From positions 18,810 through 82,809 of the forward strand of contig JAWQFJ010028799.1 in NCBI GenBank assembly GCA_034096865.1: a stretch of 64,000 nt of DNA, written 5' to 3'. Origin of the DNA: Theodoxus fluviatilis. Taxonomy: Eukaryota; Mollusca; Gastropoda; Cycloneritida; Neritidae. A model generated the notes under the pieces. The model had not been told where the DNA came from and did not search any database. It saw nothing but the letters and a program-made list of their open reading frames with translations. Position numbers and translations under genes: made by a program. Each line of letters begins with the position of its first letter. Within the stretch, counting starts at the first letter, position 1. This document shows positions 1 to 64,000 of this stretch, piece by piece.

Positions 1-180
1 CTGAAACTTTTTTTTTCTTCTCTTTTTTCGAGAGGTTGTGGGTTCGAACCCGACCTGCTTTTTTGTGTTTTTATGTGTGTGTGTGTTTTCCCCCTCTTTT
101 CTCGAGAGGTTGCGGGTTCGAACCCGATCTTTTTTTAAATGCCAAAACCTGGAGGTTCAGCGCCAGCGGTTTTTATCTGT
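1..180 (+). repeat. SINE-like repeat, copy A (head cut off by window edge)
   Basis: The window opens inside a repeat that recurs with its head at 1707-1970. Two tandem modules of about 75 bases each contain a T/C-rich tract, CGAGAGGTTG and a B-box-like GGTTCGAACCC (41-51 and 115-125). A shared 3' block with GCCAAAACCTGGAGGTTCAG follows (139-165). Downstream is a (TG)n tract and a stretch (250-300) that looks like another dispersed repeat. It is probably a Pol III SINE derivative; transcription cannot be judged here. Confidence 0.55.
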
Positions 181-181
181 C

Positions 182-241
<60 letters not shown>

Positions 242-243
242 TG
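181..243. repeat. (TG)n microsatellite
   Basis: An almost uninterrupted TG run with TCTG units at both ends, attached to the 3' end of the SINE-like repeat. The open frames reading through it encode only Cys-Val runs and are not genes. Confidence 0.95.
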
Positions 244-675
244 TCCCGACTCCACGGCTTATATCTCAAAAACTATTGGACGGATTTCCTTGACATTTTG
301 CACACTAACTGGAAGTTAGGTCCGATTGAATGTATCAAATTTTCATAATCGAGGCTTGAAGAGAAAGTGGTTTTGTAAGGTCGTACACTCCAGAGTGCCT
401 CCCCAAATACGTGGTTCATAGAATGGCGAAATTGCGTAATGTGTGACGTCATTAACAACGTTACGTCATTTGCAAGTAGAGTTTCCAGGAGCGTGGGTCC
501 TATATAGAATCCATGCGAGAATGAATAATTTAGAGAACATTGGAGAAGGAGGAAGAAGGATTTTTTACGATACAAGCAGTCATTTGATGGAATGGCGACC
601 CACTCTACAGCCACGCCCCTTTTCTCGCTGTATCTCGCGCGATTACCGATGCGCCGGCGGCAAAATGGCTTCCGA

Positions 676-956
676 ATGAACGCTGATTTGTTGCGTTGTA
701 TTCCGGACATCATTTGTGTCTCATTTTTGCCAGACAGTGAGAAGATTTCTCAGACTGTGATAGACAGAGGTATGAATAAATACCACTCAAGTTATTTAGA
801 CGAAATTAAGATCCATGAGCAAGCGGAATAAACGGTCGAGTTGACAGCTTGGTGCTTCAGATCAATGATAAAAAATGAAGCTCCATATCGACTTTCTTTC
901 CATCTTGACGCTGCTAAGCAGAAGATCAACCATCCTCATTGCTCGTGCAAAGCTGG
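676..956 (+). pseudogene. Broken exon with the first half of a SWIM-like zinc finger
   Basis: One frame from the ATG at 676 reads a plausible protein segment up to HPHCSCKAG just before a consensus donor (GG|GTAAGT at 956/957). C-x-C-K-A-G before an intron is how SWIM zinc fingers (CxCxn CxH) of invertebrate YqaJ/SWIM proteins are often split; the CxH half would lie in the next exon, which I do not find. A TAA at 829-831 interrupts the frame. The exon end lies inside the inverted duplication starting at 935. The SWIM identity rests on one short motif and is tentative. Confidence 0.35.
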
Positions 957-1562
957 GTAAGTGTTTTTTTTTAAATAATCATTTATCTGTTACTTGTTTG
1001 ATGGAGTAACCTAAGCTCGCATTCCAAAATTGTAGAACCTACTGAGTACTGTTGAAGTGTTGTGTGTGGAGCCAAAAAGCTTGCGCAACTGTCCTTTGCA
1101 CTGACTGTCCTATGCACGGACTGTCCTTTGCATTAACTGTCCTTCACACTGACTGTTCTATGCACTGACTGTCCGATGCACTGACTGTTCTATGCACTTT
1201 CACACTGACCAGTGCACAGAATGACCGGCACATGTCCGAAGCACTGGTGAGCGCGACAAAAACTTGGAGCGGACTGTTAGATCTTTACCCACTGTAGAAA
1301 GCGCACTTCCCCTCCTCTCCTTCGTGACTATCTCCTTGTCAGTGTGAAGGACAGTTAATGCAAAAGACGGTCAGTGCAAAGGACAGTCGGTGCATAGGAC
1401 AGTCAGTGCGAAGGACAGTTGCACAAGCTTTTTGGATCCACACACAACACTTCAAGAGTAGGTTCTACAATTTTGGAATGCGAGCTTAGGTTACTCCATC
1501 AAACACGTAACAGATAAATGATTAAAAAAAAAACACTTACCCAGCCTTGCACGAGCAATGAG
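935..1562. repeat. 628-bp fold-back (inverted duplication) with short tandem repeats in the loop
   Basis: Bases from 935 (CTCATTGCTCGTGCAA...) are repeated in reverse complement ending at 1562 with only scattered differences, giving arms of roughly 200 bases. The arms contain the exon end and splice donor at 950-960 plus adjoining intron. The inner part is made of degenerate ~15-base units such as ACTGTCCTTTGCACTG in both orientations. It could form a long hairpin. Confidence 0.8.
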
Positions 1563-1706
1563 CAGTAATGTTAAATTTCTAATGCAGATCTGAGACTCGC
1601 CCCCGCACAGACTCCTTTGCTTTTATTCAGCCGGTTGAGATTTAGCTGCTTGTGTGGCCACGGAAAAGAACGTTATAAATGCTTTACAAATACTCTGCCA
1701 TATCAA

Positions 1707-1970
1707 ATCTCTAATGGCTCAGCTGGTAGAACGTTGGACTCTTGGTCATGCATGACCAGGTTCGATTCTGCGCTGAAACTTTTTTTTCTTCTCTTTTTTC
1801 GAGAGGTTGTGGGTTTCAACCCGACCTGGTTTTTTGTGTTTGTATGTGTGTGTGTGTTTTTCCCCCCTCTTTTCTCGAGAGGTTGCAGTTTCGAACCCGA
1901 TCTTTTTTTATTTTTTATTTTAATGCCAAAACCTGGAGGTTCAGCGCCAGCTGTTTTTATTATTTCAAGA
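1707..1970 (+). repeat. tRNA-derived SINE-like repeat, copy B (with head)
   Basis: The 5' part resembles a tRNA: A-box-like TGGCTCAGCTGG (1715-1726), an anticodon-arm-like stretch, and B-box GGTTCGATTCT (1759-1769). The body matches copy A at 1-180, including the duplicated CGAGAGGTTG module and the GCCAAAACCTGGAGGTTCAG block. It is not a functional tRNA gene because no acceptor stem closes. Head plus shared body at two loci is the usual SINE layout. Confidence 0.6.
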
Positions 1971-2045
1971 AATATGAAAGCATGGAGAATGACGGGGAAT
2001 TAATTAGTTATGACTAAAGAAAACCTTAACGCTTTTGCACATCCA

Positions 2046-2099
2046 TGCAGACACATTCAGGGACAGACACACACAGACACACACACACACACACACACT
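2046..2099. repeat. (AC)n / ACAG microsatellite
   Basis: Short CA-rich run with CAGA interruptions, directly before the 3' end of a minus-strand LINE fragment. Confidence 0.85.
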
Positions 2100-2104
2100 T
2101 GAAC

Positions 2105-2510
2105 TTGAAAAATTCTATGAGGTAGGCTGTGTAGCCTTTACATAGTTCCTAGTGCTAGACTTGCATGCGTGGCGGCTTGTATACAGTCTAGGTGCAGCAG
2201 GTTGGGTTATACATAGTAGGGCTGTCTTTCCAGAAGTAGTCTAACCTAGTTTTGAATTTGTCGACAGTGTACGCAGATACGGCGTCTTCAGGAAGACTGT
2301 TCCAGGTGTTGACGACTCTCTGAGAGAAGTAGTTGACTCACGTTTAGTCTGCAGTGGTCTTTGGGGAGTTTGAGAGAGTGGCCTCTGGTTTCTCTGCTGT
2401 TGGTTGGCTCAAAGCGAGGTCTGTCTGAGTCATACAGTCCATGCACGTACTTGAATACGTCAATCATATCTCCTCTTAGACGTCGGTTAGTTTAAGGGCC
2501 TTCAATCTCA
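2105..2510 (-). pseudogene. 3' end of a non-LTR retrotransposon ORF (LINE fragment)
   Basis: Read on the minus strand, the segment encodes the C-terminal tail shared by many invertebrate LINE polymerases: LRGDMIDVFKYVHG, then TRGHSLKLPKDHCR, then after a one-base frame change FSQRVVNTWNSLPEDAV, a FK-x-RLD motif and a stop at 2188-2190. The 5' part is missing (truncation is usual for LINE insertions). The frame change shows it is dead. The clade (CR1/L2/Rex-like) cannot be fixed from this tail. Confidence 0.75.
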
Positions 2511-2519
2511 CTGTAGTAA

Positions 2520-2996
<477 letters not shown>

Positions 2997-3462
2997 AAAA
3001 CTTTAAAAGCTCATGCACATTTGTGAAATAAGTGACTACTGCCAGGTGGGCTTACATCGTCTGCCATGCCGATATCAACATGTCCGGTGCAATCAAGACT
3101 GAATACATGGCTCTCTACCATTGGCTGAACTATATTTCTGAACCTATCACAATAGATTTTTCATGAGTAGAGATTGTTAAATAATGCAAATGAATCTAAT
3201 TGAAGAAGTGATGGAATGCTCTTGCTTCGTGGTATAAACATTGCACTTTCCCAGCTATAAACAAGAAAAACAATAACAAAACGTATTATTTGCAGAAAAC
3301 GTTTTATTTCAATCCTTCAAGACTACTTTTGTAGCTAGATTTCACCCATGCAGATCATTCAAAGCTCCAATTCGGTAAAAATAACTCTTCTGTCCGACTA
3401 GACCACCGTGGGATCATGCATTTTTACTTCCAAATGGATAATCTCTTAATATCAAACATAAA
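2997..3462. other. No recognisable feature
   Basis: A/T-rich sequence without coding signal, repeats shared with the rest of the window or obvious regulatory motifs. Confidence 0.6.
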
Positions 3463-4310
3463 CAAGAAGGGCAAAGCCCATACGACTCACATGCTTGACC
3501 TTGACCTTTACATGACCTTGACCTTCAGGTGACCTTCAAGGTCAAGACCAATCAACTACACATAGCAATGACATCATACACTAAACTAAGGAATGCTTTA
3601 CACATTTTTCCTACCAAAATACATGTGGCCTTGACCCAAGGTCAAGGTCATTCAAGGTCATGCAACACAAAGCTCTTAATTCAAGACATAGGAAGCACAA
3701 TGGTGCTTATTGGCACTTTCTACCATGAGATATGGTCACTTTTAGTGGTTCACTACCCCATTTTGGTCACATTTCATAAGGGTCAAAGTGACCTTGACCT
3801 TGATGATATGTGACCAAATGTGTCTCATGATGAAAGTATAACATGTGCCCCACATAATTATTAAGTTTGAAACAGTTATCTTCCATAGTTCAGGGTCAAG
3901 GTCACTTCAAAATATGTATACAATCCAACTTTGAAGAGCTCCTGTGACCTTGACCTTGAAGCAAGGTCAACCAAACTGGTATCAAAAAATAGGGCTTACT
4001 TTGCCCTATATACCATGTATAGGTGAGGTATCCAATCTCAAAAACTTCAGAGAAAATTGAGAAAATGTGAAAAATGGCTGTTTTTTAGACAACATTTATG
4101 GCTCCTGCGACCTTGACCTTGAAGCAAGATCAAGTCACTATGTATGTTTTTTGAGGCCTTGTCATCATACACCATCATGCCAAATTGGGTGTTGATAGAC
4201 TTAATAGTCTCCGAGAAAAATCCAACGTTTAAGTTTTTTACGCCCGGACGGACGGACGGACGGACGACACGGGTGAGTACATAGACTCACTTTTGCTTCG
4301 CATGCGAGTC
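3463..4310 (-). mobile_element. Helentron-like non-autonomous repeat, copy H1
   Basis: One of six copies (H1-H6). Read on the minus strand, it starts near 4310 with GACTCGCATGC (GACTCACATGC elsewhere), continues through a short CGTCC/GGGCGT tandem tract, and ends at 3463 with the inverted partner of that 11-mer, a GGGC-TTT-GCCC hairpin and TTCTTG. Subterminal inverted repeats, a 3' hairpin and insertion next to T without target duplication are the features known for Helentron-associated elements. It carries many TGACCTTGA/TCAAGGTCA sites and no coding capacity. Confidence 0.65.
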
Positions 4311-4357
4311 AAAAACGAATACAGAGCATCAGAATGAAAGGAACCATTCAAGGATAG

Positions 4358-4500
4358 AACTGACCAGGTCGGTTATAGCAATCACAGAACAGGAGTAGAA
4401 CTGACCAGGTCGGTTATAGCAATCACAGAACAGGAGTAGAACTGACCAGGTCGGTTATAGCAATCACAGAACAGGAGTAGAACTGATCAGGTCGGTTCCT
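4358..4500. repeat. 41-bp tandem repeat, about 3.5 copies
   Basis: Units start at 4358, 4399, 4440 and 4481 with AACTGACCAGGTCGGTTATA. The first three are nearly identical and the last degenerates after GGTCGGTT. Confidence 0.9.
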
Positions 4501-4908
4501 GACACTCGCAGGGTTGAAAAACATTGCAAAGAACAAAGCTGTGTTGATTATAAATTTGATACTAAGCCATTTACATATGTTAAATGAGTAATACCTGTCA
4601 GGATGAAAGTGTCTGAATTATACAAGATACAAGCATGACATGTTACAATCAGTTGGTTCTACACACAAATATTTTCCAGACAAATGACATCATACATGAG
4701 GCAAGATCTTCTAAACAAATGCTATTGTTTGTCAAGGCTCACAAAACATTGCAGGTCTCAGGATAAGAGTTAAAGTTTAAATTTCAAGGATTTGTAGAAT
4801 TGTACGAGTCAAAAGGTTTGAAAAATGCTTATCTAAGTATGCTCTCTCTTTTTGCTTAATTTAAACACAGAACGTTAGGATCTAAAATGATTTGAGTAAG
4901 ATAGTATG
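4501..4908. other. No recognisable feature
   Basis: A/T-rich sequence without ORFs or shared repeats. Confidence 0.6.
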
Positions 4909-5368
4909 TGTTGTGAAGATTCTAGAATTTGCTCCAGTGTTGCGGGCGAGGTTGTTTTTGTATATGTCGGTCAGGTCATTGCCCAGACCTCGACCGAGTT
5001 AGGCTCAAATTGGCTTGTTGTGTCACGTGAAGTCAGTAGCGTCGCAGGTAGGAGTGTGGGAGTATGTTCAACTTTGTTCTGGTAGTTTCTGGAATTTGTG
5101 TAAGTGTATATAAGGAGCGAGAAAGCGAGAGAAAGGGAGAGAGCAGCAGATACGACCGAGATAATGTGAGAGATTATCTTGCGTGAGAAGCGAGCCTCTG
5201 CTGTACTGTGTGCAGAGTGAAGCTGCTAGCGGTGGAGTACTACGAATTGCTGTTGGCTGATTTTCACCACTGTGTTTTCATCAGTGCGTGAATAAAGTTT
5301 ATTGGAAAACCGACCACCAGTGTCTGTCACTTCGACTTCCTAGCGCAAGCCAGGAGAACCCCCGTACA
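4909..5368 (+). mobile_element. Possible solo LTR
   Basis: A 460-base block bounded by TGT...ACA has an LTR-like order of signals: a TATA motif (GTATATAAGG near 5106), a GA-rich transcribed part, then AATAAA near 5290. No internal domain follows and I find no matching 5-base target duplication (GTATG against TCAGG), so the assignment is weak. A degraded promoter/terminator of another origin is possible. Confidence 0.35.
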
Positions 5369-5893
5369 TCAGGATATTGCTAGAGAAGAGTGCAACATAT
5401 GCAAAACCATTATCACCCATACACATCTACATGTCACTACATCCATTTTGGGCTGTTCCCATCAATTGACCAATGTGCATTATTCACTCTTCTGACAGTT
5501 GGAACACCACCAGTGTTCAAGTGCACCTCAACATTGCTGCTCCATCTAACATGCTAGAAATGGAAAAGACTAAACTGATATGAATTCCGATCCTACTCCT
5601 CTATTTAACCACCACTTAAGAATGTAATGATGTAGCCCATGACAATACTTCACATGAACATTAATTTATTCTATTTTGCACTGGAAATCTTTTTGTTGAC
5701 TGTGCATGAATTGAATGTCATGAGAATGACTTTACAAGAGGAAAACCCACCCATGCTTCATCCATACATAAGTATAATTGAGAAAACAAAAGGTTAAGTA
5801 TGGAAAATTGAACTTTTCCACAAACTGTACACCTTATCAGTATATTTTGCTAAAGACTGTTCTTTTGCATGCAATAGGATCAATATATATATA
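5369..5893. other. No recognisable feature
   Basis: A/T-rich sequence ending in a short (TA)n run that directly precedes the U2-like head of the LINE. Confidence 0.6.
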
Positions 5894-6412
5894 TTTTAGC
5901 CTTTGGGCTAAGATCAAAGTCCAGAATGCCGAGAAGCTTCTGAGCCTTTTGAGCTAAGATGAAAGTTGCGCACTGGGCCTTTGGGCTAGGTGCGTTCACA
6001 CTGCCATCCCTGCATCTCCCACTCTGCAGATGCACACTTAACTCGACGTTTACCGTCTTGAGGTCGAAGTGCCCTTTGACCCACGCCTCGTGTACGAAAA
6101 AACCTTGAGGTTAAGGCTGTCTCCACGCCCTGAAGGTGAAGAAACCGTTACAACCTGCCTCCGCCCTACCCTGAGGTCGGAGCCCCGACCGCCAACATCC
6201 TCAACAAACCTTGTCCTCACGTTGGAGAAACCTCTACAGCCCGTCCGGCCTCTCAGCCGACCTCGGCCCTAGCTTCTCCTATCTTTCCCTGTCAAAGCAG
6301 CCCAGCCTATGGTATTGCACGCTGCTCTAGTGTCTCTCTCCTGAGCGGTACATGGTATCGCTCACCTCTCAGCTTCGCTAGGTACCAGCCCTGGCCCCCC
6401 CCTCCCCAAGAC
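5894..6412 (+). mobile_element. 5' end of U2-headed LINE, copy 1: three U2-like repeats and 5'UTR
   Basis: GCCTTTGGGCTAAGATCAA (5899-5917), GAGCCTTTTGAGCTAAGATG (5942-5961) and GGGCCTTTGGGCTAGG (5975-5990) are three tandem degenerate versions of the U2 snRNA stem-loop I region (GGCCTTTTGGCTAAGATC). The following 5'UTR, with CTCGACGTTTACCG and GAGGTCGAAGTGCCCTTTGA, matches the 5'UTR of copy 2 (12780-12830), which shows the heads belong to the element. Confidence 0.7.
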
Positions 6413-7222
6413 CATGTCCAAGACCCGTCACGGCGACATCGTCAGGCACATCAAGTTGAACCACCCCGATCCCGCCATGCCTACCAGCAAAACCCCAACC
6501 ATCAGGTTTCATTGCTCCATCTGCAAGACCTTTCAAAACTCTCTTCTGAGCAAATGTTCCCAGAGGCGGAAATCATAGAGGTCCTCATTTCCCCCGCCCT
6601 ACGCTGTGACCACTGCAAACGTCACACCTTCCAAAGTAAAACCCGCCACGGTGATGTCGTAATACACATCAAGCTTAACCACACTAACCTAATCACACCC
6701 TCTCAGGTCAACCCCGTCGCCAAGTTCTACTGCTCGTTGTGCAAGACCTTCGAGAACCACCTCCTCAGTTCTGTATCCAGGCATTACAACCGCTGTGCCG
6801 GTCACTTGCCACCTTCGTCCTTCCCCGAGGCCAAAATTGATAACAACGCCCTCATCCTCCTCTACCCCCTCAGGCCGTCCAAGTGCCACATTTGCGACTT
6901 TGCCTCCCACGCTGATGGCGAAAGAGTGGCCACCAGCTTGGAGCACCACATGGCTCGCCAACACGGCTTGACGGTCAAGCACATGTGGCGATGCGCTACC
7001 TGTCTCCTCCTCATGGACGGCTATACCGCCCGTTCCCATCCATGCACTCTCAGTGAACCGGCCAGTCCCCCTTCCAGCGGCCCCGATTCTAGCCCCCGAC
7101 CCCCCGCCTCCCCCCCCAGAGAGCAACCCTCCCCAGATCTCTCTCCACCTCCACCAGTTTTGAACCCTATGAGTTCGGTCCTCTTAGACCTAGCTGCCAC
7201 TCAGCTCTCTCGCTCGCCCTAA
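6413..7222 (+). pseudogene. LINE copy 1: N-terminal zinc-finger ORF, with a partly duplicated finger block
   Basis: The frame 6512-7222 encodes three C2H2-type fingers: CDHC...H...H (6606-6680), CSLC...HYNRCAGH and CHICDF...H...H, then CATC and a Pro-rich tail. Such fingers at the N-terminus of RLE-type LINEs (R2, NeSL, Utopia) recognise the target site. Just upstream (6413-6540) a divergent frame repeats SKTRHGDIVRHIKLNH and FHCSICKTFQNSLLS, so the first finger region is duplicated from a diverged relative. No clean start links the parts; the copy is defective. The full C-terminal order is RT then endonuclease as in 52034-53776. Confidence 0.7.
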
Positions 7223-8621
7223 CCCCAGGGCAGCTTCGTCCGACCACCTCTCCAAACCACACAGGGGCGCAGCTCTCCCCCTTGGAGAGAGTCCCACCTC
7301 TTGTCTACAATCCAATCCCGCCCCTCCTCCCCTCCCAGTCCTTTTCCTCTCCCCGTCCCCCACCCTCCTCCCCTCCCCGTCCCCCTCCCCCTCTAGTTAT
7401 CAGTCTCCCCCCTGTCGCCAGTCTCCCCGTTCCCCACCCGGCATTCCCTGCCCGTCCCTCCTCCCTTGCCCTTCCCCATCCCCACGTCCCGTCCGGCACC
7501 CTGTCCCTCCTCGCCTCAATGGCCCCTCTCGCCTCCCCATCCCTCCACACCTCCCCTCCCCCTCCCAATCTCCCCTCACCCCCCCCTCCCAATCTCCCCT
7601 CACCCCCCCGTCCCCCACTGCTGGCCGCAATACCCTTTGGCCACCAATGTGGTCCCGCTGGGCAGACCGCATCAGACAGACCACGGTTGACACCCTGGAC
7701 CAGACTGTCAGTGACCTGTCTCAAGACATCGTCTCCACGGCTCAAGACCTCCTGAGAAACAAGCCAGAGCCAGGTCCGGTTCAGCGTGACCCTCGCCCTG
7801 AGAATGCCCTCTCAACAAGTCACCGCCACAGAAGCCAAGCAAAGCACCAGCAACAGGTTAGGAGGCGCCTCCACCACCGCCCTGAAAAAGCCAGTCGCAT
7901 CCAGAAGCTTTATGCTAGATACCCTCGTAGGGCCATGAGGAAGATCTTTGAGGAGCCCAGGCTCCCCTTCTCGGGCACCCCAGAAGACCTCTACCGCCAC
8001 CTCCAAGCTACAGGCAATAAGCCACCCCCTCACCAATCCCAACTAAACTTAATCAAATCACTATATGAGGGTTGCAACTGGGCTCCACTGGACAGTGATG
8101 ATGCCAAGCTCCTCTCGACCCCCCCAACCATGGTGGAAATCCAACGTTAACTCTGTCGAGCCGTGAACACGACCCCAGGAGAGGACCAAGTTGAATACCG
8201 TCACCTCCGCGCCTGTGACCCCATCGGCGAACTTCTTGCTCACCTGTTTGAGCAGGTCCACCGACTCGGCATCCCCACCCAGTGGCGACGGAGCAGGACC
8301 GTCCTTATCCACAAGAAAGGCAGCCTCAACGATCCAGCCAACTTCTGACCAATCTCCCTTCTCAGCTGCCTCTACAAGCTGTACAGCGGCATCCTCGCCT
8401 CCAGGCTGAACTCCATAGCGGTCTCCAAATGCTGGATCTCCCCTGCCCAGAAGGGCTTCATCCCTGGCGTCCATGGGATGCAGGAACACCTGTACATCCT
8501 GCAGACGGCCATCAGGGATGCCGCCACTCACAAGAAGGTCAAGTCCAACCAAGCCCCGACTAGGTCCAACACCTTCGGCTCCATCCCCCACCCGGTTCTC
8601 GACTCTCTCTTCCAGTCCCTC
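7223..8621 (+). pseudogene. LINE copy 1: Pro-rich linker and first half of reverse transcriptase
   Basis: A C/T-rich Pro/Ser linker (7223-7640) leads to MWSRWADRIRQTT (7647) and then the RT N-terminal region; RT motifs such as EDQVEYRHLRACDP (8182 on) and RTVLIHKKGSLNDPANF (8296-8346) are readable. Frames change several times and stops occur (for example at 8148 and 8346). Coding stops at 8621 where an LTR element is inserted, and resumes at 11815. Confidence 0.75.
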
Positions 8622-8739
8622 TGTTGCGAGCTGGTTGCGGGTTTGGGGGGTTAATTTTCATGTTCGGTAATTTGTGTGTGCTTGCTGGGCATGTAGTATG
8701 TTTGTAGTGCGTTAGCGCGCTCCTCGTCCGTGCTTTTCA
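8622..8739 (+). mobile_element. 5' LTR remnant of LTR-1
   Basis: Matches 10600-10719. It breaks off after TGCTTTTCAC, beyond which gag coding starts at once. The rest of the LTR, the primer-binding site and the start of gag are deleted. Confidence 0.85.
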
Positions 8740-8740
8740 C

Positions 8741-10111
8741 CAGTTTGAGAAAATCGCTGATACGCAAGGTTGGAAGAAAGAAACATGGATAGCACGGCTT
8801 TTGCCTCAGCTCAGGGGTACGGCTAGGTCTTTGTACTTCACACTTCCAGCGGAGGAGGCGGGGAACTACGATAGGTTCCAAGATGCTCTCATGAAGAGGT
8901 TCAACCTCATGGCAGAAGGGTATAGGAGGAAGTTCCGGGAGGCTAGGAAAGAGCTAGGCGAGTCCTTTGCACAGTTTGTGGTGAGGATTAGGAGCTACTT
9001 CCAGAAGTGGGTCTGCCTATCCCAGAAAAGGTTTGATGATCCTCAGGATCTCGTGGACGTGATCGTGACTGAGCAGTTGATGGAGACCTTGTCTCCTGAT
9101 CTAGTGGTCAAAGTCAGGGAGCGGAAGCCCGCAAGCGTGGTTGAAGCTGCTGAGGCCGCAGACATAGTAGTTGAAGCTAAGAGGTCTGTAAAGAAATCCC
9201 AGGGTCCCCCTACCAATGCCAGCCCATCGAAAAGAGGTTCAGGTGAAGACGAGAAAGCGGATGAGAGTAAGGGCTCTAGCTCCCAGGGTAGCATCCGAGA
9301 AGCTAAAGAGAAAGGGTTGTGTTTCAGATGTTTCCGGAAGGGTCATTTGAAGAAAGATTGCAAGAGAGTGGGGATGGTCGTCAGGTCACCAGTGGGTGTG
9401 GTCTCGAGTTTCCCAGGAGAAGTCGTCTCAGGCAAGGTGTCCTCACTTTGCGAGTCTTGTAGTCACAAGGAATTTGAACCCCGATGTATGGTCCAGCTGA
9501 ATGGTACTGAGGTGCCTGGCCTTAGGGATACGGGGGCAGATTCGCTGATAGTTGACTCGAAGCTTGTCCCTAGTAGCGCTTTGACTGGGAGGAAACAGAG
9601 TGTTACCTTTGCCTCCACCAATTACCAGACGGCCTGTGACCTTGCTGTTGTCGATGTGATCTCGCCCTTTTTCACTGGGAAGGCTGTAGGCCTGGTCATG
9701 GAAAACCCTTTGATTCCAGTCATAATTGGTAACAATGTAGAGATGGTGGATGGTCGGGTGGTTCGGGTACCGGTCTACGGCACAAATCGTGAAGTGGGCG
9801 CAGTGGAAATGAGGGCGCAGGTGCGCCAGAAGCAGGTTCCGGGTAAACCCCTTGTGGTATCTGAGCCTTTGATCGGCCAGATGGGACCAGAAGAGGTGGC
9901 GCGGATGCAGGCAGAGGACGACTCCCTGAGGAGAGTTCGGGAGTATGCCCGGACTGGGAAACAGGTGGTCTCCGGAGAAGGCACGATGTGTTTCGTGCAA
10001 AGACAGACGCTCTACTATAGTGTTTTCGGGACCATCTGGCTTTTACAGTCAGTTGGTTGTTCCCAAGCAGCTGCGACAGGAAGTTCTGGGGTCGGCTCAC
10101 GGTCCACCTAG
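8741..10111 (+). pseudogene. LTR-1 gag-protease frame running into integrase N-terminus
   Basis: An open frame without start codon (5' deleted) encodes a capsid/SCAN-like helical region (WIARLLPQLRGTAR...LYFTLPAEE), a zinc knuckle CFRCFRKGHLKKDC (about 9323-9364), an aspartic protease with the active-site motif LRDTGADSLIVDS (9519-9560), and then directly the segment that in many marine-animal Ty3 elements precedes the integrase HHCC finger. No RT lies between protease and integrase, consistent with the integrase-before-RT order known from Gmr1-like elements (family knowledge) or with deletion. It is a dead copy. Confidence 0.75.
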
Positions 10112-10470
10112 GGTTGGACACCTGGGGGTCAGGGAAACCCGAGCGAGAGTGTGGAGGACTTTTTATTGGCCGGGGCTGTGCGTTGACGTGAGGAAGTTTT
10201 GTGCGGCCTGCGACGTGTGTCAGGGGAGGGTCCCAGGAGTAGGGATGAAGTCACACGGGAAGGGTTGTCTGTGAGGGAGGAACCTTTCAAGCATGTTGGG
10301 GTCGCTGAAGGGGAGAGGCAGTGTGGATTGCAGCTGCGGCCACCTGGACTCCGCAGTTTTTGCAGCTCAGTCAGGAAGGTGGGCCTCTCACCGTCGTTGA
10401 ACTTTCTGTTCAGGCATTGTGTCAACTGGAGGGTCATTCCTGGGAGAGAGACTGTTGGGGGGAATTCCTG
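10054..10470 (+). pseudogene. LTR-1 integrase zinc-finger fragment
   Basis: In another frame than gag-protease the sequence encodes a HHCC integrase zinc-binding domain: VPKQLRQEVLGSAHG, GHLGVRETRARVWRTFYWPG and CAACDVCQ, covering about 10054-10230. The catalytic DDE core, RT and RNase H are absent before the polypurine-like AGTGGGGTGGTA at 10588-10599. Confidence 0.7.
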
Positions 10471-10599
10471 AGCAGGATGACCTAGGGGCTGTTCGTGTGA
10501 TCATTTGTTAAGGGGGTTTTTCCTTGTGGGGGTTTCTCTGCAACCTTCTCTGCTCCAGTTTTATTACAAAACGTGTAGTTTTGTCTTAGTGGGGTGGTA

Positions 10600-11666
10600 T
10601 GTCACGAGCAGGTTGCGGGTTTAGGGGGTTAATTTTCGTGTTCGGTAATTTGTGTGTGCATGCTGGGTGTGTAGTGTGTTTGTAGTGCGTTAGCACGCTC
10701 CTCGTCCATGCTTTTCACTGTTTTCACGTGAGGATTGGTGTGATCAGTGAACACTGTGCACCCTCGCACGGGAACTGCGAGGCCGGAAGGGGTGAACGCG
10801 CTGCTCGTTGGGTTTTGGAGAGTCAGATGCTAACTTGTGAGCATAGAGGCAACATCACTGTTGTGGTGTTTGCTGGATTGGTGGCGCGACTGCTGTTAAC
10901 CCAGTGCGTGGCGTGGCTCCTGCCAGCCCGGAACGGTTGGAGACTGTATTGTCGTCGGCGTAGGCCGAACAGAACCATCACCAGGGGAAGGGCCGAGTTT
11001 CTTCCATGCCTGTGTGTGTGTGTGAATTGTAGGTTTCACAACCGTCATAGTCCAAGGTCCTCGTGGCTCCTCATCGCTGTCGTTGCTGTCATCAATCGGC
11101 ACTCATCATCCTCGCATCCCTGACGGTGCTTGATGCCCATCACCCTGAGCCCATGTGGTCCAGGGGAAGGTCGACATTCAGAGTCACCTGGTTTCTCCAT
11201 CCCCATGTGACAGTGGTGGATAGTTGTAGTTGAGCTGGCGTGAGAGGGACAGTTGTGGACAATCGTAGCCGTTGTGATTGTGTGTTTTGACAATTGTGGA
11301 CAACCATAATTTGTTGTGATTGAGTGTTTTGACAATTGTCAACAATCGTAGCTGTTGTGTTTGCGGGATTTTACAGTTGTAGACAACCGGGGTTTTTGTT
11401 GTACTTGCGTGGTTAGTGTGGTGTTGTGGCTCAGGCTATAACCGTGTGAGCCACGGGCAACCATTAAGGTTTTGTTGGGTAAGGAGGGGAATGCAGTTTC
11501 ACCCGTGTGTTTGAGTTTGAGGTGTGTGGTGTAGCATTGTTTCATTTCTCATTGCTTGTGCTAAATTGTAGGTCAATCATCTATCGTCATTACCATCATT
11601 CACTTTAGCACCAATCATCTGTCATCATTTCCATCATTCACTTTCGCCTCCATCTATTTCATTCTA

Positions 11667-11699
<33 letters not shown>

Positions 11700-11809
11700 C
11701 CGATGAGTGAATAAATTTTTGTTTATCCAATAGTAGTTTTTTTTTTTTTTGTTCCTGACTTCCTCTGCACGAGAGGTTAAGGTCCCACCTAGCAGGTGTG
11801 GGCACGACA
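10600..11809 (+). mobile_element. 3' LTR of LTR-1 (1210 bp)
   Basis: Starts TGTCACGAGCAGG after a purine tract and ends CACGACA before the CCCTC duplication. It contains about three degenerate ~55-base tandem units with GACAATTGT (11235-11390), a run of about 32 G (11669-11698; length uncertain, such runs are often misassembled), AATAAA at 11710 and a T-run. Confidence 0.8.
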
Positions 11810-11814
11810 CCCTC

Positions 11815-12540
11815 CCAATCCCCGACTCCACCCGGTCCATCCTCCAGGATATCTACTCTGGTACTGAGTCCCACTACAGAGTGGGTAAGACCGACATCTC
11901 CTTCCTCCCAACAGCGGGAGTAAAGCAAGGCGACGGTCTCAGCCCCATCATTTTTAACCTAGCAGTAGAGCCCCTATTCCGCGAGGCCCTCACCGCCCAA
12001 GGATACCCCCTTCACGGCAGCACCATCAAGGCCACCTTCTACGCCGACGACGCCGCCATCCTAGCCCGCTCGGCAGAAGAGGCCACCTCGACCCTGTCCA
12101 GGATGAACTCTACAGCCACCATCCTGGGGCTGACCTTCAACCCCTCAAAGTGTTCTGCACTCTCTCTGCAGAAAGGTGCCCATCGCCCTGCCACAATCCT
12201 CCTCGATGAGCAGGTCATCCCTCTCACTACCGACGAGGAAATCTACCTGGGTGTCCCCGTGGGGACAAGGCTCCTCTTCCGTCCCCCGAAAAAGGCTTCC
12301 AGACTCCTGGACCTGGTCACTGCATCCCTCCTCGCACCCTGGCAGAAGATTGATGAAATCAGAGGCTCAGTCCTCCCCTCCCTATCTCACGCCCTGTCCT
12401 CAGATCGAGTCTCCAAGGATGATCTGGCCGATCTCGACAACAGAGTGCGAAAGTCTCTTCGGAAGATCACCGAAACCCCAAACTGTGCCTGTCTCCCGTT
12501 CTTTTACGCGGACAGAAGAGTTGGCGGCCTTATGATTGTA
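11815..12540 (+). pseudogene. LINE copy 1: second half of reverse transcriptase
   Basis: Continues the RT split by LTR-1: GVKQGDGLSPIIFNLAVE (RT motif B region), the catalytic FYADDAA box (12039-12059), then the thumb up to CLPFFYADRRVGGL. The frame stays open from 11815 to 12540 and ends because copy 1 is cut off; the endonuclease domain is missing. The YADD box is intact, so this half was recently functional or is conserved by chance. Confidence 0.85.
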
Positions 12541-12655
12541 TAGACACTTGTTTTTGCCTGTTTGAAAACATAGTTTTGTTAAGAAAGCAAGTGTACGCTA
12601 CCAGAATGAAGTGATGACGTGTTTTTGTTGATGTAGAACATGAAATGAGTGTTAA

Positions 12656-13160
12656 TTATTGCTTCTCTGCCTTGTGGCTAAGATAAAAATGTACTATCGC
12701 TTCTCGGCCTTTTGGCTAAGATCTATGAACGAACTGGGCCTTTGGGCTAGGTCTTCCAGTACCAGCTGCAGCGCATTACCCTCGACGTTTTACGTCTGGA
12801 GGTTGAAGTGCCCTTTGACCCGCGCCTTGAGGCCGACATCATCTCTCCTCAACAACTGCCCTCGGCGTTTTTACGCCTTGAGGTTGATGCTGTCTCCATG
12901 CCCTGAAGTTGAAGAAACCGCCACCGGGAGCTCTCCCTGAGGAGTGGTCTCCTGCCTACTCCAAGACCGGAATCCCGACAGCCAACGTCCTCGACAAATC
13001 ACGTCCTTTACAGCCCACCCAGCTATTCATCTGGCCACGGCTCTAGATATTTCTTTGCTTTCCTGTCATCAGCCGATGGTATTGCATGCTGCACGTCTAT
13101 CCCCTCTCCTGAATGGTTTCATGGTATTGCTCACCGCTCAGCTTTGCTAGCGACCCCCCC
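12656..13160 (+). mobile_element. 5' end of U2-headed LINE, copy 2: tandem U2 heads and 5'UTR
   Basis: Bases 12696-12723 agree, by my reading, with the first 28 nucleotides of U2 snRNA (ATCGCTTCTCGG...GGCTAAGATC) without mismatch. A degraded tandem copy lies just upstream (12658-12684) and a looser third copy at 12734-12751 (GGGCCTTTGGGCTAGG). The match stops at the end of stem-loop I, so this is not a U2 gene. A 5'UTR shared with copies 1 and 4 follows, up to an ATG at 13161. Confidence 0.8.
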
Positions 13161-13460
13161 ATGGAGACCGATGTCTACCTGGTCAATGGGACCCTTCCCA
13201 TACAAGTCCCCATTACCCCCGTCTTACGCTGTGGCCACTGTAAACGCCACGCCTTCAAAAGTAAGACCCGCCACGGTGATGTCGTAAGACACGTCAAGCT
13301 CGACCACGCCAACCTAATTACACCCTCTGAGGTCGACCCCGCCGCCAAGTTCTACTGCTTGTTGTGCAAGACCTTCGAGAACCACCTGCTCAGCTCTGTA
13401 TCGAGACACTACAACCGCTGTGCCGGTCACCTGATGCCTTCGTCCTTCCCCGAGGCCTAA
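13161..13460 (+). pseudogene. LINE copy 2: N-terminal zinc-finger ORF, truncated by a stop
   Basis: ATG at 13161 starts METDVYLVNG, matching the start of copy 4 (MATDVYLVDG at 43782). Two fingers follow (CGHCKRHAF...H...H and CLLCKTF...HYNRCAGH), after which TAA at 13458-13460 ends the frame. The third finger seen in copies 1 and 4 is deleted. Shared start codon context in two copies fixes the ORF start of the family. Confidence 0.75.
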
Positions 13461-14536
13461 ATCGTCAACAACGCCCTCGTCCTTCCCGTTCCCCACCCTG
13501 CATCCCATGCCCGTCCCTCCTCCCCTCCCTGACCCTCCTCCCCACGGCCCTCCTCCCCTCCACGCTCCCCTCCCCATCCCCAACCTACGTCATGTCCCTC
13601 CTCACCACCCCGTCCCCCTCACCTCCCCGTCCCTCCTCACCTCCCCGTCCCCAATCACCTCGTCCCTCCTCACCTTCCCGTCCCTCCCCGCCTTCCCGTC
13701 CCTTCCCACCTCCCTGTACCTCCACACCTTCCCGTCCCTCCACACCTCCCTGCCCCTTACCCCCTCCCTCCTCACCTCCCCATCCCCCGCCGCTCGCCGC
13801 CCTACCCTCTGGCCACCAATGTGGTCCCGCTGGACAGACCGCATCCGACAGACCACGGTGGACACCCTGGACCAGACTGTCAGCAACCTGTCCCAAGACA
13901 TCGTCTCCACGGCGCAAGACCTCCTGAGAACCAGTCCCGGTCCAGCGTGACCCTCGCCCTGAGAATGTCCCTTCGGCGAGTCACCGCCACAGAAGCCACG
14001 CAAGGCAGCAACAACATGTGAGGAGGCACCTCCACCACCGCCCCGAACAAGCCAGCCGCATTCAAAAACTCTACTCCCGATACCCCCGTAAGGCCATGAT
14101 TATGATCTCTGAGGAGCCCAGGCTCCCCTTCTCGGGCACCCCAGAAGACCTCTACCGTCACCTCCAAGCTACAGGCAATAAGCCACTCCTAATCCATCCC
14201 AACTAAACTTAATTAAATCCCTATATGAGGGTTGCAACTGGGCTCCACTTGACAGTGATGATGCTGAGCTCCTCTCGACACCCCAACCATGCTGGAAATC
14301 CAACTCAAACTCCGTCGGGCAGTAACCACTACCCCGTGAGAGGACCATGTCAAATACCGTCACCTCCGTGCCTGCGACCCCACCTGCAAACTTCTTGCTC
14401 ACCTGTTCGAGCTGATCCACCGACTTGGCATCCCCACCAAGTGGCAACGGAGCAGGACTGTCCTCATCCACAAAAAAGGCAGCCTCAATGATCCTGCCAA
14501 CTTCAGAAACATCTCCCTTCTCAGCTGCCTCTACAA
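13461..14536 (+). pseudogene. LINE copy 2: Pro-rich linker and start of reverse transcriptase
   Basis: C/T-rich linker (13490-13800), then WTDRIRQTTVDTLDQTVSNLSQD and the RT N-terminal region with several frame changes. It reaches LSCLYN at 14536, where another LINE is inserted. Long minus-strand Gly-rich frames here are complements of the Pro-rich linker. Confidence 0.7.
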
Positions 14537-15288
14537 TATGCTGGACTCTGATTATTTAACCGCAGTTAAAACAACTTTGGATGACTTAGGTTTATCTGGA
14601 TTCTGGTATATGCAAGGGAATTAACAATGTTCAGCTTCTTGGTTCAAAGATAGAGTAAGAAGATGTTTGTATGACCAGTACATACAAGAATGGTTTACTG
14701 AGGTTGATACTAAAACCAGTTTTTGTAACTATAGAATGTATAAAGATGTATTTTCATGTGAACAATACATTAGTATTTTACCTTATAACCAATGTATCTC
14801 ACTTATGAAGTATAGAACTTTGAACAATAATCTTCCTGTACAAAAAGAACGCTTTGTTATTGTTCCAAGATGTCAACGCATTTGCACTAAATGCAATTCA
14901 GCTGATATTGGGGACGAGTTTCACTATGTGTTTGTCTAAATTTTTTTAGAGATATCAGATGTAAATTGTTGAAACCGTATTTCTGTAGAAGACCAAATAG
15001 TTTTAAGTTTAAGCAACTGTTAGGTAGCAACAAGAAGAAACTATTGTCAAAGTTAGTTCTCATAAATTTTATTTGCAGAAGTGTGGCGAATTAGCAGAGA
15101 AGCCACTTACTATTATTTTGTATATATGCACTTGATATTGACTTTGTTTGATTTGTCCCTTGTTTGATTTTTTCTTTTTCTCTTTGCCTTTGTTTGTTGT
15201 TGTCATGTATGTCTATTTTCTAAATGCCCCCTAGGGTTATGAAATAAATTGTGCCGTAATACGGCACCCAAACTTGAAACTTGAAACT
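14537..15288 (+). mobile_element. 5'-truncated LINE insertion (different family)
   Basis: Inserted in LINE copy 2 with the target duplication TACAA (14532-14536 and 15289-15293). It encodes a LINE C-terminal end including RTLNNNLPVQKERFVIVPR and the zinc motif C-x2-C...GDEFHYVFVC (14667-14940), then a 3'UTR ending in the short tandem ACTTGAAACTTGAAACTT typical of LINE tails. The base composition (A/T-rich) differs sharply from the G/C-rich host LINE. Confidence 0.85.
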
Positions 15289-15392
15289 TACAAGCTGTAC
15301 AGCAGCATCCTCGCCTCCAGGCTGATCTCCGTCGCAGTCTCGAAAGGCTGGATCTCCCCTGCCAGAAGGGCTTCATCTCAGGCGTCCAATAG
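15289..15392 (+). pseudogene. LINE copy 2: short continuation of RT
   Basis: Resumes the RT (YKLYSSILASRL, then SKGWISPA) after the TACAA duplication, then ends abruptly at the 5' LTR of LTR-4. Confidence 0.8.
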
Positions 15393-16749
15393 TGTGACAA
15401 GGTGCACTTTTGTGCCACCATGACCCAACACTAGTTTTGTTCTTTTAGTGTTAGTTTTGACCTCGGATGTCGAGCTTCGGCTCTCCGATTTCCCGCCCAC
15501 GTGCTGGCTTCTATTTTTTCGCCCCACCCCTTTCTCGTTGCGATGCTCTCGCCCTCAGCTGTTTTCGCCTCCTGCACTCTGCACTGGTGAAGAAGCCTGC
15601 TTTGCTCCGTGGGCTATTTTTGGACGAGGATCTCTTTTTTCCTTTTTGTGTTCTTTACAATCAATGCATTTTTTCATTCTGACGTCATTCGTGACATCAT
15701 TAAACTGACCATGGGGATGGGTTTGCCATTGTGTTTTTTTGTTTAGTCTAGATAGTAGCAATAAAGGGTTAACAAGAAGGGCAAAGCCCATACGACTCAC
15801 ATGCTTGACCTTGACCTTTATATGACCTTGACCTTCAGGTGACCTTCAAGGTCAAGGTCAAACAACTAAACCTACCAATGACATCATACACAAAGAAATG
15901 CTTTACACATTTTTCCTACCAAAATACATGTGACCTTGACCCAAGGTCAAGGTCATCCAAGGTCATGCAACACAAAGCTGTTCATTCAAGACATAGGAAG
16001 CACAATGGTGCTTATTGGCACTTTCTACCATGAGATATAGTCACTTTTAGTGGTTCACTACCCCATTTTGGTCACATTTCATAAGGGTCAAAGTGACCTT
16101 GACCTTGATGATATGTGACCAAATGTGTCTCATGATGAAAGTATAACATGTGCCCCACATAATTATTAAGTTTGAAACAGTTATCTTCCATAGTTCAGGG
16201 TCAAGGTCACTTCAAAATATGTATACAATCCAACTTTGAAGAGCTCCTGTGACCTTGACCTTGAAGCAAGGTCAACCAAACTGGTATCAAAAGATAGGGC
16301 TTGCTTTGACCTATATACCACTTGTAGCTGAGGTCGCCATTCTCAATAACGTGGGAGAAAATTGGAAAAATGTGAAAAATGACTGTTTTTGAGACCACAT
16401 TTATGGCTCCTGTGACCTTGACCTTGAAGCAAGGTCAAGTCACTATGTATGTTTTTTGAGGCCTTGTCATCATACACCATCATGCCACATTTGGTGTTGA
16501 TAGACTTAATAGTCTCCGAGAAAAATCCAACGTTTAAGTTTTTTACGAACGGACGCCCGGACGCCCGGACGGACGGACGACACGGCTCAGTACATAGACT
16601 CACTTTTGCTTCGCATGTGAGTCAAAAAATTGTGAACGCTGTTCCTATTATTCAAGAACCTCCACCCTCCTTTCCTTCTCCCAGTTCTCCATCTACTCTT
16701 CCCCGATCACCACCACCAAATACCCCACCACATCCACTATCCCATTACA
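15393..16749 (+). mobile_element. 5' LTR of LTR-4, split by Helentron-like copy H2
   Basis: Starts TGTGACAAGG and carries AATAAA near 15760. It is interrupted by H2 (15773-16624) and ends CCCATTACA at 16749, giving an LTR of about 505 bases. Four bases later TGGTGTCATCGGCAGGAT (16754) is a plausible primer-binding site. No 3' LTR or right target duplication was found. Confidence 0.6.
15773..16624 (-). mobile_element. Helentron-like non-autonomous repeat, copy H2
   Basis: Full-length copy. By hand I count about 13 exact TCAAGGTCA/TGACCTTGA 9-mers plus several one-off variants in 852 bases. Ends are as in H1: the 11-mer GACTCACATGC near one end and its complement near the other, GGGCAAAGCCC next to the 15773 end, and a GGACGCCC/GGAC tandem tract at 16548-16578. 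Flanks are A on the left and A on the right (T/T in element orientation). Confidence 0.7.
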
Positions 16750-16794
16750 ATTTTGGTGTCATCGGCAGGATAGGAAAATTATTACAAAAGCACG

Positions 16795-17687
16795 ATGGCA
16801 GATGGACAGGTCAACCCCAATGTCGCCGCGGAGGAGGGGCAACCAGAGCAACCGGCCATGGTACAGGAGCAGGGAGAAGTGGCGGAGCGCAGACCTGCAG
16901 ATTCCGCACAGCCTGCCCAGGATGGAGAGGTTGCTAGAGATGACCAGGGAGCCCTGCCAGGGAACTGGCTACCACAGCCTCGTCTTCCGCGATACGACGG
17001 GACAGGGCCTGTCGAAGATTTTGTTGAAGAGGTTGAACGTGTGCTGGACGCTTATAACATGCGCCCGGCAATCGGCCTGGAACTGATTCTGTGGCACTTA
17101 GACGGCCAGGCTAGAAGGGAGGTGATGAGCATGCCCTCCGCAGAACGCAAGGACATTTCCAGGGTGACGAAACACCTCTGTCGAACCTTTGGAGATCGAC
17201 GCCACCGAGTCCTTCTGCTGGAGGAATTTAACCAACGTCGACAGCGTCCTAGCGAATCTGTGCTAGAGTTTGCGCATGACCTCCAGGCTCTGGCGCAGAA
17301 GCTGAATGCATCAAACCCTGGCTCCGTGTCTGACGCCGACCTGCGAGACCGGTTTGCAGAAAAAACAGCAACCCCAGCCTTCGCCGAGAACTCCGCAGGA
17401 TGCGAGCTGCAAAACCAGAAGTCACGCTGGGGGACCTGAAGGATGCTGCGCTCCAATGGCTCCAGGACGAAGCGGAGGAGGAAGTGGCCCATCTACAGAG
17501 CCACTCAACACACCCTGCGCCGATTCCCCACGATTCACGCCTGGATCAACTGGACCAGCTCACGAAGGCGGTGGCGGAGCTCATGGCCATCGTATCTGCT
17601 GACCAGAAGAAGCGCTCCACTTGCTTCAACTGTGGACAGCCGGGACACTTTAGGCGCAACTGCCCCAAGCAGAAGGCAGGAAACTAG
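16795..17687 (+). pseudogene. LTR-4 gag (one frameshift)
   Basis: ATG at 16795, 45 bases after the LTR end, opens a gag of Ty3/Gypsy type: LPRYDGTGPVEDFVEEVERVL, LWHLDGQARREVM and the capsid region to about 17390. A frame change then leads to the C-terminal part ending in the zinc knuckle CFNCGQPGHFRRNC (17625-17667). Gag would bind and package element RNA. The frameshift makes it non-functional as it stands. Confidence 0.75.
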
Positions 17688-17701
17688 CCGCCTCTGCTAC
17701 G

Positions 17702-19115
17702 ATGGGAAGCCCAACAGTGGGGGCTGGGAAAGCGGCCCCAATCAGAGTGCGTGAGGATTGTCCGGTGGTCACTGCCGGCTTGGCAGGGCAGAGTGTCCAA
17801 GCATTAGTTGACAGCGGAAGTGAAGTCAGCACTGTCAGTGAGACATTCTACCGTGAGAGATTAAGAACATTGAGCACGGCGAACTGGCTCTAATTGAGAG
17901 CGGCGAATGGACTCGAAATTCCTTATTTAGGACTGATAAGAGTGTGTTGTGCATGCGTTTGGTGGAGATTGTTCTGGTGTGTTCATGGTTGTGAAAGATA
18001 GTTGTGACCCCCACCAACAGAAGAGAAAAGAAGCAGTGCCTGCAATGCTGGGTATGAACGTTTTGAAGCATCTGCTCGGTTCTGCCAAGTGTGATGTAGA
18101 GGCAGCACCGTGGCTTCCAGCCGTGGCACCGGAGGTTCGGGTGAGCAGTGATTCAGTGCAGGGTGTTGCACGGGTTGCTGGAAAGATCCGAGTACCAGCT
18201 GAAGCCATGCTAGCAGTCTGGGACACAGGAGTTGAACGGCCCCCGTTCAACATCTGCTGGTCGAACCGCATGCCCACCCCCTACCCCCTGGCCTGATCCT
18301 CATCCCCACCCTCATCGGTCCAGATTGTGGTTCGCGCTTCGTGCGTGTGGCCAATCTCACCGATGAGGACATTTTCCTCCAACCCCGAACCCCCTTCGCC
18401 ACACTTCATGCCGCCGATTCGGTTTACTCTCCAGACTCGGTGCAAGTGGAGGTCGGCGTGAACGAGATTGTCGTGCGAGAGGCATCAGAGACTCCAGACC
18501 TGTCTGCGGTGGAGCTAGTCAAGAAGCTTGAAAACTTTGATGGGACGGCCAGCGAGAAGCAGAAGATGTTGAAGGTGTTGTCGAAACGACGGGGCGCCAT
18601 CGCACGGGAAGAAGACGATCTCGGATACACAGACCTAGACTTTCGACTCCGAACCACAGATGAACAACCTGTGAGCCAAGCCCATCGTCCGATTCCAGCC
18701 AGAGAATACCAGGAAGTGCGGGAGCACATCAAAGAACTTCTGCGGAAAGGCATCATTTAAGAGATCCATTCTCCATACGCTGCGCCTGTAGTGATAGTCC
18801 GCAAGAAGGACGGGTCGATTCAACTGTGCGTGGACTATAGGCAGCTGAACCAGAAGACGGTGAAAGATGCATACCCCCTCCCCAGAATCCAAGAGTCCTT
18901 CGACAGCCTTGTGGGTTCCAAGTTTTTCACAACCTTGGACCTACAGAGCAGTTATCACCAAGTCGCCATACATCCACCAGATCAACACAAGACAGCTTTC
19001 TCCACACCATTTGGGCTGTCTGAGTACACGCGGATCAGGGACACCAGCGACTTTCCAACGGCTGATGAACAGCATCATGTCTGATTGGCTGTTTCAGTTC
19101 CTGCTCGTATATCTC
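17702..19115 (+). pseudogene. LTR-4 protease and truncated reverse transcriptase
   Basis: A protease region with LVDSGSEVSTVSE (17804-17842) is followed after frame changes by a linker and RT: AHRPIPAREYQEVREHIKELLRKGII, a TAA at 18758-18760, then the frame continues SPYAAPVVIVRKKDGS, LCVDYRQLNQKT, AYPLPRI and FFTTLDLQSSYHQV. RT breaks off after FLLVYLQ, immediately before the catalytic YxDD box. RNase H, integrase and the 3' LTR are missing; the sequence joins LINE endonuclease sequence at about 19122. Confidence 0.75.
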
Positions 19116-19521
19116 CAGTGACACACTGACTGCACGGTCTTTGTCCGAACTCAACTCCCCGACGGTCTAGTCCCGGACATCACTGCCGACAGCCCAGACG
19201 GTTGCATCCTCATCAACGTCTGCTGCCCCAATGACGACCCCAGCACGATGGACGTCAGACACCAGAAGGTCACCAAGTACAGCAGCCATGGCCCCACCCT
19301 CCCCCTCATTGTCAGTGCCCTAGGCTCCTGGCTCCCCTCCAACGAGGAAATCCCACAGCAGCTGGGCATCCGACCCCGACGCTGGAGATCTGCCAAGAGG
19401 CGAATGAGAACCACCGCTCTTAAGAAGACTGCACTCATCGTGGAAGCGTTCCTCCACCAGACGCCCCTGGAGGAAGATCGCACGGACTGACCTGCGATGC
19501 CCCCGTCTTCCCCAGAAATAT
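19116..19521 (+). pseudogene. LINE restriction-like endonuclease (RLE) domain fragment, ancestral form
   Basis: Encodes the end of the RLE-type LINE: RTQLPDGLVPDITADSPDGCILINVCCPNDDPSTMDVRHQKVTKYSSHG, in which PD-x(n)-N/D and the later K resemble the PD-(D/E)xK nuclease core (quoted in pieces: PDGLVPDITA, ILINVCCP, RHQKVTKYSS). This form lacks the 27-codon insert found in the tandem units at 35680, 42040 and 53440. The frame remains open to 19490, followed by a 3'UTR. Confidence 0.75.
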
Positions 19522-20137
19522 GTGACCAGCCACGACAAAACCAGTGCTAAGTCATTTTTTGGACAAAATAGGGTTTTAATATGTTTGAATTCTGCATTCA
19601 TTTCTGTTTGTTTTGATGTAACAGTGAACAGTGTGAGTTAATTAGACTAGGAGTTACAGGCATTTCAAGTTGGGTACTGAAGCAGCGGTCATTTTGAAAA
19701 AACGGTCTCAGAAGATTTACCCTCTTCAGACATTAAACACCTTAGCAACGGTATTTCAAAATCCGTTTCCAAAAATAGCTGACCTTATTTTTCTTCGACA
19801 TCCACAGAGCGGGAACGCCGAGAGAGCGGCCTTTCCAACAGTATATAACATGAAGAAGTTCTGGAAGGGTTTAGGTGGGTTTATTGCGGCTAAAATGAGG
19901 CAATTAACGCTAATTACAGGGAGCTATTGAAACAATACATAACACAAAAGTCTTTATTTTACCATCAAAATATAATTCTTCAAAATGTTTCCTTTACTGG
20001 CATGATAGTTTGAACCATGTAGAATCTATTTTTATCAAAAAGTGAAAATCACCCAGATTGACCCTCCCTGCCTTTTCTCAGACTTAGCACAAAATAGGGC
20101 CGCGCAACTTAGCACTGGTTTTGTCGTGGCTGGTCAC
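19522..20137. mobile_element. 616-bp TIR element (MITE) with ATAT target duplication
   Basis: 31-base perfect terminal inverted repeats, outer ends GTGACCAGCCACGACAAAAC, are flanked by ATAT on both sides (19518-19521, 20138-20141). The neighbouring tandem copy of the target sequence (20276-20300) lacks the insert and reads CCAGAAATATGAAGAG, so occupied and empty sites lie side by side. No transposase is encoded; superfamily unknown. Confidence 0.85.
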
Positions 20138-20420
20138 ATATGAAGAGAGAAGAGAAAGAAAAAAATTGTTTATCACATTTATGTATTGTGCCTACTTGTT
20201 TCCCTTTGCATCAAAGGAAAAAACTGGCTACTGCCATGTAGCCAGTGACAACGGCAGGAGGTGAAGAAATTGTTACCCAGAAATATGAAGAGAGAAGAGA
20301 AAGAAAAAAAATGGTATCACATTTATGTATTGTGCCTACTTGTTTCCCTTTGCATCAAAGGAAAAAACTGGCTACTGCCATGTAGCCAGTAACAACGGCA
20401 GGAGGTGAAGAAATTGTTAC
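20138..20420 (+). repeat. Two tandem ~140-bp units at a LINE 3'UTR / LTR-element junction
   Basis: The block from ATATGAAGAGAGAAGAG through GGTGAAGAAATTGTTAC occurs twice (up to 20275, and 20276-20420). The first copy also hosts the 616-bp MITE. The start resembles the LINE 3'UTR and the end is the start of an LTR-element RT frame. Confidence 0.75.
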
Positions 20421-21370
20421 AGAAATTTCCCACACTATTCTCTGATGTACCTAGAAAAACTCATCTTGTGATGCACGACATGGAGTTGTTGAGAGAGAAC
20501 ACTCAACCAGTGAAGCAGCATGCCTACCGGGTCATGGGTGAGAGAAAAGAGGCGTTGCGAAAGGAGGTGCAGTTTTTGTTAGAACATGACCTGATAGAAC
20601 CCAGTTCCAGTAGCTGGAGCTCTTCATGCGTTCTAGTCAGGAAAGGAACCAAAGGATGGAGGATGTGTACTGCCTACCGAAAGCAGGCATGGGAATTGAA
20701 CGTGTCCAAAAACTCTTAAAACTGACCAAATTCCAGACTCGCGTGAATCGGAGGCGGGCATCAAGTGATTCACATTTGCTGTTTCCGTCGGCAGTGTAAT
20801 TATTATGTTTTGCCATTTATTTTTATTTTATTTTCGCAGACAGTTATTTTTTCATGGTGAGGAAACTGTATTTTCGTGGAAATCCGCGATTTCGCGGACA
20901 ATTCCCATGCCTAGAAAGGTAAATGCTGTGACCAAGACTGACTCCTATCCCATTCCCAGAATCGACGACTGCGTTGACAGTGTAGGCAATTCCAAGTTTA
21001 TCACAAAGATAGACCTCCTGAAAGGGTACTATGGAATTCCACCCACTGACAGGGCCAAGGAGATGTCAGCTTTCGTGACTTCTGATGGTCTTTATCAGTA
21101 CAGGGTCCTCCCCTTCGGACTGAAAAATGCCCCAGCCACCTTCCAGCGATTAGTGAATCAGATCTTTAGGGACATACCAGACTGTCAAGCATATATTGAT
21201 GACATAGTGGTGTACAGTGACAACTGGGAAGAGCATGTGGCTCAAATAGAAAAGTTGTTCTGTATGTTGGAGGAGGCCAACCTGACCATCAATCTGGCTA
21301 AGAGTGAACTTGGGAAGGCCACCATTACCTATCTCGGGCATGAAGTGGGGAACGGAAGGGTCCATACAAA
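20405..21370 (+). pseudogene. Ty3-type reverse transcriptase fragment (LTR-5) with a MITE in it
   Basis: Encodes FPTLFSDVPRKTHLVMHDM, LLEHDLIEPSSSSWSS, GWRMCTAYRK, then after a 230-bp insertion AVTKTDSYPIPRIDDCVD, FITKIDLLKGYY, LPFGLKNAPATFQRLVNQ and the catalytic YIDDIVVYS (21195-21221), up to LGHEVGNGRV. Apart from the insertion the RT palm is intact and of a different family from LTR-4. It starts and ends without LTRs and joins LINE RT at 21371. Confidence 0.8.
20684..20913. mobile_element. ~230-bp MITE inserted in an RT codon block
   Basis: Terminal inverted repeats AGGCATGGGAATTG (20685) and CAATTCCCATGCCT (ending 20912) interrupt the RT between TAYRK and VNAVTKTDS. GAAAG occurs on both sides and may be the target duplication. 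The TIR looks hAT-like but the duplication is not clearly 8 bases, so the superfamily is open. Confidence 0.7.
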
Positions 21371-22212
21371 GCAGGACTGTCCTCATCCACAAAAAAGGCA
21401 GCCTCGATGACCCGACCAACTTCAGTCCCATCTCCCTTCACAGCTGCCTCTACAAGCTGTACAGCGGCATCCTCACCTCCAGGCTGACCTCCGTCGCAGT
21501 CTCCAAGGGCTGGATCTCCCCTGCCCAGAAGGGCTTCATCCCAGGCGTCCATGGCATGCAGGAACACTTGTTCATCTTGCAAATGGCCATCAGGGACGCC
21601 GCCGCTCGAAAGAAGGACCTGGTCGTGGCCTGGCTGGACCTGACCAACGCCGTTGGCTCCATCCCCCACCCGGTTCTCGACTCTCTCTTCCAGTCCCTCC
21701 CAATTCTCGACTCCGGTCAATCCTCCAGAACATCTACTCTGGAACCGAGTCACACTACAGAGTCGGCAAGACTGACATCTCCTTTCTCCCAACAGCGGGA
21801 GTAAAGCAGGGCGACGGCCTCAGCCCCATCATTTTCAACTTGGCAGTCGAGCCCCTACTCCGCGAGGCCCTCACCGCCCAAGGATCCCCCCTCCACGGCA
21901 GCAACATCAAAGCCACCTTTTACGCCGACACCGCTACCATCCTCGCCCGCTTGGCAGAAGAAGCCACCTCAACCCTGTCCAGGATGAACTCTACAGCCGC
22001 CATCCTGGGGCTGACCTTCAACCCCTCAAAGTGCTCTGCACTCTCTGCAGAAAGGTCCCCATCACCCTGCCACAATCTTCCTCAACAAACAGGTCATCCC
22101 TCTCACAACCGACCCTGTGGGGACGAGGCTCCTCTTCCGCCCCCCGAAAAAGGCGACCAGACTCTTGGACCTGGTCACAGCGTCCCTCCTTGCACCTTGG
22201 CAGAAGATAGAT
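21371..22212 (+). pseudogene. LINE copy 3: reverse transcriptase, first part
   Basis: RTVLIHKKGSLDDPTNFSPIS through SKGWISPAQKGFIPG, VAWLDLTNAVGSIPH, GVKQGDGLSPIIF and FYADTATILA (catalytic YADD changed to YADT, so inactive). The frame is shifted near 21720 and 22040. It is interrupted at 22212 by an 11.3-kb TIR element and resumes at 33552. The 5' zinc-finger part is absent. Confidence 0.8.
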
Positions 22213-23001
22213 GAGTGTGTCTACAATACTGAGCAAATTGATGGTGTGTGTGGTGCAATAAAGATTTTGTTCAAAATATGGCTTCTTCTATCACTTGAAT
22301 GATGGCAATGCATTAAGGTAAGACACGGGTCGAAAAGTTGGGAAAATTTCATATCTGGACGTTTTTGAGATAACATCAGTTTTGAGTAGTTCAAACACTC
22401 GCAAATGCCCCCACGTGGTTTTTTTCGACCTGTCATTCGAAAATTAGTTGAATAAAATGACTTTTAAAAACATCACTCCTCGTAAAAAACGTTAAAACGT
22501 CATTGGTGCAGCGTATTTTATGACTTTTGAAAAAATTGTAACTTTCGATCTATTCTACGAAGAGGTTCACGCCCGGTACCGTTGGAAAGCTCGTCTTTTC
22601 GATCGAGCACAGCAAGGGAAATAACTCCGCCAACTATAGTGGTCTATTTTTAGTTGATGATTTCAAACAGCGTACACAGGGTTGTTTGGAAACTCACTAG
22701 CCAATCATTGAGCTTAGAGAGGGAATTCCACTTGTTTCAACCAATCAGAGACTCTGAAGCGAGGATTCCCTGGCCCACAATGCATTATAAACATGGCTGC
22801 CGCTTCAACGCTAATTCTCTCAGTTCGTTTTTGTTTCGCACCAAATCGAATAAATTCGACTTCAATCAAACAATCAGAGAATGCCCATGAGTGAATAAAC
22901 TCAACATCATGCTGCGACCGAAAAATAGTGGGCGAAGAGAGCAGCTTGCGGCTGCACGCACCTCGAAAATACTTCGCGGTCAAGGTCGAAAGTCTAGTTA
23001 G

Positions 23002-23891
23002 TGTGGTAGAAACCGTCCAGGATTATCTCCCCTGAAAGCAGAAAGTCACTGCTAGGGGCGTTCACTGCTGACTTATGAATATGTATGTCATTATACGGGG
23101 TTTACACTTATTATTTCATAAAAACGCAAGGACGAATCAGAGGCGAGAGAGCCACTTGCGTATTGGGAGAGCACTGAGGCAGACGTGCTTTTATAGAGCT
23201 AGAGGAAAGTAACTTTGGCGATTAGTAGAGGTAGATTTGGTATTTGATTTACTATTGTTGGTTGGTGATATTGTCTTGTTTGTAAGCTTGTATAGAAGAT
23301 TATCTTCGACTGAAAGAATCAGCCGAGGACTGAGAAGGGAGATTTCGCCACGTGTACGGGAGGGCGCGAGGCAGTTGGTGGACGCTGGTGGTGAATGTCG
23401 TGTTGGCGGACACTGGTGGTGTTCATCGCATTGGTGGACGTGGTTTGTGGAGCGTGGCAGCTGTGGGAGCAAAGGTAAGCCGACAATGCTCTCCATTCTC
23501 TCTGAATGCGTGCTAGTGTGTTAGTGATTGAATGATGTATGCGCGAGGCGTGCCGGCAGCGTCAAAATGGCGGTGAACACGTGGCCGCGGTACGGTGCGC
23601 GGTCGTGACTGAAAGTGCTTCTGTGAGTGAATGAAGAATGTTCTGTTAGCGCACATGTGGTAATTTGGTCGTCCCCTTCCTGCATGAACGTGCTCACAGT
23701 CGAACCTGCGTGCTTCCCGGCCAAGCATGCCGAGTTGTACTTCTAGCGCGTGTAGTGGTGGCGTCCATTATGAGTAATGGCGGCGGCGTCCATGGGCTAA
23801 TGGCGGGAAAGCCACCACGCACGTGGCGGGTGAAGGGCCAACTCTAAGATTGGTTTAACTAGGCATGGCATAGAAAGCACTCCCTACAACA
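23002..23891 (+). mobile_element. 5' LTR of LTR-2
   Basis: TGTG...ACAACA, 890 bases, nearly identical to 29459-30348 (differences seen near position 5 and at CGTGTACGGG against CGTGTGCGGG). Confidence 0.9.
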
Positions 23892-24079
23892 CTGGCGCCG
23901 TCGCTTCTGTGAGCATGTGGGACATGCAGTTGAAGGAAGGAATGACGGTTTTCTTTCGCTTTCATTTTGGTTAGACCCTGTGGTAGTATGACCGCGAGAA
24001 AGAGCGAGAGAGTGCGAGACAGTCTGTGCGTGTGTGCGAGCGAGCGTGAGAGTGAGTGAAAACGTCTTAGTGTGTGAGA

Positions 24080-24310
24080 GACAAAGACTGAGAGTGCATG
24101 AGAGAGATAAAGCTTGTGAGTTGTGTATGAATAAAGACTGAGAGTGTATGAGAGAGATAAAGCTTGTGAGTTGTGTATGAATGGGCAAGAGCAAGTTTGT
24201 GTTTGAGATAGTGCAAGACAGCTTGTGAGTTGTGTATGAATGGGCAAGAGCAAGTTTGTGTTTGAGATAGTGCAAGACAGCTTGTAAATGAATGAGTGAA
24301 AGCAAGCTTG
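24080..24310 (+). repeat. Leader array a of LTR-2
   Basis: Tandem units of about 50-60 bases built on AAGCTTGTGAGTTGTGTATG and GGGCAAGAGCAAGTTTGTGT, each present about two times. Confidence 0.85.
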
Positions 24311-24374
24311 TGTTTGACAATAGCAAGAAAGCTTGTCTGTGAAAGGGGGAGAGAGAGTAATTTGAGCTGTCCCA

Positions 24375-25020
24375 CCATGTATGAATGAGGCCTGCCGGGG
24401 TCGTCCAGCCGTGTATGAAAGTCTTGGCACACTAGCGTCTAGCCATGCCACGGATGAATGGGGCGCTTTTGGAGTCTAACCACGCCGCGATTGACTGGAG
24501 CGCTAGCGTGAGTGAGGGCGCTCGGAGCTCGTTCCCCATGTATGCATGTGGCCTGCCGGGGTCGTCCAGCCATGTGTGAAAGTCTAGGCGCCGTCGGGGT
24601 CGTCCACGCCATGCATGAAAGTCTGGGCACTCTGGGTCTATCCACGCCATGTATGCAAGCGATGCTAGCGGCGAGAGGGGTGCACGGATCTTGTCCCACC
24701 GTGTGTGAAAGTCTAGGCGCTGTCGGGGTCGTCCACGCCATGCATGAATGTCTTGGCTATACGGGTCTGTCCATACCATGTGTACAAGAGGCACTCCGGA
24801 GTCTGACCATGCCGCGGAGGAATGGAATGCTAGCGTGAAAGAGGGGTGCTCCGAGTTTGCCATGCCATGAAAGAGGCCTGCCGGGGTCGTCCAGCCGCGT
24901 GTGAATCCCTTGGCTATACGGGGCTGTCCATGCCATGTGTGAAAGAGGCATCTTGGAGCCTAACCATGCCTTGTATGACTATGAATGAAACGCTAGCAGT
25001 GAGGGGGACACCCAGAGCTC
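24375..25020 (+). repeat. Leader array b of LTR-2
   Basis: Degenerate units of about 60-130 bases sharing GCCTGCCGGGGTCGTCCA and CCATG(C/T)(A/G)TGAA, with variable spacing. Frames through it are incidental. Confidence 0.75.
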
Positions 25021-25118
25021 ATTATATAGTGACTGTAAGAAGGATGCTTGGAGGCTGTCTCGGCGTGAATGAGAAAAACTCCCACATAGTAGATCGCTCC
25101 TGCGTTAGAAAGGGGAGG

Positions 25119-25310
25119 GGAATGGAGACAATGGTGTCTCTGTCCCTTATGGAATGGAGACAATGGTGTCTCTGTCCTTTATGGAATGGAGACAATGGTG
25201 TCTCTGTCCCTTGTGAGATGGAGATAATGGTGTCTCTGTCTGCTGAGGGATGGAGATAATGGCGTCCCTGCCTGCTGAGAGATGGGGACAATGGTGTCTG
25301 TCTTTCGCAA
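25119..25310 (+). repeat. Leader array c of LTR-2: about six 32-bp units, each an imperfect hairpin
   Basis: Units repeat every 32 bases around GAGACAATGGTGTCTC, whose ends GAGACA and TGTCTC pair across ATGG. Later units diverge (GAGATAATGGCGTCCC) but keep the pairing in part. Confidence 0.85.
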
Positions 25311-26437
25311 AAGGGGGGCAATAGTGCCCTGGCCCCCTATGATTGCGAGAGACAGATAATAGCGCTCCTGCCTCCCTCTCGCTCGTATTCACTTCCCTCA
25401 TTTCTATGTGAGGCACTGCAATGCATGGCTGTGCTCTTGCATTACTGTTTTCTATCAAGTTATTTTCTTCACGAGGGACTGCTTCTGTGTACCACCGCAG
25501 GGAGTGCACACTAGCTGTTGCCGCGATTTTCATTGTCTTGTTTTTTCTGTGGTAACGCACTATTTTTGCAGTTTTTTCGCCTTGCTGTCTTTATTTTGAG
25601 CATGCCTGCTCCAGCTCTAAGCATATTTTATTTTCACTTGTCTTCCTTCACGTGGCCTGTCTAGTGAGTGCGTGCACTCAGTCGTTCAATGGCGACTAGC
25701 AGACCGCATTCTATGCCTATCATCCCCATCTTTTTCAAAATTAGTAGCATTTGTAGCGACTTGTGCCTTTTTGGCGGAAAGGAGGTGTAGTGGTCGCAGA
25801 TTGCTCACGCAGTCGTGTACCATTCACCTTCAACGACTCGCTACACTCGGCTACGCTTTTTGACATAAACAAAGAACTAATTTATTTTATGATCTGTTAA
25901 GTTTGTGTGTGTTGTTTTAGCACGCTCTGCGTGTAATTTTCTATATGAATGCTTTGCCTGTTGCTGATTAATGTCTTGTTGTTGTTGCATTCTGCTTGTG
26001 CATGCTTCCCTCGTTAAATAATGTTTGGCAGGCGGACCTATGTGCTAATGTTGCTTGTTTTAACGTTTCAGTGATCTTTCCTTGCAAATTAGGTGCCCTT
26101 GCTTGCTTGTCCTTGATTGCTTTTGTATGTGCCATTGATATCTAACTGTTCTTGAGTTAAGTTGTTAAGTGTTTTTGAGTTCACTAGCGCGCAATAACTT
26201 TTTGGGGGTCATTTGCGGTTGTTTGCTGCGCTTTTTGTGTGTTTGGCAATGTCTATGCCTTTTTGCGCAAATTTCCCCCAACACTGCTGCCTCTCTCTAG
26301 GTAGGAAGTCTAGAGTAGTGCGCCCTTCTGCTTGACAGGGCACAGGGCTCGTGGGGAAGCTTGGTGAGCCGAACCATCTTGGTTGGGGGGGAATCATATT
26401 CTCACCGGCTCCCTCGGCGGACGGACACTGTCTAGAC

Positions 26438-28156
26438 ATGGCACAGGGGAGAGGACGGGCTCCAGACAGGAAGTTGCTCTTGTTGGCAAACATCATGACC
26501 GACCTCAATACGACCGCTAGGGAGACAAATATAATAGCGGCGTTCCTGGCTCAGCCCGACTTGTCAGAGGACACGTTCTTCGAATCCTCGGCTGTGACTA
26601 AGCGGCTAAGGGAGAGCGTGGGTTGGTATGTCCGCAAGTGGCACGGGAAGTGCTTCCTGGTAGATGAGCCCAACCTCTTCGTGACCAGATCGGGGGAACT
26701 CCTCGAGCGCCGTTGTGGGACACGGAAGGCGGATGGGGAGCTGAGCAAAGCAGCCTCCCTGACGTCTGGGGAACCTACAGCGGCGGGAATCTCAATGAGA
26801 GACTCGAAGGAAAGTCCCCAGGGGAAGGGCTCCGGGGGGGGAGCAAACCTCAGCCAGGAGGACCCCGGAAGCCCGGGTGGGGAGTTGTCGGAATTTTCCG
26901 ACGGTGAGTCAACGGAGTCTCGGGAGGAGGATGTTTATCCAGAGACTTCGTGGGGGAGCAAGTATCGAGCCTCCAGATCAGACCCTCGGGCAGATGGGGG
27001 TTTGCTAGGGGCTACGATCTCATCAGCGGTCGCAGAGGTTATGGGGCGGGAGAGGGCGAGAGAGGGCCCGGACATGAACACTTCGGGGAAGAAAGGAGTG
27101 CGCTCAAGGGCCCGGGAATCTCCCTTTAGCCCAGACAGCCTCCGGGGCGCCGGTGCAGACATGATCACAGACGCCAAATGGTGCTGTGAGCACGTCTCAC
27201 AGAACCGAACCAAGATGGCTAAGACCACTCAGCGCATAGATAGTAAGCTATCTGAGTGGGGGGACCGCCAATCAGAGCGGACGGAAAAAATGGCCCAAGA
27301 GATGGGTCAATTCCGTCAGATGCTGCAGTCCACCCTAGCAGCATTGGATAATAGACCGAGCTCTGCTGAGGAGCCCAGGAGACGCAGGGCGACCGGATCA
27401 CCATCCCCAGCTGGAAGAAATTCCAGGTATTCACTGGGTGCAGGGGGTGATTACGGGTACGACCAGGCGGCGCCTCCTCCCTGGCATGGCCGGTCGGAAA
27501 CCGTCCCGCGTCAGGGGCCACGGGAGACCCCAGGCAGGTGGGACATGCAGGGACCGGAGGGGTTTGACGACGCTCGTTGTCCTCGGGACACTCCCAGGCG
27601 GTCTAGGGCCACCAGGAGGGAGGAGAGGGGACAGGCGTACCTACCCAAACTCCGGGCGTATGCGGGAGAAGAGCCGTGGGGGGAGTTTCATCTGCAATTC
27701 GAGCAGATGATGCTCCTGCAGGGTTGGTCGGGAGAGGAGGCGGCAGAACAACTAGTGTTCTATCTCAAGGGTGACGCCCTCCGATGTTACAGCCACATAC
27801 CGAAGGAACTGCGCTATGACCTGGGTGAGGTTGTTAAGGTCATGGAGCAGCGTTTTGGGCAGGTTGTGGCTGCGGAGACTCAGAGGGCGCGCCTGTATGC
27901 CGTCGTCCAGCGAGACAATGAAACCCTGCTCCAGTATGGTGACCGGGTTAGGGCCCTGGCGAATGAGTCCTTCCGCTCGGGGGAAGTGTCCTCCAGGTAT
28001 ATTGCCAGGGAGACGGGGAGGAACTTCCTCAATGGGCTGAAGGACCATGAGCTGGCCATGTATGGTCACTCGCTGAGACTCCACGACTTGAGTGAACTCA
28101 TAGCCGAGTTGATAGCTTACCAGGAGAGTAAGCGGGGCTTGAGAACACGTCCTTAA
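26438..28156 (+). CDS. gag: LTR-2 Gag polyprotein (572 aa, open)
   Basis: The ATG at 26438 (MAQGRGRAPDRKLLLLANIM) is chosen over the upstream in-frame GTG. The N-terminal third and the Ser/Gly/Arg-rich middle are unrecognised. From about 27630 the protein has the Ty3 retrotransposon gag fold: LPKLRAYAGEEPWGEFHLQF, LVFYLKGDALRCYSHIP, YDLGEVVKVMEQRFGQ and LNGLKDHELAMYG. There is no zinc knuckle before the stop. The frame is intact, which fits the very similar LTRs. Gag would form the particle; no pol is encoded in cis. Confidence 0.8.
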   Translation: MAQGRGRAPDRKLLLLANIMTDLNTTARETNIIAAFLAQPDLSEDTFFESSAVTKRLRESVGWYVRKWHGKCFLVDEPNLFVTRSGELLERRCGTRKADGELSKAASLTSGEPTAAGISMRDSKESPQGKGSGGGANLSQEDPGSPGGELSEFSDGESTESREEDVYPETSWGSKYRASRSDPRADGGLLGATISSAVAEVMGRERAREGPDMNTSGKKGVRSRARESPFSPDSLRGAGADMITDAKWCCEHVSQNRTKMAKTTQRIDSKLSEWGDRQSERTEKMAQEMGQFRQMLQSTLAALDNRPSSAEEPRRRRATGSPSPAGRNSRYSLGAGGDYGYDQAAPPPWHGRSETVPRQGPRETPGRWDMQGPEGFDDARCPRDTPRRSRATRREERGQAYLPKLRAYAGEEPWGEFHLQFEQMMLLQGWSGEEAAEQLVFYLKGDALRCYSHIPKELRYDLGEVVKVMEQRFGQVVAAETQRARLYAVVQRDNETLLQYGDRVRALANESFRSGEVSSRYIARETGRNFLNGLKDHELAMYGHSLRLHDLSELIAELIAYQESKRGLRTRP

Positions 28157-28319
28157 AACTTCGCCGTGAGGGTCTCTCTTATGAGAGGAAGGGCAGTGAA
28201 GAGGACACGGTTCGGGTCAGCCAAGTCAACAAGGCTCACCAACCGATTAAGTACACGCTGTTATAAGGAAGGAGTTGCAAAGCCATCAGGAGCGACAAGG
28301 GAGGGACTGGGACATCCAT

Positions 28320-28800
28320 GTCAGTCCTAATCAATTTGGGACGGGGGATGTAGTCGTACTCGCAAACTCCGCCAGAGAAGTGGGCAGTGCAAGAAACTGG
28401 CTCCCCTCTGGAAAGGACCGTTTGTTGTCGTAGATGTGCTCTTCTGTTCTTTACAGGGTGGCAAAAGTGAGGCTCCAGAGGCTCCAGACTCGGAAGTGGG
28501 GAAGGAGAAAACTCCCCAGGCGAGTCGGGAGGGGCTTCCGGAGTCTCCGGTTGGAGAGAAAGAATCCTATGGGATTTTGGGTACCTCCGCGGACCAGCCC
28601 TCTCTCCTGAATCCTTCCAAATCCTTGGCTGAAGGGGAGGAGTCCCCTGGGACTCCGGGTACCCCGGGACAGCTATTGATTCCTGTAGAATCAAAGGTGG
28701 AAGAGGTTTCAGGGGATGAGGCCCTGAAGGTCCTTGGGAGCCGGCTGCTCCTGCTGGCTAAAATGAGGCTCCAGGGGCCCCAGACTCAGAAGTAGGGAAG
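28320..28800 (+). pseudogene. LTR-2 integrase C-terminal (GPY/F) remnant
   Basis: After a gap the frame reads GDVVVLANSARE, then CKKLAPLWKGPFVVV, the GPF motif of the Ty3 integrase C-terminal domain (about 28350-28430), followed by a Pro/Glu/Ser-rich tail to 28795. The catalytic core is deleted. Frames between 28157 and 28440 are interrupted. Confidence 0.6.
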
Positions 28801-29458
28801 GAGGAAACTTCCCAGGCAAGTCGAGAGGGGCCCTCAGAGGCCCTGAGGGAGATGGCTCAGGCGGATGTGTGAGTTCGCCTCCCCGGGTCTAGGTCCGGAC
28901 TCAAAAGGGAGAGGAAAGTGCTTCCGGGAAAGAGTCGAGGCCTTTGACGTACGCGGAGACGGCGGCACATCTGGCACAGTCTGGGCAGTCTCCTAAGGAG
29001 GTGACGGAGTCGCGAAGGGGACTCCAGGCAGTTGCCTCCCCTTAGGTCCAGTAGGCCAGCGTGCCTTAAACCTCAGGCGAGCAGGGTAGGTAGATACAAG
29101 GTAAGAGTAGAAGGACCCTACTTAGTCTTTGACGAAGACGGGATCTTACCTTGTCCAAAATTGGGCAGGGGGAATATTTCTCTTGTATTTTAACATGCAC
29201 ATTGCTGCTGACTGGGGATGTAGGTGGGTACACCTGCTCGCCTCATTCCCTAGAAGATGTGGCGGTTTTATCTCTTTGCTTTTTGTACATTGGGTTAATT
29301 TTGTCCTTTTGGTTTTTGTGCATTGCATAAATTTTATCCTTTTTGCTTTTGGGATGTTCGTCACATCTGGGTCTAGGAAGAGCAGCCGAACGGGACGACT
29401 GGACGGCTGGGTGACACTCTTCCCCATGAGGGGGGGCTTTATTTTTGACGGGGGGGAG

Positions 29459-30348
29459 TGTGATAGAAACCGTCCAGGATTATCTCCCCTGAAAGCAGAA
29501 AGTCACTGCTAGGGGCGTTCACTGCTGACTTATGAATATGTATGTCATTATACGGGGTTTACACTTATTATTTCATAAAAACGCAAGGACGAATCAGAGG
29601 CGAGAGAGCCACTTGCGTATTGGGAGAGCACTGAGGCAGACGTGCTTTTATAGAGCTAGAGGAAAGTAACTTTGGCGATTAGTAGAGGTAGATTTGGTAT
29701 TTGATTTACTATTGTTGGTTGGTGATATTGTCTTGTTTGTAAGCTTGTATAGAAGATTATCTTCGACTGAAAGAATCAGCCGAGGACTGAGAAGGGAGAT
29801 TTCGCCACGTGTGCGGGAGGGCGCGAGGCAGTTGGTGGACGCTGGTGGTGAATGTCGTGTTGGCGGACACTGGTGGTGTTCATCGCATTGGTGGACGTGG
29901 TTTGTGGAGCGTGGCAGCTGTGGGAGCAAAGGTAAGCCGACAATGCTCTCCATTCTCTCTGAATGCGTGCTAGTGTGTTAGTGATTGAATGATGTATGCG
30001 CGAGGCGTGCCGGCAGCGTCAAAATGGCGGTGAACACGTGGCCGCGGTACGGTGCGCGGTCGTGACTGAAAGTGCTTCTGTGAGTGAATGAAGAATGTTC
30101 TGTTAGCGCACATGTGGTAATTTGGTCGTCCCCTTCCTGCATGAACGTGCTCACAGTCGAACCTGCGTGCTTCCCGGCCAAGCATGCCGAGTTGTACTTC
30201 TAGCGCGTGTAGTGGTGGCGTCCATTATGAGTAATGGCGGCGGCGTCCATGGGCTAATGGCGGGAAAGCCACCACGCACGTGGCGGGTGAAGGGCCAACT
30301 CTAAGATTGGTTTAACTAGGCATGGCATAGAAAGCACTCCCTACAACA
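29459..30348 (+). mobile_element. 3' LTR of LTR-2
   Basis: 890 bases, TGTGATAG...CTACAACA, directly after the purine tract; followed by the right half of the host ORF at 30349. Confidence 0.9.
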
Positions 30349-30712
30349 TTCTACTTCGTCAACGCCTGCGTTGACAGTGCCATCGCGATCGCTGCCTCCT
30401 CGTCCCTCCATCTCAACTGCCTCGATTCCGGAAGAAACTTCAAACACATCGGCATCAAGGAGGAAGATACAGATGATGCAGGCAGAAGCGAAGCAGCTGA
30501 TTGAAACCGATCAAAAGTGGGTCAACGTGCACTTAGAAGATCAGCTGAGTGAACTGATGAACGATGTTCTTTGTTCGAACTGTTTTCTGTCTGGTCTTAC
30601 CATCAGCATACTATACGATGAAAACAATGGCTTAGCCAGCAAACTTTGCTTGAAATGTGGAGCCTGTAATGCCAGAAGAATGAAGAAAGCTAATGTGGCA
30701 GCCTCTGTTTAG

Positions 30713-33528
30713 GCATAGCAACAGCGCCTACACCATGTGGCTTCATGCCTTCAACTCAAGGCATCAGAAGAGGAGGCTTCAGGAGGAGGAGGAAGGAGAA
30801 ACCTATGGTGCTGGAAATGGCAGACTGACTTGTTGTTGACTCATTCACAGCATGTGTCTCCCTGAAGTTGCCTTTATTGACCTTAGCATTTCCTGTGTAG
30901 TAGTAGGACTGATCCTTTCCTCTTGAGCATGAACATTTCCATCCCTGCATTTTTTTGTACTAGGGACTGACTCACTGCACAAAAACACTAAAAACTGGAA
31001 ACTGCAAGTTCAGTTTCATTTTTAGCATGTGTAGTCCTGCTGGATGAATGTATGAATAAATGAAACAAGTTTTAGCCATGATGGATAGTTTTAGTAGGAC
31101 TTATGCATGACTAAAAGTTGTTTTTGCCATTTTCTCAAAATGTGTTTTTTTCATAGAGTTCAAATCAATTAATTTCTAAAACTCATCACAGGAATAAAGC
31201 CATCACCTTGAATCTTGGCAGTTTCATTTATGACATGTATTGCTAGATTTTGACAGAAGGATTTCTAAATAAACCAGTTTTTTATGGTATTTTTTGCCAG
31301 AGAAAATATGAAAATGGTCAAAAAATTGCTAACGGATGCATTTATTTTCTTTAAAATTCTGTAGAAAAATAAATATTCACTATTTCAAAAAATCCTTCTG
31401 ATAAATGTTTAGTTTGAGTGTGTCTGTGCATTTTTGTGAAAACAGAGCATGTTTATAAGTAGTAGTTTGAAAGTTATAAGCTTTTTAAAAACATATGTTT
31501 GGCGGCCATCTTGGATTGTTTCCATAGCAACCATGAGCAGTATTTAGTAATTGAACATAGTTTTATGTTTGCCAAGTTATATACTTCAAAACCATATAGT
31601 AACAATTGATCATAGTATTGGTTTAATTTTTTGTCCTATTGCACCCCCATGTCTGGCCTTAAGATGATGTTAATGTATATATAAATTTGTATATTATTGG
31701 CGATCTGCATGATGACTTTAATACCAAACTAATAATAAAATCTCGAAATGAGTACCCAAAATTGCTTCCTAAAGTGGGAACGGCAACAGTGGGTCAACTC
31801 AAACAGCTATTGTGACTTTATCCGTCCATTATCCCAAGAATTTGTGCTTTTTATTTAGGCTTCATACATTAAAAAATCGGGGTCAAACTGGTTTTTTTCT
31901 TCTTTAGACCTTGATATTAGCACAATTATGGTCGAAACTGTGCGTTACGGACGCACCACGAAGTGTCCCGTTGCGATGCACTTTCTAAACGTTCGTAAGT
32001 TGGCGACAACATAAGCTCAGCGTGTCCACTATGCACATCAGCAAACTATACCAAAAGTACTTCATTTTGCACCCTAATAGTTTGCAATTATTCAAAAGAT
32101 TTTGATGCTGAGAATATTTTAACACAGTGGTGTCTCAAATGTAGCGTCGGTAACGCACCCCAAACGATCTCAAACAATTTTTCGTAGCTGGGGTTCCGAC
32201 CGATTTTAAAGAGGTCAGGACATTCCCCACTAAATTCCGCACAAACTGATGACGTTTACACAGAAAATCCAAACTTATTTTGGTCGTGGAGCACTAAAAA
32301 CAGTGACGTGTCCCTGCATCCGGTCCATGGTGCATCGCTAACGTGTGTTCGGAATTCTGAAGGTAGCTAGCGAAATCGACGGTTTTCATCATCATCTTCG
32401 ACCATCTGCTTCACTAAAGAACAAAAAGTTAGTTGATGTGTCCATTGTGATCCCCGCAAGTGATCTTAATCAGGGAGAATTCATGGTTCGGTTCATGCGA
32501 AAATGTGTCAATTACTTTGTGTTTCCACAAATTGATGACTTGTCTGTCATTACACGAACCGAGGCCACTGTAGAGATCCTGCAGCCACCAACAATTGACA
32601 ATAGACAGCGCCATATTTTCCAAGAATAGTGAGCGATTGGTTACTTGTGTGTGTGTGACATTGAACAGGATGTGTTTTGCTGACTTGAAAACTTCTTTTA
32701 TTATGTGTTTTTGTCAAAGAAATTGTCAGTTTACTAACATTATGTACATTGTCTTTTTTGTACTCACTTGAATATTTTTTATGGACGTTCTAGCTTACGA
32801 CAGTTAAACGCTTTATTTTGCATTTAGGGGGTAGGGGTGCGATCTTTCATCTTAGTGCTTTGAACCTGCAAATTTATAGATACTTTTATTGTCCATCTAT
32901 TATCACTGTATTAGCCTTTGAAATAAATGTTTTAGAATGTACATATCTCAACTTGTTTCTGTGCGAGTGCACATTTTTCCTCTTCCTTGGTATTATGGTG
33001 TCCCGCGTAATTCTGTAATGCTTAGTCATATATATATATATATTTTTGAAAACGAGTTATTACAAGTTAATTCTGTTTGAGCCACAACAACAACAAGTAG
33101 TAATGGTAACATTAAAAAACAATTTAGTTTCATTGTACTTTTCCTTGCTATTGTATTCAAAGTTTTGTTCTGTCGTTATGGATGCTACAGTGTCCCATTA
33201 CATTTACGCAACTGTGACATTCACACATGAAGTTAGAAGTGCAAGATCTGTTTGTCATGACTTGATGCAGTGTAATCTAGTACATAATGAAGAAAAATTA
33301 AGAAAACACATACATTTTTTGTGAGATACAAGGCATGGTGTCCCAGTGTTGCATGGATAACGCCTGCAAGCCCCCCGTAGCAAACATGCTGATTGCGGTA
33401 CAACTACTAAAGATATTCATTTTTTTGTTTCAAAATGTGTTTCTACATTGGTTTAGCTATCTATAAACTTGCAAAATATTGTTGTGATTTTAATTTGAAA
33501 TTTTAGCTCTATTTCCCCCTTTTGTTCC
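30713..33528. other. Right-hand non-coding part of the 11.3-kb TIR element
   Basis: A/T-rich, with CCATCTTGGATTG, a (TA)n run near 33030 and a 94-aa open frame at 32345-32629 that I do not recognise. No catalytic transposase motifs were seen in any frame, so the element is probably non-autonomous or decayed here. Confidence 0.6.
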
Positions 33529-33547
33529 CAGTATTGTAGACACACTC

Positions 33548-33689
33548 AGATGCCATCAGTGGCTCTGTCCTCCCCTCCCTGTCTCACGCCCTGTCCTCCA
33601 GTCGAGTCGCCAAAGACAATTTGGCCGATCTTGACTACAGAGTGCGCAAGTCTCTCCGACAGATCACCAGAACCCCAGACCGAGCCTGT
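33548..33689 (+). pseudogene. LINE copy 3: RT thumb fragment
   Basis: Continues directly from 22212 after the AGAT duplication (GSVLPSLSHALSS, then VRKSLRQITRTPDRAC) and ends in GAGCCTGT, the 8-base duplication flanking the next insertion. Confidence 0.8.
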
Positions 33690-34858
33690 GACGGTACGTC
33701 CTTTCCGCATTATTAAGAATTAAACACAAGTGGAATCAAGGTGACGGATTTACTGGTGTGTACATTAAAATGACCCTTTCTCCCTGTTTTCTGTGTGAGT
33801 TGTCATATGATGAACTATCATACTATTGTTATGAATTGCATGTTTATGCATGTGTTAAATAATGGACACTTAAGAAAGTAGAAGCCAGCCAGGCCTCAAA
33901 TAAATGTAGTATTAGAAAACCAGCCATGCTTTGAAAGTAGTTTGCTGTGGTGAAGCCTCGTGATGAAACTGAACAGTTTCAAATTAAGGCGCCGAGCTTC
34001 CAGTATGAGTATCCTTGACATTGATAAATTCAACGTATAGACGTTCAACGTGATTGGCCAACTTTTAAAGTTAGAGGTGGGAAAATGTGCTGGCCAAGCA
34101 CGCGCCAATTCCCTATTGGTTTAGAGGGCGTGAATTCCTGAGACTTCGAATGGAGACGTGGGGGAGAGAATAATAAAGGCTGCCGTCTGCTGACTCGATG
34201 CTGGCATTCTCTGCTCACCTGCTCCTGGCGTGGAGTGGAATCATCGTGGCAAGGCCATGCCGATATGGGAGGAAGGACGGGTGACATCTGCCCTCTACCT
34301 CTCATTGACTACAGCGCCAAGTCGTGCTGGCTTCTCTTGATGACCCCAGCATCAGCCTTCTGGGGGGGAAAAGTGGGCCACGCTAAACATCCACAAGAGC
34401 AGATGGTCGTTCCCTACCCCCTGCCAGACCCCCACCAGAAAGAACACAGGGGAGATGATGCGGTTCCAACCCTCCCTTGTATCAGGACCCACCCCTGGGT
34501 CAGTCGTCACCTCCCCAGCCCCCAAAAACATCACCCTTTCAAGGACGACCACCGGGGTCAACGGCTCTGACCCCTTCAGCATTCTTTCAAGCGGACTCAC
34601 GGTGCATTCTCCTTCCAGGCAGGCTGGCTAAAATTAGGATTAAATAAGTATTACTCATGCACGTCGACTTAACAACCATTGCCTATCTTTTCAAGCATTA
34701 TTAAAGTCATTTGGTATTTGATGTCTGCCCTCATCTTCTGTTGTCCTGTCCATTCTTGACAGCGAGAATGGTGAGTGAATGTTACAAGATAGCATTAGCA
34801 GTGCGTTTCCCCTAGACACCCTCTCAATTAATAATAATCAGAGCCCTGTCTTGTAACA
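33690..34858 (+). mobile_element. 1.17-kb insertion with 8-bp duplication, containing a LINE 3'UTR copy
   Basis: GAGCCTGT occurs at 33682-33689 and 34859-34866, and the LINE coding sequence is continuous across it (compare 12470-12500). I find no terminal inverted repeats. The first ~650 bases are unassigned, with CCAATTCCCTATTGG and AATAAAGG near 34110-34180. Bases 34358-34597 are the LINE 3'UTR, and 34598-34858 are the spacer that recurs in each tandem unit. Confidence 0.6.
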
Positions 34859-36280
34859 GAGCCTGTCTCCCATTTTTCTACGCAGGCGAAAGAGTCGGCG
34901 GCCTCACCATCCCCAAGATGTCGGAAGAGGCCGACGTGTGGACCATGGCCACTGCCACCCAGCTCCTCACGAGCAAAGACCCCTTTGAGAAAAAAACATT
35001 GCCAACAGAGAGGCCCTCGTCTCCCTGTCGGCGGTACAGACCACAGCAACAGTCTCAGAATTCCTCTCGGGCAGCAACGAGTCCGGGCTCTATGCCTACC
35101 GTCACCACTCCACCAGGGCCAACCTTTGGTCCAGGTGCCGCTATGCCGCCACTCCCCTAGGGTGTACGATTGATGTTTCCGGCCCAGAATCTCCCCCCAC
35201 TATAGTCGCCGATGACGTCTCGTCTCTTCTCTGCAAGGCTGTCCGGACTGCCAAGTTTGTCTCCTGTCTACTCTAAGGAAAGGTTGCCTCCACATACGAT
35301 CGCTATGTTCTCGACGACTCCTTCGTCGCTCGACAACTGTCCGTCCACACTTCTCTCTCCTTCAGAGCTTGGAGGTACTGGCACAGAGCCAGACTGTCCT
35401 CGCTCCCCGTCCGAACCATCCCCGGTGGCCCCGACGAGCCCTGCCGGCACAGATGTGGCAAAACTGAAACGAGCCAACACGTCACCGGTTTGTGCCCCGG
35501 CCTTGCGCCTCTACACCAGCAACACCACGACGCGGTGCAGGACATCCTCGTCTCCACCATCAAGCGGCACACCGACTTTCAGGTCTCTGTCAGAACCCAA
35601 CTCCCCGACGGTCTAGTTCCGGACGTCACTGCTGACGGCCCCGACACCCTCATCCTCATCGACGTCTGCTGCCCTATTTTCTGCATGGGAAACGTTTCTT
35701 TTTCCTGCAGCACTTCCTGCCTGGTTTCAAAATGGACAGCTTACTGGTTAGGCAGCAGACATATACCCAGCATGATGGATGTCAGGCACCAGAAGGTCGC
35801 CAAGTACAGCAGCCATGGCCCCACCCTCCCCCTCATTGTCAGTACCCTAGGCTCCTGGCTCCCCTCCAACGAGGAAATCACACAGCAGCTGGGCATCCGA
35901 CCCCGACGCTGGAGATCCGCCAAGAGGCGAATGAGAACCACCGCCCTCGAGAAAACCGCCTTCATCGTGGAAGCGTTCCTCCACCAGACACCTCAGGAGG
36001 AAAATCACACTGCCTGATCTCCGTCTTCGGATAGAAATGTGAAGGAAGAATAGAAGAATTGTTCTGGGGGGGGAAAGTGGGCCACGCTAAACATCCACAA
36101 GAGCAGATGGCCGTTCCCTACCCCCTGCCAGACCCCCACCAGAAAGAACACGAGGGGAGATGATGCGGTTCCAACCCTCCCTTGTATCAGGACCCACCCC
36201 TGGGTCAGTCGTCACCTCCCCAGCCCCCAAAAACATCACCCTTTCAAGGACGACCACCGGGGTCAACGGCTCTGACCCCT
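34859..36280 (+). pseudogene. Array unit 1: LINE RLE domain and 3'UTR
   Basis: Encodes RVGGLTIPKMSEEADVW, LYAYRHHSTRANLWSRCR, the zinc motif CRHRCGKTETSQHVTGLCPG and PDGLVPDVTADGPDTLILID (RLE core), then the KYSSHG-type and PRRWRSAKRRM tail. It differs from 19122 by an in-frame insert of about 27 codons after VCCP (35677-35760). A TAA (35275-35277) and a shift at an A-run (34990) break it. Its 3'UTR is interrupted at 36280 by LTR-3. Confidence 0.8.
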
Positions 36281-36933
36281 TGTGGCGAGACAATGCTTTT
36301 CATGCCTTCTGTTTATTAGTATTATTAAAATGTTTAGCACGTGTCTGCTGAGCCGTAGCTTCTAGCGGTTTTCCTTGCCCTGAGCCGGTGATTAGTAGAG
36401 AATTGACCCCCTGTGTAGGTGAATGACTTGAAGGTGTTGGGAGTGGTGGACTCCACTGGCGTTTTCACGCTGACCAACCTGTGACTTTCAACTTGTGAAT
36501 TGACCAGTCAGAGTGGAGTGGGATGAACAGTGGTGATTGGACTGACTGAACTTGGTGACGTCAGTGAAGGCATTTAAGCGAGTGTCGCCGGATGCTCGTG
36601 GCGTCATAACATTTATTTTCAGCAAAAGCAGTGTCCGTGAAGATGCTGGCGCCCTGCTTGTTAGGTTTACACTTGGCGGTGGCCATATAGAAACGCAGAA
36701 TGATATTAGTGAGAAACCTCAGCCTGCCCGGAACCGGCTGGAAGCGAACCCCTCTGCCAGGGGGTGGTGGAATGGTGAACAGCCAGCTTGCCTGCCAGCC
36801 TGCTTGCTTGCTTTGCTGAAGTGTGGTGGCCTGTCTTGTTGGAAAGCAGACCGACTCCTTTCCGAAGAAGAAGAAGAAGAAGAAGAAGGAGGAGCCAGTT
36901 CCCTCGACACGACCCAGAAGAAGAAGAAATGCC

Positions 36934-36965
<32 letters not shown>

Positions 36966-37473
36966 AGAATGCCAAGTTCAACTGTTTTCATCGACTGTGG
37001 TGATTTTCCTCCCGGGTCACCGGCTGCAATGTCGGTGCACTCAGACCCCCTTCCCCCCAATTTCAACCCCTGTGCTGGCGCGATAGGCGCGGGGTATAAG
37101 TCCGTGCGTCTCCAACTCCACGATTTCATCGAAAGGGTCAGCTAAGTACACTTAGTTAATTACCTCGGCTCGGGCAGACCTATTTCTTTCCATTGTTTGT
37201 TTTTTTCCATGTCTCACTGCAAGTTGTTGAAATGAATTGATTGCTTCTACTTGCATTCTATGCATTTTTGTGGCGCTTGACGCCCATTCACCTTTCACGG
37301 GTAAATGCATCCTGAAAATTAAACTACTTCCTTTGAATTGATTTTGGTTTCGCCATTGCTTCATTGCCAGACAATTACCATCTAGCGTTTGAATGGAGGA
37401 ATGAAGGTGCGTGCTTTAGTTCTTCCCCTAGACATTTAAACAAGCCATTTGATTAAAGAACAAGTACGTCACA
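36281..37473 (+). mobile_element. 5' LTR of LTR-3
   Basis: TGTGGCGAGA...ACGTCACA. Contains a (GAA)n run and a (GA)n run around 36865-36960. A 197-codon frame (36552-37145) is present in both LTRs but consists largely of these runs. Confidence 0.9.
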
Positions 37474-37740
37474 TTTGGGGCCTTCGTCTCGGGATAATTT
37501 GAACGAAATGCAATAAGTAAAGTAAATCTGAATTCATGTTTTACAGTTAAGTCTGGAGTGTCTGTACCTTGAGCGAGAGTGATATGACCTGACCTGCCAT
37601 TTCTGTTTTTGATTCACCTTGTTGCTCGCATGCCTTGCTGCACTGTGTGACCTTGTGTTGACTAGCTGGAAAGCGTACAGTTACTGCTGCTTGAAGTTTT
37701 TGCTGAGTTCATTAGTGTGTGAAGCTAGCAAATCTTTACA

Positions 37741-39365
37741 ATGGGGGAAGAAGCAGAATTGCCAACCATTGCCTTGATTTATTCATTAGATAAGGCGGGA
37801 TTGGAGTTGTTGTTTGAGAAGTTTGGGTTGAGTGCAGGCGAAAGGGCTACTGAATATGAGTTGCGAAGGAGGTTCTGCAGATTCAGAGGGGAGGAGTTAG
37901 ACAGGAAACTGAGGGAGGAGTTGGACAGAGAGAGATTGGAGATTGAACAGATAAGGAAGGAGAATGAGAGAGGGAGACAGAGGCAGCTTGAGAGGAAACG
38001 ATTAGAATTGGAGATAGAGGAAGCAGAGAGGGAGGCTGCTGAGAAGTATGAGAGGGAGAGACAGGAGGCAGAGAGAGAGAAAGCCAGGGAGGCTGCGGCG
38101 AGAGAGCTGGAGCGAGAGAGATTTTGGGCTGAGCAAAAAGAGAGGGAGAGAGCTGAAGAGGAAGAGAGAGAGAGAAGAGTCACGGAGTGGAGGGAAGAGA
38201 TGTGGAAGGAGACTGTGGGGAGAAGGGAGAAATGGGATGCAGAGCGGAAGGAGAAGATAAAGGCAGCCAGAGGGAGGATAAAAGCGTATAGAGACAGAAA
38301 ATTGGAGCAGAAGAAGAGAGAGAGAGCTAGGAGGTTGTTGTTGCTGAGGAGGTTGTTGTTGCTGAGGAGGTTGCTGTTGTTGAGGAGGTTGTTGTTGCTG
38401 AGGAGAGTCGGTGTGAGGTTGTTGTTGCTGAGGAGAGTCGGTGTGAGGTTGTTGCTGCTGAGGAGAGTCGGTGTGAAGAGGTTGTTGCTGAGGAGGTTGT
38501 TGTTGCTGAGGAGGTTGTTGTTGTTGCTGAGGAGGTTGTTGTTGCTGAGGAGGTTGTTGTTGCTGAGGAGGTTGTTGTTGCTGAGGAGGTTGTTGTTGCT
38601 GAGGAGGTTGTTGTTGCTGAGGAGGTTGTTGCTGAGGAGAGTCGGTGTGAGGAGGTTGTTGCTGAGGCGAGTCAGTGTGAGATGGTTGCTTGTCGTTCGT
38701 TGGAGAGAGTGGGAATTGACAGAGTCATAGTCGAGGACAGGGTCAGAGTCGGAGACAGGGTCAGAGTCGAGGACAGGGTCAGAGTCGAGGACAGGGTCAG
38801 AGTCGGAGACAGGGTCAGAGTCGGAGACGGGGTCAAGGACAGAGACGTAGTCAGGGACAGAGACGTAGTCAGGGACAGAGACGTAGTCAGGGACAGAGAC
38901 GTAGTCAGGGACAGAGACGTAGTCAAGGACAGAGGCGTAGTCAGGGACAGAGGCGTAGTCAGGGACAGAGACAGAGTCAGGGATGGAGACAGAGAAGTGT
39001 CAATGGTGAAGGTGGAGGGAGAGGACAAGTGTGTGAGAGAGGAAGAGATGGAAGTTGAGAATGAGTCTGAGAGTGGGGTGTTGATGTGTTCCACCCGGCG
39101 GAAGAGGAAGTGTGCGGAAGTTGAGCATGAGTCTTGTGGGAAGACTGGTGTGGAGTTGGAGGATGTGGGAGAGGAAGGAATTGAGTCTTGTGGGAAGACT
39201 GGTGTGGAGTTGGAGGATGTGGGAGAGGAAGGAGTTGAGTCTTGTGGGAAGACTGGTGTGGAGTTGGAGGATGTGGGAGAGGTTGCGTGTGGTGGTGTGA
39301 GTCTCGGAGAGGCGAGCCACAGGGAGAGGAAATGGTTTGACTGGAGGAAGAGAAAAAAAGGCTAA
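37741..39365 (+). pseudogene. LTR-3 gag-like coiled-coil gene with four in-frame tandem arrays, one-base deletion
   Basis: ATG at 37741 opens an unrecognised N-terminus (MGEEAELPTIALIYSLDKAG), then about 140 residues of Glu/Arg-rich coiled coil (37900-38320). Next come 18-base units GAGGTTGTTGTTGCTGAG (38330-38660), 18-base units around GTCAGAGTCGAGGACAGG and GACAGAGACGTAGTCAGG (38740-38980), and three ~54-base units with TCTTGTGGGAAGACTGG (39130-39290). All periods are multiples of three. The first unit reads GCTAGGAGG where the others read GCTGAGGAGG; this missing base (about 38329) separates the frame used before from the one open afterwards to 39365. By position and coiled coil it is a gag-type protein, but no gag domain is recognised. 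Confidence 0.6.
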
Positions 39366-39698
39366 ATTCAGAGAGAGGAATAAATGGGTGTGGGAATGAG
39401 AAAGAGTTGATGTGTTTGGCTGTTTATTGGAGTGTGCTGTGCAGAGAATGTGATGGGTGGAGTGTGAGAGTTTTGTGGGCCAGTGTGATGGTCAGGTGGT
39501 TGGCTGGTGCTTGGTTTTGAAGTTCGAGATGAGTTTGTTGTGTGGTGTGATGGGTTTTGGACTTAGGGTGTGAAACCAGTGAGAAGGAGTTTTGAGGTGT
39601 TCCTGCCTGTTGTTTGAGAGTTTGGGCTGTTTTTCTTGTTTGAATTATGAATTGTGAAAAATGTCATCCATAACATTTTTCTCATTATGGAAGGGAGG

Positions 39699-40351
39699 TG
39701 TGGCGAGACAATGCTTTTCATGCCTTCTGTTTATTAGTATTATTAAAATGTTTAGCACGTGTCTGCTGAGCCGTAGCTTCTAGCGGTTTTCCTTGCCCTG
39801 AGCCGGTGATTAGTAGAGAATTGACCCCCTGTGTAGGTGAATGACTTGAAGGTGTTGGGAGTGGTGGACTCCACTGGCGTTTTCACGCTGACCAACCTGT
39901 GACTTTCAACTTGTGAATTGACCAGTCAGAGTGGAGTGGGATGAACAGTGGTGATTGGACTGACTGAACTTGGTGACGTCAGTGAAGGCATTTAAGCGAG
40001 TGTCGCCGGATGCTCGTGGCGTCATAACATTTATTTTCAGCAAAAGCAGTGTCCGTGAAGATGCTGGCGCCCTGCTTGTTAGGTTTACACTTGGCGGTGG
40101 CCATATAGAAACGCAGAATGATATTAGTGAGAAACCTCAGCCTGCCCGGAACCGGCTGGAAGCGAACCCCTCTGCCAGGGGGTGGTGGAATGGTGAACAG
40201 CCAGCTTGCCTGCCAGCCTGCTTGCTTGCTTTGCTGAAGTGTGGTGGCCTGTCTTGTTGGAAAGCAGACCGACTCCTTTCCGAAGAAGAAGAAGAAGAAG
40301 AAGAAGGAGGAGCCAGTTCCCTCGACACGACCCAGAAGAAGAAGAAATGCC

Positions 40352-40383
<32 letters not shown>

Positions 40384-40892
40384 AGAATGCCAAGTTCAAC
40401 TGTTTTCATCGACTGTGGTGATTTTCCTCCCGGGTCACCGGCTGCAATGTCGGTGCACTCAGACCCCCTTCCCCCCAATTTCAACCCCTGTGCTGGCGCG
40501 ATAGGCGCGGGGTATAAGTCCGTGCGTCTCCAACTCCACGATTTCATCGAAAGGGTCAGCTAAGTACACTTAGTTAATTACCTCGGCTCGGGCAGACCTA
40601 TTTCTTTCCATTGTTTGCTTTTTTTCCATGTCTCACTGCAAGTTGTTGAAATGAATTGATTGCTTCTACTTGCATTCTATGCATTTTTGTGGCGCTTGAC
40701 GCCCATTCACCTTTCACGGGTAAATGCATCCTGAAAATTAAACTACTTCCTTTGAATTGATTTTGGTTTCGCCATTGCTTCATTGCCAGACAATTACCAT
40801 CTAGCGTTTGAATGGAGGAATGAAGGTGCGTGCTTTAGTTCTTCCCCTAGACATTTAAACAAGCCATTTGATTAAAGAACAAGTACGTCACA
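39699..40892 (+). mobile_element. 3' LTR of LTR-3
   Basis: 1194 bases; one extra C in a T-run near 40619 relative to the 5' LTR. Followed by the CCCCT duplication and the rest of the array spacer (40898-41205). Confidence 0.9.
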
Positions 40893-41205
40893 CCCCTTCA
40901 GCATTCTTTCAAGCGGACTCACGGTGCATTCTCCTTCCAGATAAGTTCTACCTTTATCGTACAGGCTGGCTGGCTAAAATTAGGATTAAATAAGTATTAC
41001 TCATGCACGTTGACTTAACAACCATTGCCTATCTTTTCAAGCATTATTAAAGTCATTTGGTATTTGATGTTTGCCCTCATCTTCTGTTGTCCTGTCCATT
41101 CTTGACAGCGAGAATGGAAGTGAATGTTACAAGATAGCATTAGCAGTGCGTTTCCCCTAGACACCCTCTCAATTAATAATAATCAGAGCCCTGTCTTGTA
41201 ACAGA

Positions 41206-42915
41206 GCCTGTCTCCCGTTTTTCTACGCAGGCGAAAGAGTCGGCGGCCTCACCATCCCCAAGATGTCGGAAGAGGCCGACGTGTGGACCATGGCCACTGC
41301 CACCCAGCTCCTCACGAGCAAAGACCCCTTTGAGAAAAAAACATTGCCAACAGAGAGGCCCTCGTCTCCCTGTCGGCGGTACAGACCACAGCAACAGTCT
41401 CAGAATTCCTCTCGGGCAGCAACGAGTCCGGGCTCTATGCCTACCGTCACCACTCCACCAGGGCCAACCTTTGGTCCAGGTGCCGCTATGCCGCCACTCC
41501 CCTAGGGTGTACGATTGATGTTTCCGGCCCAGAATCTCCCCCCACTATAGTCGCCGATGACGTCTCGTCTCTTCTCTGCAAGGCTGTCCGGACTGCCAAG
41601 TTTGTCTCCTGTCTACTCTAAGAAAAGGTTGCCTCCACATACGATCGCTATGTTCTCGACGACTCCTTCGTCGCTCGACAACTGTCCATCCACACTTCTC
41701 TCTCCTTCAGAGCTTGGAGGTACTGGCACAGAGCCAGACTGTCCTCGCTCCCCGTCCGAACCATCCCCGGTGGCCATGACGAGCCCTGCCGGCACGGATG
41801 TGGCGAAACTGAAACGAGCCAACACGTCACCGGTTTGTGCCCCGGCCTTGCGCCTCTATACGAGCAACACCACGACGCGGTGCAGGACATCCTCGTCTCC
41901 ACCATCAAGCGACACACCGACTTTCCGGTCTCTGTCAGAACCCAACTCCCCGACGGTCTAGTTCCGGACGTCACTGCTGACGGCCCCGACACCCTCATCC
42001 TCATCGATGTCTGCTGCCCTATTTTCTGCATGGGAAACGTTTCTTTTTCCTGCAGCACTTCCTGCCTGGTTCAAAATGGACAGCTTACTGGTTAGGCAGC
42101 AGACTTATACCCAGCATGATGGACGTCAGGCACCAGAAGGTCGCCAAGTACAGCAGCCATGGCCCACCCTCCCCCTCATTGTCAGTGCCCTAGGCTCCTG
42201 GCTCCCCTCCAACGAGGAAATCACACAGCAGCTGGGCATCCGACCCCGACGCTGGAGATCCGCCAAGAGGCGAATGAGAACCACCGCCCTCGAGAAAACC
42301 GCCTTCATCGTGGAAGCATTCCTCCACCAGACACCTCAGGAGGAAAATCACACGGCCTGATCTCCGTCTTCGGATAGAAATGTGAAGGAAGAAATAGAAG
42401 AGTTGTTCTGGGGGGGAAAAGTGGGCCACGCTAAACGTCCACAAGAGCAGATGGCCGTTCCCTACCCCCTGCCAGACCCCCACCAGAAAGAACACACGAG
42501 GGGAGATGATGCGGTTCCAACCCTCCCTTGTATCAGGACCCACCCCTGGGTCAGTCGTCACCTCCCCAGCCCCCAAAAACATCACCCTTTCAAGGACGAC
42601 CACCGGGGTCAACGGCTCTGACCCCTTCAGCATTCTTTCAAGCGGACTCACGGTGCATTCTCCTTCCAGATAAGTTCTACCTTTATCGTACAGGCTGGCT
42701 GGCTAAAATTAGGATTAAATAAGTATTACTCATGCACGTCGACTTAACAACCATTGCCTATCTTTTCAAGCATTATTAAAGTCATTTGGTATTTGATGTC
42801 TGCCCTCATCTTCTGTTGTCCTGTCCATTCTTGACAGCGAGAATGGAAGTGAATGTTACAAGATAGCATTAGCAGTGCGTTTCCCCTAGACACCCTCTCA
42901 ATTAATAATAATCAG
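41206..42915 (+). pseudogene. Array unit 2: LINE RLE domain, 3'UTR and spacer
   Basis: Same organisation as unit 1, including the shared TAA (41620-41622) and the 27-codon insert (42025-42105, one base shorter). It keeps CRHGCGKTETSQHVTGLCPG and the PD...D core in fragments. Spacer with TAAAATTAGGATTAAATAAG at 42703-42722. Confidence 0.8.
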
Positions 42916-43459
42916 AGCCCTGTCTTGTAACAGAGCCTGTCTCCCGTTTTTCTACGCAGGCGAAAGAGTCGGCGGCCTCGCCATCCCCAAGATGTCGGAA
43001 GAGGCCGACGTGTGGACCATGGCCACTGCCACCCAGCTCCTCACGAGCAAAGACCCCTTTGAGAAAAAAACATTGCCAACAGAGAGGCCCGTCTCCCTGT
43101 CGGCGGTACAGACCACAGCAACAGTCTCAGAATTCCTCTCGGGCAGCAACGAGTCCGGGCTCTATGCCTACCGTCACCACTCCACCAGGGCCAACCTTTG
43201 GTCCAGGTGCCGCCATGCCGCCACTCCCCTAGGGTGTACGATCGATGTTTCCGGCCCAGAATCTCCCCCCACTATAGTCGCCGATGACGTCTCGTCTCTT
43301 CTCTGCAAGGCTGTCCGGACTGCCAAGTTAGTCTCCTGTCCACTCCAAGGAAAGGTTGCCTCCACGTACAATCGCTATGTTCTCGACGACTCCTTCGTCG
43401 CTCGACTACTGTCCGTCCACACTTCTCTCTCCTTCAGAGCTTGGAGGTACTGGCACAGA
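42916..43459 (+). pseudogene. Array unit 3, left part: LINE RLE-linker region
   Basis: Here the frame is open through the region (MSEEADVWTMATATQL at 42992 to RAWRYWHRA at about 43460), with CAA where units 1 and 2 have TAA. It stops at GGCACAGAG, where U2-headed LINE copy 4 begins; the unit resumes at 53161. Confidence 0.75.
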
Positions 43460-43781
43460 GCTTCTCGGCCTTTTGGCTAAGATCAAAGTATATCAAAGTG
43501 TGTATCGAACGTGCTCAAAGGCTCTGTTGGGCTGCGTGCGATCAATCGGCGATAACTTTCACAGCGATCACTCTTCGCCCCAACAGCTTCCGGGCACCTG
43601 CTGCTGCGCGTTTCCCTCGACGTGGAAGACTCACGCCCTTCGGCCGACGCCATCTCTTCCGAACAACCCCCCTCGGCTCTATGCCGTGAGGTTGACCTAC
43701 GTCCTAGAGCCCATGGTTAGTTGCAGCGTGTCTATCCGCTCCCCTGACTGAGCCCGCTCAGCTTTGCTGGGGACGTCCGCC
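43460..43781 (+). mobile_element. 5' end of U2-headed LINE, copy 4: U2 head and 5'UTR
   Basis: GCTTCTCGGCCTTTTGGCTA and the following AGATCAA (43460-43486) match U2 snRNA from about nucleotide 4 to 30. The flank to the left is LINE endonuclease sequence, not a U2 gene, so the head travels with the element and marks its 5' end. The 5'UTR continues to a Kozak-like CCGCCATGG at 43778-43786. Confidence 0.85.
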
Positions 43782-44382
43782 ATGGCGACTGACGTGTACC
43801 TGGTCGATGGGGCCTTCCCCATCCCAGTCCCCATTCCCCCCATCCTCCGCTGTGGCCACTGTAGTCGCCACTCTTTTCAGAGTAAAACCCGCCATGGCGA
43901 TGTGGTAAGGCACATCAGACTTACCCACGCCGACTTAATAGCTCCCCCTCACTCCGACCCCGTCATCAAGTTCCACTGCTCTCTGTGCAGGAACTTTGAA
44001 AATCGCCTGCTCAGTTCCGTGTCAAGGCACTACAACCGTTGTGCCGGCCACCTGCCGCCCTCGTCCTTCCCCGAAGCCGAAATTATCAACGACGCTCTTG
44101 TCCTCCTCTACCCCCCCAGGCCTTCCAAATGTCACATCTGTGACTTTGCCTCCCACGCGGATGGCAATAGAGTGGCTACCAGCCTGGAACATCACATGGC
44201 CCGCCAGCATGGCTTGATGGTCAAGCGAAGGTGGCGGTGTGTGCCAGCTGTCTCGTCCTCATGGAAGGTCTCTCCGCCCGGACGCATACATGCGCCCCCC
44301 AACTGGCCGAGCCCTCTAACAGCCGCCCCAACCCCGGCCCCTGTTCCCCCTCCTCCCCCCCCCCAGAGATCAATCCTCCCCA
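43782..44382 (+). pseudogene. LINE copy 4: N-terminal zinc-finger ORF
   Basis: ATG at 43782 (MATDVYLVDGAFPIPVP) is chosen because copy 2 has the matching start. Three C2H2 fingers follow: CGHCSRHSF...H...H, CSLCRNF...HYNRCAGH and CHICDF...HHMARQH (43849-44220). A one-base shift near 44237 moves the CASC motif and Pro-rich part to another frame. It ends at a hAT-like insertion and resumes at 51634. These fingers would guide target recognition. Confidence 0.75.
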
Positions 44383-44399
44383 CAGACCTGTTTACCTTA

Positions 44400-45183
44400 A
44401 GTTGTGCAAAATAGGGAGATGGGGACTCAAAAATAGGGAGATTTCAATCAAAAGAGGGAGATTTTTATTTTTAGCCCTTACAGCGGTGCTAAAACACGAG
44501 CAAATTAGGCAAACATGCACACCTTTCATTAACTTTGAGATTGCTGATGAACTGTTACAGATAGACACATAAAGTAATAACACAAAATGCTTGAAATTGA
44601 ATGAACAATATTTTGGTGTGCAGTTTATAGTCTTTATTCAAATCCTGATTTTTTTCGGTCAAATTTTATATGGTAAACATTTGTGGGTTTTTCACTCCTT
44701 GAGAAATAATACAGGTAAATCACTATGCAATAGTGGGTAAATACCCTATAAACCCTACTGGATGTTTGGTTTAATCATCTGTGCATACTAATGTATCATT
44801 CTCTTTGACCAAAAATGCACTCTTTAAATTACCATGTAAATTCGATGATCCAGGTATTAGAGAGGCAAAATGAAGTAATTCTGATTACCTATACTCTTTC
44901 ATCTTAACCAATATTCCTCAAATTATTGCAAATGTAGAACTGAATAGCATCAATATGTGGATAATTCAACATGAAAACAGTCTGCAGTAAAGTTTGTCTC
45001 CTACATTCACGATTTGATAATTTGTCTGTAATAAAACTGAAAAATTCTACTGATTTTTGTCATTATGAGACACAAGAAGGCATTACACACTACACAAACA
45101 TTTTCAAAAACTTACCTCAAACCAGCAATACTACAAAAACATCCAGAAAATTGCTATACTCATGAATACCCTTTCATGCAAAA
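44400..45183. other. Left arm of the hAT-like element, no coding signal
   Basis: A/T-rich with GGGAGAT repeats near the TIR (44413-44465). No recognisable motif. Confidence 0.55.
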
Positions 45184-46059
45184 CAAGAAGGGCAAAGCCC
45201 ATACGACTCACATGCTTGACCTTGACCTTTACATGACCTTGACCTTCAGGTGACCTTCAAGGTCAAGGCCAATTAACTACACCTAGCAATGACATCATAC
45301 ACTAAACTAAGAAATGCTTTACACTTTTTTCCTACCAAAATACATGTGACCTTGACCCAAGGTCAAGGTCATCCAAGGTCATGCAACACAAAGCTGTTAA
45401 TTCAAGACATAGGAAGCACAATCGTGCTTATTGGCACTTTCTACCATGAGATATAGTCACTTTTAGTGGTTCACTACCCCATTTTGGTCACATTTCATAA
45501 GGGTCAAAGTGACCTTGACCTTGATGAAATGTGACCAAATGTGATGCGCTCTGACGAAGGGTACACAAAGTCGCTGCAGCGAACCGGCTCTAAGGCGAGC
45601 AGCGCAGGTTGACCTAATTTTTGGCTATTTTGGGATATCTCCATTTTTAGCATCTATAGACCCATTTCTATAATATACATAAGTATTATAGTCAGATTCG
45701 ATCATTTTATTGATACAAAATGACATTAAAGGCTGTAATTATGTCCAATTATAAGCTACAGTTCCCGAATTTTGACGCTACGTGACCGCACACTCCCTCA
45801 AACAAAGCCCTGCATGGCGCATACCGATGGAAAGTTCAGCGTTGGCTCTGTGACGTCATTTCATTCATAGAAACCTTCCGCGGGAAGCGTGGAGGTGTAA
45901 GCCTTCCAAATATGGTAAACAGAAGCTGACATTTAAACCAATCAGAGCAAGCTACGCATTTTCCCCTTGGATACCTGAAAAGACGCCTCTTACGATTGGC
46001 TGAAACGCACCAGGGGAAGTTACTCTTCCATGCTCTGTGTCGATGTGTGGACGAAAAAC

Positions 46060-47610
46060 ATGGCTGAACGAAAGCAAAAACGTCTTGCTTCACTTCTAAA
46101 TCAAAGCAATGCCGCAAATTTGTCTGGTGAAGATCAAATCGAGCTTCAGAGTCTCATCGAAGAGTACTTCATTGAAGATCCAGCCAAAGATGAAAGTGAC
46201 TCTGATGAGGAAACGGACTGCAACGCCGGCGATTTTGACACCGAGTCGGAGAAAGAAAGCGACGCTGAAGACGATGCAGCACCACTAATTCACGAGGAGG
46301 TAGTGACAGTTACCGGAGAAGCTCACAGTTCTTGTGAAGAATTCCACAACCTTGCTGGAAATTTTGCGTTTCCAACTGTCGAAGCAGTTGAACAATTTGC
46401 ATGCAAGTGCAAACAAATCAAAGTTGCGGCCGAATGTGATGTGTGCCCAGAGGAGAGAAGGGGGTGCATTGCCCAGTTCACTCATCAGGAGGTGGTGGAT
46501 TTTCAACTGAATCTCTATGGTATGACAAAAGGTGAGATCAATGTCTTACAGCTCAGGAGTTTATTTTTATTTGGTCATGGCATGAATTAGCAATGTGCAT
46601 GTTCTTTTTTCTCTTGATATTAAATTTCTTTTTTAATGAATAGAGTGGCAGAATTAATGATAATCCAGTGCATTATGCTGATGATGTATATTTTTTGTTT
46701 GATTAATATTTTGTATGCAAGTCACTACTAATATTTACACATCACCTCACGATGGTTGTAAAATGCTGCTATTCACTGCAATGAAAAGAGTATGTATTTG
46801 GAAAGCAAAATGTGATTCTAATTTGTGATTTTGTGAGCATTTATTATAATGATGTTAAACTGTGTACCATTTTGATAGTTTTATCTTTGTTTTCAGATGA
46901 AGTGGACATGATTGTCATGGGGGTTTTTAGTGCCAACATGGCACAGGGCCCCTACACTGAAAGCAGCAAGAAGGGAGCTCAGAAGAAGGAACGCGAGAAG
47001 ACGAGGGTCACCTACACAATCCTGAATCGACTTGTCTGCAAAACTACATTCATGTTTCTTACTGGGTGAGTTATGTTCTGGTAGTGTTATATTTAGTTCA
47101 GTTGCTGCCCTACACATACACCACTGGGTGTACTGGTTAATGATGATGATGATATTTAGTTCAAGGGCGCCTGGTCGTAAGAGCCCCTATATTGTTTGTG
47201 AAGAACGGTGTTATAATATTGAATGTTTTGTCCTGTTTGTCCCTTCAGAGTGTATGTGTGCTTGTTTAAAAAAAATTGTGCAATGTTTTGCAGTGTTGGA
47301 GACAAGAGGTTGAGAAACCTAATGGCCCATTTCAAGGAGCAAGGTGGTCCCTGTCCTCGGCAAAGTAAACGAGGGGGCAGAAAAAACAACACGAAATCGC
47401 TGACCCATGACGACACCAACAGAGTCTTTAGATTCATTCAAAACTACGCGGAAGACCACGCTGTGTCACTCCCTGGTCGTGTTCCTGGCTTCAACAGAGA
47501 CGACATCCTTTTACTGCCATCTTCCACCACGAAAGGACGAGTTCATGAGCTTTTCCAAGCAGCTTGCCAAGAACAAGGTAGCTATATTGTTGTATTTTAT
47601 CTCATAATTA

Positions 47611-47643
<33 letters not shown>

Positions 47644-49044
47644 TGTGCACAGCTACACCAGTAAAATTGGACACATTTTTTTCATTCTCAGCAACAACAG
47701 AAGCTTATAGTTATAAACTTTCATTGGTGTTCTATTTACTTTTTTAGAGGGGAATTTTAATAGCACAAAATCATCATGCTGGGGGGTAATACCCCCCCCC
47801 CCCCCTCTCTCTCTCTCTCTGCCTGTCTGTCTGACTATTTTCTGTTGTTTCTATGCATGTATCTTTCTCTGATAACTGTTTATTTTCTTTGCACAGGTCA
47901 TCGTTCTGTTTGCGTGTCGACCTTCCGGAAACTGTGGGCAGCTCTCCTTCCCTTTGTTGTGGTTTCCAAGCCGATGACCGACCTCTGTTTCGTCTGCCAG
48001 AAAAACAACTACCGAATTTTTCGGGCAGCTAACATAACAGACGAAGAAAAGCAGGAACTTCTTCGGACGCAAATGGAGCACTTGGAGAAGGTCGATGAGG
48101 AAAGATTACTTTATCGCAGGCAGACTGCAGTCAGTAAGGAAGTGGTTGCTGAACAAAGAGTGACAAGTCTGGGCCCCAATCAGCCGTGCAGCAGGGACAT
48201 CACCATGCACTACTCATTTGACTTTGCCCAACAGGTGCATATTCCTCACAGTCCCTACCAGCCAGGCCCTATCTACTTCATGACTCCCAGAAAAGTAGGC
48301 ATATTTGGTGTAAACTGTGAAGGCCTCCCACAGCAAATCAATTATTTGATCGATGAAGGGGCTTCAACAACTAAGGGGTCAAACGCTGTCATCTCCTACC
48401 TTCATCATTTCTTCGGAAACTATGGCCTTGGGGAGTCGCATGCTGACCTGCACTGTGATAATTGTGCTGGCCAGAATAAGAATAAGTTTGTGCTCTGGTA
48501 CTTCGCTTGGCGAGTAATGACGGGCCAGCATCAAACAGTCACCATCAATTTCATGCCTCCTGGCCACACCAAATTCTCACCTGACTGGTGTTTTGGCCTC
48601 CTCAAAAAATGTTTCAGGAAGTCGGAGGTTCACTGCCTTGACGATTTGTGTGATGCAGTTCGACGGAGCACTTCGGTGAAGAAAGTGAATGTTCCTCAGC
48701 TGGTTACCACCGAAAACGGACAAATTCATGTCACGTCATACAACTGGCAGGCCTTCCTCTCTCCGTTCTTCCGACCGCTTCCAGGAATGAAGAAGGTTGG
48801 CCATTTCCGATTCTCGTCAGAAGTGCCAGGCAGTGTTTTCTTCCGAGAATCTCTTGGTGATGATGAAACGGAGTTCAGGATGTTGACGGATGTCCGCGCT
48901 GTGAGAACTCTCAGGGATGCTCTTCCTCCTGTCATCCCACCACCTGGTTTGTCCAGGGAAAGGAAACTGTATTTGTTTCAGAACATCAGGGCTTTTGTCA
49001 CTCCAGACAAACAAGATGTGTTGTGTCCTCACCCCGATGTTTGA
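46060..49044 (+). CDS. Spliced transposase-like gene, four exons, 690 aa, open
   Basis: Exons 46060-46531, 46897-47065, 47294-47577 and 47897-49044 are joined by GT-AG introns with matching phases (1, 0-crossing GGT, 1), giving one open frame to TGA at 49042. ATG 46060 (MAERKQKRL) is used; an in-frame ATG at 46030 is possible. The N-terminus is acidic; CDVCPEERRGC (exon 1) and CFVCQKN (exon 4) may bind zinc. Exon 4 has an RNase H-like pattern: MHYSFDFAQ (D at 48220), LHCDNCAGQNKNK (D at 48457) and PGHTKFSPDWCFG (D at 48583), fitting a DDD catalytic triad. From memory the LHCDNCAGQNKN...GHTKFSPD block belongs to proteins annotated DUF7869. Cut-and-paste activity is inferred from the TIRs and duplication around it. 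Confidence 0.75.
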
Positions 49045-49980
49045 AGAAAGAACACAAAAAACACAAACAAACAAACAATTGAATACAAAGGTGTGAATTA
49101 TTATTTCAGTGTAAACAATTATAATGCTAATAATAATTATTATTCTCTGGACTTAAAAGTGAAAATTGTGGATTTGAAAACTGTGGATTTGAGACACTGC
49201 CTGTCCGGCTTAGACATGTTGTGCTTTGGTGTGGTGATTTATCGCCGCAATCTGGATTATTTATATTCCACAATGGATATATCCTTCTGCTTCAAATGAT
49301 TTTCCTCAACATAAGCCTGCAGCTGCATCTCCATGCTTTCCAGGCAAGTGAATTTGAATGTTCAAATGTTGGTGAACATGTTGCATGGAATCCATGTTTT
49401 GCTCGTTTGTTTGTTTGGTTTAAAACAAACATTTTTAAATCATTAATAATTATTGTTCAATTTGTTGTTATTATTATTATTAATCATGCCATACTAGATC
49501 ATAATCATATTTTATGATTGTTTTCAACAACAGTTTAGTACATGAAACCATTAGAGTTGTTTCCATGATTGTTTTTTTAAGTCATTTCTGTCGCGATTTT
49601 TTGGTTTGAACGCCAAAACATGGTACTTTTTAAAGGCTGTTGTAACAAAAATGTAGGTATCCAGCATAGTAGTTTGCACTTAAATTTATTTAGAGATATA
49701 TGGCCAACATAACTGCCAAGTTTCATTGACTTTGGAGAAGTTTAAACCCCTGTTGCTAAGGAGTTTTTGTGCATACCCAGTTGTTTGTCTTTAAACGGCG
49801 ATTTCTCAAAATGGCGGTTCATACATATGTCGACTTTAAAACAGTTTTACTCAACTTAGAATTAAGCTACAGAAATAAACCTTACACCACCAGAAAGCTT
49901 ATTTCTTGTAGTTTCTTGTGGTACCAAGCACTACATTTAGCCAAAATTTCACTTTGTGTACCTTTTGTGGGAGTGCATCA
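49045..49980 (+). other. 3' non-coding arm of the DUF7869-like transposon
   Basis: A/T-rich 3'UTR and arm with ACAAACAAACAAAC at 49062-49077 and AATAATAATTATTATT-type runs; no ORF of interest. Ends in the right TIR. Confidence 0.6.
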
Positions 49981-50472
49981 CAAATGTGTCTTATGATAAA
50001 AGTATAACATGTGTACTACAATGTTATGAAGTTTGGAACAGTTATCTTCCATAGTTCAGGGGCAAGGTCGCTTCAAAATATGTATACAATCCAACTTTGA
50101 AGAGCTCCTGTGACCTTGACCTTGAAGCAAGGTCAACCAAACTGGTATCAAAAGATAGGGATTACTTTGCCCTATATACCATATATAGGTCAGGTATCCA
50201 ATCTCAAAAACTTCAGAGAAAATTGAGAAAATGTGAAAAATGGCTGTTTTTAGACAACATTTATGGCCCCTGCGACCTTGACCTTGAAGCAATGTCAAGT
50301 CACTTGTATGTTTTTTTAGGCCTTGTCATCATACACCATCATGCCACATTTGGTATTGATAGACTTAATAGTCTCTGAGAAAAATCCAACGTTAAAGTTT
50401 TCGGACGCCCGGACGCCCGGACGGACGAAACGGGTGAGTACATAGACTCCCTTTTGCTTCGCATGTGAGTCA

Positions 50473-50975
50473 AAAAACCCCACCAAATCACTGGTGAAGG
50501 TAGGAGGCACATTCACACATACCAGTGTGTCCAACTGCGGGAAGCAGTCTCATCCAAACCAGTGATCCAGTTTGCATAAAACTTGGAAGTACACCCAGTA
50601 ATCTAATTGCATGAAACTTGAGAGTACATGCAGTAATCCAGTTGCAATGAAATTTAAAGTACAACACAGTAATCCAGTTGCAAAAGTCAATTTACTCAGC
50701 GTCAGAGTCGATCTACGCGAGGAGTTTCGACTCGCCCATGAACGGCGCAATTGAATTAGTCGCGCTTACCACGATAAGGGTTAGATATGTGTACCATCCC
50801 AGGTCACAAACTGCATAAAAATTTAATAAAAATCAGCTGAAAGTGGAATAAAAAACTCAGAAATCAGCTGAAACGCTGATAAGTCCCATCTCTGCTGGCA
50901 CATTGTTGCCTCTGCCCTAGTCATTGCATTCTCAAGCGAGTCAATTAAGGTCGTCCACTGAAGCCTTCGGTGCAG
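50473..50975. other. hAT-like element interior, no coding signal
   Basis: Contains short imperfect direct repeats of AGTAATC(C/T)A(G/A)TTGCA (50600-50685) and nothing else recognisable. Confidence 0.55.
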
Positions 50976-51323
50976 TCACAAAAAATTTCCTATGGATCCT
51001 GCTGTACGTGCAGCTGCATCTTCATTAGACTTGTGGACCTCCGATTTCAAGTGCTTAGAAATGTCATTCTTGCCTCCGTGGCTCACGTTGATGTCTTTTT
51101 TGCAGAACGTGCAAAACGCGTGTGATTTCGATTTCGACGATGGGCGAAATGCCGGGAATTCCGATTTCCACTCAGCCTTCCACTTTGCGCTGTACTTTGC
51201 TCTCTTTCTGCTTCTGACAAGAGTGGACTTTCTTTTCTCATCCTCTGTGTCACGCTCACTGTCGGATTCAGAATCGGTTTCGCGAGTCTTTCTCTTTGAG
51301 TTTTCAATGGACGCCATCTTCAT
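50976..51323 (-). CDS. BED-type zinc-finger N-terminal ORF of the hAT-like element
   Basis: A 115-codon frame reads MKMASIENSKRKTRE, an acidic/basic stretch, then a BED-like finger: KWKAEWKSEFPAF, CTFCKKDINVSHGGKNDISKH and LKSEVH (C-x2-C...H-x4-H), the N-terminal DNA-binding module of many animal hAT transposases. It ends GSIGNFL* with no catalytic domain downstream (toward 50473), so the transposase is truncated or further exons are lost. A CCAAT-type motif ATTGG lies upstream at 51370. Confidence 0.6.
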   Translation of the reverse strand: MKMASIENSKRKTRETDSESDSERDTEDEKRKSTLVRSRKRAKYSAKWKAEWKSEFPAFRPSSKSKSHAFCTFCKKDINVSHGGKNDISKHLKSEVHKSNEDAAARTAGSIGNFL

Positions 51324-51633
51324 TGAGATCGGTCAAGCAAAATGGCGGCTATTCCAGGTTGTAAACTGGCTCTCGATTGGACGAAGGTCCTGACTCAACT
51401 AATCAAAACAATTGTACTGCAGATCTGTGGAATGACCTTCAGTGGCGCGGTAGAAAGTTCGGATCGTCATGTAAATGCTTCGGAAACGAAATAAACCTTT
51501 CAAAATTTTTCATTTTCGGGAGATCGGTGAAAAAAAAATCGGGAGATTTACGAAGCTAGCGGGAGGTCGGGAGATAGGGTCTGAAATCGGGAGTCTCCCG
51601 CTAAAATCGGGAGAGTAAACAGGTCTGTCCCCA

Positions 51634-52033
51634 GGTCACTCTCCTCCTCCACCGGTTCTGAACCCTATGAGGTCGGTGCTTCTGGGCCTGGCTGCCACTC
51701 AGCTCTCTGCCCTCTCGCCCACCTCCACCACCTCTCCGAACCTCCCTGGGGCAGAGCTCCCCCCCTTGGAGAGAGTCCCACCTCTACTCCACATTCCAAC
51801 CCCGTCTCCCCTCCCCTCCCCTTCCCCCCCCCTCTCTGCTTCCCCCCACTCCTCCCTCTCCCCCTACCTCCCTCTTCCCCTCCAACCCCCAGCTCCCCTC
51901 CTGCCCCCAGTCTCCCCATCTCCCGCCTGGTGCACCTCCCCTCAGCCCCTCCCTGTCCCTCCTCAGCTCCCCGACCCCTCCCCCCTCCCCCTCCACATCC
52001 CCCACCCCTCGCCGCCAAGCACTCTGGCCTCCA
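51634..52033 (+). pseudogene. LINE copy 4: Pro-rich linker
   Basis: VLLGLAATQLSAL and a long Pro/Ser/Leu-rich stretch continue copy 4 after the hAT-like element. A frame change occurs before the RT frame at 52034. Confidence 0.65.
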
Positions 52034-53776
52034 ATGTGGTCCCGCTGGGCAGACCGCATTCGCCAGACCACCCTAGACACGCTGGACCAGACTGTCAGGG
52101 ACTTGTCCCAGGACATTGTCTTCACTGCTCAGGACCTCTTGAGAAGTGAGCCAGAGCCAGCCCAGCGTGACCCACGCCCTGAGAACCCCTCTTCAACAAG
52201 GCGTCAGCATAGAAGCCAAGCTAGGCAGCAGCAACGGGTGAGGAGGCGCCTCCACCACCACCCTGAGCAGGCCAGCCTCATTCAGAAACTATACGCCAGA
52301 TACCCACGCAGGGCCATGAGAAAGATTTCTGAAGAGCCCAGGCTCCCCTTCTCTGGCTCCTCAGAGGACCTTTATTGTCACCTCCAAGCCACAGGCAACA
52401 AGCCGCCTCCTAGTCCTTCCCAACTCGATCTGATCAAATCCCTCTACGAGGGCTGTGGCTGGGCTCCGCTGGACAGTGAGGACACCGAGCTCCTCTCGTC
52501 ACCCCCTTCCCTCCGGGAGATCCAACGCAAACTCCGTCGCGCTGTCAACACAGCCCCAGGAGAGGACCAGGTTGAATACCGGCACCTCCGCGCCTGTGAC
52601 CCAACCGGCGAACTTCTGGCTCACCTATTTGAGCTGGTCCACCGGCTGGGCATCCCCACCCAGTGGCGGCAGAGTAGGACTGTCCTCATACACAAGAAAG
52701 GCAGCCTGAACGACCCGGCTAACTTCCGGCCCATCTCCCTACTCAGCTGCCTGTATAAGCTATATAGCGGGGTCCTTGCTTCCAGGCTGGCCTCGGTCGC
52801 GGTCTCCAAAGGCTGGATCTCCCCAGCCCAGAAGGGCTTCATCCCAGGCGTTCATGGTCTGCAGGAGCACCTGTACATCCTGCAGACTGCCATCAGGGAT
52901 GCTGCTGCCAACAAGAAAGACCTCGTCGTGGCCTGGCTGGATCTGGCCAACGCCTTCGGTTCCATCCCCCACCTGGTCCTGGACTCTCTGTTCCAGTCTC
53001 TCCCAATCCCTGACTCCACCAGGTCCGTCCTTCGGGATATCTACTCCCAAACCGAGTCCCACTACAGAGTGGGCAGCACCAACATTTCCTTCCACCCTAC
53101 TGCGGGAGTGAAGCAAGGTGATGGGCTCAGTCCCATCATCTTCAACCTGGCAGTTGAGTCGCTCCCCGTCCGAACCATCCCCGGTGGCCCCGACGAGCCC
53201 TGCCGGCACGGATGTGGCAAAACTGAAACGAGCCACCACGTCACCGGTTTGTGCCCCGGCCTTGCGCCTCTATACCAGCAACACCACGACGCGGTGCAGG
53301 ACATCCTCGTCTCCACCATCAAGCGACACACCGACTTTCCGGTCTATGTCAGAACCCAACTCCCCGACGGTCTAGTTCCGGACGTCACTGCTGACGGCCT
53401 CGACACCCTCATCCTCATCGACGTCTGCTGCCCTATTTTCTGCATGGGAAACGTTTCTTTTTCCTGCAGCACTTCCTGCCTGGTTTCAAAATGGACAGCT
53501 TCCTGGTTAGGCAGCAGACATATACCCAGCATGATGGGCGTCAGGCACCAGAAGGTCGCCAAGTACAGCAGCCATGGCCCCACCCTCCCCCTCATTGTCA
53601 GTACCCTAGGCTCCTGGCTCCCCTCCAACGAGGAAATCACACAGCAGCTGGGCATCCGACCCCGACGCTGGAGATCCGCCAAGAGGCGAATGAGAACCAC
53701 CGCCCTCGAGAAAACCGCCTTCATCGTGGAAGCGTTCCTCCACCAGACACCTCAGGAGGAAAATCACACGGCCTGA
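52034..53776 (+). CDS. LINE copy 4 RT N-half fused in frame to the array RLE domain (580 aa open)
   Basis: Bases 52034-53160 encode the LINE RT from MWSRWADRIRQTT through EDQVEYRHLRACDP, RTVLIHKKGSLNDPANFRPI, SKGWISPAQKGFIPG, VAWLDLANAFGSIPH and GVKQGDGLSPIIFNLAVE. At 53160/53161 the frame passes straight into LPVRTIPGGPDEPCRHGCGK, the zinc motif and PD...D core of array unit 3, with the 27-codon insert and a stop at 53776. The YADD catalytic box and thumb are skipped, so RT activity is not expected. The frame is longer than any other in the LINE copies and has no stop. Read as the junction of a 3'-truncated LINE insertion, not as a natural gene. Confidence 0.7.
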   Translation: MWSRWADRIRQTTLDTLDQTVRDLSQDIVFTAQDLLRSEPEPAQRDPRPENPSSTRRQHRSQARQQQRVRRRLHHHPEQASLIQKLYARYPRRAMRKISEEPRLPFSGSSEDLYCHLQATGNKPPPSPSQLDLIKSLYEGCGWAPLDSEDTELLSSPPSLREIQRKLRRAVNTAPGEDQVEYRHLRACDPTGELLAHLFELVHRLGIPTQWRQSRTVLIHKKGSLNDPANFRPISLLSCLYKLYSGVLASRLASVAVSKGWISPAQKGFIPGVHGLQEHLYILQTAIRDAAANKKDLVVAWLDLANAFGSIPHLVLDSLFQSLPIPDSTRSVLRDIYSQTESHYRVGSTNISFHPTAGVKQGDGLSPIIFNLAVESLPVRTIPGGPDEPCRHGCGKTETSHHVTGLCPGLAPLYQQHHDAVQDILVSTIKRHTDFPVYVRTQLPDGLVPDVTADGLDTLILIDVCCPIFCMGNVSFSCSTSCLVSKWTASWLGSRHIPSMMGVRHQKVAKYSSHGPTLPLIVSTLGSWLPSNEEITQQLGIRPRRWRSAKRRMRTTALEKTAFIVEAFLHQTPQEENHTA

Positions 53777-54020
53777 TCTCCGTCTTCGGATAGACATGTG
53801 AAGGAAGAAATAGAAGAATTGTTCTGGGGGGGGAAAAGTGGGCCACGCTAAACATCCACAAGAGCAGATGGCCGTTCCCTACCCCCTGCCAGACCCCCAC
53901 CAGAAAGAACACAAGGGGAGATGATGCGGTTCCAACCCTCCCTTGTATCAGGACCCACCCCTGGGTCAGTCGTCACCTCCCCAGCCCCCAAAAACATCAC
54001 CCTTTCAAGGACGACCACTG
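53777..54020 (+). mobile_element. 3'UTR of array unit 3
   Basis: TCTCCGTCTTCGGATAGA, the G-run after ATTGTTCTG and GTCAGTCGTCACCTCCCCAG match the other units. The match ends at GACCACTGGGGT (54024), before the CAACGGCTCTGACCCC segment of units 1 and 2. Confidence 0.8.
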
Positions 54021-54261
54021 GGGTACCAAGCAGATGTAATAGCCATGTACGTTAGTATATATTGTGATTATTATCTTATGTTATGTGTATATGTTTGATT
54101 GTTGTGTGCATGTTTGCACCTGCCATAATGTTTTGTATTAGGGTGTGCATTCTTTTCTTATGGATGTGAATGTGTGTGTGTGCGCCTTGAGTCGCCTAAG
54201 TGGTGAGATATGTGCGCATGATAAATTATCGTCTTATTATTAAATTATCGTATTATTACTT
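54021..54261 (+). repeat. SINE/LINE-type 3' tail
   Basis: CGCCTTGAGTCGCCTAAGTG and GTGCGCATGATAAATTATCG followed by TTATTA/AAATTATCG repeats resemble the conserved tail of many metazoan SINEs and LINEs. Its 5' limit is unclear. Confidence 0.45.
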
Positions 54262-54540
54262 GCCTTGTCCTCATGGACAGATACACTGTCCGAGCCCCCC
54301 CACCCACCACCCACCTGAGAGCAACTCTCCCCAGATCTCTCTCCGCCGGTTCCTAACCCCATGAGCTCGATTCTCCTAGACCTAGCTGCCATGCAGCTCT
54401 CTGGTCTTGGCACTCGCCAGAGCAGTTTCTCTGCCCGACCGGCTCACCGAGCCCCCGCGTATCTTCTACAGAGAGTTTTGTTCCAGTCTATGATCTCACC
54501 CCGTCCCTCCTCCCCGTCCCTCTTCCCAGATTTTTTTCCC
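54262..54540 (+). mobile_element. Fragment of the U2-headed LINE (Pro-rich linker)
   Basis: GAGAGCAACTCTCCCCAGAT and CTAGACCTAGCTGCCATGCA correspond to 7118-7200 of copy 1. It includes the empty hAT target site. Isolated fragment, dead. Confidence 0.7.
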
Positions 54541-55532
54541 ACTTTTATTTTTTCCTTCTTTGGGAAGGGAAGCAAGTATCACTGTTTAAAATTTTCCCTT
54601 GTGAGGATGCTTTTTCCTGGAATATACATAAATAACTACACATTATTGTGGTTGAAATATCTCATTTTTCAGCTTTAACCTCATGTACAGTGGAACCTGC
54701 GAATAGCGAACCTCTAAATAGACCACACCTCGCAATTGCACTGGGTCACGGCCGGCACGGATTGATTTCTTAAGAAAATTACCTCTGAATAGCACCAAAC
54801 CTCGCGATTGCGATTAGCGATACCCCTCTTCCGGTCCCGACCGCGGTTTTTACCTGCAAATAGCACCACTTTGGCTCAATAAAAGCGACATGCGCAGAAG
54901 GCCTATCCTTGCCGAGTTGCACGCGGTGACCTCACTTTCACTTCATTGGCACACGCGCAGTACAGTATCCTGCCACACAGGGACCTCTCTGTGTTCGGAT
55001 CGCGGAAGGCAAGCATGCGATGTGTTTGAAAGCTCAGGATCCCTTAGCAGCGGGAGGCTCGAGAAAACTAGCTGCTGCTAGTTCAGGTCAAATGGAAACC
55101 CAAGACTGACCTCTCTGTGTTCGGCTCGCGGTAGGCAAGCATGCGATGTGTTTGAAAGCTCAGGATAACGCACAGCGTGGCGTCAGAAGCCTCGTAAACA
55201 GATTCAATCCATGAAGTGAACACAATCGCTCGCACAGTATCCTTACACGCATAGATCTCGATCTCGGATTAACCCTCTTGTGCATGCAACGCCCGATAAC
55301 GCCCGCCACTTTTTGTAAGCGCTTGTGCATAGACCGCCCGCTAACGCCCGGGGAGACCCCACCTATAAATAAAGAGAGATTCCCTGTCTATTTTTGGTCA
55401 GAGCCTCGGTTTGATTATACCCACAATGCACCGGGTCTTCCGTCCGCCTGAACAGCGTAAGTTTGGAATTTTCCGAGAGTAGCGTGTGCGTGAACGAATT
55501 TTTGATTTCAAGAGAAGTTTGTGCAGTTCAAA

Positions 55533-57699
<2,167 letters not shown>

Positions 57700-57708
<9 letters not shown>

Positions 57709-58205
57709 ATGAGGGCAGCTGTTTTCTTCAGTTTCAGTTAGTTTCAGTGAATAAGGACAACTCTATATTCTCATTTGTGACACTGATGGGAATTTCATAC
57801 TTGTGGTATCTAGTGTGAAGTGAGAAGTTTGTTACTGAAAGGTGTTTAGCTCAGTATCCATGGGAACCTGTTCAAACAATAGTTTCAGTGAACAGTTTCA
57901 ATGAATAAGGACTACTCCAGTTTTGCACAATTCCTTTGGAACCTAGTCCATATTTTCATTTGTGACACTGATGGGAATTTCATACTTGTGGTACCTAGTG
58001 TGAAGTGAAAAGTTTGTTACTGAAAGGTGTTTAGCTCAGTGTTCATGGGAACCTGTTCAAGCTTTAGTTTCAGTGAATGAGAACAACTCCAGTTTTGCAC
58101 AATTCCTTTGGAACCTAGTCTATATTCTCATTTGGGACACTGATGGCAATTTCATACTTGTGGTACTTAGTGTGAAGTGAGAAGTTTGTTACTGAAAGGT
58201 GCTGT
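57700..58205 (+). repeat. Three ~175-bp tandem units in the piggyBac 3' arm
   Basis: Units contain GACACTGATGG(G/C)AATTTCAT, TAGTGTGAAGTGAGAAGTTT and GTTACTGAAAGGTG at about 57778, 57965 and 58137, with CAGTTTTGCACAATTCCTTT in between. The block that seeds the unit resembles the end of the coding sequence (TTTTGCACAGTTCC at 57678). Confidence 0.85.
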
Positions 58206-58818
58206 GTGAGGGTGTGAACTTTGGAAGGAGAGTCTTTGCACAGGAATCAGTAAGTTGGAAGGTAAGTCTTGCAAAGGAATCAGTTTGCATGAATATATCT
58301 AAACCTTCATTTGTTTTATATCTTTGGTATTTTTTCCTCTGTCTACCTCTTCTTTGTTGACTGGTGATTAGTAAATCAAGCATGTGCCCTTTCCAAAAGA
58401 TTGCAAGATTTGAACTTGGATATTACTTTTTTTTCTCCATGTATTCATTTCTAAGAATGCTATTCATTTCTCTCTTAAAGGAAGAGCAATCATCCTTCAA
58501 TTCATCAGCAATTTTCTTTTTGCTTTAATTTGATTGAGAAATTTTGAAATAAATTTTGATTGTAAGTACCCAATGGAATTTCGTGAGTTGCCTCCCTTAC
58601 CTGTTGTTTTTGTAGTGATTACGTGACTAGTGGCTCATGCACAAGAGGGTTAATGTGATCGACTGCGATGTTTTTGAAACATCATGATAAAACATAGTCT
58701 GTTGTCCAAAGATTTACTACGAATCACAAAGCTTTACCACGTGATGTACACAGCTGCTGATTTGTGAATGGAGTTGTGAATGACGGGACCGGTGTGTGAA
58801 CATTTTACAAGTGGCAAA

Positions 58819-58899
58819 ATGGCTACAGCAAAGAGAAAAGCGCTCACACTGAAACAGCGGATGGAGGTGTTTAAGAAATTAGACCATGAGAATTGTTGA
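58819..58899 (+). pseudogene. Start of a pogo/Tigger transposase (CENP-B-like HTH remnant)
   Basis: ATG at 58819 encodes MATAKRKALTLKQRMEVFKK, the beginning of the first helix-turn-helix of pogo/Tigger transposases and CENP-B. It stops after 26 codons at the right subterminal repeats. The rest of the DNA-binding domain and the DDE core are deleted. Confidence 0.65.
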
Positions 58900-59103
58900 A
58901 CCTCCAAATAGCACCATACCTCGGAATAGCACCACTTCTTGTTTGGTCCCTAGGGGTGGTGCTATTTGCAGGTTCTACTGTACTCAAGTGCAGTCACAAA
59001 ATATTAATATTTCATACTTTTGCCTTCATTCACACTGATGTAAGGATGAGAGTTTTTGCGTCATGCTGTTTGATCTAATGACTGACCTAAAGTGTCAACT
59101 TAC

Positions 59104-62100
59104 ATAAATGGCATACTGCTCACTCTCCTGCAAAACTTCATCAAGCTGATGCAGCTCCGCCCTTGATGTGACTGGGAGCTGCACAGCTGGCTCCATGACT
59201 GAAGTGCTTTCTGGCAAAGGTCCAACAGCACCTCCACCTTGCCCTCTGAGAATGTCCAGGATGCAATCAAGTTTTTGACTGACATCATTGAAGCCCCTGG
59301 ACACCTCTTTGTATTTGTAGAAGAGCTTGTCCACCTTTGCTTCTAGCCCTGAATAAAAAGTTCAAGGGATGTAGGTTACAAAACAAATGTGATCCATTCA
59401 AGGTGACAGAGACCTATCTGCGCAGCATGCAATTTTCCCCCTCATTCCTCTCCACCATAAACGGGAACATTTGTCATCATCAGATGAGATCGAATTAATG
59501 TTTTTATTCAAACACCACCTCATTTGTAGTTAATACCTTTTAGTTACAGTTCTGCAGGTTTACTTCAAAACTGATGCTTGCATTGCAGGCATTACAGTGA
59601 CACTATGACTATGAGCAACCCACAAAAAAGCCTTTTTTTTAACTTCATATGTTCACAGAAATATGAGAATTTAAGATACACCAAACTTGTCATACAGTTT
59701 GGTGGTACAAGCAGTTGCTGCTGAGATTTCTTGTGAATACCTAATACATGATTTCATGTGCCATTTCAAAATGAGAAGACTACAGAAGAGAAGAGGTAAA
59801 GCACAAAATAGATACTGTAGGCATTCAGGAATTTGACTATTGGTGCCTCCAAATCATATTATGCTTACTTGATGTTTCACTCCGATCTACTCTCTGACCA
59901 GCAGTTTTGTAGTAGGGCTGCTCAGGTGTTTCCTGGTGAGATGTTGGCACCGTTGAGGTCCACTGAGGCATGGAGAGTGCTGAAATGACATATGAATAGT
60001 TTGAAACAAAATTTAATAGGTTGATCAGGACTGTAGGAATTTAATCAATATTCTGAGACAACAAAAGCAGAAAATTACTAATGAAAATATAGAAGTTTTT
60101 ATTTTATTTTTATAGCTCCTTGTGTTCGGTTTACCAACAGGTTTCTCCCCTCTTGTTAATAGACCAAAATAAACCATTACAAGAAGGGCAAAGCCCATAC
60201 GACTCACATGCTTGACCTTGACCTTGACATTCAGTGACCTTCAAGGTCAAGGTCAAACAACTAAACCTACCAATGACATCATACACTAAGAACTGCTTTA
60301 CACATTTTTCCTACCAAAATACATGTGACCTTGACCCAAGGTCAAGGTCATCCTAGGTCATGCAACACAAAGCTGTTAATTCAAGACATAGGAAGTACAA
60401 TGGTGCTTATTGGCACTTTCTACCATGAGATATGGTCACTTTTAGTGGTTCATACCCCATTTTGGTCACATTTCATAAGGGTCAAAGTGACCTTGACCTT
60501 GATGATATGTGACCAAATGTGTCTCATGATGAAAGCATAACATGTGCCCCCACAATTTTAAAACTTGAAACAGTTGTCTTCCATAGTTCAGGGTACAGGG
60601 TCACTTCAAAATATGTATACAATCCAACTTTGAAGAGCTCCTGTGACCTTGACCTTGAAGCAACGTCAACCGAACTGGTATCAAAAGATAGGGATTACTT
60701 TGCCCTATATATCATATATAGGTCAGGTATCCAATCTCAAAAACTCCAGAGAAAATTGAGAAAATGTGAAAAATGACTGTTTTTTAGACAACATTTATGG
60801 CCCCTGCGACCTTGACCTTGAAGCAAGGTTAAGTCACTATGTATGTTTTTTTAGGCCTTGTCATCATACACCACCATGCCACATTTGGTATTGATAGACT
60901 TAATAGTCTCCGAGAAAAATCCAACGTTAAAGTTTTCGGACGCCCGGACGGACGAAAAGGGTGAGTACATAGACTCACTTTTGCTTCGCATGTGAGTCAA
61001 GAATTACATCAGTCATTGAAAGAAAGAGTACACTGAAAAATATAATTATGATAAGTAATCATTAAACATTTTAACCATTTCCCAAATTTGGAAAGGTATG
61101 GAGAAACAGGTGAGATTTATAAATAAGAGCTAGTGTTTATTCTATCTATGCCTTTGACCCCTCCTGGGGCATAGGCCGCTAACAATGGTTCTCCAGCCCC
61201 CACGGTCCTGAGCAATCTTTTCCAACTGTCCCCAAGAGTGGCCTGTTCACTTGACATTGGCGTCCAGGTCTCGGCGCCAACTGTTTCGAGGTCGACCTCT
61301 CTTTTTCTTCTCTTGCATTTGGAGCTCAAGATACCTGTCCATCAAAACAAAGACCAGGATTTTCAACACCAATGATAAGTCTGTTCTGCTCTACGGCGCC
61401 GAAGCATGGAGGACCACTGTAACCACCAACAAGAAGATCCAGACATTCATCAACACATGTCTGCACCGCTTTCTACAGATACGATGGCCTGAAAAGATCA
61501 GCAACGAGGAGCTCTGGCAGCGCACAAACCAACAATCAGCAGACCAAGAGATCATTCAAAGGCGCTAGAGATGGTTAGGGCACACATTACGCAAACCGGT
61601 CTCAAACAATACCAGACAGTCCCTTTCATGGAACCCGCAAGGGAATAGCTAGTGTACATCCCAAATATTTCCAAGATAGGCAGGGGATTTATGAAGTACA
61701 TGGAACATGATTAAAAAGTAGGATTCCTTTATGTATAAAAGGAGATATACAGTTAAAACAGCAAAACAGAGCAACTGCTTGACTTGACATCAAAGCTAGA
61801 GAAGCACTGCATAACCTATAAACACAACTGATCAAAGCCTTTGTGTTTACTTGGGGTTTTCTTGCTCTGCACCGTTTCCGCTTTCGGCCACACACTTCAG
61901 CAGCTACAGATATGACATCAGACGTATATTGGCCTTTCCTCTCCATTTCAATGATCTTTTCCCAGGAGGCTGTACAAACAAACAAAAAGACAAATGAAAT
62001 AAACTAAAATGGGTGAGCATGGAATACATGAATACTGAAATCTGCTGGTTTATTATGGGAATAGCAAAACATTGTTTAGCACCTCAAGGCTTACATGGCT

Positions 62101-62469
62101 TACACAGGATTCAAGAACTCATTTCAGCATTTCAAGGCCTACAATACAATGATAACCATTGGAACCAATAAGATCGAGAAGTTTAAAGTAAACAAAGAAA
62201 ATGGAGGTCAACATGCTAAATTGAAAGGAAAACAAAGAGACAATAACAGCATACATACCACTTGATCCAAGAACGCGGACCTTGTGGAGTGTCCACTCAG
62301 ACCCTGGTTCACAATGGCTCCTCACCAGTCGTGATGAGAACTTTGGAGGCCACCAGGTTTGGCATGGTGCACCATCACGTCCTCGAACTACCCTTGTCTC
62401 ACTGACAATCCCTGATGCCAGTGAGCCAGTCTGGTCTTCTTCTTCCAAAAGCTCCACTAGGTAGTACAT
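59104..62469 (-). CDS. DUF4806-like gene, four exons visible, 3' end missing
   Basis: Minus-strand exons 62469-62259 (ATG, MYYLVELLEEEDQTG), 61969-61851, 59962-59869 and 59348-59104 are all bounded by AG/GT and join in phase (1, 0, 1, 0) into 223 open codons. Exons 1-2 give WWPPKFSSRLVRS, EWTLHKVRVLGSS, WEKIIEMERKGQYTSD, the N-terminal block of invertebrate proteins that end in DUF4806; exon 4 gives a coiled-coil DKLFYKYKEVSRGFNDVSQKLD and LPVTSRAELHQLDEVL, the start of a DUF4806-like region. Function is unknown in the family. The last exon (donor TAT|GTAAG at 59103) has no partner before the Tigger/piggyBac block. Exon 3 acceptor could be 59973 instead, but only 59962 keeps the frame. Confidence 0.6.
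60180..60999 (-). mobile_element. Helentron-like repeat, copy H4 (intron of the DUF4806-like gene)
   Basis: Full copy with both 11-base subterminal repeats, the GGGCAAAGCCC hairpin and a short GGACGCCC tract (60946-60956). Lies in intron 2 of the minus-strand gene. A few half-sites are mutated (CAACGTCAACC, AAGGTTAAG). Confidence 0.75.
61137..61646 (-). mobile_element. Twin-primed RTE-type LINE insertion
   Basis: Flanked by a 9-base duplication AGCTAGTGT (61128-61136, 61647-61655). The minus-strand part (61325-61137) encodes KCKRRKREVDLETVGAETW to the LINE C-terminus; the other part (61330-61646) is inverted and encodes, on the plus strand, LSIKTKTRIFNTNDKSVLLYG, SNEELWQRTNQQ and SLSWNPQG. 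In RTE-type LINEs NPQG is followed directly by K-R-K-R-G-R-P-R, so the two parts are adjacent pieces in opposite orientation. It lies in intron 2 of the DUF4806-like gene. Confidence 0.85.
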
Positions 62470-62586
62470 GATGAAACTGGGATGCCCAAAGAGAGAGAGA
62501 GAAACAAAAGACTTTCACATCATATTACTGTCACAACAAACAGCTACCACTTCTTGCCTCTAGGAAAAGATAAACAATCAAATACA

Positions 62587-64000
62587 CAAGAAGGGCAAAG
62601 CTCATACTACTCACATGCTTGACCTTGACCTTTGCATGGCCTTGACCTTCAGGTGACCGTCAAGGTCAAGGTCAAACAACTACACCTAGCACTGACATCA
62701 TACACTAAGACAAGAAGGGCAAAGCCCATACGACTCACATGCTTGACCTTGACCTTTATATGACCTTGACCTTCAGGTGACCTTCAAGGTCAAGGTCAAA
62801 CAACTAAACCTAGCAATGACATCATACACTAAGAAATGATTTACACATTTTTTTCCTACCAAAAAAACATGTGACCTTGACCCAAGGTCAAGGTCATCCA
62901 AGGTCATCCAAGGTCATGTAACACAAAGCTCTTAATTCAAGACATAGGAAGCACAATGGTGCTTATTGGCACTTTCTACCATGAGATATAGTCACTTTTA
63001 GTGGTTCACTACCCCATTTTGGTCACATTTCATAAGGGTCAAAGTGACCTTGACCTTGATGATATGTGACCAAATGTGTCTCATGATGAAAGTATAACAT
63101 GTGCCCCACATAATTATTAAGTTTGAAACAGTTATCTTCCATAGTTCAGGGTCAAGGTCACTTCAAAATATGTATACAATCCAACTTTGAAGAGCTCCTG
63201 TGACCTTGACCTTGAAGCAAGGTCAACCAAACTGGTATCAAAAGATAGGGCTTGCTTTGACCTATATACCACTTGTAGCTAAGGTCGCCATTCTCAATAA
63301 CGTGGGAGAAAATTGGGAAAATGTGAAAAATGACTGTTTTTGAGACCACATTTATGGCTCCTGTGACCTTGACCTTGAAGCAAGGTCAAGTCACTGTGTA
63401 TGTTTTTTGAGGCCTTGTCATCATACACCATCATGCCACATTTGGTGTTGATAGACTTAATAGTCTCCGAGAAAAATCCAACGTTTAAGTTTTTTACGGA
63501 CGCCCGGACGGACGCCCGGACGCCCGGACGGACGCCCGGACGGACGGACGACACGGCTCAGTACATAGACTCACTTTTGCTTCGCATGTGAGTCAAAAAG
63601 CTTTACACATTTTCCCTACCAAAATTCATGTGGCCTTGACCCAAGGTCAAGGTCATCCAAGGTCATCCAAGGTCATGTAACACAAAGCTCTTAATTCAAG
63701 ACATAGGAAGCACAATGGTGCTTATTGGCACTTTCTACCATGAGATATAGTCACTTTTAGTGGTTCACTACCCCATTTTGGTCACATTTCATAAGGGTCA
63801 AAGTGACCTTGACCTTGATGATATGTGACCAAATGTGTCTCATGATGAAAGTATAACATGTGCCCCACATAATTATTAAGTTTGAAACAGTTATCTTCCA
63901 TAGTTCAGGGTCAAGGTCACTTCAAAATATGTATACAATCCAACTTTGAAGAGCTCCTGTGACCTTGACCTTGAAGCAAGGTCAACCAAACTGGTATCAA
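62587..64000 (-). mobile_element. Helentron-like repeat, copy H5, split by H6 and running off the window
   Basis: 62587-62710 is the 124-base terminal part and 63597-64000 its continuation (CTTTACACATTTTCCCTACC onward). Removing H6 restores the canonical order ACTAAGA...CTTTACAC with no duplicated bases. Confidence 0.8.
62711..63596 (-). mobile_element. Helentron-like repeat, copy H6, inserted into H5
   Basis: Complete 886-base copy with clear borders, CAAGAAGGGC at the left and GAGTCA(A) at the right, given by the interrupted H5. The tandem tract GGACGCCC/GGAC is expanded (63498-63550). It closely matches H2 throughout, including the CCACTTGTAGCT variant. Confidence 0.8.

Follow-up and report, generated by a model that had tools for sequence, protein, structure and literature searches.

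The stretch of Theodoxus fluviatilis DNA analysed here (64,000 nucleotides of contig JAWQFJ010028799.1, hereafter the window) carries a gene of the DUF7869 family lodged between inverted repeats, which raises the question of whether the product of this gene is the transposase of a mobile family and, if so, to which kind of transposon that family belongs. We hold with good confidence that the segment 45541-49981 is a terminal inverted repeat (TIR) transposon with a 4-bp AAAT target-site duplication, whose DUF7869 product is likely a DDD cut-and-paste transposase, most likely of the Sola2 type.

Ends, target site and copies of the element

The element occupies 4,441 bp of the forward strand (45541..49981) and runs from GTGATGC to GCATCAC, ends that it has in common with copies elsewhere in the genome. 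Its 31-bp TIRs, at 45541..45571 on the forward and 49951..49981 on the reverse strand, match each other at 26 of 31 positions, in agreement with the inverted ends proposed in the initial annotation. A search of the genome (965 Mb in 19,668 contigs) with a pattern spanning both TIRs returned 22 exact matches, as opposed to none for the reversed control pattern. All 22 lie on contigs already known from the end searches, which gave at least 17 left-end and at least 15 right-end matches (both lower bounds), and the transposons therefore look like a small family rather than a large repeat.

The target-site duplications, both AAAT, are located at 45537..45540 on the left and at 49982..49985 on the right. 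The initial annotation had drawn the element at 45542..49980 between copies of CAAATG and proposed a 6-bp target size. That direct repeat is present, but the bounds are 45541-49981 and the duplication is AAAT: as judged by other copies, the flanking 6-mers differ (e.g., TAAATG on the left and CAAATA on the right of copy C6021), whereas a 4-bp duplication is perfect in seven of the eight two-ended copies, being AAAT in the window copy, C6021 and C2511, and ATAT in C13712, C7694, C5439 and C1939. The occurrence of CAAATG on both sides of the window copy is accounted for by a chance C before the left AAAT and a chance G after the right one. The edge A and T of the target 4-mer are found in all seven perfect copies. 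Among the single-ended copies, ATAT adjoins three left ends (C18036, C2146, C6007) and one right end (C6639), and ATTT adjoins C3080; C2221 has a left flank other than AWWT and a truncated right end, the left flank of C2740 contains Ns, and C13383, C3550 and C1808 are partial. With the edge A and T constant in the perfect copies, a 2-bp WW duplication with TIRs of the form TGTGATGC...GCATCACA is formally equivalent to the 4-bp AWWT description, which is the published wording for such a target (PMC3627910).

The sequences on either side of the element (45481..45540 on the left and, from the junction search, 49982..50045 on the right) are parts of a single host repeat that was hit by the insertion. 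When 60 bases of each flank were joined with one AAAT and only junction-spanning rows were kept, 11 rows representing ten distinct places were recovered (two rows being one place), each with a single undisturbed AAAT, in keeping with the empty-site comparison made earlier. Five of these empty sites lie within the window itself, where the host-repeat copies, which have CAAGGTCAAGGTCA-type runs, are at 3760-3879, 16065-16184, 60459-60575, 63016-63135 and 63775-63894.

Four other copies are nearly identical to the window element. Over 4,428, 4,437, 4,365 and 4,441 aligned columns, L009, L010, L011 and L012 differ from the window element by 0, 2, 0 and 0 substitutions, respectively, with the remaining differences being length changes; three of the four end at a contig end, short of the right terminus. 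The window and three other places encode exon 4 proteins of 100% identity, and in C6021 (the same copy as L012) exon 4 is apparently frameshifted, the protein match falling into two overlapping pieces. Several copies are internally deleted, and some of the junctions are met on more than one contig (1858|3312 three times and 1854|3470 twice); a further junction, 909|3257, is common to C7694 and C5439. Such recurrence in different flanks is the pattern expected of non-autonomous derivatives moved in trans, and the internally deleted copies were thus probably mobilized by intact ones.

Two irregular cases were encountered among the copies. C7694 and C5439 have an identical 400-bp right flank with different left flanks, reflecting an assembly chimera or a rearrangement; because of this shared right flank, which counts once, they are not fully independent. 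In C399, the eighth of the two-ended copies (at about 60983-63798), the last two right-end bases are absent and 12 bases of the left flank are repeated on the right, making this copy a possible aberrant insertion.

Two further reading frames neighbour the element in the window. The first, at 51671-53776 on the forward strand, stays open over 701 aa and includes a reverse transcriptase domain (RVT_1, E=2.4e-17), and the second, upstream at 43752-44411, displays a zinc-finger-like spacing of C and H and has no Pfam match at E<=0.01. Together they possibly constitute one retrotransposon interrupted by the transposon region.

The DUF7869 gene and its predicted product

The gene predicted at 46060-49044 on the forward strand comprises four exons: 46060..46531 (with the start ATG at 46060), 46897..47065, 47294..47577 and 47897..49044. 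They are separated by three GT-AG introns with the frame kept throughout, and encode 690 aa with a single terminal stop, so that the earlier view of an intact four-exon gene stands. The product matches PF25273 (DUF7869) with E=1.1e-17 and 64.7 bits, above the gathering cut-off of 26 bits. The closest protein, P0001 from Littorina saxatilis, is uncharacterised, 686 aa long and 99% identical, and is without four residues at the end of exon 1.

Exon 4 encodes the predicted catalytic RNase H-like domain, with D417, D496 and D538 at 48220, 48457 and 48583. These are the three acidic residues to which the initial annotation had drawn attention, and they are conserved at 76, 77 and 76 of 78 aligned proteins. 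A predicted model, together with a structural match at the level of the fold, points to an RNase H fold with the three residues at putative catalytic positions. The structural relatives are solved structures of the catalytic domains of retroviral integrase and mariner Mos1, at 6-15% identity among the 50 matches listed. Foldseek alone against the PDB gave no match at E<=0.001 (best 1.3e-3), and a PDB sequence search with exon 4 returned three rows, unrelated, with a best E of 0.86.

The predicted fold and its conserved DDD triad, the ends shared by the copies, the 4-bp duplications, the near-identity of the copies and the deletion derivatives all favour the proposal that the DUF7869 protein is the transposase of a mobile family, and we regard it as very likely that it serves this TIR family. 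Neither of the contrary outcomes named in the initial annotation, copies of the gene without these TIRs or a predicted fold lacking an RNase H-like active site, was encountered. Such a protein would bind the 31-bp TIRs, with D417, D496 and D538 (window numbering) holding two metal ions; it would then excise the element and attach its 3' ends to AWWT targets at positions 4 bp from each other, and gap repair would yield the 4-bp duplication. This would supply a likely function for a large "unknown" animal family, many named members of which are entered as "uncharacterized protein", and DUF7869 proteins could be re-annotated from host genes to mobile DNA. An intact element is available together with copies nearly identical to it, and its ends and target are exactly delimited, which makes this activity directly testable.

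Relatives in animals and bacteria

A second snail family extends the pairing of a DUF7869 gene with inverted ends. The protein encoded at L013 is 57% identical in exon 4 to that of the window element, and its element lies between GTGACCCTCCA and TGGAGGGTCAC with ATAT on both sides, the right end being common to L015. Its host repeat is of the same kind as that of the window element, with an uninterrupted single-ATAT form at 45444-45460 of the window. The repeat with CAAGGTCAAGGTCA-type runs is the target of two distinct families of such transposons. The exon 4 match of L013 (listed as L006) contains one stop codon. For another DUF7869 family of the snail (L014, L016 and L017), the ends were sought and not found; at two of its loci a long tandem array immediately follows the coding part (5339-7436 in L014 and 5042-8685 in L016).

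Across the wider protein collection, 592 of 7993 scored candidates are DUF7869 relatives at E<=0.001. In the 120 listed rows, the named proteins belong to molluscs, echinoderms, annelids, a priapulid, a nemertean, fish, corals and a sponge. P0122-P0178 constitute a separate, distant clade of 57 proteins including the query, mostly without names; two of these 57 rows carry the name of Macrobrachium and one that of Frankliniella. A search of viral contigs yielded 15 pattern matches, none of them confirmed.

Relatives are also found in bacteria. When bacterial and archaeal genomes were scanned with alignment A1, 85 stretches matched, 12 of which encode relatives; the eight longest cover the catalytic core at 31-36% identity, in frames that stay open over 577-668 aa (the lowest value being for a frame cut by a contig end). 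The sources are Desulfobacterales and other delta-proteobacterial genomes, a Nitrospirales MAG, a Legionellales MAG and Thiomargarita, and include an isolate, Desulfocicer vacuolatum DSM 3385. The bacterial genes are intronless, and the D triad is invariant in an alignment of 15 rows, seven of them animal-type proteins and eight bacterial ones.

Inverted repeats of 39-64 bp surround eight of the 12 bacterial loci (L061-L065, L067, L068 and L071), delimiting seven elements of about 2.1-2.7 kb and one of 3.5 kb. The outer A..T is kept at the expected place in the flanks of all eight. The 4-bp duplication is perfect in three of them (AAAT in L062, AATT in L065 and ATTT in L071), whereas in L061, L063, L064, L067 and L068, unlike in the snail copies, the left and right 4-mers differ in one middle base; the D. 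vacuolatum element, for instance, has the imperfect flanks AAAT/ATTT. Convincing inverted repeats were absent at L066, L069, L070, L072, L078, L079, L080, L082, L083 and L084, where several stretches are short or cut by contig ends.

A search with the Pfam model in five of the genomes that carry these elements found one match in each, and none in 14 control genomes; such single matches give no sign of multi-copy mobility in bacteria. A survey of one bacterial order with Pfam found matches in seven of 389 genomes, with five loci already known and two new (L080 and L081 are L066 and L068 again), and that of one phylum found a match in one of 398, namely the query genome itself. Plasmids showed no match to the Desulfocicer protein.

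A tree was computed from 42 rows, namely 23 of the main clade (some of them unnamed environmental), eight of the P0122 clade and 11 bacterial, with L072 left out. With the exception of L069, which has a long branch at the base of the animal rows, the bacterial rows are placed outside the animal ones. The nearest bacterial neighbours of the animal rows are L064 and L068 (96/82), and the P0122-clade rows are well removed from the main clade. Given the program's warning of long branches and the midpoint rooting, the direction of transfer cannot be read from this tree. L069 and L072 (sponge-symbiont MAG) may represent host DNA. L061-L068 and L071 look like a bacterial insertion-sequence family, the members of which would act in the same manner as proposed for the snail protein, as simple insertion sequences. 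That bacteria should carry such insertion-sequence-like elements was less to be expected, and it bears on the origin of the animal elements.

Superfamily, alternative readings and known systems

The initial annotation had considered the transposon possibly undescribed. At the level of the superfamily this is doubtful, because its AWWT 4-bp duplication is the published Sola2 duplication; what may be unrecorded so far is the window family and the protein-level link to DUF7869. Sola transposases were reportedly characterized in a 2009 study as DDD enzymes, with Sola present in bacteria. The D/D/D triad of the DUF7869 alignments agrees with that account and, if the account is right, the bacterial relatives fit Sola too. 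Sola2 is included among the Sola DNA transposons in a Repbase list (PMC4455052), and its elements are described as having AT-rich 4-bp AWWT duplications, including ATAT, AAAT and ATTT (PMC3627910). AAAT or ATAT at seven of eight two-ended copies, with ATTT at one single-ended copy, falls within this range. Hence the superfamily is probably Sola2, a label that rests on the duplication and the triad. As for the protein, the motif GQNKN was met in five papers, none of them titled on transposons, and a length-shifted protein search toward long protist transposases gave three proteins from 11 candidates, none so named; a further search from P0122 led to the distant clade described above.

The foremost alternative is a DDE/D superfamily distinct from Sola2, with DUF7869 as its transposase and the same AWWT preference by chance. 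In its favour, the term DUF7869 is absent from the 5.39 million papers searched, a set that does not include subscription papers and Repbase reports. Further, no transposase model emerged when four bacterial relatives were scanned against NCBIfam, neither these nor P0001 having a match near a cut-off, and the 31-bp TIRs differ from those of 12-13 and 21 bp in dictyostelid Sola2 (PMC3627910). Against this, the duplication is of the kind published for Sola2, and a protein as widespread in animals as DUF7869 is unlikely to have been missed by repeat databases, which leaves a separate superfamily rather unlikely. A broader proposition, which we consider improbable to a similar degree, is that DUF7869 defines one transposase superfamily across bacteria and animals, outside those described, with the animal branch coming from bacterial elements; it would unite bacterial insertion sequences, most of them 2.1-2.7 kb long and bounded by inverted repeats of about 40-64 bp, with the animal AWWT TIR elements.

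It is far less probable that the DUF7869 gene is a passenger in an element moved in trans by another protein. Some deletion derivatives do move, or have moved, without an intact gene, and the transposase role of DUF7869 is a predicted one. However, the element contains no stop-to-stop frame longer than 126 aa outside the exons of the gene and none of the ten other frames scanned matches a Pfam model at E<=0.01, while the DUF7869 protein has the predicted DDD/RNase H core, and gene and inverted terminal repeats are paired in two snail families and eight bacterial loci. Amplification of a domesticated host gene by segmental duplication, with coincidental inverted repeats, is scarcely credible, since despite the right flank shared by C7694 and C5439 the empty sites show a precise 4-bp target, the other two-ended copies have different flanks with matching duplications, and deletion junctions are shared across different flanks.

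With a Sola2-type transposon as the preferred reading, the element may be set beside other known systems. Retroviral integrase and mariner Mos1, at the low identities given above, have targets and ends other than those of the window element. Dada and IS3EU make 6-bp duplications, and are set aside on the 6-mers of C6021. Zator/ISAzo13 (PF07592) gave weak, sub-cut-off Pfam matches in three of ten scanned DUF7869 proteins (E 0.051, 0.13 and 0.018), which extend as far as the stretch around acidic residues two and three, but Zator has a 3-bp duplication (PMC10045372) as against the 4 bp of the window family. PiggyBac and Kolobok share the 4-bp duplication, but are described as TTAA-specific (PMC9587614), in contrast to the AAAT, ATAT and ATTT targets seen here. 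The likeness to Sola2 extends over the AWWT 4-bp duplications, the presence of TIRs, though longer here than in dictyostelids, a large transposase (690 aa, compared with 888 aa in one published element; PMC3627910) and the acidic triad.
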